In this document: in pieces, positions 1-64,000 of the stretch | Layout of the letters: every line of letters begins with the position of its first letter | How positions within the stretch are numbered: the stretch's first letter is position 1 | Assembly (NCBI GenBank): GCA_903917565.1 | Contig: CAIXBB010000038.1 | Coordinates: forward strand, 62,001 to 126,000 | Length of the DNA: 64,000 nucleotides | Source of the DNA: an uncultured cyanobacterium | GTDB lineage: Bacteria; Cyanobacteriota; Cyanobacteriia; PCC-6307; Cyanobiaceae | Direction of reading: 5' to 3' | Notes under the pieces: model-generated | The model's database searches: none | Seen by the model: only the letters and a program-made list of their open reading frames with translations | What the model was told of the DNA's origin: nothing | Made by a program: the position numbers and the translations under genes

Positions 1-1107
1 CCGGGGCTGCGACTGATGCAGCTGCCCATGTACTGCTGGGCGATGCTCGGCACCAGCATCCTGGTGGTGCTCTCCACCCCCGTGCTGGCCGGCACCCTGT
101 TGCTGCTCAGCTTCGACATCGTGGCCCACACAGGCTTCTTCAACCCCGCCCTGGGTGGAAATGTGGTGGTGTACCAGCACCTGTTCTGGTTCTATTCCCA
201 TCCAGCGGTCTACATCATGGTGCTCCCGGCCTTTGGACTGGTGAGCGAAATCCTGCCTATCCACGCCCGCAAGCCCCTGTTCGGCTACACCACCATGGTG
301 TATTCGATCATGGCCATCGTGGTGCTCGGCCTGGTGGTCTGGGCCCACCACATGTTCACCAGCGGCACCCCGCCCTGGATGCGTCTCTTCTTCACGATCG
401 CCACATCATTCATCGCCGTGCCGACGGGCATCAAGTTCTTCAACTGGTTGGCCACCCTCTGGGGCGGAAAACTGGCCCTGAACAGCGCCATGCTGTTCTC
501 CTGCGCCTTCATCGTCAACTTCGTGTTCGGCGGGATCACCGGAGTGGCCCTGGCCCAGGTCCCCTTCGACATCCATGTGCACGACACCTACTTCGTGGTC
601 GGCCACTTCCACTACATCGTCTATGGCGGAACGGTGTTCGTGATCTTCGCCTCCATTTACCATTGGTATCCGAAGTTCACCGGCCGCCTGCTCAATGAAG
701 ATCTGGGCCGGCTGCATTTCCTGCTCACTTTCGTCGGTTTCAACCTCTGCTTCGCGCCCCAGCACTGGCTTGGCCTCAACGGCATGCCGCGACGGGTTGC
801 CGAGTACGACCCCAGCTTCACCACCCTCAACCAGATCAGCAGTGTGGGGGCCCTGCTGATGGCCATCAGCAGCCTGCCCTTCCTCTACAACGTCCTGGTG
901 AGCGCCTTCCGCGGCCAGGTGGCCGGCGACAACCCCTGGAACGCCCTGACCCCCGAATGGCTCACCTCCTCGCCACCGCCGGTGGAGAACTGGATCGGTG
1001 AAGCGCCGCTGGTGAAACACCCCTACGGTTACGGCGTTGAGGAAGACACCCTGAGCGTGGAGGCCGCCACCGGCAGGGACCTCTGGAGCGGCGCCGGACG
1101 CCGCTGA
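1..1107 (+). CDS. ctaD: Cytochrome c oxidase subunit I, C-terminal part (5' end outside window)
   Basis: Catalytic subunit of the respiratory haem-copper oxidase, an integral membrane protein that reduces O2 to water. The reading frame is open from base 1, so the N-terminal third is outside the window; 368 residues remain. Visible landmarks are the CuB/Tyr segment YSHPAVY (nt 193-213), the CuB ligand pair HH (nt 346-351), the K-channel segment TGIK, and HDTYFVVGHFHY with the haem ligands at nt 604-606 and 610-612. The usual D-channel Glu of HPEVY is Ala here and the preceding Tyr-Ser pair is present, which is the A2-type signature. ctaE follows 46 nt downstream. ctaC would be expected upstream. 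Confidence 0.97.
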   Translation, partial: PGLRLMQLPMYCWAMLGTSILVVLSTPVLAGTLLLLSFDIVAHTGFFNPALGGNVVVYQHLFWFYSHPAVYIMVLPAFGLVSEILPIHARKPLFGYTTMVYSIMAIVVLGLVVWAHHMFTSGTPPWMRLFFTIATSFIAVPTGIKFFNWLATLWGGKLALNSAMLFSCAFIVNFVFGGITGVALAQVPFDIHVHDTYFVVGHFHYIVYGGTVFVIFASIYHWYPKFTGRLLNEDLGRLHFLLTFVGFNLCFAPQHWLGLNGMPRRVAEYDPSFTTLNQISSVGALLMAISSLPFLYNVLVSAFRGQVAGDNPWNALTPEWLTSSPPPVENWIGEAPLVKHPYGYGVEEDTLSVEAATGRDLWSGAGRR

Positions 1108-1153
1108 TCGCCCCACCGCTTTCCATTCCCCGCACTCCCCACTCCGTCGCCCC

Positions 1154-1756
1154 ATGACCAGCCTCGCCACCAGCACCAGCACCGCCGAGGTGGCCACCGC
1201 CGAGGCCCATGGCGGCCATGCGGATCTGAGGCTTTTCGGCCTGGCCACCTTCTTGGTGGCCGATGGCATGACCTTCGCGGGCTTCTTCGCCGCCTATCTC
1301 ACCTTCCGTGCGGTCAATCCCCTGCCGGCAGGATCCACCTATGAGCTGGAACTGCTGCTGCCCTCAATCAACACCATGCTGCTGCTGGTGAGCAGCTACA
1401 CCTTCCACCGCTCCGGCCGCAATCTGCTGCTGGGCCAGATGGGCCCCTGCCGTGGCTGGCTGCTGCTCACAGCAGCCCTTGGGGCGGCCTTTCTGGGGGG
1501 GCAGATGGTGGAGTACTTCTCGCTGCCCTTCGGCCTCACCGACAACCTCTTCGCCAGCACGTTCTATGCGCTGACGGGCTTCCATGGACTGCACGTCACC
1601 CTCGGGGTGATCTGCATCCTTCTGGTCTGGTTCCAGACCCGCAGCGGCGGTCGCGTCACCAGTGCCGCCCCCTTCGGCCTGGAGGCCGCAGAGCTCTACT
1701 GGCATTTCGTCGACGGCATCTGGGTGGTCCTTTACGGAATTCTTTACCTGCTCTGA
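1154..1756 (+). CDS. ctaE: Cytochrome c oxidase subunit III
   Basis: Subunit III of the haem-copper oxidase, a membrane protein that stabilises subunit I. It is 200 residues long, the short form with about five predicted membrane helices. The C-terminal half carries the family motifs TGFHGLHV and YWHFVDGIWV. The first 25 residues are a Ser/Thr/Ala-rich cytoplasmic tail. The ATG at the start of the frame is chosen because it sits just after ctaD and leaves a complete first helix. It is presumably co-transcribed with ctaD. Confidence 0.96.
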   Translation: MTSLATSTSTAEVATAEAHGGHADLRLFGLATFLVADGMTFAGFFAAYLTFRAVNPLPAGSTYELELLLPSINTMLLLVSSYTFHRSGRNLLLGQMGPCRGWLLLTAALGAAFLGGQMVEYFSLPFGLTDNLFASTFYALTGFHGLHVTLGVICILLVWFQTRSGGRVTSAAPFGLEAAELYWHFVDGIWVVLYGILYLL

Positions 1757-1826
1757 TTCCCTGACTGTTGCCTGTTCAGCACCATGATCGGCACAATCAA
1801 TTAAGAAGTTTCCGTCTGGCCGGCTG

Positions 1827-2258
1827 ATGGGTGCCCAGAAAGGACCAGCCTATGAGAACAGTTCCGCCGCGTCCGTCATGTTGGAAGGCCAGGCGTTGCT
1901 GGAGAGAGCCCGTTCGCTGAGCAATCGCCCTGAGGACCAGATCGCCCGTGCCTGCGGCTATGTGGGGCCGAGCGGCAGGGTGCTCAAGAAGAACTTCTAC
2001 CGTGCCCTTGTGGCGGCCAAGGGCTACACCCTGCCGTCAACTGGTGCCGGCGGTGGCGCTGCCAGTGGGGTGGCCAAGGGACGTCAGGCCGAATTCCGCA
2101 CCCGGGTGCATGGCAACGGCAACCTGCTGATCGGCCAGGCCTATACCCGGCGCATGGGGCTGGAGCCTGGCCAGGAGTTCAGAATCGAGATCCACAAGGA
2201 AACCGGATCGATCTGGCTCCTGCCCCTGGATGGCGCCAGCGGCGAAAACCTATCCTGA
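1827..2258 (+). CDS. cyAbrB family transcriptional regulator
   Basis: Cyanobacterial AbrB-like DNA-binding protein of 143 residues. It shows the family's conserved N-terminal block (LEGQALLERARSLS, then ARACGYV and FYRALVAAKG) and a C-terminal AbrB-like beta region (NLLIGQAYTRRMGLEPGQEF). Family members in Synechocystis regulate carbon and nitrogen metabolism genes; the targets here cannot be read from the sequence. Translation may start at the annotated ATG or at the ATG at 1878, immediately before LEGQ, where many homologues begin. It has a 70-nt gap from ctaE and ends 21 nt from a convergent gene. Confidence 0.85.
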   Translation: MGAQKGPAYENSSAASVMLEGQALLERARSLSNRPEDQIARACGYVGPSGRVLKKNFYRALVAAKGYTLPSTGAGGGAASGVAKGRQAEFRTRVHGNGNLLIGQAYTRRMGLEPGQEFRIEIHKETGSIWLLPLDGASGENLS

Positions 2259-2279
2259 GCAGCGGCCATCCAAGGTCCG

Positions 2280-2870
2280 TCAGTCGTCTTCGGGATGGAA
2301 GCTGGCGCTGAAGCGCAGCAGGTCGATGCCGCTGAAGAGGAAGCTGATGCCGACCAGGGTGCCCACCACCCAGAGCAGGCTCCAGAACTTCAGCGTGAGG
2401 ATCAGCAGCCCCAGGGTGAGGGTCACCAGGCCGTTCACCAGTCCCCAGCGCCAGCCGACGATGTGACGGTGGGAGCTGGCGACCAGGGCCTCCACCACGC
2501 CCTCCACCAGGAACACCACGCCAATGGCCAGCGCCAGCGCTGCCATCGGGATCGCCGCCGCCGCCGGACCTGCAGCCATCTGCTGGATCATCCAGACCCC
2601 CAGGACCAGGAACAGGGTGGAGGTCACCAGACGCCAGAAGGTGATTCCCCTGCTCAGCCCCGGGGAGCGCAGCAGGGAACTGATCCACCCCACCAGGCCC
2701 CCCACCAGGAAGGCGATGGCGACCATGGCCGTGACCCACTTGGAGGCCAGCACAGGGAAGACCAGGGCCAGCACCCCGAGCACAAGCAGCATCACCCCCT
2801 CCGCCAGGGTGAAGGCGCGCAGGGCCGCTCCCATGGACTGACGGGAGGACGGGGCCTCGTGGGTGAGCAT
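2280..2870 (-). CDS. HdeD/DUF308-like membrane protein
   Basis: Small polytopic membrane protein (196 residues from the ATG at 2870; a TTG at 2921 would add 17 residues). It has about six hydrophobic helices arranged in pairs, with short charged loops and conserved-looking GVLALVFP, FLVEGVVEAL and LLFSGIDLL stretches as in the DUF308/HdeD family. HdeD is associated with acid resistance in E. coli. In cyanobacteria the role is unknown. The gene stands alone, convergent with the cyAbrB gene, and 54 nt upstream of its frame ends the ribE gene on the same strand. Confidence 0.75.
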   Translation of the reverse strand: MLTHEAPSSRQSMGAALRAFTLAEGVMLLVLGVLALVFPVLASKWVTAMVAIAFLVGGLVGWISSLLRSPGLSRGITFWRLVTSTLFLVLGVWMIQQMAAGPAAAAIPMAALALAIGVVFLVEGVVEALVASSHRHIVGWRWGLVNGLVTLTLGLLILTLKFWSLLWVVGTLVGISFLFSGIDLLRFSASFHPEDD

Positions 2871-2975
2871 CTTCGCCGTTCTCACTGTCGTCAGCGTGAC
2901 CAGGGCGCCCGCTGCTGACAACGGACGTTGATGTCTCGCAGCATCCGAAAGGACAAAGGATCCGGTCCTGGCCGT

Positions 2976-3617
2976 CTAACCCCAGCCGTGCTCCGCCAGC
3001 CAGGCGGAAGAGAGCGTGGCCTGCGCCGCCGCCGTCGCGGCAGGCCGCAGCAGCTGTTCGGTGTACTTGGCCAGCAGATCGGCCTCCAGATTGACTCTCT
3101 CGCCCACCCGGCGCCCCGCCAGGGTGGTGCTGGCCCAGGTGGTGGGAATCACAGCGATCCAGAAGCGGCTGCCATCGGGCTTGCAGCCGGCCACCGTCAG
3201 GCTGATGCCATCCAGCGCCACGCTCGCCTTCTCGCACACATAACGGCCATAGGCGGGATCCAGCCAGGCCACCTCGAGCCGCCAGGAGTCGGGCTGCCGG
3301 TGGATGGCGGTGATCTCCCCGAGGCCATCGACGTGACCGCTGACCAGGTGGCCTCCGAGCCGGTCGACCAGGCGCAGGGCCGGTTCCAGGTTGACCAAGC
3401 CGCCGCAGGCGGCCCGCTCGGCCAGGGTGCTGCGGCCGAGGGTCTCCTCGCTGACATCGGCCTGGAAGCCGCCAGCCAGGAGCTCGGCCACGGTGAGGCA
3501 GACCCCGTCCACGGCCACGCTGTCCCCCAGCGACAGGGGGCCGAGTTCGGTGCGCACCCGCACACCTGACGGGCTCCGCTCCAGCCTGCCGATGGCCTGC
3601 ACCAGTCCGGTGAACAT
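2976..3617 (-). CDS. ribE: Riboflavin synthase, alpha subunit
   Basis: Catalyses the dismutation of two 6,7-dimethyl-8-ribityllumazine molecules to riboflavin in the cytoplasm. The 213-residue protein begins with the family-typical MFTGLVQAIG, which fixes the start at 3617. It has the two internally repeated lumazine-binding domains: each carries a DGVCLTV / DGISLTV motif followed by a SEETL / PTTWASTTL segment, and GGHLVSGHVDG marks the domain junction. A longer open frame extends upstream, antisense to the DUF151 gene, and is not coding. ribE is divergent from the DUF151 gene, with 69 nt between them as shared promoter space. Confidence 0.97.
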   Translation of the reverse strand: MFTGLVQAIGRLERSPSGVRVRTELGPLSLGDSVAVDGVCLTVAELLAGGFQADVSEETLGRSTLAERAACGGLVNLEPALRLVDRLGGHLVSGHVDGLGEITAIHRQPDSWRLEVAWLDPAYGRYVCEKASVALDGISLTVAGCKPDGSRFWIAVIPTTWASTTLAGRRVGERVNLEADLLAKYTEQLLRPAATAAAQATLSSAWLAEHGWG

Positions 3618-3686
3618 TCCCTGAGGCGGCGGCACTGGCCATAATCGTTTCACGGGGACCATCACGCGTGAGGAGCGGGCCCGACC

Positions 3687-4238
3687 ATGGTTGAAATGTG
3701 TGTCGCCGGAATCGCCCTGGATGCAGCCAGCCGGAGCCCCATCGTGCTGCTGCGGGACCCTGCCGGCCGGAGGCAGGTGCCGATCTGGATCGATCAGGCC
3801 CAGGCGCAGAACATCCTCTCGGGGCTGAACAAGGAACGGCCGCCCCGGCCCCTCAGCCATGATCTGATGGCCAACCTGCTGGAAGCCGGCGGCCTGCAGC
3901 TGGAGCGGGTGATCATCCACACGATCGAGGACAACACCTTCCGGGCGGTGCTCAAGCTTCAGAACGGCACCGACCGGCCCATCGAGCTGGACGCCAGGCC
4001 CAGCGATGCCATCGCCCTGGCCCTGCGCACCGACAGCGGCATCTGGATGCTCGAGGAGGTGGTGGCCGATGCCTCGATTCCGGTGGATGCGGAGGCCGAT
4101 GCCGAAGACCAGGAGGATTTTCGCCGCTTCCTCGACCGCACCAGCCCGGCCGAACTGATCCGCCACATCGGCCGAACGGTCGCCGAGACCGATCTCGGCC
4201 CGGAGGAAGCCCCCGAGGGCGGCGGCCCTGGCGCCTGA
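3687..4238 (+). CDS. DUF151 bifunctional nuclease-like protein
   Basis: Cytoplasmic protein of 183 residues in the DUF151 (bifunctional nuclease, BFN) family. The core motifs are GRRQVPIWIDQAQAQNI and RPSDAIALALR, with IHTIEDNTFRAVL between them. Plant and Thermotoga members have been linked to nuclease activity; in cyanobacteria the role is untested. An acidic segment (EADAEDQEDF) follows the core, and the tail ends in Gly/Pro-rich sequence. The next gene on the same strand follows within about 55 nt, so they may be co-transcribed. Confidence 0.9.
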   Translation: MVEMCVAGIALDAASRSPIVLLRDPAGRRQVPIWIDQAQAQNILSGLNKERPPRPLSHDLMANLLEAGGLQLERVIIHTIEDNTFRAVLKLQNGTDRPIELDARPSDAIALALRTDSGIWMLEEVVADASIPVDAEADAEDQEDFRRFLDRTSPAELIRHIGRTVAETDLGPEEAPEGGGPGA

Positions 4239-4293
4239 TCCCCAGGCGCCGCCGCTGCCGGCAGGCCTGCGACCGTTCGGACGGGGGAGGCCG

Positions 4294-5403
4294 GTGTCGC
4301 CGTTCACCCTCGGCACGATGCGGGCCCTGGACAGCCCGGAGGCGATGGACGCTGTACTGGTCGCGGCCCTGGCGGCCGGGATCAACCACATCGAAACCGC
4401 CCCCGCCTACGGTCCGGCCGAGGCCTTCCTCGGCAGGGCCCTGCAACGGCTGGGGGAGCGCGATCCGGCCGGCCGCTCCGCCCTGGTGCTCACCAGCAAG
4501 CTGCTGCCGGGGCCGCACCTGGAGGAAGGCCGCTCCCAGCTGCGGGCCTGCCTGAAGCGGCTGGGGATCGAGCGGCTCGACAACCTGGCGGTGCACGGCC
4601 TCAACCGCCCGGAGCATCTGGCCTGGGCCCTGACGGGGCCAGGCGCCGAGCTGCTGGCCTGGGCCACGGGTGAGGGGCTGGTGGGCCAGGTGGGCTTCAG
4701 CAGCCACGGGGACACGGCCCTGCTCGTGGCGGCCCTGGAAAGCGGCCGCTTCAGCTTCTGCAGCCTGCACCTGCATCTGTTCGACCAGGAGAGGCTGCCC
4801 CTGGCCCGCCACGCCCTGGCGGCGGGAATCGGTGTGATGGCCATCTCCCCGGCGGACAAGGGCGGCCGTCTCTATGCCCCCCCCGCCGAGCTGTCAGTCG
4901 ACTGCGCTCCTTTCGCGCCCCTGGAACTCGCCTACCGCTTCTTGCTGGCCGAAGGGATCAGCACCCTCACCCTGGGGGCCGCCCGGCCCCAGGACCTTGC
5001 CTGGGCCGTTCGCCTGGCCGACGCCGGTGTGCCCCCCAGCGCCGCCGAACGGCAGGTGCTGGCGGCGGCACTGGCGCGCCTGGAGGCGGCCGGGAGGGAG
5101 CGCCTCGGAGCCGACCACTGCGGCCAGTGCCGCCAGTGCCTTCCCTGCCCCAACTCCGTTCCGATCCCCGCCCTGCTGCGGCTGCGCAACCTGGCGGTGG
5201 GGCATGGCATGGAGCCGTTCGCGACCGAGCGCTACAACCTGATCGGTCGGGCCGGCCACTGGTGGGAGCAGGTGGATGCCTCCGCCTGCGGGCGCTGCGG
5301 CGCCTGCCTGCCCCGCTGCCCGCTCCAGCTGCCCATCCCCGACCTGCTGGCCGACACCCACCGTCGCCTGGCGGCCGCGCCACGTCGCCGCCTGTGGGGC
5401 TGA
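4294..5403 (+). CDS. Aldo/keto reductase with C-terminal 4Fe-4S ferredoxin-like domain
   Basis: NADPH-dependent oxidoreductase-type TIM barrel fused to an iron-sulphur domain, 369 residues. The AKR tetrad is recognisable as Tyr39 (APAYG), Lys69 (LTSKL) and His101 (AVHGL). The C-terminal part has two Cys clusters: C276-x2-C-x2-C-x2-C285 and C332-x2-C-x2-C-x3-C342, typical of COG1453 proteins. The start is uncertain: the GTG at 4294 is used, but the upstream sequence LRPFGRGRPVS is in frame and looks conserved, so the true start is probably a non-ATG codon slightly upstream. The substrate is unknown. Confidence 0.88.
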   Translation: MSPFTLGTMRALDSPEAMDAVLVAALAAGINHIETAPAYGPAEAFLGRALQRLGERDPAGRSALVLTSKLLPGPHLEEGRSQLRACLKRLGIERLDNLAVHGLNRPEHLAWALTGPGAELLAWATGEGLVGQVGFSSHGDTALLVAALESGRFSFCSLHLHLFDQERLPLARHALAAGIGVMAISPADKGGRLYAPPAELSVDCAPFAPLELAYRFLLAEGISTLTLGAARPQDLAWAVRLADAGVPPSAAERQVLAAALARLEAAGRERLGADHCGQCRQCLPCPNSVPIPALLRLRNLAVGHGMEPFATERYNLIGRAGHWWEQVDASACGRCGACLPRCPLQLPIPDLLADTHRRLAAAPRRRLWG

Positions 5404-5418
5404 GTCCCGGCGGCCCCG

Positions 5419-6447
5419 CTAGGCCGTAGGGACGGGGGCGGCGCCATCCCACAGCTGCTGCAGCCTCCTGCGCTCGGCGGCGGCGAGGGGCGGCAGGCTG
5501 AAGCAGCGCTCCAGCACCGGCTGGGGGGGCAGCAGCAGGGCGGCGGTGGCCGCCGGAAAGTCCGCCAGGGCCCGCTGAAGCTGGTCCCTGGGCAGGGGCG
5601 GCACCCAGCCCCCCGCCAGCAGGGCCGGCAGCAAGGGGGGCTCCAGGGCCTCCCCCAGCCAGTCCAGGGGCGGCTCCGGGTGGGGGCCGGCCGGCCGCAG
5701 CAGCAGGTTCCAGCTCAGGGGTGAGCCGCGCTCGGGCAGCAGCACCTGCAGCCGGGGATCGCGGCGCAGCAACCCCAACACCCGCTGGCGGGGCAGCACC
5801 GCGGCCTCGGCCTCGCCGGTGAGCAGCAGGCTCAGGCCATCCCGCTCGTCGTAGGCCAGGGCCGCCCGGCGCAGACGCCGCAGACGTTCCGGGTCCTCCC
5901 CCACCAAGGCGATCGTCACCCGGGGGGACGAGGGCAGCACCAGCCGGCCGGCCAGGCTGGGGTCGAGCAGCAGATCCCAGCCCTCGGACCGCCGCCGGGC
6001 GAGGTCGGGCCGGTTGCGCAGCAGCAGGACCCAGGGGCCGTAGGACCAGGGGAAGGCCAGGGGGCCGGCGGCGGGCGGGCCATGGAGCCGGGCCAGCGGG
6101 GCCGCCATCGGTTCGAGCCGCTGCAGCAGCGCCGGGGTGCCGATGGGCTGCAGGTCGCCGGGCCTGAGCTCGCCGGCCCAGCCATCGCTGAGCTGCAGCA
6201 GGCCCGTCAGGGGAGCGGACCGCTTGGCCAGCACCTGGGCGGGATCCTCCAGGAGCTGGCTGCGCCAGGGCTTGGGCAGGCGCCGGGCCCAGGCGCCGGG
6301 CAGATCGCCCCGGCTGCCCAGCAGCAGCGGTTCCTGACCGTCGCAACCGGCCAGCAGGGTGATAACGGAGGCAGCACCGAGGCGCAGCAGGGTGCGGCGG
6401 CTGAGGGCCGGGGCCGGGGGGGGTGACAGGGGGAAGGGGACTCCCAT
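5419..6447 (-). CDS. Extracellular solute-binding lipoprotein (polyamine-type)
   Basis: Predicted periplasmic substrate-binding protein, 342 residues. The N-terminus has a twin Arg (SRRTLLRLGAAS) followed by a hydrophobic stretch and the lipobox LLAGC, so it is likely a lipid-anchored, possibly Tat-exported protein. The rest resembles the spermidine/putrescine-type binding fold (FPWSYGPWVLLLRNRPDL; WDLLLDPSLAGRLVL), but no permease or ATPase gene is adjacent. It is the last gene of the topA operon: its ATG directly follows the stop of the cobT-like gene. Substrate unknown. Confidence 0.75.
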   Translation of the reverse strand: MGVPFPLSPPPAPALSRRTLLRLGAASVITLLAGCDGQEPLLLGSRGDLPGAWARRLPKPWRSQLLEDPAQVLAKRSAPLTGLLQLSDGWAGELRPGDLQPIGTPALLQRLEPMAAPLARLHGPPAAGPLAFPWSYGPWVLLLRNRPDLARRRSEGWDLLLDPSLAGRLVLPSSPRVTIALVGEDPERLRRLRRAALAYDERDGLSLLLTGEAEAAVLPRQRVLGLLRRDPRLQVLLPERGSPLSWNLLLRPAGPHPEPPLDWLGEALEPPLLPALLAGGWVPPLPRDQLQRALADFPAATAALLLPPQPVLERCFSLPPLAAAERRRLQQLWDGAAPVPTA

Positions 6448-7605
6448 CTAGCGGACCGTAGGCGGCGGCCCGAGCAGCGTGGCGCAGGCCTGGTCGCAGA
6501 GGCGGGCTAGGGCCGGGCTGGAGCGGCCGCTGAGCTGCCACAGCAGGGCCAGCCCCCCCGCCCCCACGCCCTCCTTGACGTAGCCCTGCTCGTAGGCGGC
6601 CAGGGCCGGATGGCAGGGGTCTCCGAAGCGCAGGTCGGCCGCGAAGGCCAGGGGCTCCACCCCCCAGCGCTCGCCGATGCGGCGCAGCAGCAGAGCCAGG
6701 TCGCTGCCGGCCTCATCGGCCACCCAGGCGGTGGTGCCCAGGGCTGTGCCGGCGGCGATCGCCGGGCGCAGGGAGGGGGGCGCCAGGGCCAGGGCCAGGG
6801 CCAGCACCGCCGCCATCTGGCTGCCGCCCGCCAGCAGCACGGGCCGGCCAGCGGCGGCGGCGGACAGCACCACGGCGGCGGCCAGGGGCTGCATCGGATC
6901 CCCCAGGGCGGCGGCCACCCGGGACGCGGCACCGATCGTCCCGACAACGGCGCCGGTCAGGCCAGCCGCCCGCAGTCCCCGCTCCACCAGCGCGGCCTTG
7001 CGTCCATGGTCGGGGTGGCGCAGGCTGCCGCTCACCAGCCCGTGGGCCGCCACCCCCAGACCCACCAGCACGGCCAGGGCGGTGCTGGTGCCCCCGGGCA
7101 CGCACTCCGCCAGCAGCAAGGGCCGGCCGGGCGGCAGTCGCTCCCCCCAGCGGCGGCCCAGGGCCAGCAGGGCGTCCAGCCTGGCCGGATCGAGGGCCTC
7201 GCCGCCGCTCAGGCAGCGGGCCGGGCCGCTCCCGGCCAGCCCCGACAGCCGCAGGTGGGCCACCGCCGGGGCCACCGGGCAGCCCAGGTCGACCACCAGG
7301 GGGGCCAGGTCCAGCTCCCGCAGCACCACATGGCTGATCAGGGCGGGAGACACTCCGGCGGGCAGGGGCGGCAGGGCGTGGGGACGCTCCCCGGCGGGGC
7401 CGAGCACCAGCAGTTCGGCGTCGGCCGCCGCCGTGCGGCCCCGGGAGCTGGGGGTGGCGCCGGCGGCGGAGATGCCTGGCACCGCGGCGGTGTCGGTGGC
7501 CGCCAGCAGCAGCAGCACCTCACTGTGTTGCCAACCCTGCCGCCAGGGAACGCTCCAGCGGTCGGCGGCGGCCGCGGAACCGGAGATCCGCCGCAGCTGG
7601 CTCAA
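6448..7605 (-). CDS. CobT-like nicotinate-nucleotide phosphoribosyltransferase family (TIGR00303/UPF0284)
   Basis: 385-residue cytoplasmic protein of the TIGR00303 family, related to CobT, which activates the lower-ligand base in cobamide synthesis by transferring phosphoribose from nicotinate mononucleotide. Recognisable stretches are LLAECVPGGTSTALAVL, LLAGGSQMAAVLALA and GTTAWVADEAGSD. Many Ala/Leu-rich segments reflect the high GC. Its start overlaps the stop of the DUF2232 gene by 4 nt (ATGA), so translation is coupled. Known cyanobacteria of this group make pseudocobalamin with adenine; the true base substrate is an open question. Confidence 0.82.
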   Translation of the reverse strand: MSQLRRISGSAAAADRWSVPWRQGWQHSEVLLLLAATDTAAVPGISAAGATPSSRGRTAAADAELLVLGPAGERPHALPPLPAGVSPALISHVVLRELDLAPLVVDLGCPVAPAVAHLRLSGLAGSGPARCLSGGEALDPARLDALLALGRRWGERLPPGRPLLLAECVPGGTSTALAVLVGLGVAAHGLVSGSLRHPDHGRKAALVERGLRAAGLTGAVVGTIGAASRVAAALGDPMQPLAAAVVLSAAAAGRPVLLAGGSQMAAVLALALALAPPSLRPAIAAGTALGTTAWVADEAGSDLALLLRRIGERWGVEPLAFAADLRFGDPCHPALAAYEQGYVKEGVGAGGLALLWQLSGRSSPALARLCDQACATLLGPPPTVR

Positions 7606-8258
7606 AGGGGGTCGAGGGCCACCAGGCCGCGCAGGGCCGGCGGCGGCTCACTGATCGGCTGGTCGAGCCTTGGGAAGATCCAGTAGGCCACGGCGTGGAG
7701 GGCCAGCACCACGATCAGGTTCTGCAGCAGAACCAGCAGCAGGGCCGCGATCTGCACCTGGGCAAGATCGAAGCCACCGGCCAGACCCACCACCCCCGCC
7801 AGACGGTCCAGCAGGTTGGCGGCGGCCGTGGTGATCACCACCCAGAGGTTCTCTCCCACCAGCACCGAGAGCACCGCCACCCGCACCAGGAAGCCGGCAG
7901 CGCCGATCAGTCCTCCCACCCCCAGGGTGAGCCACCAGCTGCTGCGGCGGCGCCAGCCCCAGCCCAGCCAGAGGGAGAGCAGGCCGTAGGGGAACAGCAC
8001 CAGGGGGCCGCGGATCGGCCCCATCAGGGCCAACAGCAACAGGGCCGTGACCACCACCCCCTCCACGGCGCAGCGCCAGCCATGGCGCAGCTGCAGCAGG
8101 GCCAGGGGCAGGGGCAGGGCGAGGCGGAACAGGGGGCTGCCCACCGGCAGGTAGTAGAGCGCCACCCACAGCAGGGCGGTGGAGGCCGCCAGGTAGGCAG
8201 TGTCCATCAGCTGGCGCGCCTGGCGATGGCTCAGCTGCCGCCGGGAGGGAGGGCTCAT
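7602..8258 (-). CDS. DUF2232 family membrane protein
   Basis: Integral membrane protein of 218 residues with about six helices, matching the cyanobacterial DUF2232 family by position and pattern (helices at roughly residues 18-40, 55-80, 90-110, 115-140, 155-180 and 175-205). A basic N-terminus (SPPSRRQLSHRQARQL) is cytoplasmic by the positive-inside rule. It is coupled to its downstream neighbour by an ATGA overlap and lies 4 nt after the lipoprotein gene. DUF2232 proteins have been suggested to resemble transporter membrane components; no function is shown. Confidence 0.75.
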   Translation of the reverse strand: MSPPSRRQLSHRQARQLMDTAYLAASTALLWVALYYLPVGSPLFRLALPLPLALLQLRHGWRCAVEGVVVTALLLLALMGPIRGPLVLFPYGLLSLWLGWGWRRRSSWWLTLGVGGLIGAAGFLVRVAVLSVLVGENLWVVITTAAANLLDRLAGVVGLAGGFDLAQVQIAALLLVLLQNLIVVLALHAVAYWIFPRLDQPISEPPPALRGLVALDPL

Positions 8259-8262
8259 CGGG

Positions 8263-8796
8263 TCAGCGCGGCGCCGGCGCCGGACGGGAGGTGGGGGCCG
8301 CGCTGCCGGTGGCGGGAGCCGTGCTGCCGGTGACAGGGGCGTGGGTGGTGGCGGGGGCGGGGTTCTCCGTGGCCGAGGTGCCGACCGATGGCATGCGCTC
8401 GATCGTCTCCACCTCGAAGGGCACTCCGGCGGCCCGCAGCGCCTTGGTGACCACCTCGGCGGGGGCGGAGGGATCCGCCAGGGGCAGGCGGATGGTGACG
8501 CGGTAGGGCGCCGGCCGGACGGACGGGGCCACGGGGGTCACCGGGACGACCGTGGCCGCAGGACGGGCCGGGGGCTCGTTGGGCGCAGGGCGGACCGGGG
8601 TCGCCGTGGTGGACGCCGTGGTGGCAGGGGTCCCCGTCCGGGGTGCACTGGCCGGGGGGGAGGCTGGGGCGACCGGGGCACGGGAAAAGCTGCGGGACAG
8701 GGCGTCACCGAAGGTTGTGCCACCACAGGCGGACAGCAGCAGGGGCAGCGTCAGCAGGGTTCCCGCCAGCGGAGAGGAGGGGCGGGGAGGCGCCAT
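8263..8796 (-). CDS. Pro/Ala/Thr-rich lipoprotein of unknown function
   Basis: 177 residues. A signal peptide ends in the lipobox LLSAC, followed by CGGTTFGDALSRSFSR; this predicts a lipid-anchored envelope protein. The middle (about 40-90) and the tail (about 145-177) are low-complexity Ala/Pro/Thr linkers, flanking a short folded-looking core YRVTIRLPLADPS...VVTKALRAAGVPFEVETIERM that could be a small alpha/beta domain of about 50 residues. Its ATG overlaps the topA stop codon by one base (TGATG), so it is coupled to topA. I do not recognise the family. Confidence 0.7.
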   Translation of the reverse strand: MAPPRPSSPLAGTLLTLPLLLSACGGTTFGDALSRSFSRAPVAPASPPASAPRTGTPATTASTTATPVRPAPNEPPARPAATVVPVTPVAPSVRPAPYRVTIRLPLADPSAPAEVVTKALRAAGVPFEVETIERMPSVGTSATENPAPATTHAPVTGSTAPATGSAAPTSRPAPAPR

Positions 8797-11525
8797 CAGC
8801 TGCCCGCGGGTTTGATCACCCGCACGGCGCTGGCCCGCAGACGACCGGATTTGGTGGTGGCGGGAGGCTTCTTGGCCGCAACGGCCTTGGCAGCCCCTGT
8901 CTTGGCGGTTGCTCTCTTGGCGGTGGGCTTGGCGGCAGCTCTGGTGACGCTGCGGGCCTTGGCGGCGCTCTTGCCCGTGGCGGCCTTGGCAGCCAGCAGC
9001 TCCACCGCCTGCTCCAGGCTGATGGTGTCGGCGGTGGTGCCCTCCGGCAGGGAGGCATTCACCTTGCCCTGTTTGACGTAGAGCCCGTAGGGACCATCGA
9101 ACAGCTGGATGGGCTCCTCGGAGCCCTCAGGCGCTCCGAGATCCTTCAGGGCCGTGCGGCCGCCGCGACCCTTCTTGGGCATGGCCAGCAGCTCCAGGGC
9201 CCGGCTGAGACCCACCGCCAGCACGTCGTCCTCAGCCTTGAGGGAGCGGTAGTCCTTCTCCCCCTTGCCCTTGTCGTGGACCACGTAGGGACCGAAGCGC
9301 CCAAGCCCGGCCTGCACCTTGCCCCCATCGGGATGCTCGCCAAGGTGGCGGGGCAGGCGCAGCAGCCCCAGGGCGTCCTCCAGGCTGAGGTCCTCGGGCT
9401 TGACACCCTTGGGCAGGGAGGCCCGTTTGGGCTTGGGCACCTCCTCGCTCACCTGGCCGCGCTGCACGTAGGGGCCGTACTGGCCGAACAGCAGGTACAC
9501 CTGTTCGCCGGTCTCGGGGTCCTCTCCGAGCGACTCGGGACCTTCGGCCTTCTGACGCAGCAGCAGCTCGGCCTTCTCGGCGTCGAGATCGGCGGGAGTG
9601 ATCTCCTGGGGCAGGGTGGCCTTGAGCAGCTCCTCGCTGCCGTCCTCGGTGACCCGCTTGGTCTCCAGGTAGGCGCCGAAGCGGCCGATCCGCACCACGC
9701 AGGGCAGACCCTCCAGCACCACCGTGCGGGAGATGCCGGGGTCGATGTCGCCCTCCCGTTGCTGCACCTGGGTCTCCAGACCCTTCTCGCCTTTGTAGAA
9801 CCCCTCCAGGTACGGCAGCCAGGACACCTTCCCTGTGGAGATCTCGTCGAGGGTCTGCTCCATCTTGGAGGTGAAGGCCGTGTCCACCAGGTCGGGGAAG
9901 TGCTCCTCCAGCAGGGCCGTCACCGCGAAGGCCGTGAAGCTGGGGGTGAGGGAGTTGTTCTGCAGGGTGGCGTAACCCCGGTCGACGATGGTGCCGATGA
10001 TGCTGGCGTAGGTGGACGGCCGACCGATCCCTTCCTTCTCCAGGGTCTTGACCAGGGCGGCCTCGCTGTAGCGGGCGGGAGGTTGGGTCTGGTGGCCGAG
10101 GGCCTCCACGGCCCGGCAGACGGGGGCGTCGCCGATGGCGAGCGACGGCAGCAGCACTTCCTGGCCCTCCAGGGCCGCGTCGGGATCGTCGCTGCCCTCC
10201 ACATAGGCGCGGAAGAAACCGGCGAAGTCGATGCGCTTGCCACTGGCCCGGAAGGTGGCGCCCGCCGCTTCGAGGTCGACGGCCAGCAGGGTGAGCCGGG
10301 CATCGGCCATCTGACTGGCCACGGTGCGCTTCCAGATCAGCTCATAGAGGGCCAGGTCGCGGCCGTCGAGGCCGGAGTCCTTGGGCGTGCGGAAGCTCTC
10401 ACCGGCGGGCCGGATCGCCTCGTGGGCCTCCTGGGCATTGCGGGACTTGGTGCTGAACTGGCGCGGCGCCGGACTGAGGAACTCCTTGCCGTACATCGCG
10501 CCGACGCAGTTGCGCGCCGCCGTCAGGGCCTGGTCGGAGAGGTGCACCGAGTCGGTGCGCATGTAGGTGATGAAGCCCCGCTCGTAGAGGCCCTGGGCCG
10601 TACGCATGGTGTCGCGGGCCGAGAGCCGCAGCTTGCGGTTGGACTCCTGCTGCAGGGTGCTGGTGGTGAAGGGGGGCACGGGCCGGCGCACCGTGGGCTT
10701 CTCCTCCACCGCCGACACCCGCCAGGGGGAGCTCTCCACGGCGGCCTTGAGGGCACCGGCCTCGGCCTCGCTGAGCAGCTTCACCTTGCTGCCGGACTTC
10801 AGGCCACCGGTGGTCTCGTCGAAATCGGACCCACCGGCAATGCGCTCGGACCCCAGGTGGGTGAGCCGGGCCTCAAACGGCACCGCAGCCTGCTCGAGGC
10901 CGGCCTTGAGATCCCAGTAGCTGCCGCTGCGGAAGGCGCGGCGGGCCCGTTCGCGCTGCACCAGCAGCCGCACAGCCACCGACTGGACCCGTCCGGCGGA
11001 AAGTCCCCAGGCCACCTTTTTCCAGAGCAGGGGCGAAAGGGTGTAGCCCACCAGGCGATCGAGGATGCGGCGGGTCTCCTGGGCATGGACCAGCTCCATG
11101 TCGAGGTCACGGGTCTGGTCGAGGGCGCGACCGATCGCCTCCTTGGTGATCTCGTGGAACACCATCCGCTTCACGGGCACCTTCGGCCCCAGAAGCTGGA
11201 GCAGGTGCCAGCTGATGCTCTCCCCCTCCCGGTCCTCGTCTGTGGCCAGTAACAGCTGGTCGGCATCCTTGAGAGCGTCCTTGAGCTCCTTCACCACCTT
11301 TTTCTTGTCCTTCGGCACCACGTAGAGGGGCTCGAAGGCGTTGGCGGTGTTGACCCCGAGGTTGGCCCACTTCTCTCCCTTCTGGGCCGCAGGAATCTCG
11401 CTGGCGTTGTTTGGCAGATCGCGCACATGGCCCATTGACGCCTCCACCCGGAAGGTCTTGGGCAGGAACGCGCGGATGGTGCGGGCCTTGGTGGGGCTCT
11501 CGACGATGACCAGGGTGTGGGCCAC
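8796..11525 (-). CDS. topA: DNA topoisomerase I
   Basis: Type IA topoisomerase that relaxes negative supercoils; 909 residues from the GTG at 11525, which places the canonical [17 protein letters not shown] at the N-terminus. The Toprim domain is residues 2-130 (acidic ATDEDREGE at 95-103). The catalytic Tyr is about residue 321 in [10 protein letters not shown]. The C-terminal third has several topoisomerase C-terminal repeats (GPYV / GLYV motifs) instead of zinc ribbons. It ends in a Lys/Ala/Thr-rich tail of about 60 residues resembling histone H1-type tails. It heads the minus-strand operon running to 5419 and is divergent from ndhB. Confidence 0.97.
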
Positions 11526-11645
11526 GGGAAGGCGCGATACCGCTTCCTTCTTTATCGCATCGGGGGGCCCTCCGGTATCGGGGCACCAGACCACCCCCCC
11601 AGATGGCGGCTACAGTCCGGCACATCGCGTGCCTCCCCGATCCCT

Positions 11646-13250
11646 GTGGCAGACCTGTTTCTGGTAGCAGCGAGCTCCGTCACCACTGCCGCTTCGGCCG
11701 CCGAAGCCATTGCTTCCGGCCTTGGAACCGGCGGCCTGGCCCTGCAGCTGAACGCCGGGGCGATCGCTCCGGAGGTGGCCGTCCTGCTCACCCTGGTGAT
11801 TTGCCTCGTTGTCGACCTGGCTGGCGAAAAAGCTGCCAGCCGCTGGGTGCCACCCATCTGCTACGGCGGCCTGGGGGCCTCCCTGGTGCTGCTGGCGCTG
11901 CAGTGGAACAGCCCCCTTGAGCCCTCCTTCCTCGGCTCCTTCCTGGCCGACAACCTGGCGATCGCCTTCCGGGCGGTGGTGGCCGCCTCCACCTTGATTT
12001 CCCTGCTGCTGAGCTGGCGCTACGTCGAGCGCAGCGGCACGCCGATGGGCGAATACGCCGCCATCCTCCTGGCCGCCACCCTCGGGGCCATGTTCCTGTG
12101 CGGCTCCACCGACCTGGTCAGCATCTTCATCTCCCTGGAGACCCTGTCGGTCGCCAGCTATCTGCTGGCGGGCTACATGAAGCGGGATGCGCGCAGCTCC
12201 GAGGCCGCCCTGAAGTATCTGCTCGTCGGCTCGGCCGCCGCCGCAGTGTTTCTCTATGGCGCCTCACTCCTCTACGGCCTCAGCGGCGGTGCCACCAACC
12301 TGACCACGGTGGGGCTGGCCCTGCAGACCAGCGCCTCCCCGATCACGGCCCTGGCCCTGGTGTTCGTGCTGGCCACGGTGGCGTTCAAGATCGCCGCGGT
12401 GCCCTTCCACCAGTGGACCCCCGACGTCTATGAGGGTTCCCCCACACCGGTGGTCGCCTTTCTTTCGGTGGGCTCCAAGGCCGCCGGTTTCGCCCTGGCG
12501 GTGCGGCTGCTGGTGGGCTGTTTCGAGAGCTTCGACGCCCAGTGGAAGTTCCTGTTCACCGTGCTGGCGGTTCTGAGCATGGTGCTGGGCAACGTGGTAG
12601 CCCTGGCCCAGACCTCCATGAAGCGGATGCTGGCCTACAGCTCCATCGGCCAGGCCGGCTTCGTGATGATCGGCCTGGTGTGCGGCACCGAAGACGGCTT
12701 CTCAGCGATGGTGCTGTACTTGGCGGCCTATCTGTTCATGAACCTGGGCGCCTTTGCCTGCATCATCCTGTTCTCCCTGCGCACCGGCAGCGACCGCATC
12801 GCCGACTACGCCGGCCTTTACCAGAAGGATCCCCTGATCACCCTGGGGTTGAGTCTCTGCCTGTTGTCCCTCGGCGGCATCCCACCCATGCTGGGCTTCT
12901 TCGGCAAGATCTACCTCTTCTTCGCCGGCTGGGCCGACCACCAATACCTGCTGGTGGTGGTGGGTCTGGTCACCTCGGTGGTTTCGATCTACTACTACAT
13001 CTCGGTGATCAAGATGATGGTGGTGAAAGAACCCCAGGAGGCCTCCGACGTGGTCAAGAACTACCCCGCCATCACCTGGAACCTCGCGGGCATGATGCCC
13101 CTGCGCGCCGCGCTGGTGGGCTGCGTGGTGATCACCGCCGTCGGTGGCGTGCTCTCCAGCCCCCTGTTCGACTGGGCCAGCTCCACCGTGGCCGGTACCC
13201 CGATCCTGCAGCAGGCCATCGCAGCAGCGGCCATCGCCCCCCTGGGCTGA
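11646..13250 (+). CDS. ndhB: NAD(P)H-quinone oxidoreductase subunit 2 (NDH-1)
   Basis: Proton-pumping membrane subunit of thylakoid NDH-1, used in respiration, cyclic electron flow and CO2 uptake. 534 residues from a GTG at 11646, chosen because it gives a short N-terminal tail before the first helix (the longer frame is antisense to topA). About 14 helices; hallmark segments are [11 protein letters not shown]-like [25 protein letters not shown] (given here only as motif region, about residues 255-280), SSIGQAGF and [12 protein letters not shown]. The 120 nt before it are the divergent promoter region shared with topA. Confidence 0.96.
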
Positions 13251-13274
13251 GCCACGGGCTTGTTGCCTAGCCTG

Positions 13275-13964
13275 ATGGCCATGGATCTCCCCAACCCACC
13301 GGTGGCCGAGTTGGTCCACGTCTCCAAGGTCTACGGCAGTGGCGACACCGAGGTCCGTGCCCTCGACGACCTCTCCCTGACGGTGCAACAGGGCGATTAC
13401 CTGGCGGTGATGGGGGCCAGCGGATCCGGCAAGAGCACGGCGATGAACATCCTCGGTTGCCTGGACCGACCCAGCGCCGGCAGCTACCGCCTGAACGGCA
13501 CCGATGTCGACAGCCTCGACGACGACGCGCTGGCCGACCTGCGCAACCAGCAGCTGGGTTTCGTGTTCCAGCAGTTCCATCTGCTGCCCCAGCTGAGTGC
13601 CATCGACAACGTGATGCTGCCGATGATCTATGCCCGCATCCCCAAGGAGGAGCGGCGACGGCGGGCCCTGGCGGCCCTCGATCGCGTGGGCCTCTCCAAC
13701 CGGCTGGAGAACAAGCCCAACCAGCTCTCCGGCGGCCAGCAGCAGCGAGTGGCCCTGGCCCGGGCGATCATCAACGATCCGGCCATGCTGCTGGCCGACG
13801 AGCCCACCGGTGCCCTCGACTCCCACACCACCGAGGAGGTGCTGAGTCTCTTCGGTGATCTCAACGCCCAGGGGATCACGATTCTGCTGGTGACCCACGA
13901 GAGCGAGGTGGGCGCCAGGGCCGATCGGGTGGTGCACTTCCGCGACGGCCGCATCAGCGGCTGA
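13275..13964 (+). CDS. ABC transporter ATP-binding protein (MacB/LolD/DevA type)
   Basis: Cytoplasmic ATPase of about 229 residues. It has Walker A GASGSGKST, the Q-loop in FVFQQFHLLPQLSA, the signature LSGGQQQRVALARA, Walker B MLLADEPTGALDS and the H-loop LLVTHE. The Q-loop context and NVMLPM segment are typical of the MacB/LolD/DevA export subfamily. Two in-frame ATGs (13275, 13281) are possible starts; a TTG at 13260 is less likely. No permease or membrane-fusion gene is adjacent, so its partner must be encoded elsewhere. It follows ndhB by about 25 nt and converges on the M23 gene. Confidence 0.9.
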   Translation: MAMDLPNPPVAELVHVSKVYGSGDTEVRALDDLSLTVQQGDYLAVMGASGSGKSTAMNILGCLDRPSAGSYRLNGTDVDSLDDDALADLRNQQLGFVFQQFHLLPQLSAIDNVMLPMIYARIPKEERRRRALAALDRVGLSNRLENKPNQLSGGQQQRVALARAIINDPAMLLADEPTGALDSHTTEEVLSLFGDLNAQGITILLVTHESEVGARADRVVHFRDGRISG

Positions 13965-13978
13965 ACCCCCGCCGCGAA

Positions 13979-15214
13979 TCAGCCGGGTGAGGCCAGGGGC
14001 GAGCGGGGCCGCTCCAGGGTGGCGATGAGCTGACCCATCAGCAGGGCCACCGCGTCGGTGGGGCCGCTGCCATCCGGACCGGCCATGCCGGCGAACAGGC
14101 TGCCGCCGGGATCCAGATCGCCGGGGTCGGTGGCGACCCAGCCGCCATCCTCGGGCAGGCGCAGCTCGAAATGCAGGTGGGGGCCGGTGCTCAGGCCCGT
14201 GCTGCCGACGCGGCCGATCACCTCGCCCTGGCGCACCATCTCCCCATCCTTGACGTAGAGCTCGGACAGGTGGCCGTAAAGGGTGCGGCGGCGGGGACGG
14301 TCGTGCTCCAGCTCCACCGCCAGGCCGTAGCCACCCGCCAGACCGCTGCTGACGACGCGACCGGAGAGGGCCGCCACCACCGGCGTGCCTTCGGGGGCCG
14401 CCAGATCGCGGCCGGAGTGCATCAGCCAGCTGCCCATGACCGGATGCAGGCGCCAGCCGAAGCCGCTCGTGGTGACCGCCGATCCGATCAGGGGGAAGAG
14501 CAGCCGCAGATTGCCGTTGCCACCGATCGGAGCGGGCCGGGGGGTGACGCGGAACACGTCGGTGAGGCGGAAGCTGCCGCCGACCCCGGTGAGCAGGGCA
14601 CTGACGGGCACGGTGATCGGCGGCAGGGGGGAGGCATCGGTGCTGAAGCCGCCGAAGCCGATCCCACTGCCCCCGGCCGCCAGATCCCCTGCGCCCAGCC
14701 CGTCCGTGAGGCCATCCTTGCGGCCGCGGCCGATGATGATCACGCCGGAGCTGCATTCCTGGACCGAGAGGGCGCCGGCGCGGCAGGCCTTGCTGCGGGT
14801 GGCCGCCTCCTGGGGCGAGAGCAGGGAACCGCGCACCCGCACCCGCTCCCCGGGGGTCACCACCCCCTCCCGCACCAGGGCATCGAGGGACGCGTCGAAA
14901 CGGCGGACCGGCTCGGGACGACGCTCCGCCGTCCCGGGACGCAAGGTGGAAGGAAGTGGCTCACTGGTCACCGGTGGAGGGGGCGCCAGGGGTTGCACGG
15001 GCGACTGGAACTCAGGGCGCGTGACCGGGGCGGCGATCCTCACCGAAGGACGCAGCACGGGGGTCGGGGCCAGCAACGGCGTCGGGGCCAGCACCGGCCG
15101 GTCTGTCCCTTCAGCACCGGGGACGGCCTGGGCCAGCACCAGGGGCATGGCCAGCCAGGAGGCCGTGGCGCCGGCCGTGAGGGCCGTCAGGAGGGTGAGG
15201 GGCTTGGGAGCCAT
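13979..15214 (-). CDS. M23 family metallopeptidase (peptidoglycan endopeptidase-like)
   Basis: Exported 411-residue protein with a signal peptide (about residues 1-29) and a long Pro/Thr/Ala-rich linker. The C-terminal LytM domain has the zinc and catalytic motifs: MHSGRDLAAPEGTPV (HxGxD) about residue 260 and PHLHFELR further on, with YGHLSELYV between. This predicts cleavage of peptidoglycan cross-bridges or, if assisted, activation of amidases in the periplasm. Cys appears in CRAGALSVQECSSG, possibly a disulphide before the domain. It is 36 nt downstream of birA on the same strand. Confidence 0.9.
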   Translation of the reverse strand: MAPKPLTLLTALTAGATASWLAMPLVLAQAVPGAEGTDRPVLAPTPLLAPTPVLRPSVRIAAPVTRPEFQSPVQPLAPPPPVTSEPLPSTLRPGTAERRPEPVRRFDASLDALVREGVVTPGERVRVRGSLLSPQEAATRSKACRAGALSVQECSSGVIIIGRGRKDGLTDGLGAGDLAAGGSGIGFGGFSTDASPLPPITVPVSALLTGVGGSFRLTDVFRVTPRPAPIGGNGNLRLLFPLIGSAVTTSGFGWRLHPVMGSWLMHSGRDLAAPEGTPVVAALSGRVVSSGLAGGYGLAVELEHDRPRRRTLYGHLSELYVKDGEMVRQGEVIGRVGSTGLSTGPHLHFELRLPEDGGWVATDPGDLDPGGSLFAGMAGPDGSGPTDAVALLMGQLIATLERPRSPLASPG

Positions 15215-15250
15215 GGAAATGGACGGCGATTGACAGTGTAAGGGGGGTGT

Positions 15251-16036
15251 TCATCCGGCGCCGAAACTGCGATGCAGCACCCGCTCCCGGCGGCCATGCT
15301 CCAACTGCAGCCCCCCATCCGCCGCCAGCCCGATGGGCCGCCAGTCCTCGCCGTCGATGGGGATGGGGCCGGCGGGCAGCAGCAGGCGCCGCTCCGCCTG
15401 CCTTCGCACCTCCTCGGGCCGCCCGGCCCAGGCCATGGCCCACTCCAGGGCCGCCAGCACCTCCCCAGTCCAGAGCAAAGGGTCGGCGCGACCTGATCCC
15501 AGCACCTGTGCCACGGCCACGGCGCCGGGAGGCACCCGGTTGGCGGCGTTGAGCCCCACACCCATGCGGGCCCAGCGGCAGGCGCCCCCCCGCAGCCGCA
15601 GCCGGGGCAGCAGGCCCGCCAGCTTCTGCGGTGCTGTGCCGTAAGCGGCGACCAGCAGGAGATCGTTGGGCCACTTGATCTGCACCGGCAGCCCCCGGGC
15701 CTCCAGCCGCAGACACAGACCGACCGCCACCGCCAGGCCAGGGGCCGCCGCCGCCGCCGCCGTGGGCCAGGGAAGGGCCGCACTCAGCCAGACCCCCCCA
15801 CTCGGGGAGCTCCAGGGGCGGCCCTGCTGGCCGCGGCCGAAACGCTGGCGGCGGGCGATCACCGCCAGGGGGGCCCGCAGCGGCCCGTCGCCCGCAAGGC
15901 GCGGGTCATCGGCCAGCCAGCGATCGAGCACCCTCTCGGTGCTGGCGCACACCGGCAGGGCCCGCAGCCGCCAGGGAAGGGGCGAGAACGGCAGGTCCGC
16001 TGCCGCACGCCGGTGGGCCCCGATCGCGCCGATCAA
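15251..16036 (-). CDS. birA: Biotin--[acetyl-CoA-carboxylase] ligase
   Basis: Attaches biotin to the carboxyl carrier protein of acetyl-CoA carboxylase. 261 residues, with no N-terminal HTH, so it is the monofunctional form without repressor activity. The biotinyl-AMP loop is GRGQQGRPWSSPSGGVWLS, and IKWPNDLLL carries the catalytic Lys region. The middle LAGLLPRLR and GVGLNAAN segments also fit. Its ATG overlaps the stop of the aminotransferase gene by 4 nt (ATGA), so the two are translated together. Confidence 0.92.
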   Translation of the reverse strand: MIGAIGAHRRAAADLPFSPLPWRLRALPVCASTERVLDRWLADDPRLAGDGPLRAPLAVIARRQRFGRGQQGRPWSSPSGGVWLSAALPWPTAAAAAAPGLAVAVGLCLRLEARGLPVQIKWPNDLLLVAAYGTAPQKLAGLLPRLRLRGGACRWARMGVGLNAANRVPPGAVAVAQVLGSGRADPLLWTGEVLAALEWAMAWAGRPEEVRRQAERRLLLPAGPIPIDGEDWRPIGLAADGGLQLEHGRRERVLHRSFGAG

Positions 16037-17244
16037 AACCGGCGCAGCCAGTCGCCGATGCGGGCCGCCCCTGCCTCCAGCTCCTCGGCGGGGTGCACCA
16101 GGGCCAGCCGCTGCCAGCCCTCGCCACCGGGGCCGAAGCCGTTGCCGGGGGTGAGGCAGACGCCCGTGCCCTCCAGCAAGGCGGCGCAGAAACGCTCCGA
16201 ATCCAGGCCCCGAACCTTCGCCACCTCAGGGATCTGCAGCCACAGGTAGAGCGCCATCGAGGGCAGCCGCACGGGCCAGCCCTGGGCCTCGAGGGCGGCG
16301 GCCATGCGATCCCGGCGCTCCCGGTAGACCCCGCGCAGCTGCTCTGGCCAGTGGGGGGCACGCTCCAGGGCGGCGATGGCTCCGGCCTGCAGCGCCAGGG
16401 ACTGGTTGAAGTCCACCACCGCCTTGAGCTGGCGGAGGGCGGTGATCAGTTCTTCAGCGCCGATGGCGAAGGCGAGCCGGTAACCCCCGAGACACCAGCC
16501 CTTGGAAAACGAGAAGAACTCAATGCCGCAGCGGCGCCAGGCGGGGTGGCGCAGCAGGGCGGGGGCCTCCCCGTCCAGGGCCAGATCCACGTAGGGGTTG
16601 TCGTGGGCGAGCACCACGTCGTGGCGCAGGGCCCGCTCCACCGCCCGATCCAGCCAGGCCTGCTCTCCGGTGGTGGCCGTGGGGTTGTGGGGAAAGCCCA
16701 GCACCATCAGCTTGAGGGCCTGCCACTGGCTGGTGGACAGCCGGTCGTAATCCGGCCGCCAGCCGGCCTCGGCATCCAGGGGCAGCAGCACCGGATCAGC
16801 GCTGGCCAGATGCAGCCCCCCCATGTGGGAGGGGTAGTAGGGATCGAGCAGCAGGGCCGGATCACCGGGGTTGAGCACCGCCAGCGGCAGGTGGGCGGTG
16901 CCCTCCTGGGAACCCACCAGCAGCAGCACCTCCGTTTCCGGATCCACCGCCACGTCGAAACGACGCCGCGCCCAGGCCGCCACCGCCTCGCGGAAGGGGA
17001 GGGTGGCGGCGTGGAGGCAATAGGACGCACTCTCGGGCCGGCTCAGGCTGGCGACGATGGCCTCGATGGCCACGGCCGGCGGCTGGAGATCGGTGGAGCC
17101 GAGGGAGAGATCGAGCAGCGGAAGCAGGGGAGATCCGTCCGGGGTGTGCTCGTCGGCCGTCCAGGCGGCGTAGGCGGCCTTGCGTTGGTCGTTGCGGGCA
17201 AAGACGCCGTTGCCGAGCCGCGAGAGGCGCTCAGAGATGGGCAT
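16033..17244 (-). CDS. Class I/II PLP-dependent aminotransferase
   Basis: 403-residue cytoplasmic aminotransferase. The PLP Schiff-base Lys lies in FFSFSKGWCLGGYRLAFAIG, and the FPHNPTATTGEQ and AHDNPYVDL segments are the usual cofactor-contact motifs. The start MPISERLSRLGNGVF at 17244 is chosen because homologues begin this way and the longer frame is antisense-like. It overlaps the end of the thioredoxin gene by 14 nt and the start of birA by 4 nt. The class resembles LL-diaminopimelate or N-succinyl-diaminopimelate aminotransferases, but the substrate is not determined. Confidence 0.88.
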   Translation of the reverse strand: MPISERLSRLGNGVFARNDQRKAAYAAWTADEHTPDGSPLLPLLDLSLGSTDLQPPAVAIEAIVASLSRPESASYCLHAATLPFREAVAAWARRRFDVAVDPETEVLLLVGSQEGTAHLPLAVLNPGDPALLLDPYYPSHMGGLHLASADPVLLPLDAEAGWRPDYDRLSTSQWQALKLMVLGFPHNPTATTGEQAWLDRAVERALRHDVVLAHDNPYVDLALDGEAPALLRHPAWRRCGIEFFSFSKGWCLGGYRLAFAIGAEELITALRQLKAVVDFNQSLALQAGAIAALERAPHWPEQLRGVYRERRDRMAAALEAQGWPVRLPSMALYLWLQIPEVAKVRGLDSERFCAALLEGTGVCLTPGNGFGPGGEGWQRLALVHPAEELEAGAARIGDWLRRF

Positions 17245-17581
17245 CAAGGAAAGCCTTGAGCTGGGATTGGGCCATGGCGCCTTCGTGGCGGGCCACCTCA
17301 TGGCCGGCCTGGAACAGGATGAGGGTGGGCAGACCCTGCACCTTCAGGCTGTCGCGGCTGATGGGGTTGGGGTCGGCCTCCAGCTTTCCGACGGAAAGGG
17401 CACCACCGGGCGCATTGGCGTAGGCGGTGGCGGCCCAGGTCATCAGGGGGGCCATCAGCCGGCAGGGACCACACCAGGCCGCCCAGACGTCCACCAGCAC
17501 CGGGCCCGGAGCCTCGAGAACCGAAGCCTGGAAATTGGCATCGGTGAGGGCGAGCACGGGGGAGTCAACGTCGGCGGGCAC
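17231..17581 (-). CDS. Thioredoxin
   Basis: Small disulphide reductase of 116 residues with the classical active site WCGPC (about residues 36-40) and the cis-Pro loop GLPTLILF. The N-terminal extension (MPADVDSPVLALTD) is short and without a signal peptide, so it acts in the cytoplasm. It lies between Vipp1 and the aminotransferase in a same-strand run and overlaps the latter by 14 nt. Which of several cyanobacterial thioredoxins it corresponds to cannot be settled by eye. Confidence 0.93.
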   Translation of the reverse strand: MPADVDSPVLALTDANFQASVLEAPGPVLVDVWAAWCGPCRLMAPLMTWAATAYANAPGGALSVGKLEADPNPISRDSLKVQGLPTLILFQAGHEVARHEGAMAQSQLKAFLDAHL

Positions 17582-17617
17582 GGCACTGGAGAGAGCGGTG
17601 GACCGATTGTATGAATC

Positions 17618-18391
17618 TCAGAGCTTGTCGATGGACTGGCGCAGCTCCTCGAGCTCGGCGTTCACCTCGGCCACCTTCACCGGCTCCAGCTGGGGAGCAG
17701 GGCCGCCCTCCAGGGGCAGGGAGATGGGGGTCTTGCCACCTTCGAGCCGGTTCTTCAGGGCCGCCAACTCCTCGTCCACGTTGCTGCCCTCGAGGGCCGC
17801 GAACTGGCTTTCCAGATCGGCGCCGGCCAGCTCGGCGGCGGCCTGGCTGCGGGCCTCCATGTTCAGCACCTTCTCCTCCATCTGGTCGAAGGCGGCCATC
17901 GAGCTGTTGGTGTTCAGGCTGCCCACGGCGTTCTGGAGCTGCTCCTGGGCCTGGGCCGCCTGGGCGCGGGCCTTGAGCATGTCCTTTTTGGTCTTGGCCT
18001 CGGCGATCTTGCCCTCAAGGGCGGTGAGGCTTCGCTTGAGAGTGTCGACCTGGCCGGCCTGGCCATTGAGCTGGGCGTTGAGGGCGGCGGCGGTGTCGGT
18101 GTAGGTCTTGCGGCGGGAGAGGGACTCGCGGGCCAGATCCTCCTCGCCCTTCTTGAGGGCCAGCTCGGCCCGCTCGTACCAGGTGCGGCTCTGGGCCTCG
18201 GCCTGCTCGGCCTGGTTCTGCAACCGCTTCTGGCTGGCGATGGCGGTGGCCACGGCCTGGCGCAGCTTGACCAGATCGGCCTGCATGTCCGCCACGGACT
18301 GATCCAGGATCTTGGCCGGATCCTCCGCCTTGCTCACCAGGTCGTTGAGGTTGGCGCGCAGGAGGCGGCTCAGCCGATCGAAGAAACCCAT
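17618..18391 (-). CDS. vipp1: Vipp1/IM30 (PspA family) membrane-remodelling protein
   Basis: ESCRT-III-like protein that assembles into rings on membranes and is needed for thylakoid formation and maintenance. 257 residues starting at MGFFDRLSRLLRANLND, the typical amphipathic helix; a longer frame upstream is discarded. Almost the whole protein is charged helical coiled coil (EDPAKILDQSVADMQADL; ALKKGEEDLARESL). A C-terminal extension of about 40 residues (ending ELRQSIDKL) after a Pro/Gly linker distinguishes Vipp1 from bacterial PspA. It is 36 nt upstream of the thioredoxin gene. Confidence 0.92.
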   Translation of the reverse strand: MGFFDRLSRLLRANLNDLVSKAEDPAKILDQSVADMQADLVKLRQAVATAIASQKRLQNQAEQAEAQSRTWYERAELALKKGEEDLARESLSRRKTYTDTAAALNAQLNGQAGQVDTLKRSLTALEGKIAEAKTKKDMLKARAQAAQAQEQLQNAVGSLNTNSSMAAFDQMEEKVLNMEARSQAAAELAGADLESQFAALEGSNVDEELAALKNRLEGGKTPISLPLEGGPAPQLEPVKVAEVNAELEELRQSIDKL

Positions 18392-18492
18392 GGAAGCGGG
18401 GCCATTGCAGGTTTCGACAGTAGCCAGAACCAGCCGACCCGACCCCTCCGCTGACCAGCGGATTGCCGCACCCACACCCAGGCCGCCGGCGC

Positions 18493-19554
18493 TCAGGAAT
18501 TGCGTCGTCTGGCGTTGGCCAGCAGCTTGAGGGCGTAGTCACCCATCGAATGGTCAGCGATGACCGCCTTGCCGCCCGTGAGAAAGAATCTCCTGCCCAC
18601 GACACAGAACCGCCAGAACGCCTCCGGGCTCATCACCACCTGAAGGTCCCGGAAGGGAATCTGCCGGTCGTCCGGAAGGTTGGGGGCATCGGAGAGGAAC
18701 ACGATGCTGCCGGCGTGGGTGTAGCCGAGAAAGTGACGTCGCAGGAACTCGGCGATCTTGAAGGTGCCGTTGATGGGGATCAGGCGGATCAGGCTGAGCA
18801 GGAGCACGAGGCTGTAGCCGAAGGGGATGCGTGTGACCCCGTCGGCGGCATTCACTACGCGGTAGATGGGCGTCTTGATGGAGGCGAAGAAGGCGTCGTC
18901 ACCGGCCCTTGGGCAACCGAAGGTGTAGGTGGCACCGGTGCTGTCGGAGCCGAGATAGCGGGTGGCCACCAGGGCCAGAGCGCCCCCGAGGGAATGACCC
19001 GTGATGTAGAGCGGAAGGCCCGGATAGCGCGCCAAAGCTGCCTCGAGGGGTGCCCGCACCTTGTCGAAGGCGGCGAGGAAACCGGCGTGGGCCCGACCGC
19101 CACCGGGTGCCGCCACCAGATGGGCCCGTAGGTCCGCGCTGATGTCATGGAGGCTGCTGACCTGGGTGCCACGGAAGGCCAGCACGAGCATGGCGCTGGA
19201 TCCCTGGCCGGGCTGGAGATTCAGACGGACGAGCAGCGCTTCGCTGCCCTGGATGGCGATGCCCTCGAGCAGTTCGAAGCCGGCCTTCTCCAGGGCGGAC
19301 GTCACCAGGCCGTCCACCTGCTGGCCATTCTCGATGGCGGCTGCCACCAGTTCCCTCACCACCGCCTCCCCCCGCTGGCTGCGCGCCGATTCGAGGATGC
19401 GAAGCACCAGCTCATCCACCCTGATTTCAGAGGGAAGCTTCTCGTAAACGAGCCTGGCGATCTCCGCCAGGAGCCAGGCGGTGCGATCGGAGTACGCGGC
19501 ACGGAGAATCGGTACCTGGCGGATCAGCGTGGGATCGTCGAAGTAACCGGCCAT
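18493..19554 (-). CDS. Class 3 lipase-like alpha/beta hydrolase
   Basis: 353-residue hydrolase of the lipase class 3 (triacylglycerol lipase) type. The nucleophile is in GHSLGGALAL, the Asp probably in VNAADGVTRIP, and the His in DHSMGDY near the C-terminus. AFRGTQ is the usual oxyanion-side motif. No signal peptide is seen. A hydrophobic stretch (YSLVLLLSLIRLIPI) after the Asp could contact membranes. It is about 100 nt upstream of Vipp1 on the same strand, a suggestive link to membrane lipid turnover, though this is inference. Confidence 0.85.
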   Translation of the reverse strand: MAGYFDDPTLIRQVPILRAAYSDRTAWLLAEIARLVYEKLPSEIRVDELVLRILESARSQRGEAVVRELVAAAIENGQQVDGLVTSALEKAGFELLEGIAIQGSEALLVRLNLQPGQGSSAMLVLAFRGTQVSSLHDISADLRAHLVAAPGGGRAHAGFLAAFDKVRAPLEAALARYPGLPLYITGHSLGGALALVATRYLGSDSTGATYTFGCPRAGDDAFFASIKTPIYRVVNAADGVTRIPFGYSLVLLLSLIRLIPINGTFKIAEFLRRHFLGYTHAGSIVFLSDAPNLPDDRQIPFRDLQVVMSPEAFWRFCVVGRRFFLTGGKAVIADHSMGDYALKLLANARRRNS

Positions 19555-19668
19555 AGCCCCACCTCAGGAAGGGACGTCCTGCGGTTCTCAGCCTTGCCGA
19601 CCTTCTCGCCACGTCAACCCACGGGCTGGTTTCCATCACCAGTCGATGCACACCCTTAGCCTGAAGGG

Positions 19669-20244
19669 ATGGAGCCGTCCCGTTCCCGCCAGCGCCGCCA
19701 AGCCGACAGCGGCGGTTCCCGTCGCTGGATCAGCGAGGCTGTCCAGACGCGACGGGTGGGCAACATCTCGTTGCTGATGCCGCCCCCCCGGCCGCCGGCC
19801 AGTGCCCTGGCGAGCTGCCTCGACACCCTGCAGCAGGACTGGCGCCGCGACGGCCACCTGGCGGGTCTGTGGCGGGAATGGCCTCGGATCGCCGGCCCCC
19901 AGCTGGCCCCCCATTGCCGCCCCCTGCAGCTGCAGGGGGGCCTGCTCACCGTGGGAGCCGCGCCGGGGCCCTGGCTCCAGGCCCTTCAGTACAACCGCCA
20001 CCAGTTGCTGGGTTCGCTGCGGGCCGCCGGCTTTGCCGTGCGGGACGTGCGGGTGCAGCAGCACCACCCAGGCGCCCCCACCACCCCGGGTGGCCAGAGC
20101 GAGGCGGAGGTGTGGGCCGTCCATCCAAGCCGCTGCGACGTGCACGGCCTGGCGGACTGCCCGGCCTGCGGCCGGCCGGCCCCGGCCGGGGAAATGGCCC
20201 GCTGGGGCCATTGCAGCTTCTGCCGTCGCATTGAACTGACCTGA
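19669..20244 (+). CDS. DUF721 (DciA-like) protein with C-terminal Cys cluster
   Basis: 191-residue protein. The middle (about residues 45-125: LDTLQQDWRRDG, WPRIAGPQLAPHC, LTVGAAPGPWLQALQYNRHQLL) matches the DUF721/DciA pattern; DciA assists loading of the replicative helicase in bacteria lacking DnaC. The N-terminal 40 residues are basic and probably disordered. The C-terminus has C-x2-C (CPACGRP) and C-x2-C (CSFC) plus upstream HPSRCDVHG, suggesting a small zinc-binding module. It is divergent from the lipase gene. DciA identity is by pattern only. Confidence 0.72.
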   Translation: MEPSRSRQRRQADSGGSRRWISEAVQTRRVGNISLLMPPPRPPASALASCLDTLQQDWRRDGHLAGLWREWPRIAGPQLAPHCRPLQLQGGLLTVGAAPGPWLQALQYNRHQLLGSLRAAGFAVRDVRVQQHHPGAPTTPGGQSEAEVWAVHPSRCDVHGLADCPACGRPAPAGEMARWGHCSFCRRIELT

Positions 20245-20261
20245 AGGCCTCGCAAGGACGC

Positions 20262-20792
20262 TCAGGGGCAGGACGCCGCGCTCCGGTCCTCGAACAGGGC
20301 CCGCCAGGCCGCCTCCTGGGCCGCCGCGGCCTCGGTGCCTTCCAGGGGGAATCCGGCCAGGAAGTCCTTGTCGGCGGCGGGTTCGTAGGGCCCCTGTTTG
20401 ATCTCCATAAGCACCGCATCGGCGCTCAAGGCCACCAGGGTATGGATCACCCCCTCGGCCAGCTCGATCCCGAACAGGGGCCCTCCAGCGCTGATCCGCT
20501 CACGGCCCAGCACCCGGCCGCCGCCATCGAGCAGCAGCAGCCCCACCTCCCCCTGCAGCACCAGGAAGCACTCGAAACCGGCACCGGGCAGCTCGCGCCG
20601 GTGCCGGTGGGGCCTCACGTAGGTGCCGATCTGCAGGACGTTGAGGAAGCGCTGCACCCGATCGGTGGGGGCGTGGAAGTTGTGGTTGAGACGGCGGCGG
20701 GGGGAGCCGCCAGCGCCGGCCGCCACGGTGTCGAACAACGCCTGATCGATGCGCTGCAGGGGGGAGGGGACCGCGGAATCCATCGGGGGCAC
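20262..20792 (-). CDS. WbuC-family cupin metalloprotein
   Basis: 176-residue cupin. The family signature is visible: RRLNHNFH, VQRFLNVLQIGTYVRPHRHRRE and GFECFLVLQGEVGLLLLD, giving metal-binding His residues in PHRHR and a conserved Glu. GIELAEGVIHTLVAL supplies the second cupin motif. WbuC proteins are found in O-antigen clusters and elsewhere; their reaction is not established. The gene stands alone, convergent with the DUF721 gene and divergent from the exported protein downstream. Confidence 0.85.
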   Translation of the reverse strand: MPPMDSAVPSPLQRIDQALFDTVAAGAGGSPRRRLNHNFHAPTDRVQRFLNVLQIGTYVRPHRHRRELPGAGFECFLVLQGEVGLLLLDGGGRVLGRERISAGGPLFGIELAEGVIHTLVALSADAVLMEIKQGPYEPAADKDFLAGFPLEGTEAAAAQEAAWRALFEDRSAASCP

Positions 20793-20847
20793 AGGTAGCT
20801 ATCGGAACAGCCCATAGATTGATCGTCCCTCCGGCGGCAGCGACAGC

Positions 20848-21990
20848 ATGGGCGCAGGTCAGCGGATGATCCGGCAGGCGGCGGGGCCGTTGATGGTTCT
20901 GCTCGGCCTGGCCCTGCCGGTCCAGGCGGCCACCTATTCCATGAAGGCCGTCACCAGCTCGGGCATGGGGGCAACGGCGACGGGCGGCGCCGACATCCTG
21001 CGGATGATGATGGGCGGCCGCCCCTCGATGAACACCACCAGCCGCCAGCTGGAGCTGCAGTTGCTGGCGCCGGGGCAGGCGGCCAGCCCTTCGGCCGAGC
21101 ACCGCATCCCCCCTGCCATGGCGATGGGCACGGCCCTGCCGCTGAGGAGCGGCAGCGACAGTCCCGGTCATCACGGCCCGTGGCAGGACAAGGACATCCC
21201 CGAACCGAAGGGGCGGCTGTTGATCTACCGCGGCTGCGCCGAAAGCGCCGGCGCCGGCCAGCCGGAGATCATCACGCTGCAGGGGCTGCTGCCGGAACAG
21301 CGCCGCCTGGCCCTGGGGGGCCTCAGGCAACTGGCGACCAGCCCCGGAGCCGGCGGCGCGCCTCTCACCAGCGGCCGCTGGCCCTCTGGCAACGAGCCTC
21401 CGGCGGTGCCGCTGCAGGCCTCGCTGGTGGGGAGCCATGTGGTGGTCAGCAACTACGCGCCGGAGATCCGCTTCCAGGTGGAGAGCAGCCACGACTTCCT
21501 GGCGCCGGTGAAGCTGACCACCACGGCGGCCGGCGGCGCCCAGCGGCTGAGCTGGCAGACCATCCCCACCGCCCTCGGCTACCAGGCCATGGCCACCGGC
21601 ATGGGCCGCCAGGAGGGCGACATTGTCCTGTGGACCTCCAGTGAAGCGCCCTGGGCGGACAGCTCGGTACCGGGCGAGCTGCGGGCGCCCGCCGCGGCCC
21701 GGCTGGTGCAGCGCGGCGTGCTGCTGGCGCCGGAGCGCACCACCTGCTCGGTGAGCGCCCAGGCCATGACGGCGATGCGGATGGCGATGCTGACGTTCAC
21801 CGCCTACGGCGACACCCTGCTGCTGGGCAGCGCCAAGGGCAACCCCGCCTGGCAGCTCAGCCTGGAGCGACGCTCCACCGCCCTGCTTCCCCTTGGGGAG
21901 GGCCTGGAGGGCCTTGATCCGGGCACCGGTGCAGGGAAGGAGGAACCGGCCAAAAAGGACGGGGGCTTCCATCTGTTCAAGCTGTTCTGA
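20848..21990 (+). CDS. Exported protein of unknown function
   Basis: 380 residues with a signal peptide ending near LALPVQAA (about residue 28). The mature part starts with a Met/Thr/Gly-rich segment (YSMKAVTSSGMGATATGGADIL, partial motif) and SRQLELQLL, then IYRGCAESAGAGQPEIITL, VVSNYAPEIRF, LSWQTIPTALGYQAMA and GDIVLWTSSEAPW. I associate this pattern with a family of exported proteobacterial proteins of unknown function; cyanobacterial members seem unusual. Two Cys residues in the mature protein could form a disulphide. No catalytic motif is recognised. Confidence 0.7.
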   Translation: MGAGQRMIRQAAGPLMVLLGLALPVQAATYSMKAVTSSGMGATATGGADILRMMMGGRPSMNTTSRQLELQLLAPGQAASPSAEHRIPPAMAMGTALPLRSGSDSPGHHGPWQDKDIPEPKGRLLIYRGCAESAGAGQPEIITLQGLLPEQRRLALGGLRQLATSPGAGGAPLTSGRWPSGNEPPAVPLQASLVGSHVVVSNYAPEIRFQVESSHDFLAPVKLTTTAAGGAQRLSWQTIPTALGYQAMATGMGRQEGDIVLWTSSEAPWADSSVPGELRAPAAARLVQRGVLLAPERTTCSVSAQAMTAMRMAMLTFTAYGDTLLLGSAKGNPAWQLSLERRSTALLPLGEGLEGLDPGTGAGKEEPAKKDGGFHLFKLF

Positions 21991-22035
21991 TGAGTCCCGC
22001 GCCGGTTGGCCGGACGGCCGGACAGGCCGCTGCCC

Positions 22036-23094
22036 ATGGCAAGGGTCCTTAGCCTGGCCAGGCGTTCGGCAACTGTTTCACCGCCCTCGAGTCCGCCCTT
22101 GGCTGCAGCACGCCACATCCTCCTGACCGGCGGCAATTCAGGCATCGGCTTCGAGGCGGCCGTGGTCCTCTGCGGTGCCGGCCATCAGCTCACCCTGCTC
22201 TGCCGGGATCGCGCCACCGCCGAGGCGGCCGGCCGGCGGGTGGCGGAGCGGGCCGGCGCGGGCACGCCCCCTGCCGCGGAAGCCTGCGACCTGGCCGATC
22301 TGGACAGCGTGAGGGCCTGTGCCACCGCCCTGCTGGCCCGGGGGACCCCCATCGACACGCTCGTGCTCAATGCCGGTCTGCAGTACGCAGGCAACCGCCA
22401 GCCGCGCCGCACCGCCCAGGGCCATGAGCTCAGCTTCGGGGTCAACCATCTCGGCCATTTCCTGCTGGCCCACCAGCTGCGGCCCCTGCTGGCGGCAGGC
22501 CAATCCCCGCGGCTGGTGGTCACCGCCAGCGAGGTCCACGACCCCACCACCGCCGGGGGAAAGGTGGGGGCCCCGGCGGGCCTCGATGCGCTGGCTGGCC
22601 TGCGGCCGGGCCAGGGCACCACGATGGTGAACGGCACGGCCCGCTTCAATGCCGACAAGGCCTACAAGGACAGCAAGCTGTGCAACGTGCTCTTCGCGCG
22701 GGAGTTCGCCCGTCGCCTGGAGGCGAAAGGAACGCCGTATCCGGTGATCGCCTGGAGCCCGGGGCTGGTGATCCCGCCCACCAGCGAGGGAGGCTTCTGG
22801 CGCTATAGCCGCCAGTCGAATGAACTGGGGCAGCGGCTGTTCGCCCTGCTGGCCCGCTCGATCCTGCGCCTCACCGAAAGCGTTGAGAACGCCGGCGCCC
22901 TGCTGGCCGCCCTGGCCGTTGACGGCACCTACGCCGTCAACGGCTTCACCTACCACCGCAACCGCGTCACGTCCCCGGGCCGGCATGTGTTCGAGGCCAC
23001 CGCCACCAGCGCCGAGGGCCAGGACCCTGATCTGGCCTGCCGGCTCTGGGAGGCCAGTGCGGCCCTGTTGGGTGTGGGGCCCGATCGGCTTTGA
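22036..23094 (+). CDS. Protochlorophyllide reductase-like short-chain dehydrogenase
   Basis: 352-residue NADPH-dependent SDR. The nucleotide loop is TGGNSGIG (residues 31-38), NAG at 112-114, and the catalytic Tyr210/Lys214 lie in AYKDSKLCNV, which is the form seen in light-dependent protochlorophyllide oxidoreductase (POR). However, the POR substrate-pocket Cys of YPGC is replaced: SPGLV is found instead, so genuine POR activity is doubtful. Start chosen at the ATG at 22036 rather than a TTG at 22006. Coupled by a 4-nt TTGA overlap to the hydrolase gene, suggesting a shared substrate pathway. Confidence 0.8.
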   Translation: MARVLSLARRSATVSPPSSPPLAAARHILLTGGNSGIGFEAAVVLCGAGHQLTLLCRDRATAEAAGRRVAERAGAGTPPAAEACDLADLDSVRACATALLARGTPIDTLVLNAGLQYAGNRQPRRTAQGHELSFGVNHLGHFLLAHQLRPLLAAGQSPRLVVTASEVHDPTTAGGKVGAPAGLDALAGLRPGQGTTMVNGTARFNADKAYKDSKLCNVLFAREFARRLEAKGTPYPVIAWSPGLVIPPTSEGGFWRYSRQSNELGQRLFALLARSILRLTESVENAGALLAALAVDGTYAVNGFTYHRNRVTSPGRHVFEATATSAEGQDPDLACRLWEASAALLGVGPDRL

Positions 23095-23738
23095 CGGGCC
23101 TGCCCCAACGGCTGCTGTTCCTCCCCGGCGCCTCGGGCAACACATCGTTCTGGCGCCCTCTGGACCAGCGGCTGGCCTGCCGCGCCGAGCGGCTGCACCT
23201 GGGCTGGCCAGGCTTCGGCGACACCCCGCCCCGGCCAGGGGTCGAAGGATTCGAGGATCTGCTGGCCCTGGTGCTGGAGCCGCTGGATCGCCCCTGCGCG
23301 CTGATCGCCCAGTCGATGGGTGGGGTCCTGGCCCTGCGGGCCGCCCTGGCACGACCCCGGTGGGTGACGCACCTGGTGCTGTGCGCCACCTCCGGGGGAC
23401 TGCCGATGGCGGAGCTGGGGGCCGCCGACTGGCGGGAAGGCTTCCACACCAGCCTTTCCCACCTCCCCGACTGGTTCGCTACCGATAAAACGGACCTCTC
23501 CGACCGATTGCCGGGCGTCTCGACACCCACTCTGCTGCTGTGGGGCGATGCCGATCCGTTCAGCCCGATCGCCGCGGGGGAACGGCTGGCCATGCTGCTG
23601 CCTCACTCCCGGCTGCACGTAGTCCCCGGCGGCGACCATGATCTCGGCCTGCATCACGCCGACCGGCTGGCCCCGCTGATCCAGGCCCACCTCACCAACG
23701 CTCACCACTCCGAAGCTGCCCCCATCCCCCCACCATGA
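23091..23738 (+). CDS. Alpha/beta hydrolase
   Basis: 215-residue hydrolase with the oxyanion-side FLPGASGNTSFW, nucleophile elbow AQSMGG, acid in WGDADPFSPI and His in GGDHDLGLHH. It is compact and lacks a lid domain of usual size. It starts at a TTG that overlaps the SDR stop (TTGA), and its own end overlaps the next gene by 4 nt (ATGA), so SDR, hydrolase and cupin form one translationally coupled unit. The substrate is unknown. Confidence 0.85.
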   Translation: MTGLPQRLLFLPGASGNTSFWRPLDQRLACRAERLHLGWPGFGDTPPRPGVEGFEDLLALVLEPLDRPCALIAQSMGGVLALRAALARPRWVTHLVLCATSGGLPMAELGAADWREGFHTSLSHLPDWFATDKTDLSDRLPGVSTPTLLLWGDADPFSPIAAGERLAMLLPHSRLHVVPGGDHDLGLHHADRLAPLIQAHLTNAHHSEAAPIPPP

Positions 23739-24181
23739 GCAAGTCCACCACCCCCTACTGGAATCCGCTGGCCCCGGAGCAGGCCCATCGCTGGCGCTGG
23801 CTGGAGGGCCTGGAGGGCCAGGTGCAGGAACTTGTTCTCAGTGAAGACCCTGCCACCGGGGAGATCACCCGCCTCACCCGTTTCCTGAGCGGGGCCGACA
23901 CCGCCGCCTTCGGGGGCAAGGCGCATGACTTCCCTGAGGAGATCTTCATCGTCAGCGGGCGCCTGTTTGATGGGGCCTTCGGGATCTGGCTGGAGCCAGG
24001 GCACTACGCCAGTCGGCCGCCCGGGGAGGTGCATGGCCCCTTTCGCAGCGAGGAAGGCTGCCTGGTGTGGGCATCTCCTTCCCCCAGCGAGGAGGGGGAA
24101 CTGGATAGGGATTCGCGCTCAGTGACGTACAGATCCATCAAGGCTGCAGTTCAATCTCTCCAGGCCGCCAGATTTTGTTGA
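23735..24181 (+). CDS. Small cupin-domain protein, probably frameshifted at the 3' end
   Basis: Cupin with FPEEIFIVSGRLFD and HYASRPPGEVHGPFRSEEGCLVW, i.e. a single-barrel fold of about 110 residues. After GCLVW (about nt 24070) the reading frame gives 37 residues of unlikely sequence and overlaps the convergent DUF1254 gene by 44 nt. Reading one base out from there gives ISFPQRGGGTG and a TAG at 24106-24108, which looks like a normal cupin ending. So a one-base deletion (mutation or assembly error) is likely. Coupled to the hydrolase gene by ATGA. Confidence 0.75.
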   Translation: MSKSTTPYWNPLAPEQAHRWRWLEGLEGQVQELVLSEDPATGEITRLTRFLSGADTAAFGGKAHDFPEEIFIVSGRLFDGAFGIWLEPGHYASRPPGEVHGPFRSEEGCLVWASPSPSEEGELDRDSRSVTYRSIKAAVQSLQAARFC

Positions 24182-25649
24182 ACCAGGGCTCCAACGGCCC
24201 ATAGAGGCGCAGGAGCAAGAACCAGCCCTTGCCCGGAATCGTCTGCACCCAGTTGTTTTCAAATCCGGCAGGGGCCTTGGGACCGAACCACACGTCCACA
24301 GACCCATCGGCATTGGTTTTGATGCCCTTGTTCTGGCTGCTGACACTGGGGGCCTTCTGATCCGTCTGCAGCATCGAGCGCGTCTGGTTGTCATACACGA
24401 TCACTGACCAGAAATCCTTCACCGGGATATTGGGGGGCAAGCGCAGGCGGTAGGTTTTGCCACCGTCGAAGGGGTTGCCCTTGGAATCCAGGGAGGCCCA
24501 AGGGTACTGGGAGCCCTGGCCCACCATCTTGGCCTCCATGGCCGGCGTCACACCGGTGGCGAAGTAGTAGAAGAACGCCGCCCCATCCAGGTTGGCCACA
24601 CCAGGGGAGACTTCAAACTTGTAGCCTCCGAAGAACGGCAGACGCCAGGAACTGTTGGGGTAGAAGAAAGCCTCTGGGGTCCGAATCTTGAAGGCGAGCG
24701 TTCGCGCCGTCACGGCCCCGATGTTGGCGGCGTCCGCCAGGATCTTCTTCATGCGCTCGTCGGGGTTAAAGGGTTTGCCCTTGACGATGCCGATCGAGGC
24801 GAACAGGCCCAGGGTGGTGGGGTCAGAGCCGGTGGAGGGTTCCTCCTGAATCACCTGGTTCAGCAGCGTCCAGAAGGAGTAGTCACCTGGGGCGACAAAG
24901 TTGGCCGGCACCCCGGAGGCATCGACGAACTTGATCGCCGGCGGGTTGGCCGCATCGGAGAGCTGGTAGATCTTCAGATTCTTTTTCACCGATTCCACCC
25001 CAGGCTTGGGCGAGCCGTCCACCAGGAAGGAGCGGAACGGCATCCAGTTACCGAAGGTTTTTGGGCGAACGACGAAATAGCCCTTGGGAATCTCGCCCGT
25101 GTATCCAGGCGGCAGGATCAGGTACTTGCCACCCTTGCCTTTGTCGGGACCCGTGATGCCGACATCTGTCACCCAGCGGTACCAGAAGTCATCGATGGCC
25201 CCCAGCACCTTGGGGGGGATTTCAACCACCAACGGCCCTTTCCTGGTATCGATCCAGATGAAGCTGTAGACCGTGTTGTCGTTGGCCGTGAGTTCCACGG
25301 TCCTGGGATCCACCAGGGTCTCCCAGATCACGTTGGTGGTGTTGACGGGTCCGAACTTGCGCAGCGAATCGCGCATCCCGGCCTGGTTGACGATCGGGAT
25401 GGCCAGAAGATAGGCCTGCAGAGCCCGGGAACGATCCAGGTTGTCGTAGATCTTCTCTATGGTGTCTGGCTTCGGGAAGCCATCGATGAGATTCAGGGGG
25501 CCGATCGAGGTGTCGAGCCGGTCGGGCGTGGCCACTCCCGGTGCGATCGGCGTTGTCATCTTGAAGGTCTGCGCCGAAGCCGTTGTGGCCAGGTTCGCCA
25601 CAAGGGCGGCCACTGCCATGCCAATGCTGATGTGGCGAAACGACTGCAT
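24138..25649 (-). CDS. DUF1254/DUF1214 exported protein
   Basis: 503-residue protein with a signal peptide (MQSFRHISIGMAVAALVA, cleavage near ASA-Q). The N-terminal half is DUF1254 (NQAGMRDSLRKFGPVN; FIWIDTRKGPLVVEIPP) and the C-terminal half DUF1214 (NIPVKDFWSVIVYDNQTRSM; GKGWFLLLRLYGPLEPWFNK). These two domains occur together in many bacterial exported proteins whose biochemical role is unknown. Start at 25649 is chosen over an in-frame upstream ATG because it places the signal peptide at the very N-terminus. Its 3' end overlaps the damaged cupin reading frame. Confidence 0.9.
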   Translation of the reverse strand: MQSFRHISIGMAVAALVANLATTASAQTFKMTTPIAPGVATPDRLDTSIGPLNLIDGFPKPDTIEKIYDNLDRSRALQAYLLAIPIVNQAGMRDSLRKFGPVNTTNVIWETLVDPRTVELTANDNTVYSFIWIDTRKGPLVVEIPPKVLGAIDDFWYRWVTDVGITGPDKGKGGKYLILPPGYTGEIPKGYFVVRPKTFGNWMPFRSFLVDGSPKPGVESVKKNLKIYQLSDAANPPAIKFVDASGVPANFVAPGDYSFWTLLNQVIQEEPSTGSDPTTLGLFASIGIVKGKPFNPDERMKKILADAANIGAVTARTLAFKIRTPEAFFYPNSSWRLPFFGGYKFEVSPGVANLDGAAFFYYFATGVTPAMEAKMVGQGSQYPWASLDSKGNPFDGGKTYRLRLPPNIPVKDFWSVIVYDNQTRSMLQTDQKAPSVSSQNKGIKTNADGSVDVWFGPKAPAGFENNWVQTIPGKGWFLLLRLYGPLEPWFNKIWRPGEIELQP

Positions 25650-25814
25650 GGTGGCGGCTCCTGGAACCAGGGAAAGAAAGAGAGACAACGATACTTCTCA
25701 TCCCCCCCCTATCAACACCCCAGCTCCTATCTGAAGTCAGCTGAAATACCGATTCAAGGCAGAGAGGTAGACCATGCTTCGCCCAATATCATCCAAAACA
25801 TATTCTTTGTCTTG

Positions 25815-26777
25815 ATGAGGCACTCCATCCTGCTGTTGGCTGTCGCCCTGGCGCCTGTGGCCATCGCCAGTCCCAGCGCCGCCAGCCGAATCAAGGCGGC
25901 TGCACCCTCGGCCATCCCCGTTCCCCTGCGTCAGCCCGTGACGCTCGATCAGGACCGCACGCCTGCGTCGTTGGCCCAGGCGGAGCCCCAGGGTGATCCA
26001 GTGATGCCAGCGGCGCCGAGTGGCGTCCCCAGCGAAGCGGAGAAAACAGCAGCCCTTGCCAAGGAGGCCCAGAACCCGATCGCCAACCTGATCAGCCTGC
26101 CCTTTCAGAACAACACCAACTTCGGCGTTAGACCGCAGGGGCAGAGAACCCAGAATGTGCTCAACATTCAACCGGTGATTCCGGTTCCCCTCAGCAAGGA
26201 TCTGCTGTTGGTCACCCGCACGATAGTTCCCGTCATCTACCAACCCACGTCGGCCTCCGGCAATGAAGGTGAGTTTGGCCTGGGCGACATCAACCCATCG
26301 TTCTTTTTTGTCCCACGAACGACAAGCAACATCACCTGGGGAGTGGGTCCCACCTTCGTTCTGCCCACGGCCACCAAATCGTTCACCGGCCAGGGGAAAT
26401 GGAGCGCTGGCCCAACAGGCGTCGTCCTGGTGACCACCAAGCGGATGGTGTTCGGCGCTCTGGCCAACAATGTCTGGTCCTTTGCTGGATCAAGGGATCG
26501 CCAGTCGGTCAACCAGCTGCTGATCCAGCCATTCTTTAACTACAACTTTTCCAAGGGCTGGTACCTGACGGCATCTCCGATCATCACCGCCAACTGGGAA
26601 GCTGAGAATGGAGACGAACAATGGACGGTGCCGATCGGGGGTGGGTTTGGCAGGGTGTTTGCGATTGGCGAACAGAAAGTGAATGCCTCGCTCCAGGCCT
26701 TCTGGAATGTGGTCAAACCGGATGGCGCGGGGGATTGGACCCTGCGGGCGCAGTTCCAGTTCTTGTTTCCCCGATAA
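25815..26777 (+). CDS. Predicted outer-membrane beta-barrel protein (phenol-degradation MetA-like)
   Basis: 320 residues: signal peptide (MRHSILLLAVALAPVAIA), a Pro/Ala/Glu-rich periplasmic segment of about 80 residues, then alternating hydrophobic strands ending FQFLFPR with a C-terminal aromatic-type barrel end. QNNTNFGVRPQGQRTQNVLNIQPVIPVPL and GLGDINPSFFFVP (motif regions only) match the pattern of the MetA-pathway phenol-degradation barrel family, probably a small-molecule channel. It is divergent from the DUF1254 gene across a 165-nt, locally AT-richer promoter region. Confidence 0.78.
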   Translation: MRHSILLLAVALAPVAIASPSAASRIKAAAPSAIPVPLRQPVTLDQDRTPASLAQAEPQGDPVMPAAPSGVPSEAEKTAALAKEAQNPIANLISLPFQNNTNFGVRPQGQRTQNVLNIQPVIPVPLSKDLLLVTRTIVPVIYQPTSASGNEGEFGLGDINPSFFFVPRTTSNITWGVGPTFVLPTATKSFTGQGKWSAGPTGVVLVTTKRMVFGALANNVWSFAGSRDRQSVNQLLIQPFFNYNFSKGWYLTASPIITANWEAENGDEQWTVPIGGGFGRVFAIGEQKVNASLQAFWNVVKPDGAGDWTLRAQFQFLFPR

Positions 26778-26819
26778 GTATGGTGTCCCACCAGTTTGAA
26801 AGCTCGCAACCCCGTCTAA

Positions 26820-27431
26820 ATGGAAGACCTCAACCGCTCCGTGATCACCCTGCTGGCGTTGATCAATCCGGTGATCTGCGGCGTGATGCTGTTGCAGCGC
26901 ACGCCGGGGGCCTCCCACCGCCAGCGCCTGGCTCTGACAGGAAACGTGGTGCTGCGCACCGCCGCGATCCTGCTGATCAGTGCCGTCATCGGGCCCCAGT
27001 TGCTGCAGCGGTTGGGGATCTCCCTGGATGTGTTTCAGATCGTTGGCGGCGTGGTGATCACGATGATCGGCTACGGCATGTTCGCCCCCAGCCCCACGCC
27101 AGCGGCGCCGGTCAAGGAGAGCGGCGACCGCGAAAACCCCTCCTCCCTCGATCCGATCGTGCTGTTCGCCGCCAGCCCCGGCACCATCTCCACCGTGCTG
27201 GCGCTGTCGGTGGCGCATGGCCCTGATCGGGGCCTACCCGGTGCGATCGCGGCCGTGCTACTTGCCCTGTCGATCACCACCGTGGTGATGGCGGTGATGG
27301 TGCTGCGCCCTGGCTCATCGGCCAGCCGCAACTCTTCCCTGATCAGCCGCTTTCTCGGACTGATCCTGATCGCCATGGGGTTGCAGATGGCGCTCACCAA
27401 CCTGCGTGCCTTCTTCCAGGCCAGTGGCTGA
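26820..27431 (+). CDS. MarC family (UPF0056) inner-membrane protein
   Basis: 203-residue membrane protein with six helices. Typical MarC motifs are LLALINPVICGVMLL, FQIVGGVVITMIGYGMF and FAASPGTISTVLALS. The family was once linked to antibiotic resistance, which was not confirmed; its substrate is unknown. It follows the outer-membrane protein gene by 42 nt on the same strand, so the two are probably co-transcribed. This gene ends 8 nt from the convergent pilin-like gene. Confidence 0.88.
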   Translation: MEDLNRSVITLLALINPVICGVMLLQRTPGASHRQRLALTGNVVLRTAAILLISAVIGPQLLQRLGISLDVFQIVGGVVITMIGYGMFAPSPTPAAPVKESGDRENPSSLDPIVLFAASPGTISTVLALSVAHGPDRGLPGAIAAVLLALSITTVVMAVMVLRPGSSASRNSSLISRFLGLILIAMGLQMALTNLRAFFQASG

Positions 27432-27439
27432 GGCCAGGC

Positions 27440-27988
27440 TCATTCGTTGACCATCGAGGCCTTCACTTCAATGGAGGCATCGCCGCACTGCACGAGGCGG
27501 CCGGTGGGATTGGCGACCAGGGTTCCCAGCACAAGCTGAGGATCAGCGGGACGGATCTGTCCCGGCTGAATGTTCATGCAGATGATCGTGGTGATTTTCG
27601 GGGTCTGGCTGGGGGTGAGGAAGGCGGCTCCCACATAGGCATTGAGAAGACCCACCTTCGGCCCCTGAGCTGGAATCACATAGCTGTAGGCCGCTTCGGT
27701 GGTGGTGCGCACGGCGTAGTCGAAGGTGGATGGCAGGGTGATGCCGAAATCCTGCCGGATGTTGAAGACCGTGGCACGGAAGGAGCCATTTTTCTGGTAA
27801 TAGGTGCGCTGGCCTTCCATCATTTTTGCCACGGCTCTCAGCGCAGCCTTCTGATCAGGATTCGCCTGGGGCTGGGGTTGTGCCTTGGCAGGCAGGACTG
27901 CGCAACCCAGGCCAACAAGGAGTGAGGCGATCAGTCCCTGGCGAGCGATGCCGGAAGGATTGAAGGAGCGCGGGGTGAAGCTGTTCAT
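27440..27988 (-). CDS. Exported protein with a type IV pilin-like C-terminal domain
   Basis: 182 residues. The signal peptide (GLIASLLVGLGCAVLPAKAQ) is of the ordinary Sec type; there is no prepilin G/FTxxE cleavage motif. The mature part has AAAKMM-like helix followed by RTYYQKNGSF, FGITLPSTFDYAV and TEAAYSYVI, which resembles the globular part of cyanobacterial pilins and GspH-like proteins. A Cys pair near the C-terminus (ICMNIQ, VQCGDAS) could form the pilin D-loop disulphide. So this may be a soluble pilin-derived protein. Family assignment is by pattern only. Confidence 0.62.
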   Translation of the reverse strand: MNSFTPRSFNPSGIARQGLIASLLVGLGCAVLPAKAQPQPQANPDQKAALRAVAKMMEGQRTYYQKNGSFRATVFNIRQDFGITLPSTFDYAVRTTTEAAYSYVIPAQGPKVGLLNAYVGAAFLTPSQTPKITTIICMNIQPGQIRPADPQLVLGTLVANPTGRLVQCGDASIEVKASMVNE

Positions 27989-28039
27989 GAGGTTGATTCT
28001 TGTTGGTGGAGACTATTTCACGGACGATCACAAGTTGGT

Positions 28040-28624
28040 TCAGGGAGTAGGCACCACACGGTAGTAAACACCGTTGGCTCCATAGACAGGCTGATACCAG
28101 ATGTTGCCGCTCAGGTAATACTGAGATCCAAATCTCGAAACTTCGACGGCTCCCGGCGGCAGCATCGCGTAGCTCCCGCCCACCACCACAGGGGCCATCC
28201 CCACTGGCGCAGTGGCCGCGCTGGATGCGGTGGCCGCAGTGGCCCCCACGATCGCCCCGGCTGCCGCGGCGCAGCCGTAGCAGCCCGACGAGCCGTAGTA
28301 GGGCACGGCCACCGGCGGGTGATAGGCCGGGTAGCCGCCATAGACCGAGGCGCCATAGGTGCTGCCGCCGTCCATGTTCGTGTGTTCGGTGCCGCCGCCG
28401 TAGGCATGGCCGGTGCTGCCGCCGTAGGCGTTGGTGTGCTCCGTTCCTTCTCCGGCCACGTGCTCGGTGCTGCCACCCCAGGTGTTGGTGTGGCCGCTCT
28501 CTCCCCAGCCGTGGAACGAGCTGCCGCCGAAACGGTTGGCGCTCGCCCAGGCCTGCGCCGGCCCCGCCGACACCAGCGGGGCCGCCGACAAGAGCAGGGC
28601 AAGCAAGGGCAGGGATCGGTTCAT
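28040..28624 (-). CDS. Exported Gly/Thr-rich repeat protein
   Basis: 194 residues with a signal peptide (ending near GPAQAWA). Residues about 45-95 contain a repeat of the form GGST-EHTN-(A/M)-Y/DGGST-GHAYGGGTEHTN, rich in Gly, His, Thr and Tyr. After CYGCAAAAGAIVGATAATA, a hydrophobic Ala/Gly segment, the tail ends in YGANGVYYRVVP. I associate this arrangement with a conserved proteobacterial family often next to DUF2092 genes, as here. The role is unknown; the His-rich repeats could bind metal. Confidence 0.68.
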   Translation of the reverse strand: MNRSLPLLALLLSAAPLVSAGPAQAWASANRFGGSSFHGWGESGHTNTWGGSTEHVAGEGTEHTNAYGGSTGHAYGGGTEHTNMDGGSTYGASVYGGYPAYHPPVAVPYYGSSGCYGCAAAAGAIVGATAATASSAATAPVGMAPVVVGGSYAMLPPGAVEVSRFGSQYYLSGNIWYQPVYGANGVYYRVVPTP

Positions 28625-28672
28625 GGTCGGCAATGGGTGGATTGCGATGGAAAGAACGCAGCTGCGGTGCCC

Positions 28673-29512
28673 TCAGCGCTGGGGCTGCTTGGCGCCCCTG
28701 GGAGCCAGTGGAGTGGGCCGCTGGAAGGGCATCCGCCGGGCGGCGCGGGCCGCCGGGGAATCGAAGGCACCGTCAGAGACGGCTGGATCAAGCTTCCAGT
28801 CGGTGAGATCCATCTGGTGGCGCAGACGCAGGGGATCGGCGGCATAGACCGCGCGAATCCGGCGCGGCAGTTTGTCGTTGACGCCGATCCAGATCTGCAG
28901 GAAGACCTCCTTGTTGGCGATGGCCACCATGTCGGTGGCCACGCCGCCCACGATGGCGGAGGGGCCGATGCTGAAGGCATGGAACACTCCCTCGGTCATC
29001 GCCCTGTAGGGATCGGCCACAAGCAGATCGGTGAAGGGGAAGTAGATGTCGGCCCGCTTGAAGGCTGCCTGGAGGGCCCCCTCAAGGGTGGGCGGAGCCT
29101 TCTCGATCGCCACCAGGTTCCGCTCCGGCGAGAAGGCCATCATGGTGGTGCCGTTGAGGAAGAACTGCGAGGCGGGTCCGTCCCCTGGCGTGATCACCCG
29201 GAGTCTGTCGGGGCGCTGCATCAGCACCTCGTAGCGAACCGTATAGAGCAGGGGCGGCCCCAGGCGGCTGGGGTATTCGTAGCCCACGGTGGCGGTGAAG
29301 GCCAGGGAGCGGCTGGCGGCCAACCTGGCGCTGGAAGCCTTGAGCAGATCCAGGGCCCGCGCCTCCATCAAGGGCTTTGCTGCAGGCTTGCTGGACTGCC
29401 CGGACACCACTGGAGCGGGCCTGGCGAAAACGGCGGCGGGCCTGGCGACGGGGAAGGCAGTGGCAATCGCCAGGGCCAGGGGCGCTGACGTCCGGAGGAA
29501 GGAGTGAATCAA
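28673..29512 (-). CDS. DUF2092 exported protein
   Basis: 279 residues with a signal peptide (about residues 1-30). Landmarks of DUF2092 are RSLAFTATVGYEYPS, YTVRYEVLMQRPDRLRVITPGDG and a DLLVADPYRAMTEGV segment. The fold is expected to resemble LolA-type periplasmic carriers, with an open half-barrel for a hydrophobic ligand. It lies between the small Cys protein gene and the Gly-rich repeat gene on the same strand with gaps of about 33 and 48 nt, so a three- or four-gene transcript is likely. Function unknown. Confidence 0.82.
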   Translation of the reverse strand: MIHSFLRTSAPLALAIATAFPVARPAAVFARPAPVVSGQSSKPAAKPLMEARALDLLKASSARLAASRSLAFTATVGYEYPSRLGPPLLYTVRYEVLMQRPDRLRVITPGDGPASQFFLNGTTMMAFSPERNLVAIEKAPPTLEGALQAAFKRADIYFPFTDLLVADPYRAMTEGVFHAFSIGPSAIVGGVATDMVAIANKEVFLQIWIGVNDKLPRRIRAVYAADPLRLRHQMDLTDWKLDPAVSDGAFDSPAARAARRMPFQRPTPLAPRGAKQPQR

Positions 29513-29545
29513 GGCAATGCGGGGTGGTTCTTCGCGTTGGGCGAA

Positions 29546-29833
29546 CTAGGGAATCAGGCCGCAGGTGAACAGCTTGTTCACCACAGGGGCAGAGATCTGA
29601 TCAAAGAAGGCCTGCCGCATCTGGGGATCGTTGTTCAGCAACGTGATCACCCGTTGCTCCTCCGGCCCTGGCTGCTTGCCACGGTTGACCAGGAGTTGTT
29701 CACAGCTGGAGTTCTGATACTTGACGATCACGTTGTTGGCGATCTTTGTCAGGATCGGGTATTGAGCCTGGCCTGCGGTGGCTGACAGCACGACAAAGGC
29801 GAACAGACAAGGCAGTCGGAAGCACTTGAGCAT
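29546..29833 (-). CDS. Small exported protein of unknown function
   Basis: 95 residues from the ATG at 29833. A signal peptide (LKCFRLPCLFAFVVLSATAGQA) is followed by YPILTKIANNVIVKYQNSSCEQLLVNRG and ends NKLFTCGLIP, with Cys residues in SSCEQL and FTCGLIP likely paired. The middle (LLNNDPQMRQAFFDQI) is amphipathic helix. I associate this pattern with small exported proteobacterial proteins found near DUF1254 or DUF2092 genes. It is probably the first gene of the DUF2092 transcript. Confidence 0.7.
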   Translation of the reverse strand: MLKCFRLPCLFAFVVLSATAGQAQYPILTKIANNVIVKYQNSSCEQLLVNRGKQPGPEEQRVITLLNNDPQMRQAFFDQISAPVVNKLFTCGLIP

Positions 29834-30001
29834 GATCAAGAGATGGACAATGGAAGCCCTCTGATCACCGAACGATTGCGATCACAGGGGGCTGCGGAGG
29901 CGGAGATCGCCAGCAACAACGAAGCTAGAACATCAACATCCCCTCGTTTGTGTTCTGTTGGACACTGTTGACGGTTCGCGGCGAGATCCCGACAGGGCGT
30001 A
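29834..30001. other. Intergenic region, promoter of the DUF2092 group
   Basis: About 170 nt between the small exported protein and the PNPOx gene end. The region is of lower GC than its surroundings (for instance AACATCAACATCCCCT) and must hold the promoter for the leftward DUF2092 group. I see no terminator hairpin, RNA gene or repeat in it. Confidence 0.4.
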
Positions 30002-30592
30002 TCACTGCTGGATCCGTTCGCGCTCCAGCTCAGCGATCCGCTCCTGCAGCGGCAGCAGCCGCGCCTCCAGCTCCGCCTCGGTGAACCGGGGGGTAATGAA
30101 CTGGGGGCAGTTCCAGTCGAAGGCCTCCACCCGGATGCGGAAGAGGCGCTCCACCTCCCCAGCAGCCTGCGGTCTCAGCTGCTCCGCCAGACGCGGATCG
30201 GCAGCGAGCGGCACCACCTCCGCTTCCCCGTCGATCTTGAGCCGGCGGCGGGCGGGGTAATCCATCAGGAACAACGCCACCCGCGGGTCGCGGCGCAGAT
30301 GGCCGGCGGTGAGCAACTGGCGGTTGCCGCCGTAATCGGCGAACCCCAGGGTGCGTTCGTCGATCACCCGCAGGAACCCCACCGGCCCGCCGCGGTGCTG
30401 GATGTAGGGGGCACCCGCTTCGGTGAGGCTGGCCAGATAGAAACTGTCGCGGGCGCCGATGAAGGCGATCTCCCTGGCACTGAGGCGATCGGATGCAGCG
30501 GCTGGGGGCACACCCTGGCTCTGGCCATAGGCCTGGAGTTGGGCCTCCCCCACAGCGGGGGTGAGATGGCGATGCAGATAGTGCTGGCTCAT
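30002..30592 (-). CDS. Pyridoxamine 5'-phosphate oxidase-family flavoprotein
   Basis: 196-residue split-barrel protein. The segments GARDSFYLASLTEAGAPYIQHRGG, LGFADYGGNRQL and VALFLMDYPARRRLKIDG are the FMN-binding pattern of the PNPOx-like family. It is more likely a general flavin reductase or stress protein than a vitamin B6 enzyme, since the conserved PNPOx C-terminal domain is absent. It ends in a charged helix (LQERIAELERERIQQ). It lies 15 nt downstream of the GST gene, with which it is probably co-transcribed and regulated by the adjacent TetR protein. Confidence 0.85.
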   Translation of the reverse strand: MSQHYLHRHLTPAVGEAQLQAYGQSQGVPPAAASDRLSAREIAFIGARDSFYLASLTEAGAPYIQHRGGPVGFLRVIDERTLGFADYGGNRQLLTAGHLRRDPRVALFLMDYPARRRLKIDGEAEVVPLAADPRLAEQLRPQAAGEVERLFRIRVEAFDWNCPQFITPRFTEAELEARLLPLQERIAELERERIQQ

Positions 30593-30607
30593 GGCTGGAA
30601 GTTCCGC

Positions 30608-31213
30608 TCAGGCCTCCAGGCCCGCCATCGGTCCATAGCCCGGCAGCGCCTGGATCCGCCCGATCCAGGCGCGAACGTTGGGATAGGGGGCCAGATCGAT
30701 CCCCCCATCTCCCGCCAGGGCCACGTAGGGGAACACGGCGATGTCGGCGATGGTGGGGCGCCCCAACTCCAGCCATGGCCGATCAGCCAGGTGCCGCTCC
30801 AGCTGCTCGAGGATGAAGGCGGCCTTCTCGGTGGCCCGCTCGATCGGGATCGCCTTGACGCCGAACAGGTGATGCAGCCTGGCCGCTTCCGGGCCCTGGC
30901 GCACCTCGCCGGCGGCCGTGGAGAGCCAGCGCACCACCCGGGCCTGCTCCAGCGGATCGGTGGGAAACCAGCGGCCATCCCCCTGGCAGGCGGCCAGGTA
31001 GAAGAGGATCGCCTGGGCGTCGGCCAGGGTGGCGCCGTCCTCCTCCAGCACGGGCACCTGGCCGAAGGGATTGAGCGCCAGGAAGGCGGGCGACTTGTGC
31101 TCGCCGGCCATCAGGTCAACGCGAACCCATTCGTAGGGAATGTCGAGCAGGCCGAGCAGCAGGCGCACCTTGGCGCTGTTGCCGGAGAGTTCGTGGCCAT
31201 GGAGCTTGATCAT
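30608..31213 (-). CDS. Glutathione S-transferase family protein
   Basis: 201-residue cytoplasmic GST. The N-terminal thioredoxin-fold domain has MIKLHGHELSGNSAKVRLLL with Ser at the catalytic position, the cis-Pro motif GQVPVLEEDG and the DAQAILFYLA helix; the C-terminal helical domain has RPTIADIAVFPYV. The start at 31213 gives the typical N-terminus; the longer frame runs over the promoter. It is divergent from the tetR gene across two palindromic sites and heads the GST-PNPOx pair. Probable role: conjugation or reduction of an electrophile sensed by the TetR protein (inference). Confidence 0.9.
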   Translation of the reverse strand: MIKLHGHELSGNSAKVRLLLGLLDIPYEWVRVDLMAGEHKSPAFLALNPFGQVPVLEEDGATLADAQAILFYLAACQGDGRWFPTDPLEQARVVRWLSTAAGEVRQGPEAARLHHLFGVKAIPIERATEKAAFILEQLERHLADRPWLELGRPTIADIAVFPYVALAGDGGIDLAPYPNVRAWIGRIQALPGYGPMAGLEA

Positions 31214-31256
31214 GATTTCGAAGGCGAGAGGAAGGAAGGGGCCGGAGGATGGCAGT

Positions 31257-31304
31257 TCAGACAGACCTGTCTGACCAAATAAAAAGTAGCAGACCTTTCT
31301 GTCT
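31257..31304. promoter_or_regulatory. Two operator-like palindromes between GST and tetR
   Basis: Site 1 (31257-31274) is TCAGACAG-AC-CTGTCTGA, a perfect 8-bp inverted repeat. Site 2 (31291-31304) is AGAC-CTTTCT-GTCT, sharing the CTGTCT half. They lie 17 nt apart in the short AT-rich space between the divergent GST and tetR genes. Placement and symmetry are what is expected for autoregulation by the TetR protein and co-repression of the GST-PNPOx pair. Binding is inferred. Confidence 0.75.
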
Positions 31305-31338
31305 AGAGCGCTAGGGTTGGCAAAGTTCATCCGAGTCC

Positions 31339-31947
31339 ATGGCCACGACCAGCGCCGCCAACAGGTCCTCCGCCAAGCGGGACGCGCTGCTGGACACCGC
31401 CGAGGGACTCTTCACCCGGCAGGGCTACCGGGCCGTGGGCATCGACACGGTGCTGGCCCAGGCAGGGGTGGCCAAGATGACCCTCTACAAGTACTTCAAG
31501 TCGAAGGAGGAGCTGATCGCCGCCGTGCTGGAGCACCGTGGCAACGCCATCGCCGCGGCACTGGCCGAGCGGATCGCCGCCGCGCCGGGGGGGCCCAGAG
31601 AGCGCCTCCTGGCCGTGTTCGACTGGCTGGAGGACGCGGTTCGCTCCCCGGAGTTCCACGGTTGTCTGTTCATCAAGGCCGCCAGCGAATACCCCGCTGA
31701 GGCGGATCTGCCGCGCAAGGCGGCGCTGGTCTTCAAGGAGGGTTGCCTGCGGCTGCTGGAAGGCCTCTGCCGCGAGGTCGGCGCCGATGACCCGGAGGGT
31801 CTCGCCCGACAGCTGCAACTGCTGCTCGAAGGCACGCTGGTGATGGCCTTCCTGCAGCGGAATCCCCAGGCCGCCAGCGATGCCCGCCGGGCCGCCGAGA
31901 CCCTGCTGGCCGCCAAGCTGAAGATCCCTCAAGAGCGCAGGCCATGA
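31339..31947 (+). CDS. TetR/AcrR-family transcriptional regulator
   Basis: 202-residue repressor. The N-terminal HTH domain is RDALLDTAEGLFTRQGYRAV through AGVAKMTLYKYFKSKEELI, where TLYKYF is the recognition helix. The C-terminal ligand domain (about residues 65-195) has FIKAASEYP, a segment seen in one TetR subgroup. The probable target is the pair of palindromes just upstream. Its stop overlaps the start of the next gene by 4 nt (ATGA). Confidence 0.92.
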   Translation: MATTSAANRSSAKRDALLDTAEGLFTRQGYRAVGIDTVLAQAGVAKMTLYKYFKSKEELIAAVLEHRGNAIAAALAERIAAAPGGPRERLLAVFDWLEDAVRSPEFHGCLFIKAASEYPAEADLPRKAALVFKEGCLRLLEGLCREVGADDPEGLARQLQLLLEGTLVMAFLQRNPQAASDARRAAETLLAAKLKIPQERRP

Positions 31948-32354
31948 ACAGCTGCTGGTGGCCGGCCCTGCTCGGGGCCTCCCTGCTGGTGTCGATCCCA
32001 CCGGCCTGCGCTGCGCCCCTTCCCCGCCGCCTGGGGGAATGCCGCAAGACCTTCATCAAGGAGATTCACTACCGCCTGAGCTCCACGGATGCCAATGGCG
32101 TGCAGATCCCCATCCCGGGGTCGGGCTCCGCCGTTTCGTACACCAATGGTGGGTATCAGGTCTCCTACGACACAGTGCCGGCGATTCACAGAAGCCGGGA
32201 GGGTGATCCGGTTCAGCTCTGCCTGACGTTCCTGCCGGATTGCCGTGAGGCTCCCCGAGGCGACGAGCGCGGACGCCTTTACGCCGCCCGCAACCTGCGT
32301 ACGGGGGAGACCTGGAGCTTGCCCGACAGCCAGCACAGTTGCGGGGGCGCCTGA
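31944..32354 (+). CDS. Small exported protein of unknown function, coupled to tetR
   Basis: 136 residues, signal peptide ending near PPACAAP. The mature part has four or more Cys residues (GECRK, QLCLTF, PDCREA, QHSCGGA) that could form two disulphides, and the conserved-looking segments GSGSAVSYTNGGYQVSYDTVPAI and NLRTGETWSLPDSQHSCGGA (motif regions only). I recall similar small exported proteins in other bacteria, none with a known role. The ATGA overlap with tetR puts it in the same transcript. It might be a stress-related envelope protein. Confidence 0.7.
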   Translation: MNSCWWPALLGASLLVSIPPACAAPLPRRLGECRKTFIKEIHYRLSSTDANGVQIPIPGSGSAVSYTNGGYQVSYDTVPAIHRSREGDPVQLCLTFLPDCREAPRGDERGRLYAARNLRTGETWSLPDSQHSCGGA

Positions 32355-32392
32355 CAGACCCGATGCAGCCCACCCGCCTACCGCCGCCAGGG

Positions 32393-33052
32393 TCAGGGGG
32401 TGACGCCACTCCAGGGCAGCAGCTTGAGCACCGCCTGGGTCCGGTTGGCCACCTCCAGCTTCTGCATGATCGCGTGGCCATGGACCCGCACCGTGCCCAG
32501 TCCGATGCCAAGTTCGCCGGCGATCTCGCGGTTGCTCAGCCCGCGGGCCATCGCTTCCAGCACCTCCCGCTCCCGCGGCGTCAGCAGATCGAGGCCGTTG
32601 CTCGGGCTTGGTGCCGTCGTGCTCGCCTCCGGCCCGCCGACCGCGCCCAGTTCCCGCAGGGCCGCTGTGGCCTCCGCATCCCACCAGGAGGCGCCGCGCA
32701 ACACCGTCTGGATCGCCAGCTGCAGGTCGCCTGCCGCCACTCCCTTGCGCACGTAGCCCCGGGCGCCCGCCCGTACCATCCGCAGGCACCAGGCGGGATC
32801 CTCCTGGCTGGTGACCACCAGCACCGGGATCTGCGGGTGGCCGGCGGTGATGCGCCGGCAGGTCTCCAGACCCCCCAGCCCCGGCAGGCCGAGATCGAGC
32901 AGGATCACATCGAACCTCTGATGGCGGAGCAGATCGAGCGCCTGCTCGCCATCGCCCACGGCGGTCACCGCATCGATCACGGCGAAGCCCAGCAGGGTGA
33001 CCTCCAGGCCGAGCCGGAACAACTCGTCGTCCTCCACCACCAGCACCCGCAT
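32393..33052 (-). CDS. NarL/LuxR-type response regulator
   Basis: 219-residue two-component regulator. The receiver domain has the acidic pocket VVEDDE, phosphorylation site Asp53 (VILLDLGLPG), Thr in VLVVTSQED and Lys in YVRKGV. The C-terminal HTH is of LuxR type (LTPREREVLEAMARGLSNREIA, TVRVHGHAIMQKL). Start at 33052 is set by MRVLVVEDDE; the longer frame is antisense to the kinase gene. It is 4 nt downstream of the histidine kinase gene, its likely partner. It is not OmpR-type, so it is not a normal KdpE despite its kdp neighbourhood. Confidence 0.9.
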   Translation of the reverse strand: MRVLVVEDDELFRLGLEVTLLGFAVIDAVTAVGDGEQALDLLRHQRFDVILLDLGLPGLGGLETCRRITAGHPQIPVLVVTSQEDPAWCLRMVRAGARGYVRKGVAAGDLQLAIQTVLRGASWWDAEATAALRELGAVGGPEASTTAPSPSNGLDLLTPREREVLEAMARGLSNREIAGELGIGLGTVRVHGHAIMQKLEVANRTQAVLKLLPWSGVTP

Positions 33053-33056
33053 CGGA

Positions 33057-34148
33057 TCAGCCTCCCTCCCCATCGGCACCGAGGCAGTCCCTGGGCAGGA
33101 GCACCTCGATCTCAGCGCCACCGCCGGGCCGGTTGCGCAGCCCGATGCGGCCGCCATGGGCCTCCACGATCTGGCGGCAGAGATACAGCCCCAGACCGCT
33201 GCCCGGCCGCTCCTCCGACAGCCGCTGGAAACGCTGGAACAGATTGGTGATCTCCTGCTCCGGCACCCCCGGACCGGAATCGCCGATCCGCAGCCGGTGC
33301 CCACTGCCATGGGCCTCGAGATCCACCCGGATCTGGCCACCCCGCAGGCTGTGGTGGATGGCGTTGAGCAGCAGGTTCTCCAGCAGCCGTCGCAACTGTG
33401 GCCCATCGCCCACGAGCCGGTGCGGGCTGCGCTGGGAACTCGCACCGAAGCCCAGGCGCAGGGTCAGCTCCCGCTCCTCCGCCAGCGCCGAAAGCTCGCG
33501 GATCACGTCCTCCACCAGGCGGGTGAGTTCGAGTTCCGCCGGTTGCAGGCGCAGGCCCTCGGCATCATTGCGATAGACCTCCAGCAGGGTCTGGATCTGG
33601 GCGAGCGCGCGGCTCTGGCCCCGTTCAATCGTCGCCAGGGCTCTGGCCACCAGCGGGCCGTCGCTGCGCTGGCTGGCCGCGGCGAGGCTGCGGGTGGTGG
33701 CGATCGTGCCCAGGATCGGTGTCTTGAGATCATGGGCCAGGGTGGCCACGAAATCCCGGCGCAGGTCCTCCACGGCCAGCTGGCCCTGCAGTTCGAGCCG
33801 CTGGCGCTGCAGGACCTGGATGCGCAGGCACTGGCCGGCGGTCAGCACCAGGGCACCGCAGACCAGCAGCCGGTTGGCCAGGACAGATGCGGCCAGCGGG
33901 GCCGCTTCCGGGACCACCAGATTGGCGAGCGTGAGCCCACAGGCCAGGACCGCGAAGCGCCAGATCGCCGCCGGCCGCGCCGTTTCGCTCAGCAGGATCA
34001 ACGGCAGCACATAGAGATAGGCAAGCACCACCTGAGCCGGTGTCAGCACCTCCACCAGCGCCACCAGGGCGGTGAGGGCCGCCACCTGCCCGCCAGGGGA
34101 GGCCAGCACCCCTATACCCCTGGGTAAGGACCGGCGGCTCAAATCCAT
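33057..34148 (-). CDS. Membrane histidine kinase, probably partner of the short KdpD
   Basis: 363 residues from the ATG at 34148 (an upstream ATG at 34202 is possible). About four membrane helices occupy residues 22-107. The HisKA domain follows with His139 in TLAHDLKTPILG. The ATPase domain has the N-box ENLLLNAIHHS, GDSGPGV and GSGLGLYLC. This arrangement matches the C-terminal half of KdpD (DUF4118-like membrane part plus kinase) but lacks its sensor and USP domains. It is divergent from kdpA with 74 nt between, next to the response regulator. Link to Kdp is inference from position. Confidence 0.85.
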   Translation of the reverse strand: MDLSRRSLPRGIGVLASPGGQVAALTALVALVEVLTPAQVVLAYLYVLPLILLSETARPAAIWRFAVLACGLTLANLVVPEAAPLAASVLANRLLVCGALVLTAGQCLRIQVLQRQRLELQGQLAVEDLRRDFVATLAHDLKTPILGTIATTRSLAAASQRSDGPLVARALATIERGQSRALAQIQTLLEVYRNDAEGLRLQPAELELTRLVEDVIRELSALAEERELTLRLGFGASSQRSPHRLVGDGPQLRRLLENLLLNAIHHSLRGGQIRVDLEAHGSGHRLRIGDSGPGVPEQEITNLFQRFQRLSEERPGSGLGLYLCRQIVEAHGGRIGLRNRPGGGAEIEVLLPRDCLGADGEGG

Positions 34149-34222
34149 ACCCTCCGCTAGTAGCGCCAGGCCTTGGGGACGATCGACAGTGACCGAGCCC
34201 ATCGAACCGGACGCTACCGCCG

Positions 34223-35890
34223 ATGAACGCCTGGATACAGGTCGCCCTGCTGCTCGCCCTCGTGCTGGGCTCCGCCCCGCTGCTGGGGCGCCATCTCTGG
34301 CAGGTGTTCGACGACCGTCCCCAGCCACTGCTGGATGGCTGGCTCACCCCTGTGGAAACAGCCCTGCTGCACTGGGTGGGGGACCGGGGCCGCCCGAGCG
34401 AGCAGGCCTGGGACTACCTCCGTCCCCTGCTGCTCAGCAACAGTCTTTTCGGTGTCGTGGCTTTCCTGCTGCTGCTGCTCCAGCCCGCCTGGCTCAACCC
34501 CCTGGGCCTCTCCGGCATGCGCTGGGACACAGCCCTGCACACCGCGATCTCGTTTCTCACCAACACCGACCAGCAGCACTACACCCCCGAGCAGAGCCTG
34601 GGCGATCTGGCCCAGCTGGGGGCGCTGCAGTTCCTGTTCTTCACCTCCGCCGCCACCGGCCTGGCGGTGGGCTTCGCTTTCATCCGCGGTCTCTGCGGCC
34701 GCCCCCTGGGCAATTTCCACCGTGATCTGATCCGCTCGATCACCCGGGTGCTGCTGCCCCTCAGCCTGGGGTTCGGCCTGATCCTGCTGATCAATGGTGT
34801 GCCCATGACCCTGGGCGGCCCGGTGAGCCTTCGCACCCTCGAAGGCGCCACCCAGATCCTGGTGCGGGGTCCGGTGGCCGGCTTCGAGGCGATCAAGCAA
34901 CTGGGGGAAAACGGCGGTGGATTCTTCGGCGCCAACTCCGCCCACCCGTTCGAGAACCCCAGTCCGTTCACGAACCTGCTGGCCATGGTGGCCATGTTCG
35001 CGATCCCGGCCGCCACGATCGACGCCTTCGGCCGCTTCCTCGGCAACCGGCGCCAGGGCACCCTGCTGCTGCTGCTGGTCTCCGTCCTGTTCCTGGCTCT
35101 GGCCGTGGTGGCGATCAGCGCCGAGCAGGCGGGCAATCCCCTGCTGGCCCCCTGGCTCAGCGGACCGAACCTGGAGGGCAAGGAGGTGCGCTTCGGCGCC
35201 GCTGTCTCCGCCCTGTTCGCCACCATCACCACCGGGTCCATGGCCGGGGCGGTGAACGCCGCCATGGATTCGCTCATGCCCCTTGGGGGTCTGGTGCCCC
35301 TGTTCAACCTGTTTCTGCAGGTGGTCTTCGGTGGCCAAGGCACCGGCATCGCCTACCTGCTGGTGTTCCTGATCCTGACGGTGTTCCTCACCGGGCTGAT
35401 GGTGGGCCGCACCCCCGAGCTGTTCGGCCGCAAGGTGGAAAAGGCCGAAGTGGTGTACAGCAGCCTGATTCTGCTGATCCACCCGGTGTTCGTGCTGGTG
35501 CCCGCCGCCATCACGATCGCCTTCCCCGCTCTGCAGGGCATCAGCAACCCCGGCTTCCACGGCGTCAGCCAGGTGGTCTACGAGTACGCCTCGGCCGCCG
35601 CCAACAACGGCAGCGGTTTCGAGGGGCTGGGCGACGGCACGGTGTGGTGGAACCTCAGCGCCATCGTCAGCCTTCTGGGCGGCCGCTACCTGCCGATCAT
35701 CGCCCTGCTTCTGCTGGCGGCCGGCTTCGCCCGCAAGCAACCGGTGCCCCCCAGCCCCGGCACCCTGGCCACCGATACGGGCCTGTTCACCGTGGTGACC
35801 GCCGTGGTGATTGTGATCCTCGGCGCCCTCACCTTCTTCCCGGTGCTGGCCCTGGGGCCGATCGCCGAAGCCTTTTCCCTCCCCCGCTGA
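34223..35890 (+). CDS. kdpA: Potassium-transporting ATPase, K+-channel-like subunit A
   Basis: 555-residue membrane subunit that forms the K+ selectivity path of the high-affinity KdpFABC pump. About ten helices with selectivity-loop segments ([47 protein letters not shown] and NNGSGFEGL). Full length for the family. First gene of the kdpABFCD run; the start follows a 74-nt gap from the divergent kinase gene, which should contain the K+-responsive promoter. kdpB follows 16 nt later. Confidence 0.97.
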
Positions 35891-35906
35891 CCGCCTCGCG
35901 GATCCC

Positions 35907-38003
35907 ATGACCACCCTTCAGCAACCCTTCTTCCCCCGCATGCCGCGGGGCCGCCGCGACCAGCGGCGCTACACCGAACGCCCCAAAAGCCAGGGGCTGT
36001 TCGCGCGGGCCATCGTCGAAGCGTTCCGCAAGCTCGATCCGCGCCTCACCGTGCGCAACCCGGTGATGTTCGTGGTCTGGTGCGGCACGGTCGTCACCCT
36101 GGCCGCCACGGTGGAGCCTCAGCTCTTCGGCCTCAGCCCGGACGCCCCGGGGAGGGGCTTCAACGCTGCGCTTGCCGCAATACTGGTGGCCACCCTGCTA
36201 TTCGCCAATCTGGCCGAAGCCCTGGCCGAAGGCCGTGGCAAGGCCCAGGCGGATGCCCTGCGCCTCACCCAGGCGCGCACCCAGGCCAGGCGGCTGTTGC
36301 CCGATGGCGGAGAAGCGCTCGTGGATTCCAGCAGCCTGCGCAAGGGCGATCAGGTGCTGGTGAGCAGCGGCGAGTTGATCCCCGCCGATGGGGAGGTGGT
36401 CGATGGGGTGGCGGCCGTGGATGAATCGGCGATCACCGGCGAATCCGCCCCCGTGCTCAAGGAGGCCGGCTCCGATGTGGCCAGCTCGGTCACCGGCGGC
36501 ACCCGGGTGGTCTCCGACCATCTCACGATCCGGATCACCGCCGATCCTGGCCAGGGCTTCATCGATCGCATGATCGCCCTGGTGGAGGGGGCCGAGCGCA
36601 GCCGCACCCCCAACGAGATCGCCCTGACCGTGCTGCTGGCGGTGCTCACCCAGGTGTTCCTGATCGCCGTGGCCACCCTGCCGCCCGTGGCGGCCTACAT
36701 CGGTGGACCCACGCCGGTGGTGATCCTGGTGGCCCTGCTGGTGGCCCTGATTCCCACCACCATCGGCGGTCTCCTGTCCGCCATCGGCATTGCCGGCATG
36801 GACCGGGTGGCCCAGTTCAACGTGATCGCCACCTCCGGCCGCGCCGTGGAGGCCTGCGGTGACATCAACACCCTGGTGCTCGACAAAACCGGCACCATCA
36901 CCCTGGGCAACCGTCTGGCCGAGGAGTTCCTGCCGGTGGGGGGCCACACGGAAGCGGAACTCGCCGTCGTCTCCCTTGGCGCCAGCGGCTTTGACACCAC
37001 CCCCGAGGGCAAATCGATCGTGCGGCTGGCGGAGAAGCTCGGCGCCAGCGCGGGGTTCGACCCGGCCGGGGCCACCGGCCTCGACTTCTCCGCCCGCACC
37101 CGCATGAGCGGCACCGACCTGGCCGATGGCACCGAACTGCGCAAGGGGGCCGTGGACGCCATCAAGGGATTCGTGCGCTCCCGCGGCGGCCAGGTGCCGG
37201 GCGGCCTGGACGAGGCCTACGAGCAGGTGTCCCGGCTGGGGGGCACCCCGCTGGCGGTCTGTCGGGGCGCCGAGATCTATGGAGTGATCTATCTCAAGGA
37301 CATCATCAAACCGGGCATGCGCGAACGCTTCGACCAGCTCAGGCGCATGGGCATCCGCAGCGTGATGCTCACCGGCGACAACCCGATCACCGCCAGCGTG
37401 ATCGCCCGCGAGGCCGGGGTCGACGACTTCATCGCCGAAGCCACCCCGGAAGACAAGATCGCCGTGATCCAGGCGGAGCAGCGCCTCGGCAAGCTGGTGG
37501 CGATGACCGGCGACGGCACCAACGACGCCCCGGCCCTGGCCCAGGCCAACGTGGGGGTGGCCATGAACTCCGGCACCCAGGCCGCCAAGGAGGCGGCCAA
37601 CATGGTCGACCTCGACAGCGATCCCACCAAGCTGATCGACATCGTCACCATCGGCAAACAGTTGCTGATCACCCGGGGGGCGCTCACCACCTTCTCGATC
37701 GCCAACGACGTGGCCAAGTACTTCGCGATCCTGCCGGCCCTGTTCGGTGGCGTCGGCCTCGGGGCCCTCAACCTGATGCAGCTGCAGAGTCCCAACTCGG
37801 CCATCCTCTCGGCGATGGTGTTCAACGCCCTGATCATTCCGGCGCTGGTCCCGCTCGCCCTGAAGGGGGTGGCCTTCCGGCCCGCGACGGCCGAGGAATT
37901 GCTCAAGCGCAACCTGCTTGTTTTCGGCCTCGGTGGCCTGGTGGTGCCCTTCGTGGGCATCAAGGCGATCGACCTGGCCATCACCTCCCTGCACCTGATC
38001 TGA
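35907..38003 (+). CDS. kdpB: Potassium-transporting P-type ATPase subunit B
   Basis: 698-residue P-type ATPase that energises K+ uptake by KdpA. The phosphorylated residue is Asp326 ([12 protein letters not shown]); TGES is in [12 protein letters not shown], and the hinge is [12 protein letters not shown]. Seven or so helices. The N-terminal 35 residues ([20 protein letters not shown]-like) are strongly basic and extend beyond the usual E. coli start. It sits in the operon 16 nt after kdpA and 10 nt before the small kdpF-like gene. Confidence 0.97.
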
Positions 38004-38013
38004 GACCCCTGCG

Positions 38014-38199
38014 ATGTTCCTGACCCGACCCGTCTTCTGGATTCCGCTCCTGCTCGCCGCCGGGGCGGTGGCGGCCTCCTCGCCGTTGCGACTCTTCCAT
38101 CCCCCCCTGCAGACCGGGGCACTGTCAGTGCTGCTGAGCGGCACCGTGGCGCTCTCGCTCTACCTGTTCGCCGTCATGATCCAACCGGAGAAGTTCTGA
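38014..38199 (+). CDS. kdpF: Small Kdp membrane protein (KdpF/KdpG-like)
   Basis: 61 residues. The C-terminal helix ends LYLFAVMIQPEKF, closely like the KdpF ending; E. coli KdpF is about 29 residues. Here an extra N-terminal helix (PVFWIPLLLAAGAVAA) makes it twice as long. It lies between kdpB and kdpC, unlike the E. coli order kdpFABC, and matches the kdpG position of Anabaena. The stop overlaps the kdpC start by one base (TGATG), so it is coupled. Probable role: stabilising the Kdp complex. Confidence 0.8.
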   Translation: MFLTRPVFWIPLLLAAGAVAASSPLRLFHPPLQTGALSVLLSGTVALSLYLFAVMIQPEKF

Positions 38200-38774
38200 T
38201 GACCCTGATTCGCGATGTCCTGCGGGCCCTGCGCCTCACCGCAGTGCTGTGGTTGATCACCGTGGTGCTCTACACCCTTCCCCTGTTGGCCATCGGCCAG
38301 GGACTGTTGCCGTTCCAGGCCAATGGCTCTCTATTCAGGGTGGATGGCAAGGTGGTGGGCTCGGCCCTGATCGGGCAGCCCTTCGCCAGCGAGCGTTACT
38401 TCTGGAGCCGTCCCAGCGACGTCGACTACAGCACCGGCAAGACAGCACCCAACTCTGCCCCCAGCAACCTCGGTCCCACCAACCCCGATCTCGTCAAGCG
38501 CGTCACTGCGGCGTCCAAGGTGCTGCGTGGTTCAGGGCTGAACGCTCCCGCCCCCGACCTCCTCTATGGCTCCGGTTCGGGACTGGATCCCCACATCTCG
38601 CCTGCGGCGGCGGCGCAGCAGATCGAGCGGGTGGCCCGCCAGCGGAAGATGAGCCAGCCCCAGCTTCAGACGCTGATCCGCCAACATACCGAAGGCCGCG
38701 TCCTCGGGGTGCTTGGGGAGCCGCGGGTGAACGTGCTGGCGTTGAACCTGGAGCTGGATCGCTACTCCCCATGA
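38199..38774 (+). CDS. kdpC: Potassium-transporting ATPase subunit C
   Basis: 191-residue subunit that stabilises the KdpFABC complex: one N-terminal helix (about residues 13-35) and a periplasmic domain with GSALIGQPFASERYFWSRPS (motif region), GSGSGLDPHISPAAA and GRVLGVLGEPRVNVLALN. All are typical family motifs. It is coupled at both ends: a one-base overlap with the kdpF stop and a 4-nt ATGA overlap with kdpD. Confidence 0.96.
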   Translation: MTLIRDVLRALRLTAVLWLITVVLYTLPLLAIGQGLLPFQANGSLFRVDGKVVGSALIGQPFASERYFWSRPSDVDYSTGKTAPNSAPSNLGPTNPDLVKRVTAASKVLRGSGLNAPAPDLLYGSGSGLDPHISPAAAAQQIERVARQRKMSQPQLQTLIRQHTEGRVLGVLGEPRVNVLALNLELDRYSP

Positions 38775-39868
38775 TCAGGAGCAGGGGGCGGGGCCGCCAC
38801 AAGCTGTTCATCGGCATGGCGCCGGGGGTCGGCAAGACCTTCCGCATGCTCCAGGAAGGGCAGCAGCTGCTGCGCGACGGCACCGACGTGGTGATCGGCG
38901 TGCTCGAAACCCATGGCCGCGCCGACACCGCCGCCCAGGCCGAAGGCCTCGAACGCGTTCCCCTGCGGCGGTTCCTGCACCAGGGGGTGTGGCTGGAGGA
39001 GCTGGACCTGGAGGCCGTGCTGATGCGATGCCCCCAGCTGGTGCTGGTGGACGAGTTGGCCCACACCAATGCCCCCGGCAGCGAGCGGACCAAGCGCTGG
39101 CAGGACGTGGAACACCTGCTGGCGGCGGGTCTGGACGTGTACTCCACCGTCAACATCCAGCACCTCGAAAGCCTCAACGATCTGGTGGCCCAGCTCACCG
39201 GGGTGGTGGTGCGCGAACGGCTGCCCGATCGGGTGCTGGAGCTGGCCGATGAGGTGGTGCTGGTGGACGTCACCCCCGAAACCCTGCAGGAGCGCCTGCG
39301 CGGCGGCAAGGTGTATGCCAGCGAGAAGGTGGGCCAGGCCCTGGCCAACTTCTTCCAGCGCCGCAATCTGGTGGCCCTGCGGGAACTGGCCCTGAGGGAG
39401 GTGGCCGACCGGGTGGACGACGAGGCCACCCCCGAGAGTTCACTGCGCGAACGGGTGATGGTCTGCCTGTCCACCCATCCCGCTTCGAAGCGGCTGCTGC
39501 GCCGCGCCGCCCGCCTGGCCGGGTTCATGGATGCGCCCTTGCTGGTGGTGATGGTGCTGAATCCCCATGCCTTCCTTTCGCGGGACGAGTCGGCCTTGCT
39601 GGAGGAATGCATCCGGTTGAGCGAGGACTTCGGCGGTGAGTTCCTGCGCATCGATAGCGACGACGTGCTCAGTTCGATCGCCAGCGTCGCGACCGAACGG
39701 CGGATCACCCAGATCGTGATGGGCCAGTCGCCACGCTCGCGGGGCCGGGCCCTGCTCGGCCGCTCCCTCGCCGAGAAGCTGCAGCGTCGGCTGGTCGGCC
39801 GCCATGTGGATCTCCATCTGATCGCCGATGAACCCACCACCACGGCCGTGGTGACGAACCGCCCCTAG
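38771..39868 (+). CDS. kdpD: Short KdpD: N-terminal KdpD and USP domains only
   Basis: 365-residue protein of the sensory N-terminus of KdpD. Walker A is GMAPGVGKT (residues 15-23), Walker B LVLVDELAHTN (about 90-100), and QHLESLNDLV and LRGGKVYA are conserved. From about residue 230 a universal-stress-protein-like domain follows. The membrane part and histidine kinase domain of full KdpD (about 890 residues in E. coli) are absent, with a proper stop, so this is the short form known from Anabaena and Deinococcus, not a truncated copy. Last gene of the kdp operon. Confidence 0.93.
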   Translation: MIRSRGRGRHKLFIGMAPGVGKTFRMLQEGQQLLRDGTDVVIGVLETHGRADTAAQAEGLERVPLRRFLHQGVWLEELDLEAVLMRCPQLVLVDELAHTNAPGSERTKRWQDVEHLLAAGLDVYSTVNIQHLESLNDLVAQLTGVVVRERLPDRVLELADEVVLVDVTPETLQERLRGGKVYASEKVGQALANFFQRRNLVALRELALREVADRVDDEATPESSLRERVMVCLSTHPASKRLLRRAARLAGFMDAPLLVVMVLNPHAFLSRDESALLEECIRLSEDFGGEFLRIDSDDVLSSIASVATERRITQIVMGQSPRSRGRALLGRSLAEKLQRRLVGRHVDLHLIADEPTTTAVVTNRP

Positions 39869-39926
39869 GCGTTTCCGGATCCTTCGGCCTCTTGCTGCCT
39901 AACCTCCCTGCAGCATCTCCCCACCG

Positions 39927-40694
39927 ATGACGATCTCCCCTGTGCCATCGCCCCAAGGCTGTGCCTCTCTGCAGGTGATCGAAGCGGTGCGACAGGGGTG
40001 GCAGGCCTTCGCCCGGGCCCCCTGGGTGTTCATCGGTTTCACCCTGCTGGCGGGGGTCCTGAGCAGCCTCTGCTCCCTGATCCAGGGCCGGGTGGACTCC
40101 GATGAGGCCGCCGTGGTCACAACGGTGCAACTGGTCCGGATGTTGGTGGGCTCGATCCTGAGTGTGCTGGTGAGCCTGTGGAGCACCACGGGCCTGATCC
40201 GTGGTGCCTGGAGCGCCCTGGCGGGTGGGAAACCAACCTTGGGCACCTTCATCCGCTGGGATGGGGCGGCCAGTTGGCGGCTGTTCCGTAACGGACTGGT
40301 GCTGGGGATCCTGTTTGCGGCCGTACTGGTGGTGGCGGCCCTGGTGGGGGTTGCCGCCGCCCAGCTCAACCAGGTCCTGGCCGTGCTGCCCTTCCTGGTG
40401 GCCTTCGCTGTGCTGATCTACCTGGCGGTGAATCAGAAGTTCATGGCCCAGATCGCCCTGCTGGAGGGACTCGGACCGATCGAATCGATCGCCCGTGGCC
40501 GGACCCTGCTCGATCCCCAGTGGGGCTCGGTGCTGCTGCTGGCCCTGGCGGAATTCGCCATCGCCCTGCTGGGCCTGCTGGCCTGCGTCGTGGGACTGCT
40601 GGTGGCGGTGCCGGTGATCCTCTGCACCAGCACGGCCGCCTACCGCCAGGTGTTCGGCAGCGAAGACCTCACCGGGCTGCTGGTGGCATCCTGA
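39927..40694 (+). CDS. Polytopic membrane protein of unknown function
   Basis: 255 residues with about six helices. The N-terminal cytoplasmic segment (VIEAVRQGWQAFARAPWVFIGF) resembles the start of DUF975/GDPD-membrane-domain-like proteins. A central amphipathic part (RGAWSALAGGKPTLGTFIRWDGAASWRLFRNG, motif region) is followed by paired helices and ALLEGLGPIESIARGRTLL. It is 58 nt after kdpD on the same strand, but no clear functional link to K+ transport is apparent. Confidence 0.7.
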   Translation: MTISPVPSPQGCASLQVIEAVRQGWQAFARAPWVFIGFTLLAGVLSSLCSLIQGRVDSDEAAVVTTVQLVRMLVGSILSVLVSLWSTTGLIRGAWSALAGGKPTLGTFIRWDGAASWRLFRNGLVLGILFAAVLVVAALVGVAAAQLNQVLAVLPFLVAFAVLIYLAVNQKFMAQIALLEGLGPIESIARGRTLLDPQWGSVLLLALAEFAIALLGLLACVVGLLVAVPVILCTSTAAYRQVFGSEDLTGLLVAS

Positions 40695-40922
40695 AAGGCT
40701 TGCTGAACCTAGGGCCCACGGCCATGGGCTTGCATTTCTGATCGGGATGCATACGCTTCTCAAAATCGTTGTCTGGAGGCGGCGGCCGGAGCCCGCCCGT
40801 TCCTTCCCCGTCCAACCCTTTCGCTGAACGTCCCATCCCTTCGTTCCGCGTCGTTTCACGGCCCCTCCATGCTCGTCGCCCATGACGCCGCCGGTGAAGC
40901 GGACTAGGGCCGGAAGCCCCCA

Positions 40923-41684
40923 TTGCAGGGCCTGGAGGAGCAGATCCTGGCCTCCTGGGTCGTGAACGCCATCTCCTGGACCCGGGCCGTCCGCCGCGGC
41001 GAGATCCGCAGCCGCGAACGGGTCACCAACGGGGCGATTCTCGAAGCGATCTACGAGGGTGCCCCCCGCACCCTTCTGGATCTGGGCTGCGGCGAAGGCT
41101 GGCTGGCCCATCAGTGCGCCCGCCAGGGAATCGAGGTGCTCGGCACCGACGCCGTGGCCGAGCTCACCGCCATCGCCGCGGAAAGCGCCCCGCCCGGCGC
41201 CCGCTTCCAGACCCTCACCTACCAGCAGATCGCAACCGGCGGCCTGAGAGAGCGATTTGATGTGGAGGTGGCCAACTTCTCCCTGCTGGGGGATCGCAGC
41301 CTCGACGATCTGTTCCAGGCCCTGCCGAAGCTGCTCGCCCCAGGTGGCTGCGTACTGGTGCAGACCCTCCACCCCCTGCTGGTCTGCGCTGACCACCCCC
41401 ACGCGGACGGATGGAGGGAGGGCTCCTGGGCCGGATCCTCTCCAGCCTTCCGAGCGCCGGCTCCCTGGTACTTCCGCACCCTGGAATCCTGGATGCGGCT
41501 CTTCCACCGCCACAAGCTTGTCGTCAAGGAGATGCGCGAACCGCTGGATCCCCTCAGCCGCCAACTCAGCGCAGGCAGGCCATCGGATGGCGGGGTGCCA
41601 CGCCCAGGGCCTTGGCCACTCCGGGATGGCAGACCGCCCCATCCACGGTGTTCAGACCGGAGAGCAGCTCGGGCCGGTCGGTGA
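40923..41684 (+). CDS. SAM-dependent methyltransferase, 3' end probably damaged
   Basis: Class I methyltransferase with the SAM-binding motif LLDLGCGEGWLAHQCA, the acidic loop LGTDAVAEL and LAPGGCVLVQTLHP. It starts at a TTG, the first start after an in-frame TAG. After REPLDPLSRQ the frame continues for about 40 residues of Arg/Pro-rich sequence antisense to ald, a 119-nt convergent overlap. The expected C-terminal strand of such proteins is absent, so the natural 3' end appears lost by deletion or frameshift near 41560. Substrate unknown. Confidence 0.72.
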   Translation: MQGLEEQILASWVVNAISWTRAVRRGEIRSRERVTNGAILEAIYEGAPRTLLDLGCGEGWLAHQCARQGIEVLGTDAVAELTAIAAESAPPGARFQTLTYQQIATGGLRERFDVEVANFSLLGDRSLDDLFQALPKLLAPGGCVLVQTLHPLLVCADHPHADGWREGSWAGSSPAFRAPAPWYFRTLESWMRLFHRHKLVVKEMREPLDPLSRQLSAGRPSDGGVPRPGPWPLRDGRPPHPRCSDRRAARAGR

Positions 41685-42678
41685 CCGCCTCGAGCAGCCC
41701 CCGTCCCGCCATCACCAGGATGTAGGGGAGAGTGACGCTCACCAGGGCTTCGGTGGAGGTGAAGGGCACGGCGCCGGGCATGTTGCCTACGGCGTAGTGC
41801 TGCACCCCGTGGATGGTGACCACAGGATCGGTGTGGGTGGTCTCGCGGCTGGTGGCGATGCAGCCCCCCTGGTCGATCGCCACATCGACGATCACCGACC
41901 CCGCCCGCATCCGCTGCACCAGCTCCTCCCCCACCAGGGTGGGGGCCCGTCCTCCAGGCAGGAGCACGGCGCCGATCAGCAGGTCGGCCCCCGGCACCAG
42001 CCGCTCGATCAGGCTGCGGCTGCTCACCAGGCACGTCATCCGGCCGCGCCTGGCGGATTCCAGTCCCCGCAGGCGGTGCGGCGAGCGATCCAGCAGGAAC
42101 ACTTCCGCATCCATCGCCGCGGCGATGCGGGCCGCGTTCCAGCCCACCGTGCCGGCCCCCAGTACCACCACCCGGGCCGGGCGCACCCCTGTGCAGCCCC
42201 CCATCAGCACGCCACGGCCCCCGTGGGGCTTCTCCAGCAGGTGGGCCCCCACCTGGGCCGCCAGACGCCCCGCCACCTCGCTCATCGGCGCCAGCAGCGG
42301 CAGGCTGCCGTCCTCGAGCTGCACCGTCTCGTAGGCCACCGCCGTGGTGCCCGCCTCCAGCAGGGCCTGGCCCACCTCGGGGTAGGCCGCCAGGTGCAGG
42401 TAGGTGAACAGCACCAGGTCGCTGCGCAGGAAGGCGAATTCCTGCGGCTGCGGCTCCTTCACCTTCACCACCAGATGGGCGGCCCAGGCCTCCTCACAGC
42501 TGACGATGTGGGCGCCGGAGGCGCGGTAGTCGTCGTCACTGATGCCGGCCCCCAGGCCGGCCCCCTCCTGGACACGGACCTCCATGCCCTGGGACACCAA
42601 CTCGTGGACGCCGTCGGGGGTGAGGGCCACCCGCTGCTCGTCGCGCTTGATTTCCGTGGGCACTCCGATGCTCGCCAT
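41566..42678 (-). CDS. ald: Alanine dehydrogenase
   Basis: NAD-dependent L-alanine dehydrogenase, about 370 residues, the typical length. The start at 42678 gives MASIGVPTEIKRDEQRVAL, as in homologues; the longer open frame includes the nadE stop region and is rejected. The catalytic Lys is in VVKVKEPQ, the NAD loop in VVLGAGTVGWNAARIA, and GNMPGAVPFTSTEAL is near the C-terminus. It is downstream of nadE on the same strand (79-nt gap). In cyanobacteria it links pyruvate and ammonia assimilation with alanine breakdown. Confidence 0.95.
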   Translation of the reverse strand: MASIGVPTEIKRDEQRVALTPDGVHELVSQGMEVRVQEGAGLGAGISDDDYRASGAHIVSCEEAWAAHLVVKVKEPQPQEFAFLRSDLVLFTYLHLAAYPEVGQALLEAGTTAVAYETVQLEDGSLPLLAPMSEVAGRLAAQVGAHLLEKPHGGRGVLMGGCTGVRPARVVVLGAGTVGWNAARIAAAMDAEVFLLDRSPHRLRGLESARRGRMTCLVSSRSLIERLVPGADLLIGAVLLPGGRAPTLVGEELVQRMRAGSVIVDVAIDQGGCIATSRETTHTDPVVTIHGVQHYAVGNMPGAVPFTSTEALVSVTLPYILVMAGRGLLEAVTDRPELLSGLNTVDGAVCHPGVAKALGVAPRHPMACLR

Positions 42679-42757
42679 CGGAGAGGCCAGGGGTGCCGGG
42701 CCGGGAGCTGGCATGAACTGAGAAGAATTGCCGCCCTGGGGCGATCGTGGGCAAACC

Positions 42758-44455
42758 CTAGGCCGAGGCGATGGGCATCCGCCAGCCACTGCCGAAGGCC
42801 CGGTCGCTCACCTTGAGCACCGGCGCCGCCTGGCGCCGCTTGAACTCGGCCCGCCGCAGCAACCCGGCCACCCGGGCCACCAGCTCCCGGTCCGCCCCCT
42901 CGGACACCAGCTCCTCCGGCGTGCGCATCTCCTCGATGCAGGCCTTCAGCAGGGGATCGAGCACCGCGTAGTCGGGCAGGGAATCGCTGTCGCGCTGGTC
43001 GGGGCGCAGCTCGGCGCTGGGGGGCTTGGTACGGATCGTCGCGCCGATCAGCTCCCCATGCCAGGGCAGGCCGAGGGCCGAGCGGCAGGGGCCGGAGGCC
43101 GCCCCATCCAGCCAGTCACAGAGGCCGGAGATGGTGGTCTTGTAGAGGTCGCCGATCACCGCCAGGCCACCGTTCATGTCGCCGTAGAGCGTGCAATAGC
43201 CCACCGCCAGCTCCGATTTGTTGCCGGTGGAAAGCAGCAGGCCCCCCTTCTCGTTGGCCACCGCCATCAGCAGCGTCCCCCGGATCCTGGACTGAAGGTT
43301 CTCCTCGGTGACCCCCCGCGGGGGCGCCCCCAGCTCGGGGGTGAGGGCGGCGGCGAAGGTCTCCATCAGCGGGGAGATCGGCAGGGTGGCGGTGCGCAGT
43401 CCGAGCCGCCCGGCCAGGGCGTCGGCATCGTCGAGGGAGCCGGACGAGCTGAAGGGGGAGGGCAGGCGCAACCCCTCCACCCGTTCGGGCCCGAGCGCCG
43501 CGGTGGCGATCACCGCCACCAGGGCCGAATCGATGCCGCCGCTCAGCCCCAGCAGGGCCCGCTGGAAGCCGCACTTGGCGGCATAGTCGCGCACCCCCAG
43601 CACCAGCACCCGCAGTAGCTGCTCCCAAGGGTCCGGCGGCGCGGCGGCGGGCGTCGTGGCTGAGGTGGCCCCGCCAGGAGCGGCGTCCCAGAAGCCCAGG
43701 TCCTCGGCGGCGCAGGCCAGTCGCAGCTGCGGTCGGCCGTCCCCATCCACCACGAAGCTGGCGCCATCGAAAACCAGGTCATCGTTGCCGCCCACCTGGT
43801 TGAGGTAAACCACCGGCGCCCCGAGCCGGGCCGCCGCCCGGGCCGCCAGAGCCTGGCGCACCTCCCCTTTGCCACGGCCGAAGGGGGAGGCCGAGAGGTT
43901 GAGCAGCAGGTCGATCCGGCTCGCCGCCAGATCGGCGATCGGGTCCACGGCGTCCGGCCAGCGGCTGCGGAGGTTCTCCTCCACCCAGAGGTCCTCGCAG
44001 ATGGTCAGGCCCAGCCGCCAGGGGCGACCACCGGCCTCCAGCTCCAGCACCGCCGGGGCGTCGCCGGGCAGAAAGTAGCGGCGTTCATCGAAGACGTCGT
44101 AGCTGGGCAGCAGGCGCTTGCGGCAGACGATGCGCCAGCTGCCCCGCTCCACCAGGGCCAGGGCGTTGTGCAACCCCGGCTGGCGCCGGCCATCGACCTG
44201 CTCGGCCACCCCCACCAGCACAGCCAGACCGCCCGGGCAGGCCGCCGCCAGGCTCTCGAGCACCCGCTCCTGGCGCTGGATCAGGGCGGGGCGCAGCAGC
44301 AGGTCCCGCGGCGGGTAACCCCACAGCGACAGCTCGGGGGTGAGCATCAGGTCGGCCCCACCGGCGCGGGCCCGCTCGGCGGCCGCGAGGATCCGGCGGC
44401 CGTTGCCCTCCAGGTCGCCCACCAGGGGGTTCAGCTGGGCCAGGGCGAGGCGCAT
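42758..44455 (-). CDS. nadE: Glutamine-dependent NAD+ synthetase
   Basis: Last step of NAD biosynthesis: amidation of nicotinate adenine dinucleotide. 565 residues with an N-terminal nitrilase-type glutaminase domain (catalytic Glu in PELSLWGYPPRD, Lys in CRKRLLPSY, Cys in LTICEDLW) and a C-terminal synthetase domain (LLGLSGGIDSALVAVIA; STGNKSELAVGYCTLYGDMNGGLA, motif regions). Its ATG overlaps the nadD stop by one base (TGATG), so nadD and nadE, two consecutive steps, are made together. Confidence 0.96.
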   Translation of the reverse strand: MRLALAQLNPLVGDLEGNGRRILAAAERARAGGADLMLTPELSLWGYPPRDLLLRPALIQRQERVLESLAAACPGGLAVLVGVAEQVDGRRQPGLHNALALVERGSWRIVCRKRLLPSYDVFDERRYFLPGDAPAVLELEAGGRPWRLGLTICEDLWVEENLRSRWPDAVDPIADLAASRIDLLLNLSASPFGRGKGEVRQALAARAAARLGAPVVYLNQVGGNDDLVFDGASFVVDGDGRPQLRLACAAEDLGFWDAAPGGATSATTPAAAPPDPWEQLLRVLVLGVRDYAAKCGFQRALLGLSGGIDSALVAVIATAALGPERVEGLRLPSPFSSSGSLDDADALAGRLGLRTATLPISPLMETFAAALTPELGAPPRGVTEENLQSRIRGTLLMAVANEKGGLLLSTGNKSELAVGYCTLYGDMNGGLAVIGDLYKTTISGLCDWLDGAASGPCRSALGLPWHGELIGATIRTKPPSAELRPDQRDSDSLPDYAVLDPLLKACIEEMRTPEELVSEGADRELVARVAGLLRRAEFKRRQAAPVLKVSDRAFGSGWRMPIASA

Positions 44456-45036
44456 CAGGGCTCGGAGAGGCCGTAGAGATTGTGCTGCAGCAGCACCGGC
44501 CAGAGTTCAGACGGTACCTGGGCAGGATCGGGCCGCTCCCGGATCCGGGAGCTGGCGCTGGGGGGAATCGCCAGGGGCAGCAGGTCGAGGGTGGCCCCCA
44601 GGTCCCGCAGCCGCTCCAGATCCGCCGCCTCCAGCGGCCAGCCCTCGCGGCGGGCGATGCCGAGCCGGCAGCTCCGCAGCAGCGCGTCGGCCCGCTTCCA
44701 GCGATGGATCTGGCCGGCCAGGTCGCTGCCCACCACAAACACCAGCTCACGCTGGGGCCAGCGGGCCCGGGCCCGCTCCAGGGTCTCCACCGCCCAGGGG
44801 CTGCTGAGCTCCGGCTCCAGGCTGAGCCGGGGGTCCTCAATGGCCCCCACCAGGGCGGCCAGCAGGGCGGTGCGCACCTTCAGGGGGGCGCCGTGCTGCT
44901 TGAGGGGGTTGTCGCTGGCCCAGGTGACCACCTGGGGGAACAGGCCCAGCAGACCTTCCAGCAGGGCCCTGTGGCCTCGGGTGGGGGGATCGGCGCTGGT
45001 GCCGAAGAGGGCGAGACGGGTTGTGGGGGGGGTCAC
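44455..45036 (-). CDS. nadD: Nicotinate-nucleotide adenylyltransferase-like protein
   Basis: 193 residues from the GTG at 45036, which forms a GTGA overlap with the preceding GTPase gene. The nucleotidyltransferase motif is LFGTSADPPTRGHRALL (GTxxPxxxGH), and the C-terminal phosphate motif is ASSRIRERPD. Since the first His of the usual DPPHxGH is Thr here while GH is kept, the active site is slightly unusual, but the context (coupled to nadE) strongly supports nicotinate mononucleotide adenylyltransferase. Confidence 0.88.
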   Translation of the reverse strand: MTPPTTRLALFGTSADPPTRGHRALLEGLLGLFPQVVTWASDNPLKQHGAPLKVRTALLAALVGAIEDPRLSLEPELSSPWAVETLERARARWPQRELVFVVGSDLAGQIHRWKRADALLRSCRLGIARREGWPLEAADLERLRDLGATLDLLPLAIPPSASSRIRERPDPAQVPSELWPVLLQHNLYGLSEP

Positions 45037-46364
45037 GGGTGGAGGCCGCCGCCGGCGGTGCGTTCCCCTCCCTCCTGTTGCCACTGGCTCAGCCAGCGGC
45101 GGGTTTCCGGATCCTGCCGCACCAGCCGTCGCAGCAGGGCCCCCGGCTGGCCGGCGGCGGTGGTGCTGCGCAGCAGTTCGGCGGCCGCCAGCCGGCCGGT
45201 GCGCCGGGTGGTGTGGACCGCCAGGGCCGCCTGGGCCAGGGCCACCGGGGCGGCCGGCGCCAGGCTCAGCCCGCCGCTCAGGGGCGCCGCCAGCAGCAGC
45301 AGCTGGCGCAGGCCGCCCAGCAGAAGCTGCAGGCCCAGCTGGGCGCCGCCCAGCAGGGCGTTATGGCCGCCCAGACGGGTGAGCAGCGTGCGGGCGCCGC
45401 TGCGGGTCATGGGCAGGCCGTAGAGCTGGCAGAGCTGGACCACCAGGGCGCCGTCGCAGGCCAGACCGCCGGCCAGATCGAGCAGCAGCAGGGGGTTGGC
45501 CGCCACCCCCGTGGCCTTGAGGGCCGCGAAGCGGCCGATCAGACCCTGGGCCTGGCGGTGGCCGTGGCGCAGCCGGCAGCGGTGCAGGGCCTGGCTGAAG
45601 CGGTCGGCGGCCCGCAGGGCATTGAGGGCCAGCAGCAGCTCCCCATGGCGCTCCAGCAGACCGGTGAGCTCCTGGCGCAGGGGCTCCACCCGGGGAGGGG
45701 CCGGCTCGCTGCGCACCCGGCCGTCGGCGCGCAGGCGCGCCTGGCGGGGGGCGGCCGCCACGGCCAGGGGCCGAAGGTTGCGGGCCCCCGCCGGCAGGCT
45801 CCGGCCGATGCTGGCGAGCAGGGCGTCGCGCTCGGCCTCCGGCCAGCAGTCGCTGCGATTGAGCACCAGCAACAGGGGCTTGCCGGAGGACAGCAGATCG
45901 TCCAGGGCCTCGGCATCCATCACGGTGAGGTCGCTGTCGATCACCAGCAGCACCAGGTCGGCGCCCACCGCCACCCTGGCCGCCAGGCGGGAGCGGGCGG
46001 CGGCGGCGATCTCGTCGATGCCGGGGGTGTCCACCAGGTCGACCCCCTCCAGACCTGCCAGGGGCTGGCCCCAGGCCTGCTGCTGCTGGTGGCGGGTGCA
46101 GCCGTGGGCCACGTCGGTGGCGAAGTGCTCCTCCCCGAGCAGGGCATTGAGCAGGCTCGACTTGCCCACCCCGACCCGGCCGAACACGGCCACCCGCGGC
46201 CGGCGACGACGCAGGCGTTCCAGCTGGCGATCCAGGCTGGCCAGTTCCGGCGCCAGGGAGGCCTGCTCCCGGCCGCTGAGCTCCAGCCCCGATCGCCAGC
46301 GGGCCAGCAGCTGCCTGCAGCGCTCGGCGGCGGGGGGGGCGACCAGGGGGACCGTTGCCGCCAT
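45033..46364 (-). CDS. Dynamin-like/Era-like membrane GTPase (DUF697 type)
   Basis: 443-residue GTPase. G1 is FGRVGVGKSSLLNALLG, G3 VDLVDTPGIDE, and G4 NRSDCW (NxxD-like, with S for K). The C-terminal third is hydrophobic with about three helices (LLLGGLRQLLLLAAPL; ALAQAALAV) and a DUF697-like Arg/Ala-rich end, predicting membrane attachment. Start at 46364, two bases after the previous stop. In cyanobacteria such proteins are of unknown function. Coupled to nadD (GTGA), it is part of the CNNM-GTPase-nadD-nadE operon. Confidence 0.85.
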   Translation of the reverse strand: MAATVPLVAPPAAERCRQLLARWRSGLELSGREQASLAPELASLDRQLERLRRRRPRVAVFGRVGVGKSSLLNALLGEEHFATDVAHGCTRHQQQQAWGQPLAGLEGVDLVDTPGIDEIAAAARSRLAARVAVGADLVLLVIDSDLTVMDAEALDDLLSSGKPLLLVLNRSDCWPEAERDALLASIGRSLPAGARNLRPLAVAAAPRQARLRADGRVRSEPAPPRVEPLRQELTGLLERHGELLLALNALRAADRFSQALHRCRLRHGHRQAQGLIGRFAALKATGVAANPLLLLDLAGGLACDGALVVQLCQLYGLPMTRSGARTLLTRLGGHNALLGGAQLGLQLLLGGLRQLLLLAAPLSGGLSLAPAAPVALAQAALAVHTTRRTGRLAAAELLRSTTAAGQPGALLRRLVRQDPETRRWLSQWQQEGGERTAGGGLHP

Positions 46365-46366
46365 TG

Positions 46367-47380
46367 TCACGGGGTGCTCTCGGTGGCGCCCGCTGGCCGG
46401 CGCCACCAGCCGGCCAGCACCGCCAGCACCGCCTCGGGGCCGATGACTCCGACGAAGCCGCCGAACTCGTCCACCACCACCCGCACCCTGGAACCGTTAC
46501 GGCGGAAGCTGGTGAGCAGCCGATCAGCCCGGATCATCTCCGGCACGAACTCCACCGGTTCACAGAGATCGGCGGCCTGGCTCCCCCCCCGGCACTCCAC
46601 CAGGGCCGTGAGCAATTGCTCGCGGCTGGCCACGCCCAGCACCTCATCCACTTCCTCACCAAGCACCACCCACCAGGCGGTGGTGTGGCGCAGCAGGGTG
46701 GAACGCTGCTCGTCGAGGCTCTGGTGGCCCGCCAGGGTGGGGGCTGCCACCCTCGGCAGCATCAGGTCCCTGGCGGTGAGGTCGTTGAGCTGGAACACCT
46801 TGGCGATCATGGCGGCCTCATCGGCCTCGATCTGGCCCTTCTGGGAACCGAGCCGGGCCAGCAGCCGGATTTCCTCCTCGTCGGTGCTGATCTCGCTCTG
46901 GGCGGTGATGGCCGGCAGGATCTGCTCCAGCAGCAGCACCAGTGGCAGCATCAGCCTGGTGAACACGCCAAGGGCAGGGGCACTGGCCAGGGCCACCGGC
47001 ATGGCCAGCTTGCTGCCGATCGCCTTGGGCAGAATTTCCCCCAGCAGGATCACCAGCACGGTGAGGCCCACGGAGAACAGGGGCAACGCCAGCCCCTTGA
47101 TGCCGTGGCGGACGAACACGGCGCTGGCGATGCCACCCACCATCAGGCTGCCGAAGATGTTGAAGATGTTGTTGGCGATCACCAGGACCGCCAGGGTGCG
47201 GCCCAGCCGCTGCCGCAGGGCCTCCAGCCGCCGGGCCCCGGGCACCGGCCGGGGGCGGCTGGCCAGTTCATGCACCTTCACTGGATTGACGGTGAGCAGG
47301 GCCGCCTCCACCCCCGAGCTGATGAACGAGCCAACCAGCATCACCACCACCACCAGCACCAGGAGCAGGAGATCGTTCAT
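46367..47380 (-). CDS. CNNM/CorC (HlyC)-type transporter-like protein
   Basis: 337 residues starting MNDLLLLVLVVVVMLVGSF. Three or four N-terminal helices form a DUF21 domain (ILLGEILPKAIGSKLAMP, GSFISSGVEAALLTVNPVKV, motif regions), followed by a CBS-pair-like domain (about residues 190-310: TARDLMLPRVAAPTLAGHQSL; DEVLGVASREQLL) with the ends VVDEFGGFVGVIGPEAVL. The usual C-terminal CorC_HlyC transporter domain is missing. The family is linked to Mg2+ or Co2+ handling. It heads the minus-strand operon and is divergent from pepP (103 nt). Confidence 0.88.
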   Translation of the reverse strand: MNDLLLLVLVVVVMLVGSFISSGVEAALLTVNPVKVHELASRPRPVPGARRLEALRQRLGRTLAVLVIANNIFNIFGSLMVGGIASAVFVRHGIKGLALPLFSVGLTVLVILLGEILPKAIGSKLAMPVALASAPALGVFTRLMLPLVLLLEQILPAITAQSEISTDEEEIRLLARLGSQKGQIEADEAAMIAKVFQLNDLTARDLMLPRVAAPTLAGHQSLDEQRSTLLRHTTAWWVVLGEEVDEVLGVASREQLLTALVECRGGSQAADLCEPVEFVPEMIRADRLLTSFRRNGSRVRVVVDEFGGFVGVIGPEAVLAVLAGWWRRPAGATESTP

Positions 47381-47483
47381 CCGCGGGTGATGGAAACAGA
47401 GGAGGGCGGCACGCGCAGGTTCGGGGGAATCACATGTATTTAATCGGCTGTGCCATCTTCTCGCTGTACATCCCTTCGCCTTG

Positions 47484-48815
47484 ATGCCGCCGACCCCCCC
47501 GATCGACCCCGCCCTGCTGGCCCGCCGTCGCCAGCGGTTCCTGCAGCAGCTGAGTGGCGTGGCCGCGGTGATCCCCGGAGCGGCGCTGGTGACCCACCAC
47601 GCCGACGTGGAGCACAGCTTCCGCCAGAACAGCGACTTCTGGTACCTCACCGGCTTCGATGAGCCCGGTGCCGTGGCCCTGTTCCTGCCCCACCGGCCCG
47701 ACAACCCCTTCGTTTTGTTTGTCGAGGCGAAGGATCCGGGGGCCGAGGTGTGGAACGGCTTCCGCTGGGGCTGCGACGGGGCCGTCACGAGCTTCGGCGC
47801 GGATCTGGCCCATCCCCGCAGCGAACTGGCCGAACGGCTGCCGGAATATCTCGACGGTGCCGAGGGGATCGCCTTCCGGGTGGGCCGCCATCCGCAGGTG
47901 GAACCCCTGGTGCTCGCCGCCTGGGGACGCCAGCTGGATCGGGCCCCCCGCAGCGGCAAGGCGGCGCTGGGGCTGGTGGCCCCTTGCCCGCTGCTGCACG
48001 AGCTGCGGCTGCGCAAGGAACCCGAGGAACTGGCCCGCCTGCGGGAGGCCGCCCGCATCTCCGCCGAGGCCCACGAACTGGCCCGGCGGGTGGTGCGGCC
48101 TGGCCTCAGCGAACGGCAGGTGCAGGCCGTGATCGAGCAGCACTTCCTCGAGCAGGGGGCCCGCGGCACTGCCTATGGCTCGATCGTCGCCGGCGGCGAC
48201 AACGCCTGCGTCCTCCACTACACCGCCAACGCCGACGTGCTGCGGGACGGCGACCTGCTGCTGATCGATGCGGGCTGCAGCCTCGACGACTACTACAACG
48301 GCGACATCACCCGCACCTTCCCCGTCAACGGTCGCTTCAGCGGCGAGCAACGGGCCCTCTACGAGTTGGTGCTGGCCGCCCAGGAGGCGGCCGTGGCGGC
48401 GGTGGCCCCCGGCCAGACCGCCGAAGGGGTGCATGACACCGCCGTCCGGGTGCTGGTGGAGGGGCTGGTTGAGCTGGGCCTGCTGAGCGGCGCGGTGGAT
48501 GGCCTGATCGAGCAGGGGGCCTACCGCCATCTGTACATGCACCGCACCGGCCACTGGCTGGGGCTCGACGTCCACGATGTGGGGGCCTACCGGCTGGGCG
48601 AGCACCATGTGGCCCTCGAGCCGGGCATGGTGCTCACCGTGGAGCCCGGCCTCTACGTGAGCGACCGGCTGGCGGTGCCCGAGGGACAGCCCGCCATCGA
48701 GGCGCGCTGGAAGGGCATCGGCATCCGCATCGAGGACGACGTGGCGGTGAGTGACCACGGCCATGAGGTGCTCACGGCCAGCGCCCTCAAGGCGCCGGCG
48801 GCGATGGAGCGCTGA
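47484..48815 (+). CDS. pepP: Xaa-Pro aminopeptidase
   Basis: Metallo-aminopeptidase that removes N-terminal residues before Pro. 443 residues with the N-terminal creatinase domain (RQNSDFWYLTGFDEPGAV) and C-terminal pita-bread domain carrying the metal ligands: Asp in LLIDAGCSLD, Asp in NGDITRTF, His in HRTGHWLGLDVHD, Glu in LTVEPGLYV and Glu in IRIEDDVAV. The ATG at 47484 is used; a TTG at 47481 precedes it. Its 3' end overlaps the convergent HAD gene by 29 nt. Confidence 0.95.
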   Translation: MPPTPPIDPALLARRRQRFLQQLSGVAAVIPGAALVTHHADVEHSFRQNSDFWYLTGFDEPGAVALFLPHRPDNPFVLFVEAKDPGAEVWNGFRWGCDGAVTSFGADLAHPRSELAERLPEYLDGAEGIAFRVGRHPQVEPLVLAAWGRQLDRAPRSGKAALGLVAPCPLLHELRLRKEPEELARLREAARISAEAHELARRVVRPGLSERQVQAVIEQHFLEQGARGTAYGSIVAGGDNACVLHYTANADVLRDGDLLLIDAGCSLDDYYNGDITRTFPVNGRFSGEQRALYELVLAAQEAAVAAVAPGQTAEGVHDTAVRVLVEGLVELGLLSGAVDGLIEQGAYRHLYMHRTGHWLGLDVHDVGAYRLGEHHVALEPGMVLTVEPGLYVSDRLAVPEGQPAIEARWKGIGIRIEDDVAVSDHGHEVLTASALKAPAAMER

Positions 48816-49584
48816 ACAGCTCCAGCACCTGGCGGGTGGCGTGCAGGAGGCGGTCGGCCCCCGCCTCGCGTAACTGCGCTTCATACCGCTGGCGGTCGGC
48901 CTCCCGCCCGGCTTCCTGCAGGTGGGGGGGCGCCACCGCCAGCGCTTCGAAGCGCTGGCCGGGCACCCGGGCGCGGGCCTGGCGCACCGTTTCCACATCG
49001 GCCACCGTGTCACCCAGGTAGGTCACGGGCGGGGCGCCGGCCCCCAGGGGCACCCCCGCCAGCGTGGCCGCCAGGGCCAGCAGGCCAGTGGGGTCGGGCT
49101 TGTCGGGGGCCTGCCCCATGGCGATCAGGGGCGGCGCCACCAGGGCCAGCCGCTGCTCCAGCACGTAGCGGGCGGAAGGGGGCTCGGCGCCGCTGACGAA
49201 GCCCCAGACGATCCCCAGATCGCTGAGGGCGGTGAAGAACGGCCCGTCCACCAGCAGGGGCTCGCTGCCGATGAAGCCACGCCAGAGGCTGGGATCCCCC
49301 TCCGGATCGCCACCGAAGTAATGGCCGCTGAACACCGCCACCAGCTCCTCCCAGGCGGGCAGGGGGACAACGCCACGGCGGCGCAGCAGCTCCATCGAGG
49401 CCTGCCAGTCGTTGTTCCAGCGGCCTTCGCCCTTGAGGGCGTCGATCGCGGCGCTCTCCGGAGCCCAGCCGCTGTAATGCCGCACGGTTTCGACGATGGC
49501 GCGCCGGTAGCTGCCACCCACATCCCTGATCACGCCGTCGATGTCGAACAGGAGGACAGCGCGGGGGGCGGCGGGGGCGGCCAG
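48787..49584 (-). CDS. HAD-superfamily phosphatase, non-canonical start codon
   Basis: HAD hydrolase. The catalytic motif FDIDGVIRD lies upstream of the first GTG (49533), so the gene must begin earlier. Between it and the in-frame TAA (49612-49614) there is no ATG, GTG or TTG; a CTG at 49584 (LAAPAAPRAVLLFDIDGV) is the best candidate, giving 265 residues. Later motifs are WGFVSGAEPPS, GQAPDKPDPTGLL and YLGDTVADVETV. I associate it with the TIGR01548-type subgroup. Substrate unknown. Convergent overlap with pepP is 29 nt. Confidence 0.78.
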   Translation of the reverse strand: MAAPAAPRAVLLFDIDGVIRDVGGSYRRAIVETVRHYSGWAPESAAIDALKGEGRWNNDWQASMELLRRRGVVPLPAWEELVAVFSGHYFGGDPEGDPSLWRGFIGSEPLLVDGPFFTALSDLGIVWGFVSGAEPPSARYVLEQRLALVAPPLIAMGQAPDKPDPTGLLALAATLAGVPLGAGAPPVTYLGDTVADVETVRQARARVPGQRFEALAVAPPHLQEAGREADRQRYEAQLREAGADRLLHATRQVLELFSAPSPPAP

Positions 49585-49626
49585 GCGAGTTGCTGCGAAT
49601 CGGCTGGTAAGTTAATCGTTTGCTAG

Positions 49627-50115
<489 letters not shown>

Positions 50116-50136
50116 GTCCCTCGTCCCCCGGGCGGT

Positions 50137-50799
50137 TCAGCCATCCTGGGCGTCCCGTTCGAACTGCTCGGCGGCCGCGGCGGTGTCCTGGCTCCCGAAC
50201 AGCGCCTGGGCAATCACCGGGCTGATCGTGTGGTGGGCCAGGCCGGCGGCGGCGAGGCGGGCCAGGTCCCCCGGCTGCCGCAGGCTGGCCACCAGCAGGC
50301 GGGTGCTGGAGCCCACCCCTTCGAGGGCCCGCTGCATGGCGATCAGCTCGCCATGGCCGTCGCGGCCGAGATCGCTGATGCGGCCGAGGTAGGCGGCGAT
50401 GCCATCGGCCCCGAGGGCGGCGGCCACCAGCACCTGCGCCACCTCGTAGCAGGCGGTGAAGGTGACAGGGATGCCTTCGGCGATCAGCTGCCGCGCCACC
50501 TCGGCCCCCCCCCGGGTGATCGGCACCTTCACCAGCACCCGCTGGGGATCTAATCCCGCCAGGGCCCGACCGGTGGCCAGCTGCTGTTCCCCATCACCTC
50601 CCCAGGTCTGCAGATGGAGCTCGCGGCAGCCCAGCTCGGCGGCGCGCTCACTCAGCCGGGCCAGGTGGTCGAGGCGGCAGGGCTGGCCGGCCCGCCGCAG
50701 CAGGGTCGGGTTGGTGGTGACCCCCTGGAACAGGCCACTGGGCAGCCAGCGCTCCCACTCCAGGGGATCGGCAGAATCGAGCAGCAGACGCAGGGCCAT
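50137..50799 (-). CDS. Short transaldolase / fructose-6-phosphate aldolase-like protein
   Basis: 220-residue TIM-barrel enzyme of the transaldolase B/FSA-like short class. The Schiff-base Lys is in VLVKVPITRGG; LLLDSADPLEWERWL and GVTTNPTLLRRAG are the N-terminal motifs, and VTFTACYEVAQVL and AAYLGRISDLGRDG follow. Full-length transaldolase of cyanobacteria is longer, so this is a second, different enzyme of the sugar-phosphate family. It is 5 nt downstream of the PP2C gene on the same strand and may be the last gene of the FHA-kinase transcript. Confidence 0.85.
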   Translation of the reverse strand: MALRLLLDSADPLEWERWLPSGLFQGVTTNPTLLRRAGQPCRLDHLARLSERAAELGCRELHLQTWGGDGEQQLATGRALAGLDPQRVLVKVPITRGGAEVARQLIAEGIPVTFTACYEVAQVLVAAALGADGIAAYLGRISDLGRDGHGELIAMQRALEGVGSSTRLLVASLRQPGDLARLAAAGLAHHTISPVIAQALFGSQDTAAAAEQFERDAQDG

Positions 50800-50804
50800 G
50801 GGGT

Positions 50805-52160
50805 TCAGGGGGGGGTGGCGGCCGTGGATTCGGCCCACTGCCGGCTGAGCGCCTCCAGCAGGGCCGGGCAGGCGCCGAGGGCGTGAAGAGGGCGGCGAGG
50901 TCTGGCCCCAGGAGGAGGGTCCGCAGGGGGTTTGTCTTCAGGGAGATCGCGGGCAGGAAGATCCGCCGCAATCAACGCGGCCAGGGGATCACTGGCGGCC
51001 GCGGCCTTGAGGCGGGCGGGATCCTGCCGGCCCTGGCGCAGGGCGACGAACAGCTCGCGGCGACGGCGCAGCTCCAGGGGAAGGGTGGCCGGCTGGCTGC
51101 AGAGGCGCTCCACCTCGGCCAGGGCGGCCCGCAGCCCGGGGGAGGTGGGCGTCGCCTGCTGCGGGGGCTGGGTTCGGGGCCAGACCAGACCAAGAGCGCC
51201 ACCACCGGCGGCGGCCAGGGCCAGGCCGATGGCCACCGCCCGACCGATCGCCGGACGTCGCCGCTGGGGGGGGGACGGCGGTGGCGCCGCCGGGGGGGAT
51301 GGCTTCATCGGAGGGGTTTCCGACGCCTGAGCTTGCAGTGGCGGCGGCAGTTCCTCGCCGAGACATCCGATGCGGCCAATGGTCACGGTCACGTCGTCGC
51401 CGCTGCCCTCCCGGCTGATCCGATCCAGCGCCTCCGGCAGGGTGCCGGCCGCCTCGGCGCCAGTGCGGGCCAACCACGCCGCCAGGGTGAGGAAGTCGCC
51501 GTCGGTGGCACAGGATTTGCGGATGCCGTCGGTGCAGAGCACCAGGGCGAAGTCGCGCTCTTCGGGAGACAGCGGATGCAGGCCCGCCCGGCGGGCGAAC
51601 AGGGCCGCCGCCCGGGGCTGGCAGAGGCTGCAGGTGGCTTCCCCGAGCGCGGTGGGCTCGTTCTCCTCCTCCAGCAGCCGGGCGCGGCCGTCCGCCTCCA
51701 CCCGCACCAGATCCCAGTCGCCCAGGCCGGTATGGCCCCACCAGCGGGGCGTCATCACCACCAGGCCCAGGGTGCTGCCGTAGAGCAGGGGCTCGAAGTC
51801 GCCGTCGCCAGGGTTGTTGTGCCAGTGGGCCTCTACCGCCTCCAGCCAGCGGCGCTGGACCGCCTCGGGCAGGTCCTGCGCCAGCCAGCGGCTCCAGCCC
51901 CCCTGCCCTTTCCCCGGGGGAGCCTCGGCCAGGGCGGCACCCGCCACGGCCAGGGCCGATTCGCAGGCCAGGCGACTGCCCACCTCACTGCGCCGGTAGC
52001 GTCGTCCACCATGGCCATCGGCCACCGCCATCAGCATGACCGGCTGCCCTTCGGCGTCGCACATCTCAACGCAGAGCATGGCGTCCTGACAGGGGCGGCC
52101 GGCACGCCGGTGGGCGGACCCGGCCCGGCTGGCACCAATCGGCGCCACCCAGCGGCTCAC
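50805..52160 (-). CDS. PP2C-type phosphatase with C-terminal membrane anchor (TerY-P triad)
   Basis: 451 residues from a GTG at 52160 that forms a GTGA overlap with the vWA stop. The PP2C domain (about residues 1-265) has the metal motifs AVADGHGG (48-51), GDWDLV (147-150), LCTDGI (210-212) and GSGDDVTV (254-256). A Pro-rich linker leads to one helix (about 307-327) and a further 120 residues outside or in the periplasm. It matches YegK of E. coli, whose neighbours are YegL (vWA) and YegI (kinase). It probably removes phosphates placed by the adjacent kinase. Confidence 0.85.
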   Translation of the reverse strand: MSRWVAPIGASRAGSAHRRAGRPCQDAMLCVEMCDAEGQPVMLMAVADGHGGRRYRRSEVGSRLACESALAVAGAALAEAPPGKGQGGWSRWLAQDLPEAVQRRWLEAVEAHWHNNPGDGDFEPLLYGSTLGLVVMTPRWWGHTGLGDWDLVRVEADGRARLLEEENEPTALGEATCSLCQPRAAALFARRAGLHPLSPEERDFALVLCTDGIRKSCATDGDFLTLAAWLARTGAEAAGTLPEALDRISREGSGDDVTVTIGRIGCLGEELPPPLQAQASETPPMKPSPPAAPPPSPPQRRRPAIGRAVAIGLALAAAGGGALGLVWPRTQPPQQATPTSPGLRAALAEVERLCSQPATLPLELRRRRELFVALRQGRQDPARLKAAAASDPLAALIAADLPARDLPEDKPPADPPPGARPRRPLHALGACPALLEALSRQWAESTAATPP

Positions 52161-52894
52161 CACACCAGGGGACCGACGTCGTCGGTGGGATCCAGCACGG
52201 TGGGGGGCAGATCCGGCAGGGGAATGTTGCCCGCTGCGGGCTCCAGGGGCGTCTCGCTCACCCGGCTGGCCGGCATTGAGGCTGCCCCCACCACCGCCGT
52301 GGAGGCCCATTGGATGTACTGGGCCAGGGAGGTGGCGTTGCTCGCCTGCAGGGGGCGGCGGGGCGAACGGCCCGCCGTCGCCGGCTCGCTGCCGATGAAG
52401 CGCTGCAGCACCTCCAGGTCGGCGTCATGGCCCAGGGCGATGGCCAGCCGCACCGACTTCTGGGCCCAGGGCACACGCAAAAGGGACTCGAGGCCGGCGG
52501 AGAAATCATCGGTGGGCTGGCCATCGGAGATCAGCACCAGCACCGGCGGCAGGGCGCGCACCTCCATCGGCGGGGTCTGCAGGGCCGCTGCCACCAGCTT
52601 CAGGGCCTCCCCCATGGCCGTGATGCCGCCGGCCTGCAGATCCCGCCACTCCAGCTGCTCCACCGGTGTGGGGGCCTCGATGTGCCAGGCGGCGTGGTCG
52701 GCGAAGCGCACGGCCCGCACCAGCACCCGCGCTTCCGGGTTGTCCCGGGCCACCGCCGCCATCCCCGGCAGCGACTGGCGGATGGCCTGGTTGAGGGCCT
52801 GCATTTTGCCCGAGGCGGCCATCGAGCCGGAGCAGTCGCAGAGGTAGAGGAAGTGGAGCGGCCGGTTGGCCAGCTTGACGTCGGGGAACGGCAT
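52157..52894 (-). CDS. TerY-like vWA-domain protein
   Basis: 245 residues. The vWA metal-ion-dependent adhesion site is complete: Asp20-x-Ser22-x-Ser24 (CDCSGSM), Thr92 (GGITAM) and Asp124 (LISDGQPTDD). The C-terminal 50 residues are Pro/Ala-rich. Proteins of this size with this motif beside a PP2C and a kinase are the TerY-P triad (E. coli YegL). The vWA domain is presumed to scaffold a phosphorylated partner. Coupled to the PP2C by a GTGA overlap and 3 nt downstream of the kinase. Confidence 0.87.
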   Translation of the reverse strand: MPFPDVKLANRPLHFLYLCDCSGSMAASGKMQALNQAIRQSLPGMAAVARDNPEARVLVRAVRFADHAAWHIEAPTPVEQLEWRDLQAGGITAMGEALKLVAAALQTPPMEVRALPPVLVLISDGQPTDDFSAGLESLLRVPWAQKSVRLAIALGHDADLEVLQRFIGSEPATAGRSPRRPLQASNATSLAQYIQWASTAVVGAASMPASRVSETPLEPAAGNIPLPDLPPTVLDPTDDVGPLVW

Positions 52895-52897
52895 CTC

Positions 52898-54253
52898 TCA
52901 GGCAGCGGGGGATGGCCGGGTGGGGCGTTGCACGGCGATCGGGCCCTCCGGGGTGTGGATCCGGGCGAGTGCGGCGAGGCTACAGCTCTCGCCAGGCTGC
53001 ACCGGCTGGGCGCGGCCGTCGGGGGCCTCGGCGCTCCAGGCGGCCGTCGAGAGATTGCGCAGCCCCAGCCGCCTGTGGTCCTGGGGATGGGCCACCACCC
53101 GGGCGAGCGGCCGGCGCAGGTCCTCCCCGGCCAGGGCATCGAAATGGTGGAGATGCAGCTCGTTGTCGGGCCCGGCCACCACGGCCCCCCTGGGCAGCGA
53201 CAGCGTGATCGGCTCCGGTAGCGGCGAGGCGCAGCTCCAGCACAGCGCCTGGGCGCCACTGGCCTGGAAGTTCTCCTGGTCGCAGGCGGGGCAGAGGGCG
53301 CGGCGGTCGAGGGTGCGGGCCAGTTCCTGCTTCCACTGGCCGGTGAGGGCGCGGCGGGAGGGTTGCTTCATGCCGCGGCAGAAGGTCTGCACGAACAGCG
53401 CCTGGAGGGGGCGGGGGTAGATGGGCCACGTGATCAGGGCGGCCGCATGCTCGATCGGGTCGGGCCGGTTGCGGGCATCCACCGGATCGAAGATGAACAC
53501 CGGGTCCTCGCCGCAGAGGCGGCGGCGGGCCGGCTCGTCGAGGCAGCGGATCGCCAGCTCCATCTGGCCCTTGAGGGGGTCGTGGCGGGTGAGAAGCCGG
53601 AACAGCAGCACCGCCAGGGAGAAAAGGTCGCTGTCGGCCCCAGGACGGGCCTGCCCCAGCAGCACCTCCGGGGCCATGAAGCCAGGGGTGCCCAGCACGG
53701 CGCCGTGGTCGGCGCCATCCACCGCGACGTTGTCGTTGTCGCAGATGAGGATGCTGCCGCTGCCGGGCTCCAGAAAGAGATTGCCCAGCGACACGTCCTT
53801 GTAGCAGAGCCCCGCCAGGTGGAGGGCATGGAAGGCATCGGAGAGGCAGAAACAGGCCCGCAGCACCTGGCGCAGGCCGATCGCCAGCCGGCCGGCGGCA
53901 TGCTCGCTGGCGCCCACGTAGGCGGGCGGCCGCAGGGGCATCAGGTAGCCGAAGCTCTCCTGGCGGATGCGGATCAGGGGGCGGCTGGCGGGGCTGGCCC
54001 GCAGCAGGGCGATCGGCCAGAGGAAATCGTCGTTCGGGGCGGTGGTCCGGATGCTTGCCACCAGGCGCTGCTCCAGGCCACCGTCACGGGCGATGCAGGC
54101 CGGCAGATACCACTTCAGGGCCAGCCGCTCCCCCTCCAGCTCCACCTCGTACACCTGGCCCTGGGTGCCGCCCCCGAGGCCCCGGATGATCTGAAGCGGT
54201 GCGGCCAGACCCTCGAAGCCCAGCCAGGCGCCCTCCGGCAGGATCCAGTTCAT
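52898..54253 (-). CDS. Serine/threonine-type protein kinase with zinc ribbon (YegI-like)
   Basis: 451 residues. Kinase elements: Gly-rich loop GLGGGTQGQVY, Lys47 (ALKWYL), HRD equivalent YKDVSLGN (Asp153, Asn158) and DFG equivalent CDNDN (Asp172), then GTPGFMAPEVLLG. The catalytic Asp, Asn and metal Asp are all kept, so activity is plausible. After the kinase lies a C-terminal zinc ribbon (Cys321-x2-Cys324...Cys338-x2-Cys341), then an OB-like or FHA-like region to the end. This is the TerY-P kinase architecture. ATGA overlap with the FHA gene. Confidence 0.85.
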   Translation of the reverse strand: MNWILPEGAWLGFEGLAAPLQIIRGLGGGTQGQVYEVELEGERLALKWYLPACIARDGGLEQRLVASIRTTAPNDDFLWPIALLRASPASRPLIRIRQESFGYLMPLRPPAYVGASEHAAGRLAIGLRQVLRACFCLSDAFHALHLAGLCYKDVSLGNLFLEPGSGSILICDNDNVAVDGADHGAVLGTPGFMAPEVLLGQARPGADSDLFSLAVLLFRLLTRHDPLKGQMELAIRCLDEPARRRLCGEDPVFIFDPVDARNRPDPIEHAAALITWPIYPRPLQALFVQTFCRGMKQPSRRALTGQWKQELARTLDRRALCPACDQENFQASGAQALCWSCASPLPEPITLSLPRGAVVAGPDNELHLHHFDALAGEDLRRPLARVVAHPQDHRRLGLRNLSTAAWSAEAPDGRAQPVQPGESCSLAALARIHTPEGPIAVQRPTRPSPAA

Positions 54254-54990
54254 GGCCGTCTCCCTGCCGCCGGGGCCGGACCCATGGCCTTGCGGATGCC
54301 ATTGCGGTGGGCCAGGGCCGTCTCCAGGCTGTCGAAGCGGTGCCGGTAGGCCAGGCCGTCCTGGAGGGTCACCTCCAGCAGATGCTCCCAACGGGAGCCC
54401 AGCAGGATCCAGCCCGCCAACGCCCCCACCTGCAGGGTCCAGAACAGCCAGGGGAAGGGAAGCAGCAACAGGCCGCCCAGGCAGAGCAGCAACCACCAGC
54501 TGAAGGCCTGGGGATGGCGCCGCCGGCTGCGCACGTAGGCCGAGCGGATCCGATCGAGGGACACCGAACGGCCGGCGAAATCCAGCTGTCCGGCAGCCGC
54601 CTGGGCCACCACCGGAGCCGCGGGGCGGACGGTGCCGGACGGGGCGGCCTGGGGGGAAGCACCGGGGGGTGGGCTGCCGGAAGCACGGAACTGCAGCACC
54701 GGACCCTTCAGGCCCAGCCGGATCTCGTCGCCGTCCGAGAGGGGCCGGCAATCCCGTAGCCGGGCTCCTTCGAGATAGGTGCCGTTGGCGCTGCCCAGGT
54801 CACAGAGCAGCCACTGGCCCGCCCTGGTGCGCGACATCCGCACCAGGGCATGGTGGCGGGAGACACCCTGGGCCTCAGCGATGCAGAGCCCGCTGGCCGG
54901 ATCACGGCCGATGGAGAGGGGCGTGCGGGGATCCAGCGGCACGCTTCGGCCGGGATCGTCACGCAGCAGCAGCCGGGGGTGGGAGCTCAT
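54250..54990 (-). CDS. Membrane-anchored FHA-domain protein
   Basis: 246 residues. An N-terminal FHA domain (about 1-105) has the phosphothreonine-binding motif residues: LSIGRDPASG, VSRHHALVR, DLGSANGTYLEGARL and DGDEIRLG. A Pro/Ala linker follows, then two membrane helices (about 165-205: SWWLLLCLGGLLLLPFPWLFW). The C-terminus (DGLAYRHRFDSLETALAHRNG) is cytoplasmic. It reads phosphothreonine, presumably made by the kinase encoded next in the operon, and is translationally coupled to both neighbours by ATGA overlaps. Confidence 0.88.
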   Translation of the reverse strand: MSSHPRLLLRDDPGRSVPLDPRTPLSIGRDPASGLCIAEAQGVSRHHALVRMSRTRAGQWLLCDLGSANGTYLEGARLRDCRPLSDGDEIRLGLKGPVLQFRASGSPPPGASPQAAPSGTVRPAAPVVAQAAAGQLDFAGRSVSLDRIRSAYVRSRRRHPQAFSWWLLLCLGGLLLLPFPWLFWTLQVGALAGWILLGSRWEHLLEVTLQDGLAYRHRFDSLETALAHRNGIRKAMGPAPAAGRRP

Positions 54991-55271
54991 CGCGGATCGT
55001 CAGCCTCACGGCGCCGGCGGCCCAGGCGCCGGTCGGCCAGGAACCGGCCCCACCAGCCCATCGGTTCCCCCTCCCGCCAGGGAATGACCCTCCCGGGGAA
55101 CAGCAGGGCCGAGGCGGCCAGCGCCAGGGCCACCAGCAGCAGCAGCAGCAGCAGCCAGCCGGGGATCGCCCCCACCCAGGTGGCGGCAAAGGTGGCCCGC
55201 ACCGCATACACCCCAATGGTCAGGGCGGTCCAGATGCGGAAGGGTGCCCATGGATCCCGCCGTTGCTCCAC
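54987..55271 (-). CDS. Small two-helix membrane protein
   Basis: 94 residues with two hydrophobic helices (about residues 14-34 and 36-62: GWLLLLLLLVALALAASALLF) and a strongly basic C-terminal tail (LADRRLGRRRREADDPR). Start uncertain, but the frame overlaps the FHA gene by an ATGA. It is the first gene of the coupled minus-strand run and is divergent from the FHA-PBP gene. No family recognised; by position, it may be an accessory of the FHA protein. Confidence 0.62.
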   Translation of the reverse strand: MEQRRDPWAPFRIWTALTIGVYAVRATFAATWVGAIPGWLLLLLLLVALALAASALLFPGRVIPWREGEPMGWWGRFLADRRLGRRRREADDPR

Positions 55272-55330
55272 CTGGCCGGCCCCTCCGATCGCTGCGGGTA
55301 GCGTATGGGAGCAAGGCAGACGGGCCGGGG

Positions 55331-57616
55331 ATGGTGGGGACGACGGAGCAGGCGTCGCCTGAGGACATCACCGCACCTGGCGCAGCACCCGAACCCGAAC
55401 CCGAATCCGCCGCAGGCTGGCTGAACCTCTGGCAGGCCTTTCGCGACCCCGCTCCGGCCTGCGGCCGCCGCCGCTCCGTGGTGGCGGCCCTGGGGGGGCT
55501 GAAACGCCACGGCGCCTGGCTGGAACTCTGGGTCGGCGGTCATTGCCGCCAGCGGCTGGCCCTGGAGGGGGGCCGCTACCGCATCGGCCGGGATCCCCTC
55601 TGCGAACTGCAGGCCGACGCCACCGGCGTCAGCCGGGTGCACGCGATCGTGGAGCAGGAACGCCCCGGCGACCGCGATTACGTCGGCGAGGATTTCGGCT
55701 CCGCCAACGGGGTCTTTCACCGCGATCGCCGCATCCGCGCCATCCACCTGCGGGACGGGGACCGGCTGCAGCTCGGCTCCCCGCTCAAGGGGGAGGCGCC
55801 AACCCTGGTGTATCGCCATCCACGCAGTCCCCTGGGGCAACTGGTGCACTGGGGGGCCATCGGCGCCCTCGTCGGCTCGGGCGTGGCCCTGGGGGGCCTG
55901 CTGCTGGCCACCACCGTCTCCGGCGGCTCCTCGATCCGGTCGGTGAGCGGACCGGTGAAGGTGTTCTCCACCGATGGCCGCCAGATCGATGCGGCCGAGG
56001 GCTCCTCGACGGCCCTGCCCACCCTGAACGACTACCCCCTGCACCTGCGCCAGGCCCTGATCGCTTCCGAGGACTCCCGCTTCGGCTGGAACAGCGGCAT
56101 CGACCTGTTCGGTACGGCACGCTCCCTGCTGCTGGGCACCGGCGGCGGCAGCGGCCTCACCCAGCAGGTGGCCCGCATGGTCTACCCGGCCGTGGGCACC
56201 GATGTGTCGCTGGCCCGCAAGCTGCGGGAGCTGTGGGTGGCCTGGCAGCTGGAGGCGGGCTTCAGCAAGAACAGGATCCTGAAGATGTACCTCGACCGGG
56301 CCTATCTGGGCCTGGGGGCGGAGGGGTTCGAGCAGGCGGCCCAGCTCTACTTCCGCAAGTCGGCCAGCGCCCTGGACGTGGCGGAGTCGGCCTTCCTGGT
56401 GGGCCTGCTGCCCAGCCCCAACAGCTACAGCCCCTGCAACCGGGAGAACCCCACCTGGGGCCGGGAGCGCCGCGACCTGGTGCTGTGGCGGATGCACGCC
56501 GAGGGCTATCTCTCCGACCAGGCTCTGATCGACGCCCGCCGCCGGCCGCTCAACATCGATCCTTCCGCATGCCGCGATTCCACCTACTCCAGCTATCCCT
56601 TCTTCAGCGACTACGTGATCGGCGAGCTGGAGGGACGCCGCTTCGGCCTTGACCTCAGCAGTCCGGAGGCCCGGGGCAACTACGCGGTGATCAGCAGCAT
56701 CGACCCCCGCCTGCAGGCCATCGCCCAGAAGCAGCTGAAGGTGTTCCTGGAGGGGCCGGGGGGCCGGGCCGGGCTCACCCAGGGCGCCCTGATCTCGATC
56801 GACTACAGCACCGGCGCGATCCTTGCCTATGTCGGCGGCGGTGATTACAGCCGTTCAAGCTTCGATCGGGTGCAGGCCCTGCGTCAGCCCGGATCCACCT
56901 TCAAGATGTTTTCCTTTCTGGCGGCCCTGGAGGCCGGCGTGAAGCCCGGCGATGCCGTCTCCTGCGCGCCCCTGGCCTATGTGGCCGGCTGCCGCCACAG
57001 CAGCGGCAACACCAGCGTGGCGGCGGGCTTCGCCAGCTCAGAGAACGTGGTGGCCCTTCGGCTGGCCCAGCAGGTCGGCCTGAACAAGGTGGTGGCCAAG
57101 GCCCGCCAGCTGGGCATCAGCACGCCGCTGGAGGAGAGCTTCTCGATGGTGCTGGGGGGCAAGGAGACCTACCTCTATGAGCTGGCGCGGGCCTACGCGG
57201 TGGTGGCCAACGGCGGTCGCTCGGTGCCCCTTCATGGTGTGAACCGCATCTATGACCTGGGCATCTGCGGCTCGGTGCGGAACCTGGCCGACTGCCCCCC
57301 CAGCGGCGTCACCACACCCATCGGCGAACGCCCGCAGCAGCTGATCGAACCGGCGGTGGCCGCCGAGATGGATGCCCTGCTGCGGCAGGTGGTGAGCGGC
57401 GGCACCGGCGGCGCCGCCGCCGTGGTGGCCGATGCCCGCGGCAAGACCGGCACCACCGACAACGGCGTCGATGTGCTGTTCGTGGGGTACTCCCCCTCCA
57501 GCCGCATCCTCACAGGCATCTGGATGGGCAACGACGACAACCGCCCCGCTCAGGCCGCCTCCGGTGCCCTGGTGGCCCAGCTATGGGGGCAGGTCATGCG
57601 CGCCCTGGCGAGCTGA
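55331..57616 (+). CDS. Class A penicillin-binding protein with N-terminal FHA domain
   Basis: 761-residue bifunctional peptidoglycan synthase. Order: FHA domain (about residues 68-160; RIGRDPLCEL, VSRVHAIVEQ, DFGSANGVF), one membrane helix (about 172-197), glycosyltransferase 51 with Glu247 (IASEDSRFGWNSG), then transpeptidase with Ser522-x2-Lys (GSTFK), SEN (570-572) and KTG (705-707). The FHA domain is on the cytoplasmic side and can receive a phosphothreonine signal. The ATG at 55331 is used; an upstream GTG would overlap the divergent gene. Together with the opposite operon it suggests control of wall synthesis by phosphorylation. Confidence 0.93.
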   Translation: MVGTTEQASPEDITAPGAAPEPEPESAAGWLNLWQAFRDPAPACGRRRSVVAALGGLKRHGAWLELWVGGHCRQRLALEGGRYRIGRDPLCELQADATGVSRVHAIVEQERPGDRDYVGEDFGSANGVFHRDRRIRAIHLRDGDRLQLGSPLKGEAPTLVYRHPRSPLGQLVHWGAIGALVGSGVALGGLLLATTVSGGSSIRSVSGPVKVFSTDGRQIDAAEGSSTALPTLNDYPLHLRQALIASEDSRFGWNSGIDLFGTARSLLLGTGGGSGLTQQVARMVYPAVGTDVSLARKLRELWVAWQLEAGFSKNRILKMYLDRAYLGLGAEGFEQAAQLYFRKSASALDVAESAFLVGLLPSPNSYSPCNRENPTWGRERRDLVLWRMHAEGYLSDQALIDARRRPLNIDPSACRDSTYSSYPFFSDYVIGELEGRRFGLDLSSPEARGNYAVISSIDPRLQAIAQKQLKVFLEGPGGRAGLTQGALISIDYSTGAILAYVGGGDYSRSSFDRVQALRQPGSTFKMFSFLAALEAGVKPGDAVSCAPLAYVAGCRHSSGNTSVAAGFASSENVVALRLAQQVGLNKVVAKARQLGISTPLEESFSMVLGGKETYLYELARAYAVVANGGRSVPLHGVNRIYDLGICGSVRNLADCPPSGVTTPIGERPQQLIEPAVAAEMDALLRQVVSGGTGGAAAVVADARGKTGTTDNGVDVLFVGYSPSSRILTGIWMGNDDNRPAQAASGALVAQLWGQVMRALAS

Positions 57617-57647
57617 CGTTGACCGGGCGATGGCCGGTGCCAGGGAT

Positions 57648-58754
57648 TCAGCCCAGCCAGCCCAGGCTCCTGGCCAGCTCCTGGGCGCGGGTGACCAGGG
57701 CCCAGGCCGTTCCCAGCACGGTGCCCCACCACCAGGGGCTGCTCCAGAGCCGGGCCATGGGGCTGCTGGTGTCCTGGGGATCGCGGCGGGGCAGTTGCCA
57801 GCCCAGTTGCACCGCCCCATAGACCACCAGCAGCACCCAAGCGGGGATCTCCACCGGGCCCAGCACGAAGGGATGGACCTTCCAGTGCAGCAGGCTGAGG
57901 ACCGCGGCCAGGGCGATCAAGGCCGCGATCGGCCCGGAGGCCCCGTCCCACTGCCGCAGCACCCGGGCCCGGCCGGCCACCAGCACCGCCGGTGCCGTGG
58001 TGGCAAGGGCGGTGAGGGCATAGCGCAGCAGCAGGGAGGCCAGGGGCAGCGACGAGCCGCCCAGCACGATCGTCAGCATCACCAGGTTGAGCAGGGCCTC
58101 GCGGTTGGCCGCATGGATCCAGGGGGCGGTGATCCAGCACCAGGCACGGCGCGGGTCGCCGCTGGCCTCGAGGGCCAGGGGCCAGCGGCGGCGAAGGGCC
58201 CGCAGCGGGCCGAGGGCAAGGGCCTGGATCAGGGCCAGAGCCAGCACCAGCACCACGCCGCTGCCCCAGCGCCAGGGATCGAAGAACCACTTGTCGAGCT
58301 CCCCACCGGCCCAGAACAGCACCGGCGCCGAGGCGGCGGCCAGGGCCAGCCCTGGACCGAGGAGCCGCAGGCTCTCCTGCCACGGCAGGAGGAAGCGCCC
58401 GGGGGCGGCAGAGGCAGCGCCAGCGACCGGGGGATCGCCAGCTGGGCGGGAGGGAGGCACACCGGAGCAGGCCTCCAGCAGGTCGAGCAGTTCGGCCAGC
58501 ACCTTCGGCGCATAGATGCCGGCCAGATGGTGGCTGAGGGCCGTGATGGCACTGCGCTGGGGACCACCCTGCCGTTGCAGCACCTGCAGGAGAAGGGGCT
58601 GGGTGGCGAGATCGCGCACGGGTCCGCGCAGGCTCTCTTCAGCCCCGAGGGCGTCGATCAGCCGGTTGGCCAGAGCCTGGGGATTGTCCAGGCTGACGGA
58701 ACCGGTGACGATCCACTGGCGCAGTTGCAGACCGAGTTCCCGACCCTTGCCCAT
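57648..58754 (-). CDS. Rhomboid-like membrane protein, probably catalytically inactive
   Basis: 368 residues. The N-terminal 120 residues are soluble and helical (a cyanobacterial extension), followed by about seven helices. The rhomboid-like core is visible: IHAANREALLNLVMLTIVLG (213-232; like H-x3-N-G of TM2), GASG (271-274; catalytic Ser273) and WWWG-x3-G (341-348). However, the second His of the TM2 motif is Glu219 and the catalytic TM6 His is Trp, so it is probably a pseudoprotease. It lies 32 nt upstream of atpC on the same strand. Assignment is by pattern only. Confidence 0.5.
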   Translation of the reverse strand: MGKGRELGLQLRQWIVTGSVSLDNPQALANRLIDALGAEESLRGPVRDLATQPLLLQVLQRQGGPQRSAITALSHHLAGIYAPKVLAELLDLLEACSGVPPSRPAGDPPVAGAASAAPGRFLLPWQESLRLLGPGLALAAASAPVLFWAGGELDKWFFDPWRWGSGVVLVLALALIQALALGPLRALRRRWPLALEASGDPRRAWCWITAPWIHAANREALLNLVMLTIVLGGSSLPLASLLLRYALTALATTAPAVLVAGRARVLRQWDGASGPIAALIALAAVLSLLHWKVHPFVLGPVEIPAWVLLVVYGAVQLGWQLPRRDPQDTSSPMARLWSSPWWWGTVLGTAWALVTRAQELARSLGWLG

Positions 58755-58786
58755 GGCCGCCGCAGCCTCCCGGCCAGCAGGAGAAC

Positions 58787-59194
58787 TCAGGCGGCCTTGC
58801 TGGCCTGAAGACGGGCCCGGGCCCGGGCCAGGGCCTGCTGAACCTTGACTTTCTCGGGGCTGGGGTCGGAGCCCTCCAGGGCTGAAGCGGCCTGCTGGGC
58901 CGCCTCGAAATCGCTCTGGGCGGCGGTGGCATCGATGCTGCTGCCCAGTTCGGCACCGTTGACGAGCACGGTGACCTCATTGGCCACCACCTCGGCGAAG
59001 CCGCCCATCAGGGCGATCGACTGCCAGTTGGCCCCTTCCCGCACCCGCAGCACGCCGCTGTCAAGGGCGGTGAGCATGGAGACGTGGCCGGTGAGGATGC
59101 CGAGCTGGCCGGTGGTGCCGGGCAGGATCACTTCGTCTGCTGTGCCGTCGAAGACACTCTGATCGGGGGCGAGGACGCGCAGGGTGAGGGTCAT
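58787..59194 (-). CDS. atpC: ATP synthase epsilon subunit
   Basis: Regulatory stalk subunit of F1, 135 residues. The N-terminal beta sandwich has TLRVLAPDQSVFDG, GTTGQLGILTGHVSMLTAL and EVTVLVNGAE; the C-terminal helical hairpin ends ARARARLQASKA. It is the second gene of the atpB-atpC pair, 16 nt downstream of atpB, as in other cyanobacteria where this pair is separate from the main atp operon. Confidence 0.96.
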   Translation of the reverse strand: MTLTLRVLAPDQSVFDGTADEVILPGTTGQLGILTGHVSMLTALDSGVLRVREGANWQSIALMGGFAEVVANEVTVLVNGAELGSSIDATAAQSDFEAAQQAASALEGSDPSPEKVKVQQALARARARLQASKAA

Positions 59195-59210
59195 GGAGAG
59201 GATTCCCGGA

Positions 59211-60716
<1,506 letters not shown>

Positions 60717-60823
60717 TCACCCGCCCGAAGCGAGGCAACCTTACCACTGCAGGGGGCCTGGAGCCTGCGGTTCGGTCACCCGCACTGGGGGAGAGGGTCC
60801 TGACAGCAGGCCGACGCCGTAGG

Positions 60824-60850
60824 TTGGCAATCGAAGGGCGCGAGTGCTAA
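60824..60850. promoter_or_regulatory. CIRCE operator upstream of groESL (left arm degenerate)
   Basis: The right arm GAGTGCTAA (60842-60850) matches the CIRCE consensus exactly. The left arm TTGGCAATC (60824-60832) matches 7 of 9 bases of TTAGCACTC. The spacer is 9 nt (60833-60841), as in consensus. It lies 77 nt before the groES start. In cyanobacteria CIRCE is bound by HrcA, which represses groESL at normal temperature. Binding by HrcA is inferred. Confidence 0.85.
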
Positions 60851-60926
60851 CTCGCCCCATCCCAGCGACACGCCGGCCCCGGCCGTCTTCCGTCGCTGCC
60901 TTCGCGTCCATCCATCGCGTCAATTC

Positions 60927-61238
60927 ATGGCTGCCGTTTCTCTCAGCGTCTCCACGGTCAAACCCCTCGGAGATCGCGTCTTCATCAAGGTGTCCGAATC
61001 GGAGGAGAAAACCGCCGGTGGCATCCTCCTGCCCGACACCGCCAAGGAAAAGCCCCAGGTGGGCGAAGTCGTCCAGATCGGTCCTGGCAAGCGCAACGAC
61101 GACGGTTCCCGTCAGGCTCCTGAAGTGGGCGTCGGCGACAAAGTGCTCTACAGCAAGTACGCCGGCACTGACATCAAGCTCGGCACCGACGAGTACGTGC
61201 TCCTGTCCGAGAAGGACATCCTGGCCGTCGTCAACTGA
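60927..61238 (+). CDS. groES: Co-chaperonin GroES
   Basis: 10-kDa co-chaperonin that caps GroEL. 103 residues with [15 protein letters not shown] at the N-terminus, the mobile loop [18 protein letters not shown] and [16 protein letters not shown]. It is preceded by the CIRCE operator and is 57 nt upstream of groEL, so the two form the usual operon. The start [15 protein letters not shown] is the normal cyanobacterial one. Confidence 0.98.
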
Positions 61239-62933
<1,695 letters not shown>

Positions 62934-62981
62934 TCGCCTCTGCGGTCAGCGTCGGATTCAGCCTCCTTCGCCTTCACGACC

Positions 62982-63009
62982 AAGCGCCCCTGCGGGGGCG
63001 CTTTTTTTT
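62982..63009 (+). terminator. Rho-independent terminator of groESL
   Basis: The stem AAGCGCCCC-TGCG-GGGGCGCTT (9 bp, tetraloop) is followed directly by a run of eight Ts from 63002. It lies just after groEL, so the operon ends here. Confidence 0.92.
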
Positions 63010-63626
63010 GACGGCTTCTCAGCCCGGGTCGGGAACAAGCCCGAGACACAACTGCAGTCCAGCATCAACGGCCGCAAGCTCGCTCTCGCTTACCTGGCTA
63101 TGGCGGCGCCGGAGTGCCGGTGATGCTGCTTCAACTCGTGGCGCACGGCTTCGGCGACGACTTGCTGGGCGGGCGCCATGGCGGCTTCGATCCCTCCAGT
63201 CCATCAGGCCTGACTCCAGGCCAACCTCCCAGGAGCACCTGAGGCACTGCATCACCCTCCATCCAGAACGTCGAAGACTTCTCCTCTCGTCCTGGTCACG
63301 CCTGGATGCCTGCAGCCCCTGGCAAAGGAAGTGGCTCTCAGGGCCGTTGCTGCTTCATGACCATGGGAGGCGCCCACATTGAACACACAGAGTCGCCAGA
63401 AATGGATCAGAATCTCCCCACCATTTCTCGGCACTGCAGCAGCAAAATGCAGCAGAACTGCATCAGGGAAAGAGGGTGAACAGCCCTGAAGCCGCAGCAC
63501 TTCTCTTACTAAAAAGCCGCGGCGGCAAAGGTCTCCCCGCAGCTTGCACTTGCACCCGGTGCCTAAGTTGAACGGAAAGCCTCGGCGCCGCTGGCCGGAT
63601 GCCGTTACAGCCTGGCAGCCAAACAA
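63010..63626. other. Gene-free region between groEL terminator and radical SAM gene
   Basis: 617 nt without a convincing gene. The short open frames in it are Arg/Pro/Ser-rich and overlap antisense frames of the next gene. The part 63380-63560 is locally lower in GC (ATTTCTCGGCACTGCAGCAG; TTCTCTTACTAAAAAG) and could hold the promoter and leader of the radical SAM gene. I see no tRNA, repeat or known riboswitch, though a structured leader cannot be excluded. Confidence 0.5.
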
Positions 63627-64000
63627 ATGAACGCACTCCTGCTTTATCCCCACTTCCCGAAAACGTTCTGGTCGTTCGACCGGTTCCTGGCGATGGCCGG
63701 CGTGAAGGCCTTCATCCCGCCGCTGGGAATCCTCACGGTGGCCTCCCTGCTGCCGCCGGCATGGAGCCTGCGCTTCCACGACAGGAACGTGGCCGAGGAG
63801 CCGGAGGACGACTGGCAGTGGTGCGACCTCGTCATTGTCTCGGCGATGATGGTGCAGCGGCAGGATTTCCACCAGCTGATCCGCAAGGCGGTGGCGATGG
63901 GCAAAAAGGTGGCGGTCGGGGGCCCCTATCCCACCTCCCTGCCGGAGCATGCGCTGGAATCCGGAGCCCACTACCTGATCCTTGATGAGGGCGAAATCAC
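63627..64000 (+). CDS. B12-binding domain radical SAM protein, N-terminal part
   Basis: The first 124 residues, cut by the window end. The sequence is MNALLLYPHFPKTFWSFDRF, then IPPLGILTVASLLPP and FHDRNVAEEPEDDWQWCDLVIVSAMMVQR, which is a B12-binding-type Rossmann N-terminus as in the DUF4070 radical SAM family; the radical SAM domain itself with its CxxxCxxC should lie beyond the edge. The ATG at 63627 follows 45 nt of plain sequence. Similar proteins act in hopanoid methylation or remain unassigned. Confidence 0.85.
   Translation, partial: MNALLLYPHFPKTFWSFDRFLAMAGVKAFIPPLGILTVASLLPPAWSLRFHDRNVAEEPEDDWQWCDLVIVSAMMVQRQDFHQLIRKAVAMGKKVAVGGPYPTSLPEHALESGAHYLILDEGEI

Follow-up and report, generated by a model that had tools for sequence, protein, structure and literature searches.

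Co-inheritance of a TerY-P signalling triad with an FHA-fused penicillin-binding protein suggests phosphothreonine control of a class A peptidoglycan synthase in picocyanobacteria

Freshwater picocyanobacteria co-inherit a block of genes in which a TerY-P-type signalling triad (a PP2C phosphatase, a VWA protein and a zinc-ribbon kinase) and two membrane proteins face a class A penicillin-binding protein (PBP) that carries its own FHA domain. Because the kinase, the phosphatase and the metal-binding partner are inherited with the FHA-PBP, phospho-control of wall synthesis through this enzyme is likely; we put at about 0.6 the probability that the module, as judged from its sequences, subjects a class A peptidoglycan synthase to control by phosphothreonine.

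Results

Organisation of the block

In the window, the whole 64,000-nucleotide stretch of DNA analysed here, open reading frames (ORFs) and Pfam matches place the PP2C, TerY-like VWA, zinc-ribbon kinase, membrane FHA and small membrane protein genes head-to-tail, with the class A FHA-PBP gene opposite:

50805..52160, minus strand: PP2C phosphatase with a C-terminal extension (Pfam PP2C_2, 9.9e-25)
52157..52894, minus strand: TerY-like VWA protein with a complete MIDAS (VWA_2, 6.4e-6)
52190..52222, minus strand: VWA tail PLPDLPPTVLD, candidate phosphothreonine ligand (alignment; putative role)
52898..54253, minus strand: Hanks-type kinase with a C-terminal zinc ribbon and FHA-like domain (Pkinase, 7.3e-13)
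52919..53215, minus strand: FHA-like beta-sandwich at the kinase C-terminus (AlphaFold model, Foldseek, VIA-align)
54250..54990, minus strand: membrane FHA protein (Pfam FHA, 1.4e-16)
54987..55271, minus strand: small membrane protein, 94 aa, RDPW conserved near the N-terminus (ORF and alignment)
55272..55330, no strand: divergent gap of 59 nt, presumed promoter region (ORF starts)
55331..57616, plus strand: class A PBP with an N-terminal FHA domain (Pfam FHA, Transgly, Transpeptidase; longest ORF begins at GTG 55244)
55577..55777, plus strand: FHA domain of the PBP (Pfam, residues 112-178 of the longest ORF)
57648..58754, minus strand: rhomboid-like membrane protein, convergent to the PBP (Pfam Rhomboid, 1.4e-5)

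The junctions were read directly in the sequence. ATGA overlaps join the small membrane protein gene to the membrane FHA gene (ATG 54990) and the latter to the kinase gene (ATG 54253); three nucleotides separate the kinase stop from the VWA start (ATG 52894), and a GTGA overlap joins the VWA and PP2C genes (GTG 52160). Together with the Pfam matches, these junctions bear out the gene order, overlaps and motifs that an earlier, sequence-only reading had described. The single promoter that it had proposed for both sides stays a presumption, and a sigma-70-type scan of positions 54900-55700 gave 0 sites. Taken from GTG 55244, the PBP ORF overlaps the small membrane protein gene, which starts at 55271; the in-frame ATG at 55331 is, on sequence, the likelier start and would leave the 59-nt gap.

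Conservation across genomes

Among 150 genomes of the order, the membrane FHA protein and the divergent FHA-PBP adjoin the kinase in 32 of the 33 that bear it, counts that ignore kinship, use no species tree and, the genomes being related, do not amount to independent events. Of the named picocyanobacterial loci 31 could be scored, and 30 of these have an FHA protein and an FHA-PBP next to the kinase (L122 is cut by a contig end, and the contigs of L120 and L131 end before the VWA and PP2C genes); since these loci and the numbered genomes overlap, the two sets are not independent. The gene order is thus conserved beyond the strain, and a block peculiar to it is ruled out. Whole genes were present in 24 of the 25 block regions fetched. 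Strains CCY 9618 and BO 8801 (Cyanobium or Synechococcus) are among the carriers. The locus FHA-PBP itself occurs in 32 of the 33 kinase genomes versus 0 of the other 117, and the rhomboid-like gene in 30 of 33 versus 0 of 117 (E <= 1e-10), lying away from the block in two of its 30 genomes (G029 and G112). Because of this distribution, the block probably reaches past position 57616 and takes in the rhomboid-like gene.

Prochlorococcus MIT 0701 (G005) has the triad with neither the FHA-PBP nor the membrane FHA protein. Two genomes (G017 and G143) carry the block although the kinase is missing from all the other genomes sampled in their genera (g5 and g14). A kinase search of 386 genomes of the phylum returned 22 distant kinases outside the family; the neighbourhoods of 13 of these were scanned, and none gave an FHA or PBP match at E <= 1e-3 to block-derived models, which a divergent FHA domain may escape.

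A second kinase and a second FHA-PBP

The genome that holds the window encodes a further FHA-PBP and a further Hanks kinase. This second kinase is of the membrane Ser/Thr type and lies elsewhere in the genome, unlinked to the second FHA-PBP. Counting as second kinase any protein besides the triad kinase that passes the Pkinase cut-off, we found that each FHA-PBP follows its own kinase across the 150 genomes when scored at Pfam cut-offs. Both kinases occur in 30 genomes, 29 of which have both FHA-PBPs; three genomes have the triad kinase only, all with the locus FHA-PBP only; 43 have the second kinase only, 41 of them with the second FHA-PBP only; and none of the 74 genomes with neither kinase has an FHA-PBP. 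In this scoring the second kinase was set to absent in G010, G101 and G105 on alignment, and to present in G005 and G027 despite a changed catalytic Asn and in G147 despite a broken frame. Since 41 genomes have an FHA-PBP without the triad, an FHA domain on a PBP does not alone imply the triad kinase, and the idea that any FHA-PBP implies the triad is ruled out.

All 24 second kinases examined, from the 70 genomes with a second FHA-PBP, retain HGD, Asn, D[FY]G and R[AS]DRT[VL]. Genomes without this FHA-PBP have its kinase undetected or as a remnant. Remnants were found in 19 genomes, of which 17 were fetched and 14 scorable (the fragmentary G024, G028 and G057 were dropped, and G086 and G100 left out); 11 of the 14 are pseudokinases, with DFG altered or missing and with neither an activation segment nor a RADRT[VL] segment. 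In two genomes the second kinase passes the Pfam cut-off and yet no FHA-PBP is present: that of G027, like that of G005, lacks the catalytic Asn, and that of G020 looks intact.

The signalling triad

A TerY-P triad is defined in PMC11090510 as a TerY-like VWA protein, a PP2C phosphatase and a Ser/Thr kinase with a C-terminal zinc ribbon. The locus has all three, as adjacent proteins. Firstly, the VWA protein keeps its complete MIDAS (D20, S22, S24, T92 and D124) in 31/31 sequences, all such alignment counts (n=31 or 33) taking in the window sequence. Secondly, the metal-site Asp of the PP2C is kept in 31/31; this protein has a hydrophobic segment that is a probable transmembrane helix. In searches covering family PF13672 it was the sole PP2C_2 match in its genome; PP2C_2 was present in 33/33 triad genomes and elsewhere passed the cut-off in one genome only (G131). 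Thirdly, the kinase keeps its Gly loop, Lys, catalytic D, N, DFG-position D and APE-E in 33/33 and the four zinc-ribbon Cys (CxxC...CxxC) likewise in 33/33; one alignment retained 37 of 55 rows, the rest having a stop, or no such Cys pattern, within the segment used.

At E <= 0.01, Pkinase was the only Pfam match in the kinase, with no PASTA. Its C-terminal part was modelled by AlphaFold at a pLDDT of 91.8. In Foldseek the top six rows were APLF FHA (best E 0.024, probability 1.00), and VIA-align gave a Z of 8.8 against the FHA domain of DgcB; an OB-fold was not among the structural matches listed. By this model, an FHA-like fold makes up the C-terminal end of the triad kinase. From the TerY-P triad as PMC11090510 defines it, the block may differ in this FHA-like domain after the zinc ribbon; it does differ in that a membrane FHA protein and a class A FHA-PBP are coupled to it.

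The tail of the VWA protein has a Thr (LPPT) in 31/31 sequences, followed at +3 by an Asp in 27/31; the four loci without this Asp are L127-L130, and PPT also occurs in two other VWA tails (L136 and L170). From its sequence, the Thr of LPPTxxD is the most likely candidate phosphothreonine ligand within the block, the kinase itself being an alternative.

The literature ties TerY-P triads to resistance against tellurite and to restriction systems, and a version with an OB-fold to defence against phages (PMC11090510 and PMC7699616). The triad could then be a general stress or anti-phage unit that neighbours the FHA-PBP through gene order only, with wall synthesis a downstream shield or unrelated. 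Consistent with this, the PADLOC TerY model matches the VWA protein, if weakly (E 0.0037), and a PBP was found at 0 of 47 loci outside picocyanobacteria, of which 36 show both VWA and PP2C genes and several lie on short contigs, locus flanks being scanned with models built from this block only. We nevertheless consider it unlikely: the locus FHA-PBP is confined to kinase genomes, it is retained in three genomes without the second FHA-PBP, and FHA folds come first among the structural matches of the kinase C-terminal domain.

FHA domains of the block

The PBP is class A, since Transgly (2.9e-43) and Transpeptidase (4.7e-24) are both present beside FHA (9.8e-12). The canonical consensus of phosphothreonine-binding FHA domains is Arg, Ser, Arg, His, Asn and Gly; the PBP residues R116, S130, R131, H133, N155 and G156 are kept in 31/31 sequences, and its FHA domain, presumably cytoplasmic, aligns with those of Rv1747 and EmbR. 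The PBP thus has an intact predicted phosphothreonine-binding site. The synthase is conserved too, with the glycosyltransferase Glu in 31/31, the SxxK and SxN residues in 30/31 (one gap) and KTG in 28/31 (three gaps), and with no substitution in these transpeptidase motifs.

The membrane FHA protein consists of an FHA domain, a linker, two helices resembling a transmembrane hairpin, and a short C-terminal domain with TAL.HRNG.R.A (model pLDDT 78.7, pTM 0.44). Pfam gave no match for its C-terminal tail, nor for the small membrane protein. The canonical Arg, Ser and Asn of the membrane FHA protein are present in the window; across 31 scorable rows, R29, S44 and N69 are all kept in 21 and at least one is lost in 10, while in an overlapping set counted by eye all are kept in 10 of 25 and at least one is lost in 15. 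The sequence-only reading took the FHA domains to read a threonine mark, and named absence of the binding residues in homologues as one of the things that would refute it. That proposal finds support in the PBP but not in the membrane FHA protein, whose losses rule out the idea that conserved reading of phosphothreonine is common to the two.

Such losses would suit a scaffold independent of phosphorylation, in which FHA and FHA-like contacts hold the kinase, the membrane FHA protein and the PBP at the membrane and regulation amounts to assembly; so would the failure of Pfam FHA to recognise the FHA-like domain of the kinase. This seems to us quite improbable, as a scaffold needs none of the canonical residues that every PBP sequence keeps, and the second FHA-PBP is absent where its kinase has decayed. 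Least probable is a mainly transcriptional link, by which the divergent gap would have an accessory PBP expressed together with the signalling genes under some growth conditions, with no direct phospho-control. In its favour, the window and its relatives show either a short divergent gap or overlapping longest ORFs; but it leaves unexplained both the intact PBP FHA domain and the fact that the second FHA-PBP is paired with a kinase unlinked to it, and the gap shows no promoter consensus.

Discussion

Ser/Thr kinase control of peptidoglycan is familiar from Actinobacteria and Firmicutes, where it acts mostly through separate adaptor proteins. In the actinobacterial cluster with pknB, the kinase has PASTA repeats, a class B PbpA goes with RodA, and FHA domains sit on separate proteins; here, the kinase is of TerY-P type, a VWA protein is present and FHA is fused to a class A PBP. 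No RodA was found by Pfam among the eight proteins scanned at the locus, which has neither a PASTA kinase nor a class B PbpA with RodA. Kinase, PP2C, FHA proteins and PBP nevertheless share one locus in both, and the pknB-pknA-pbpA-rodA-pstP-fhaB-fhaA cluster is described as acting on wall synthesis and division (PMC6554272 and PMC11898655).

The Escherichia coli trio YegI/YegK/YegL comprises a kinase, a PP2C and a VWA protein; we know of no link between it and an FHA protein or a PBP. In Rv1747-type systems, FHA is fused to a membrane effector paired with a kinase, as in the block, the effector being a transporter and not a peptidoglycan synthase. Rv1747 itself is an FHA-FHA-ABC transporter associated with the kinase PknF (compare a title cited in PMC6213207). 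An FHA-FHA-ABC transporter also lies near a PBP-less triad in three of our loci, L037 (MIT 0701), L161 and L176. Among the literature matches listed, from a search with most subscription papers outside its scope, no paper describes the combination of triad and FHA-PBP.

In the phospho-control that we favour, the kinase would phosphorylate a threonine and the PP2C would take the mark off, while the VWA partner would tune the kinase, and the zinc ribbon and FHA-like tail would position it. The FHA domain of the PBP would bind the phosphothreonine, so that recruitment or activation of the wall enzyme would require an active kinase. The membrane FHA protein, which need not bind phosphothreonine, and the small membrane protein probably form a membrane platform. 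Of the closed circuit from kinase through FHA to wall that had been proposed from the sequence, gene order, the PBP FHA domain and co-occurrence speak for the main line, and the membrane FHA protein drops out as a conserved reader.

The second pair, a membrane-type kinase with its FHA-PBP, would follow the same logic. More tentatively, and as a whole rather doubtful, picocyanobacteria may have two phospho-circuits that work in parallel, insulated from one another, and that lead to separate FHA-fused class A PBPs. The LPPTxxD tail of the VWA protein would be the ligand of the triad circuit and the juxta-kinase RADRT[VL] the docking mark of the second kinase; once an FHA-PBP is dropped, its kinase would die and the docking segment be lost too. 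TerY-P triads might then serve generally as writers for membrane effectors fused to FHA domains, a PBP in one lineage and an ABC transporter in others.

Here the predicted phospho-reader is part of the synthase itself, with a TerY-P triad as the putative writer. The joint loss of kinase activity, the proposed docking segment and FHA-PBP points to short peptides that are open to direct test. If true, the proposed control would assign a definite function to TerY-P triads.

Organization and conservation of the block

Junctions read directly from the sequence, together with Pfam domains, confirmed the gene arrangement proposed in the sequence-only reading, in which a PP2C-VWA-kinase-FHA-small protein run faces a penicillin-binding protein (PBP) with its own FHA domain:

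50805-55271, minus strand: run read from 55271 down as small protein, membrane FHA protein, kinase, VWA protein, PP2C phosphatase
55271 (start), minus strand: small membrane protein, 94 aa, first gene of the run
50805-52160, minus strand, start 52160: PP2C phosphatase, last gene of the run
55331 (candidate ATG), plus strand: class A PBP with N-terminal FHA domain

Successive junctions within the run are ATGA, ATGA, a 3-nt gap and GTGA, and the divergent gap between the small protein and the PBP measures 59 nt, provided that the PBP starts at ATG 55331. Pfam recognised the domains of every block protein except the 94-aa one, which had no Pfam domain match. The genome assembly is 3.0 Mb and its relatives are picocyanobacteria.

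The PP2C carries a hydrophobic segment followed by a variable C-terminal extension, which is possibly outside the membrane and might serve a sensor role; its ORF is short in loci L037 (295 aa) and L039 (266 aa). Five nucleotides beyond the PP2C stop lies the ATG of a transaldolase-like gene (50137-50799); since 13 of the 25 loci fetched carry this gene, on one or other side of the block, it is probably not a member of the circuit. A rhomboid-like gene (57648-58754) occurs in 30/33 kinase-bearing genomes and 0/117 others; some of its products may be inactive, because Ala or Thr replaces the GASG serine in 8 of 21 aligned rows.

Of 150 genomes of the order, 33 carry the triad kinase. In 32 of these, judged by FHA match positions, it is adjoined by an FHA protein and an opposite-strand, FHA-bearing frame of PBP size, the sole exception being Prochlorococcus sp. 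MIT 0701 (G005); these neighbours were confirmed as whole genes in 24/25 fetched loci. In the overlapping collection of named loci, the order PBP, small protein, FHA protein, kinase holds in 30/32 picocyanobacterial loci, the other two being MIT 0701 and L122, cut by a contig end; in L120 and L131 the contig stops short of VWA and PP2C. The gene order PP2C-VWA-kinase-FHA-PBP is thus conserved in other picocyanobacteria. In the kinase tree, picocyanobacterial kinases form a single, fully supported branch that includes MIT 0701, and when 386 genomes from the phylum were searched, kinases of at least 59 percent identity all fell in the window's own family. Among 47 loci outside picocyanobacteria (one, L135, from another cyanobacterium), VWA and PP2C both lie near the kinase in 36, and a PBP lies near it in none, several of these contigs being short. 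Locus L123, on a contig titled Bifidobacterium breve MAG, is probably mis-binned or mislabelled, since it has the picocyanobacterial block and its kinase branches with cyanobacteria.

Candidate readers and a candidate mark

The catalytic and metal residues checked do not vary in kinase (33), VWA (31) or PP2C (31). Among 31 PBPs (30 and the window's), the FHA Arg, Ser, Arg, His, Asn and Gly and the glycosyltransferase Glu are invariant; SxxK and SxN residues are retained in 30/31 (one gap) and KTG in 28/31 (three gaps), with zero substitutions. In the membrane FHA protein, Arg29, Ser44 and Asn69 are all retained in 21/31 scorable rows, and in 10/25 of the numbered set by eye. The proposal that both FHA proteins read the mark is therefore supported for one: given invariant residues in the PBP and variable ones in its partner, the PBP is likely a phosphothreonine reader, whereas the membrane FHA protein often would not be.

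The VWA proteins end in PLP[DE]LPPT, with Thr in 31/31 and Asp at +3 in 27/31. FHA domains can prefer Asp at +3. Outside picocyanobacteria, tails mostly end in W, with NVPIP frequent; none has LPPT, and two (L136, L170) have PPT. The tail Thr is a tentative, rather doubtful candidate for the phosphothreonine ligand.

The kinase part C-terminal to the zinc ribbon, which had no Pfam call, was modelled with 37 relatives (pLDDT 91.8). The top six Foldseek rows are the human APLF FHA domain (best E 0.024, probability 1.00), and no row is as low as 0.001. With VIA-align, FHA domains fill the first 40 rows (best Z 8.8, where Z < 8 may reflect common arrangement; rmsd 2.5, 84 aligned); SMAD MH2 domains, whose fold is related to FHA, rank next. 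The model thus points to an FHA-like domain. This part can be aligned in 37 kinases from several phyla and is therefore a feature of the kinase family, not of the PBP link.

A second kinase accompanies a second FHA-PBP

The window's genome has three FHA matches (locus PBP, membrane FHA protein and a second FHA-PBP, which shares about 40 percent identity with the locus PBP) and two kinases above the Pfam cut-off, the triad kinase and one encoded elsewhere:

L064:3419-5572 (G000:C10), minus strand: second Ser/Thr kinase, 717 aa, by Pfam

Across the 150 genomes, in raw numbers from related genomes uncorrected for kinship, FHA occurs in 74 and kinases above cut-off in 76, all 74 lying within the 76. 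Thirty genomes have both kinases, of which 29 have both FHA-PBPs and G005 neither; three (G010, G101, G105) have the triad kinase only, each with the locus FHA-PBP only; 43 have the second kinase only, 41 with the second FHA-PBP only and two (G020, G027) with none; and the 74 with neither kinase have no FHA-PBP. The pattern persists within genus g9 (FHA 3/18, kinase above cut-off 4/18, overlap 3).

Matches to the second kinase occur in 89 genomes; the second FHA-PBP is present in 70 of them and absent from 19. Of the 70, the 24 examined all retain HGD, Asn, D[FY]G and an R[AS]DRT[VL] segment C-terminal to the kinase domain. From the 19, 17 matches were fetched and 14 were scorable: in 11, DFG is altered or missing and the activation and R[AS]DRT[VL] segments are absent, with Asn also changed among them, so that these orthologues become pseudokinases. 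Of the remaining kinases, those of G005 and G020 retain DRT and that of G027 has DRP; the catalytic Asn is lost in G005 and G027, and the G020 kinase appears intact.

Relation to known systems

VWA, PP2C and a zinc-ribbon kinase define the TerY-P triad (PMC11090510). PMC6554272 and PMC11898655 describe an actinobacterial cluster of pknB, pstP, fhaA/B, rodA and pbpA, the closest functional parallel to the block; PMC12077195 describes phosphorylation by pneumococcal StkP of MacP, a regulator of a class A PBP. Unlike both, the block has a reader fused to the synthase and a writer of TerY-P type. The phospho-circuit originally proposed is partly supported, by the PBP reader site and not by the membrane FHA site, and is extended by the second kinase/FHA-PBP pair; we infer, with a probability of about 0.6, that the triad would control the FHA-PBP through phosphothreonine.

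An FHA-FHA-ABC-2 transporter lies near PBP-less triads in MIT 0701, a Thermomicrobiales bin (L161) and an actinomycete bin (L176), the latter two being the only loci with FHA matches among the 47:

L037:3347-5704, minus strand: FHA-FHA-ABC-2 transporter near the MIT 0701 triad

The MIT 0701 triad is also near a trypsin-TPR protein, and one ORF on its 22 kb contig resembles an integrase by eye. The transporters near PBP-less triads suggest that, as its output, a TerY-P-type triad can exchange one FHA-fused membrane effector for another.
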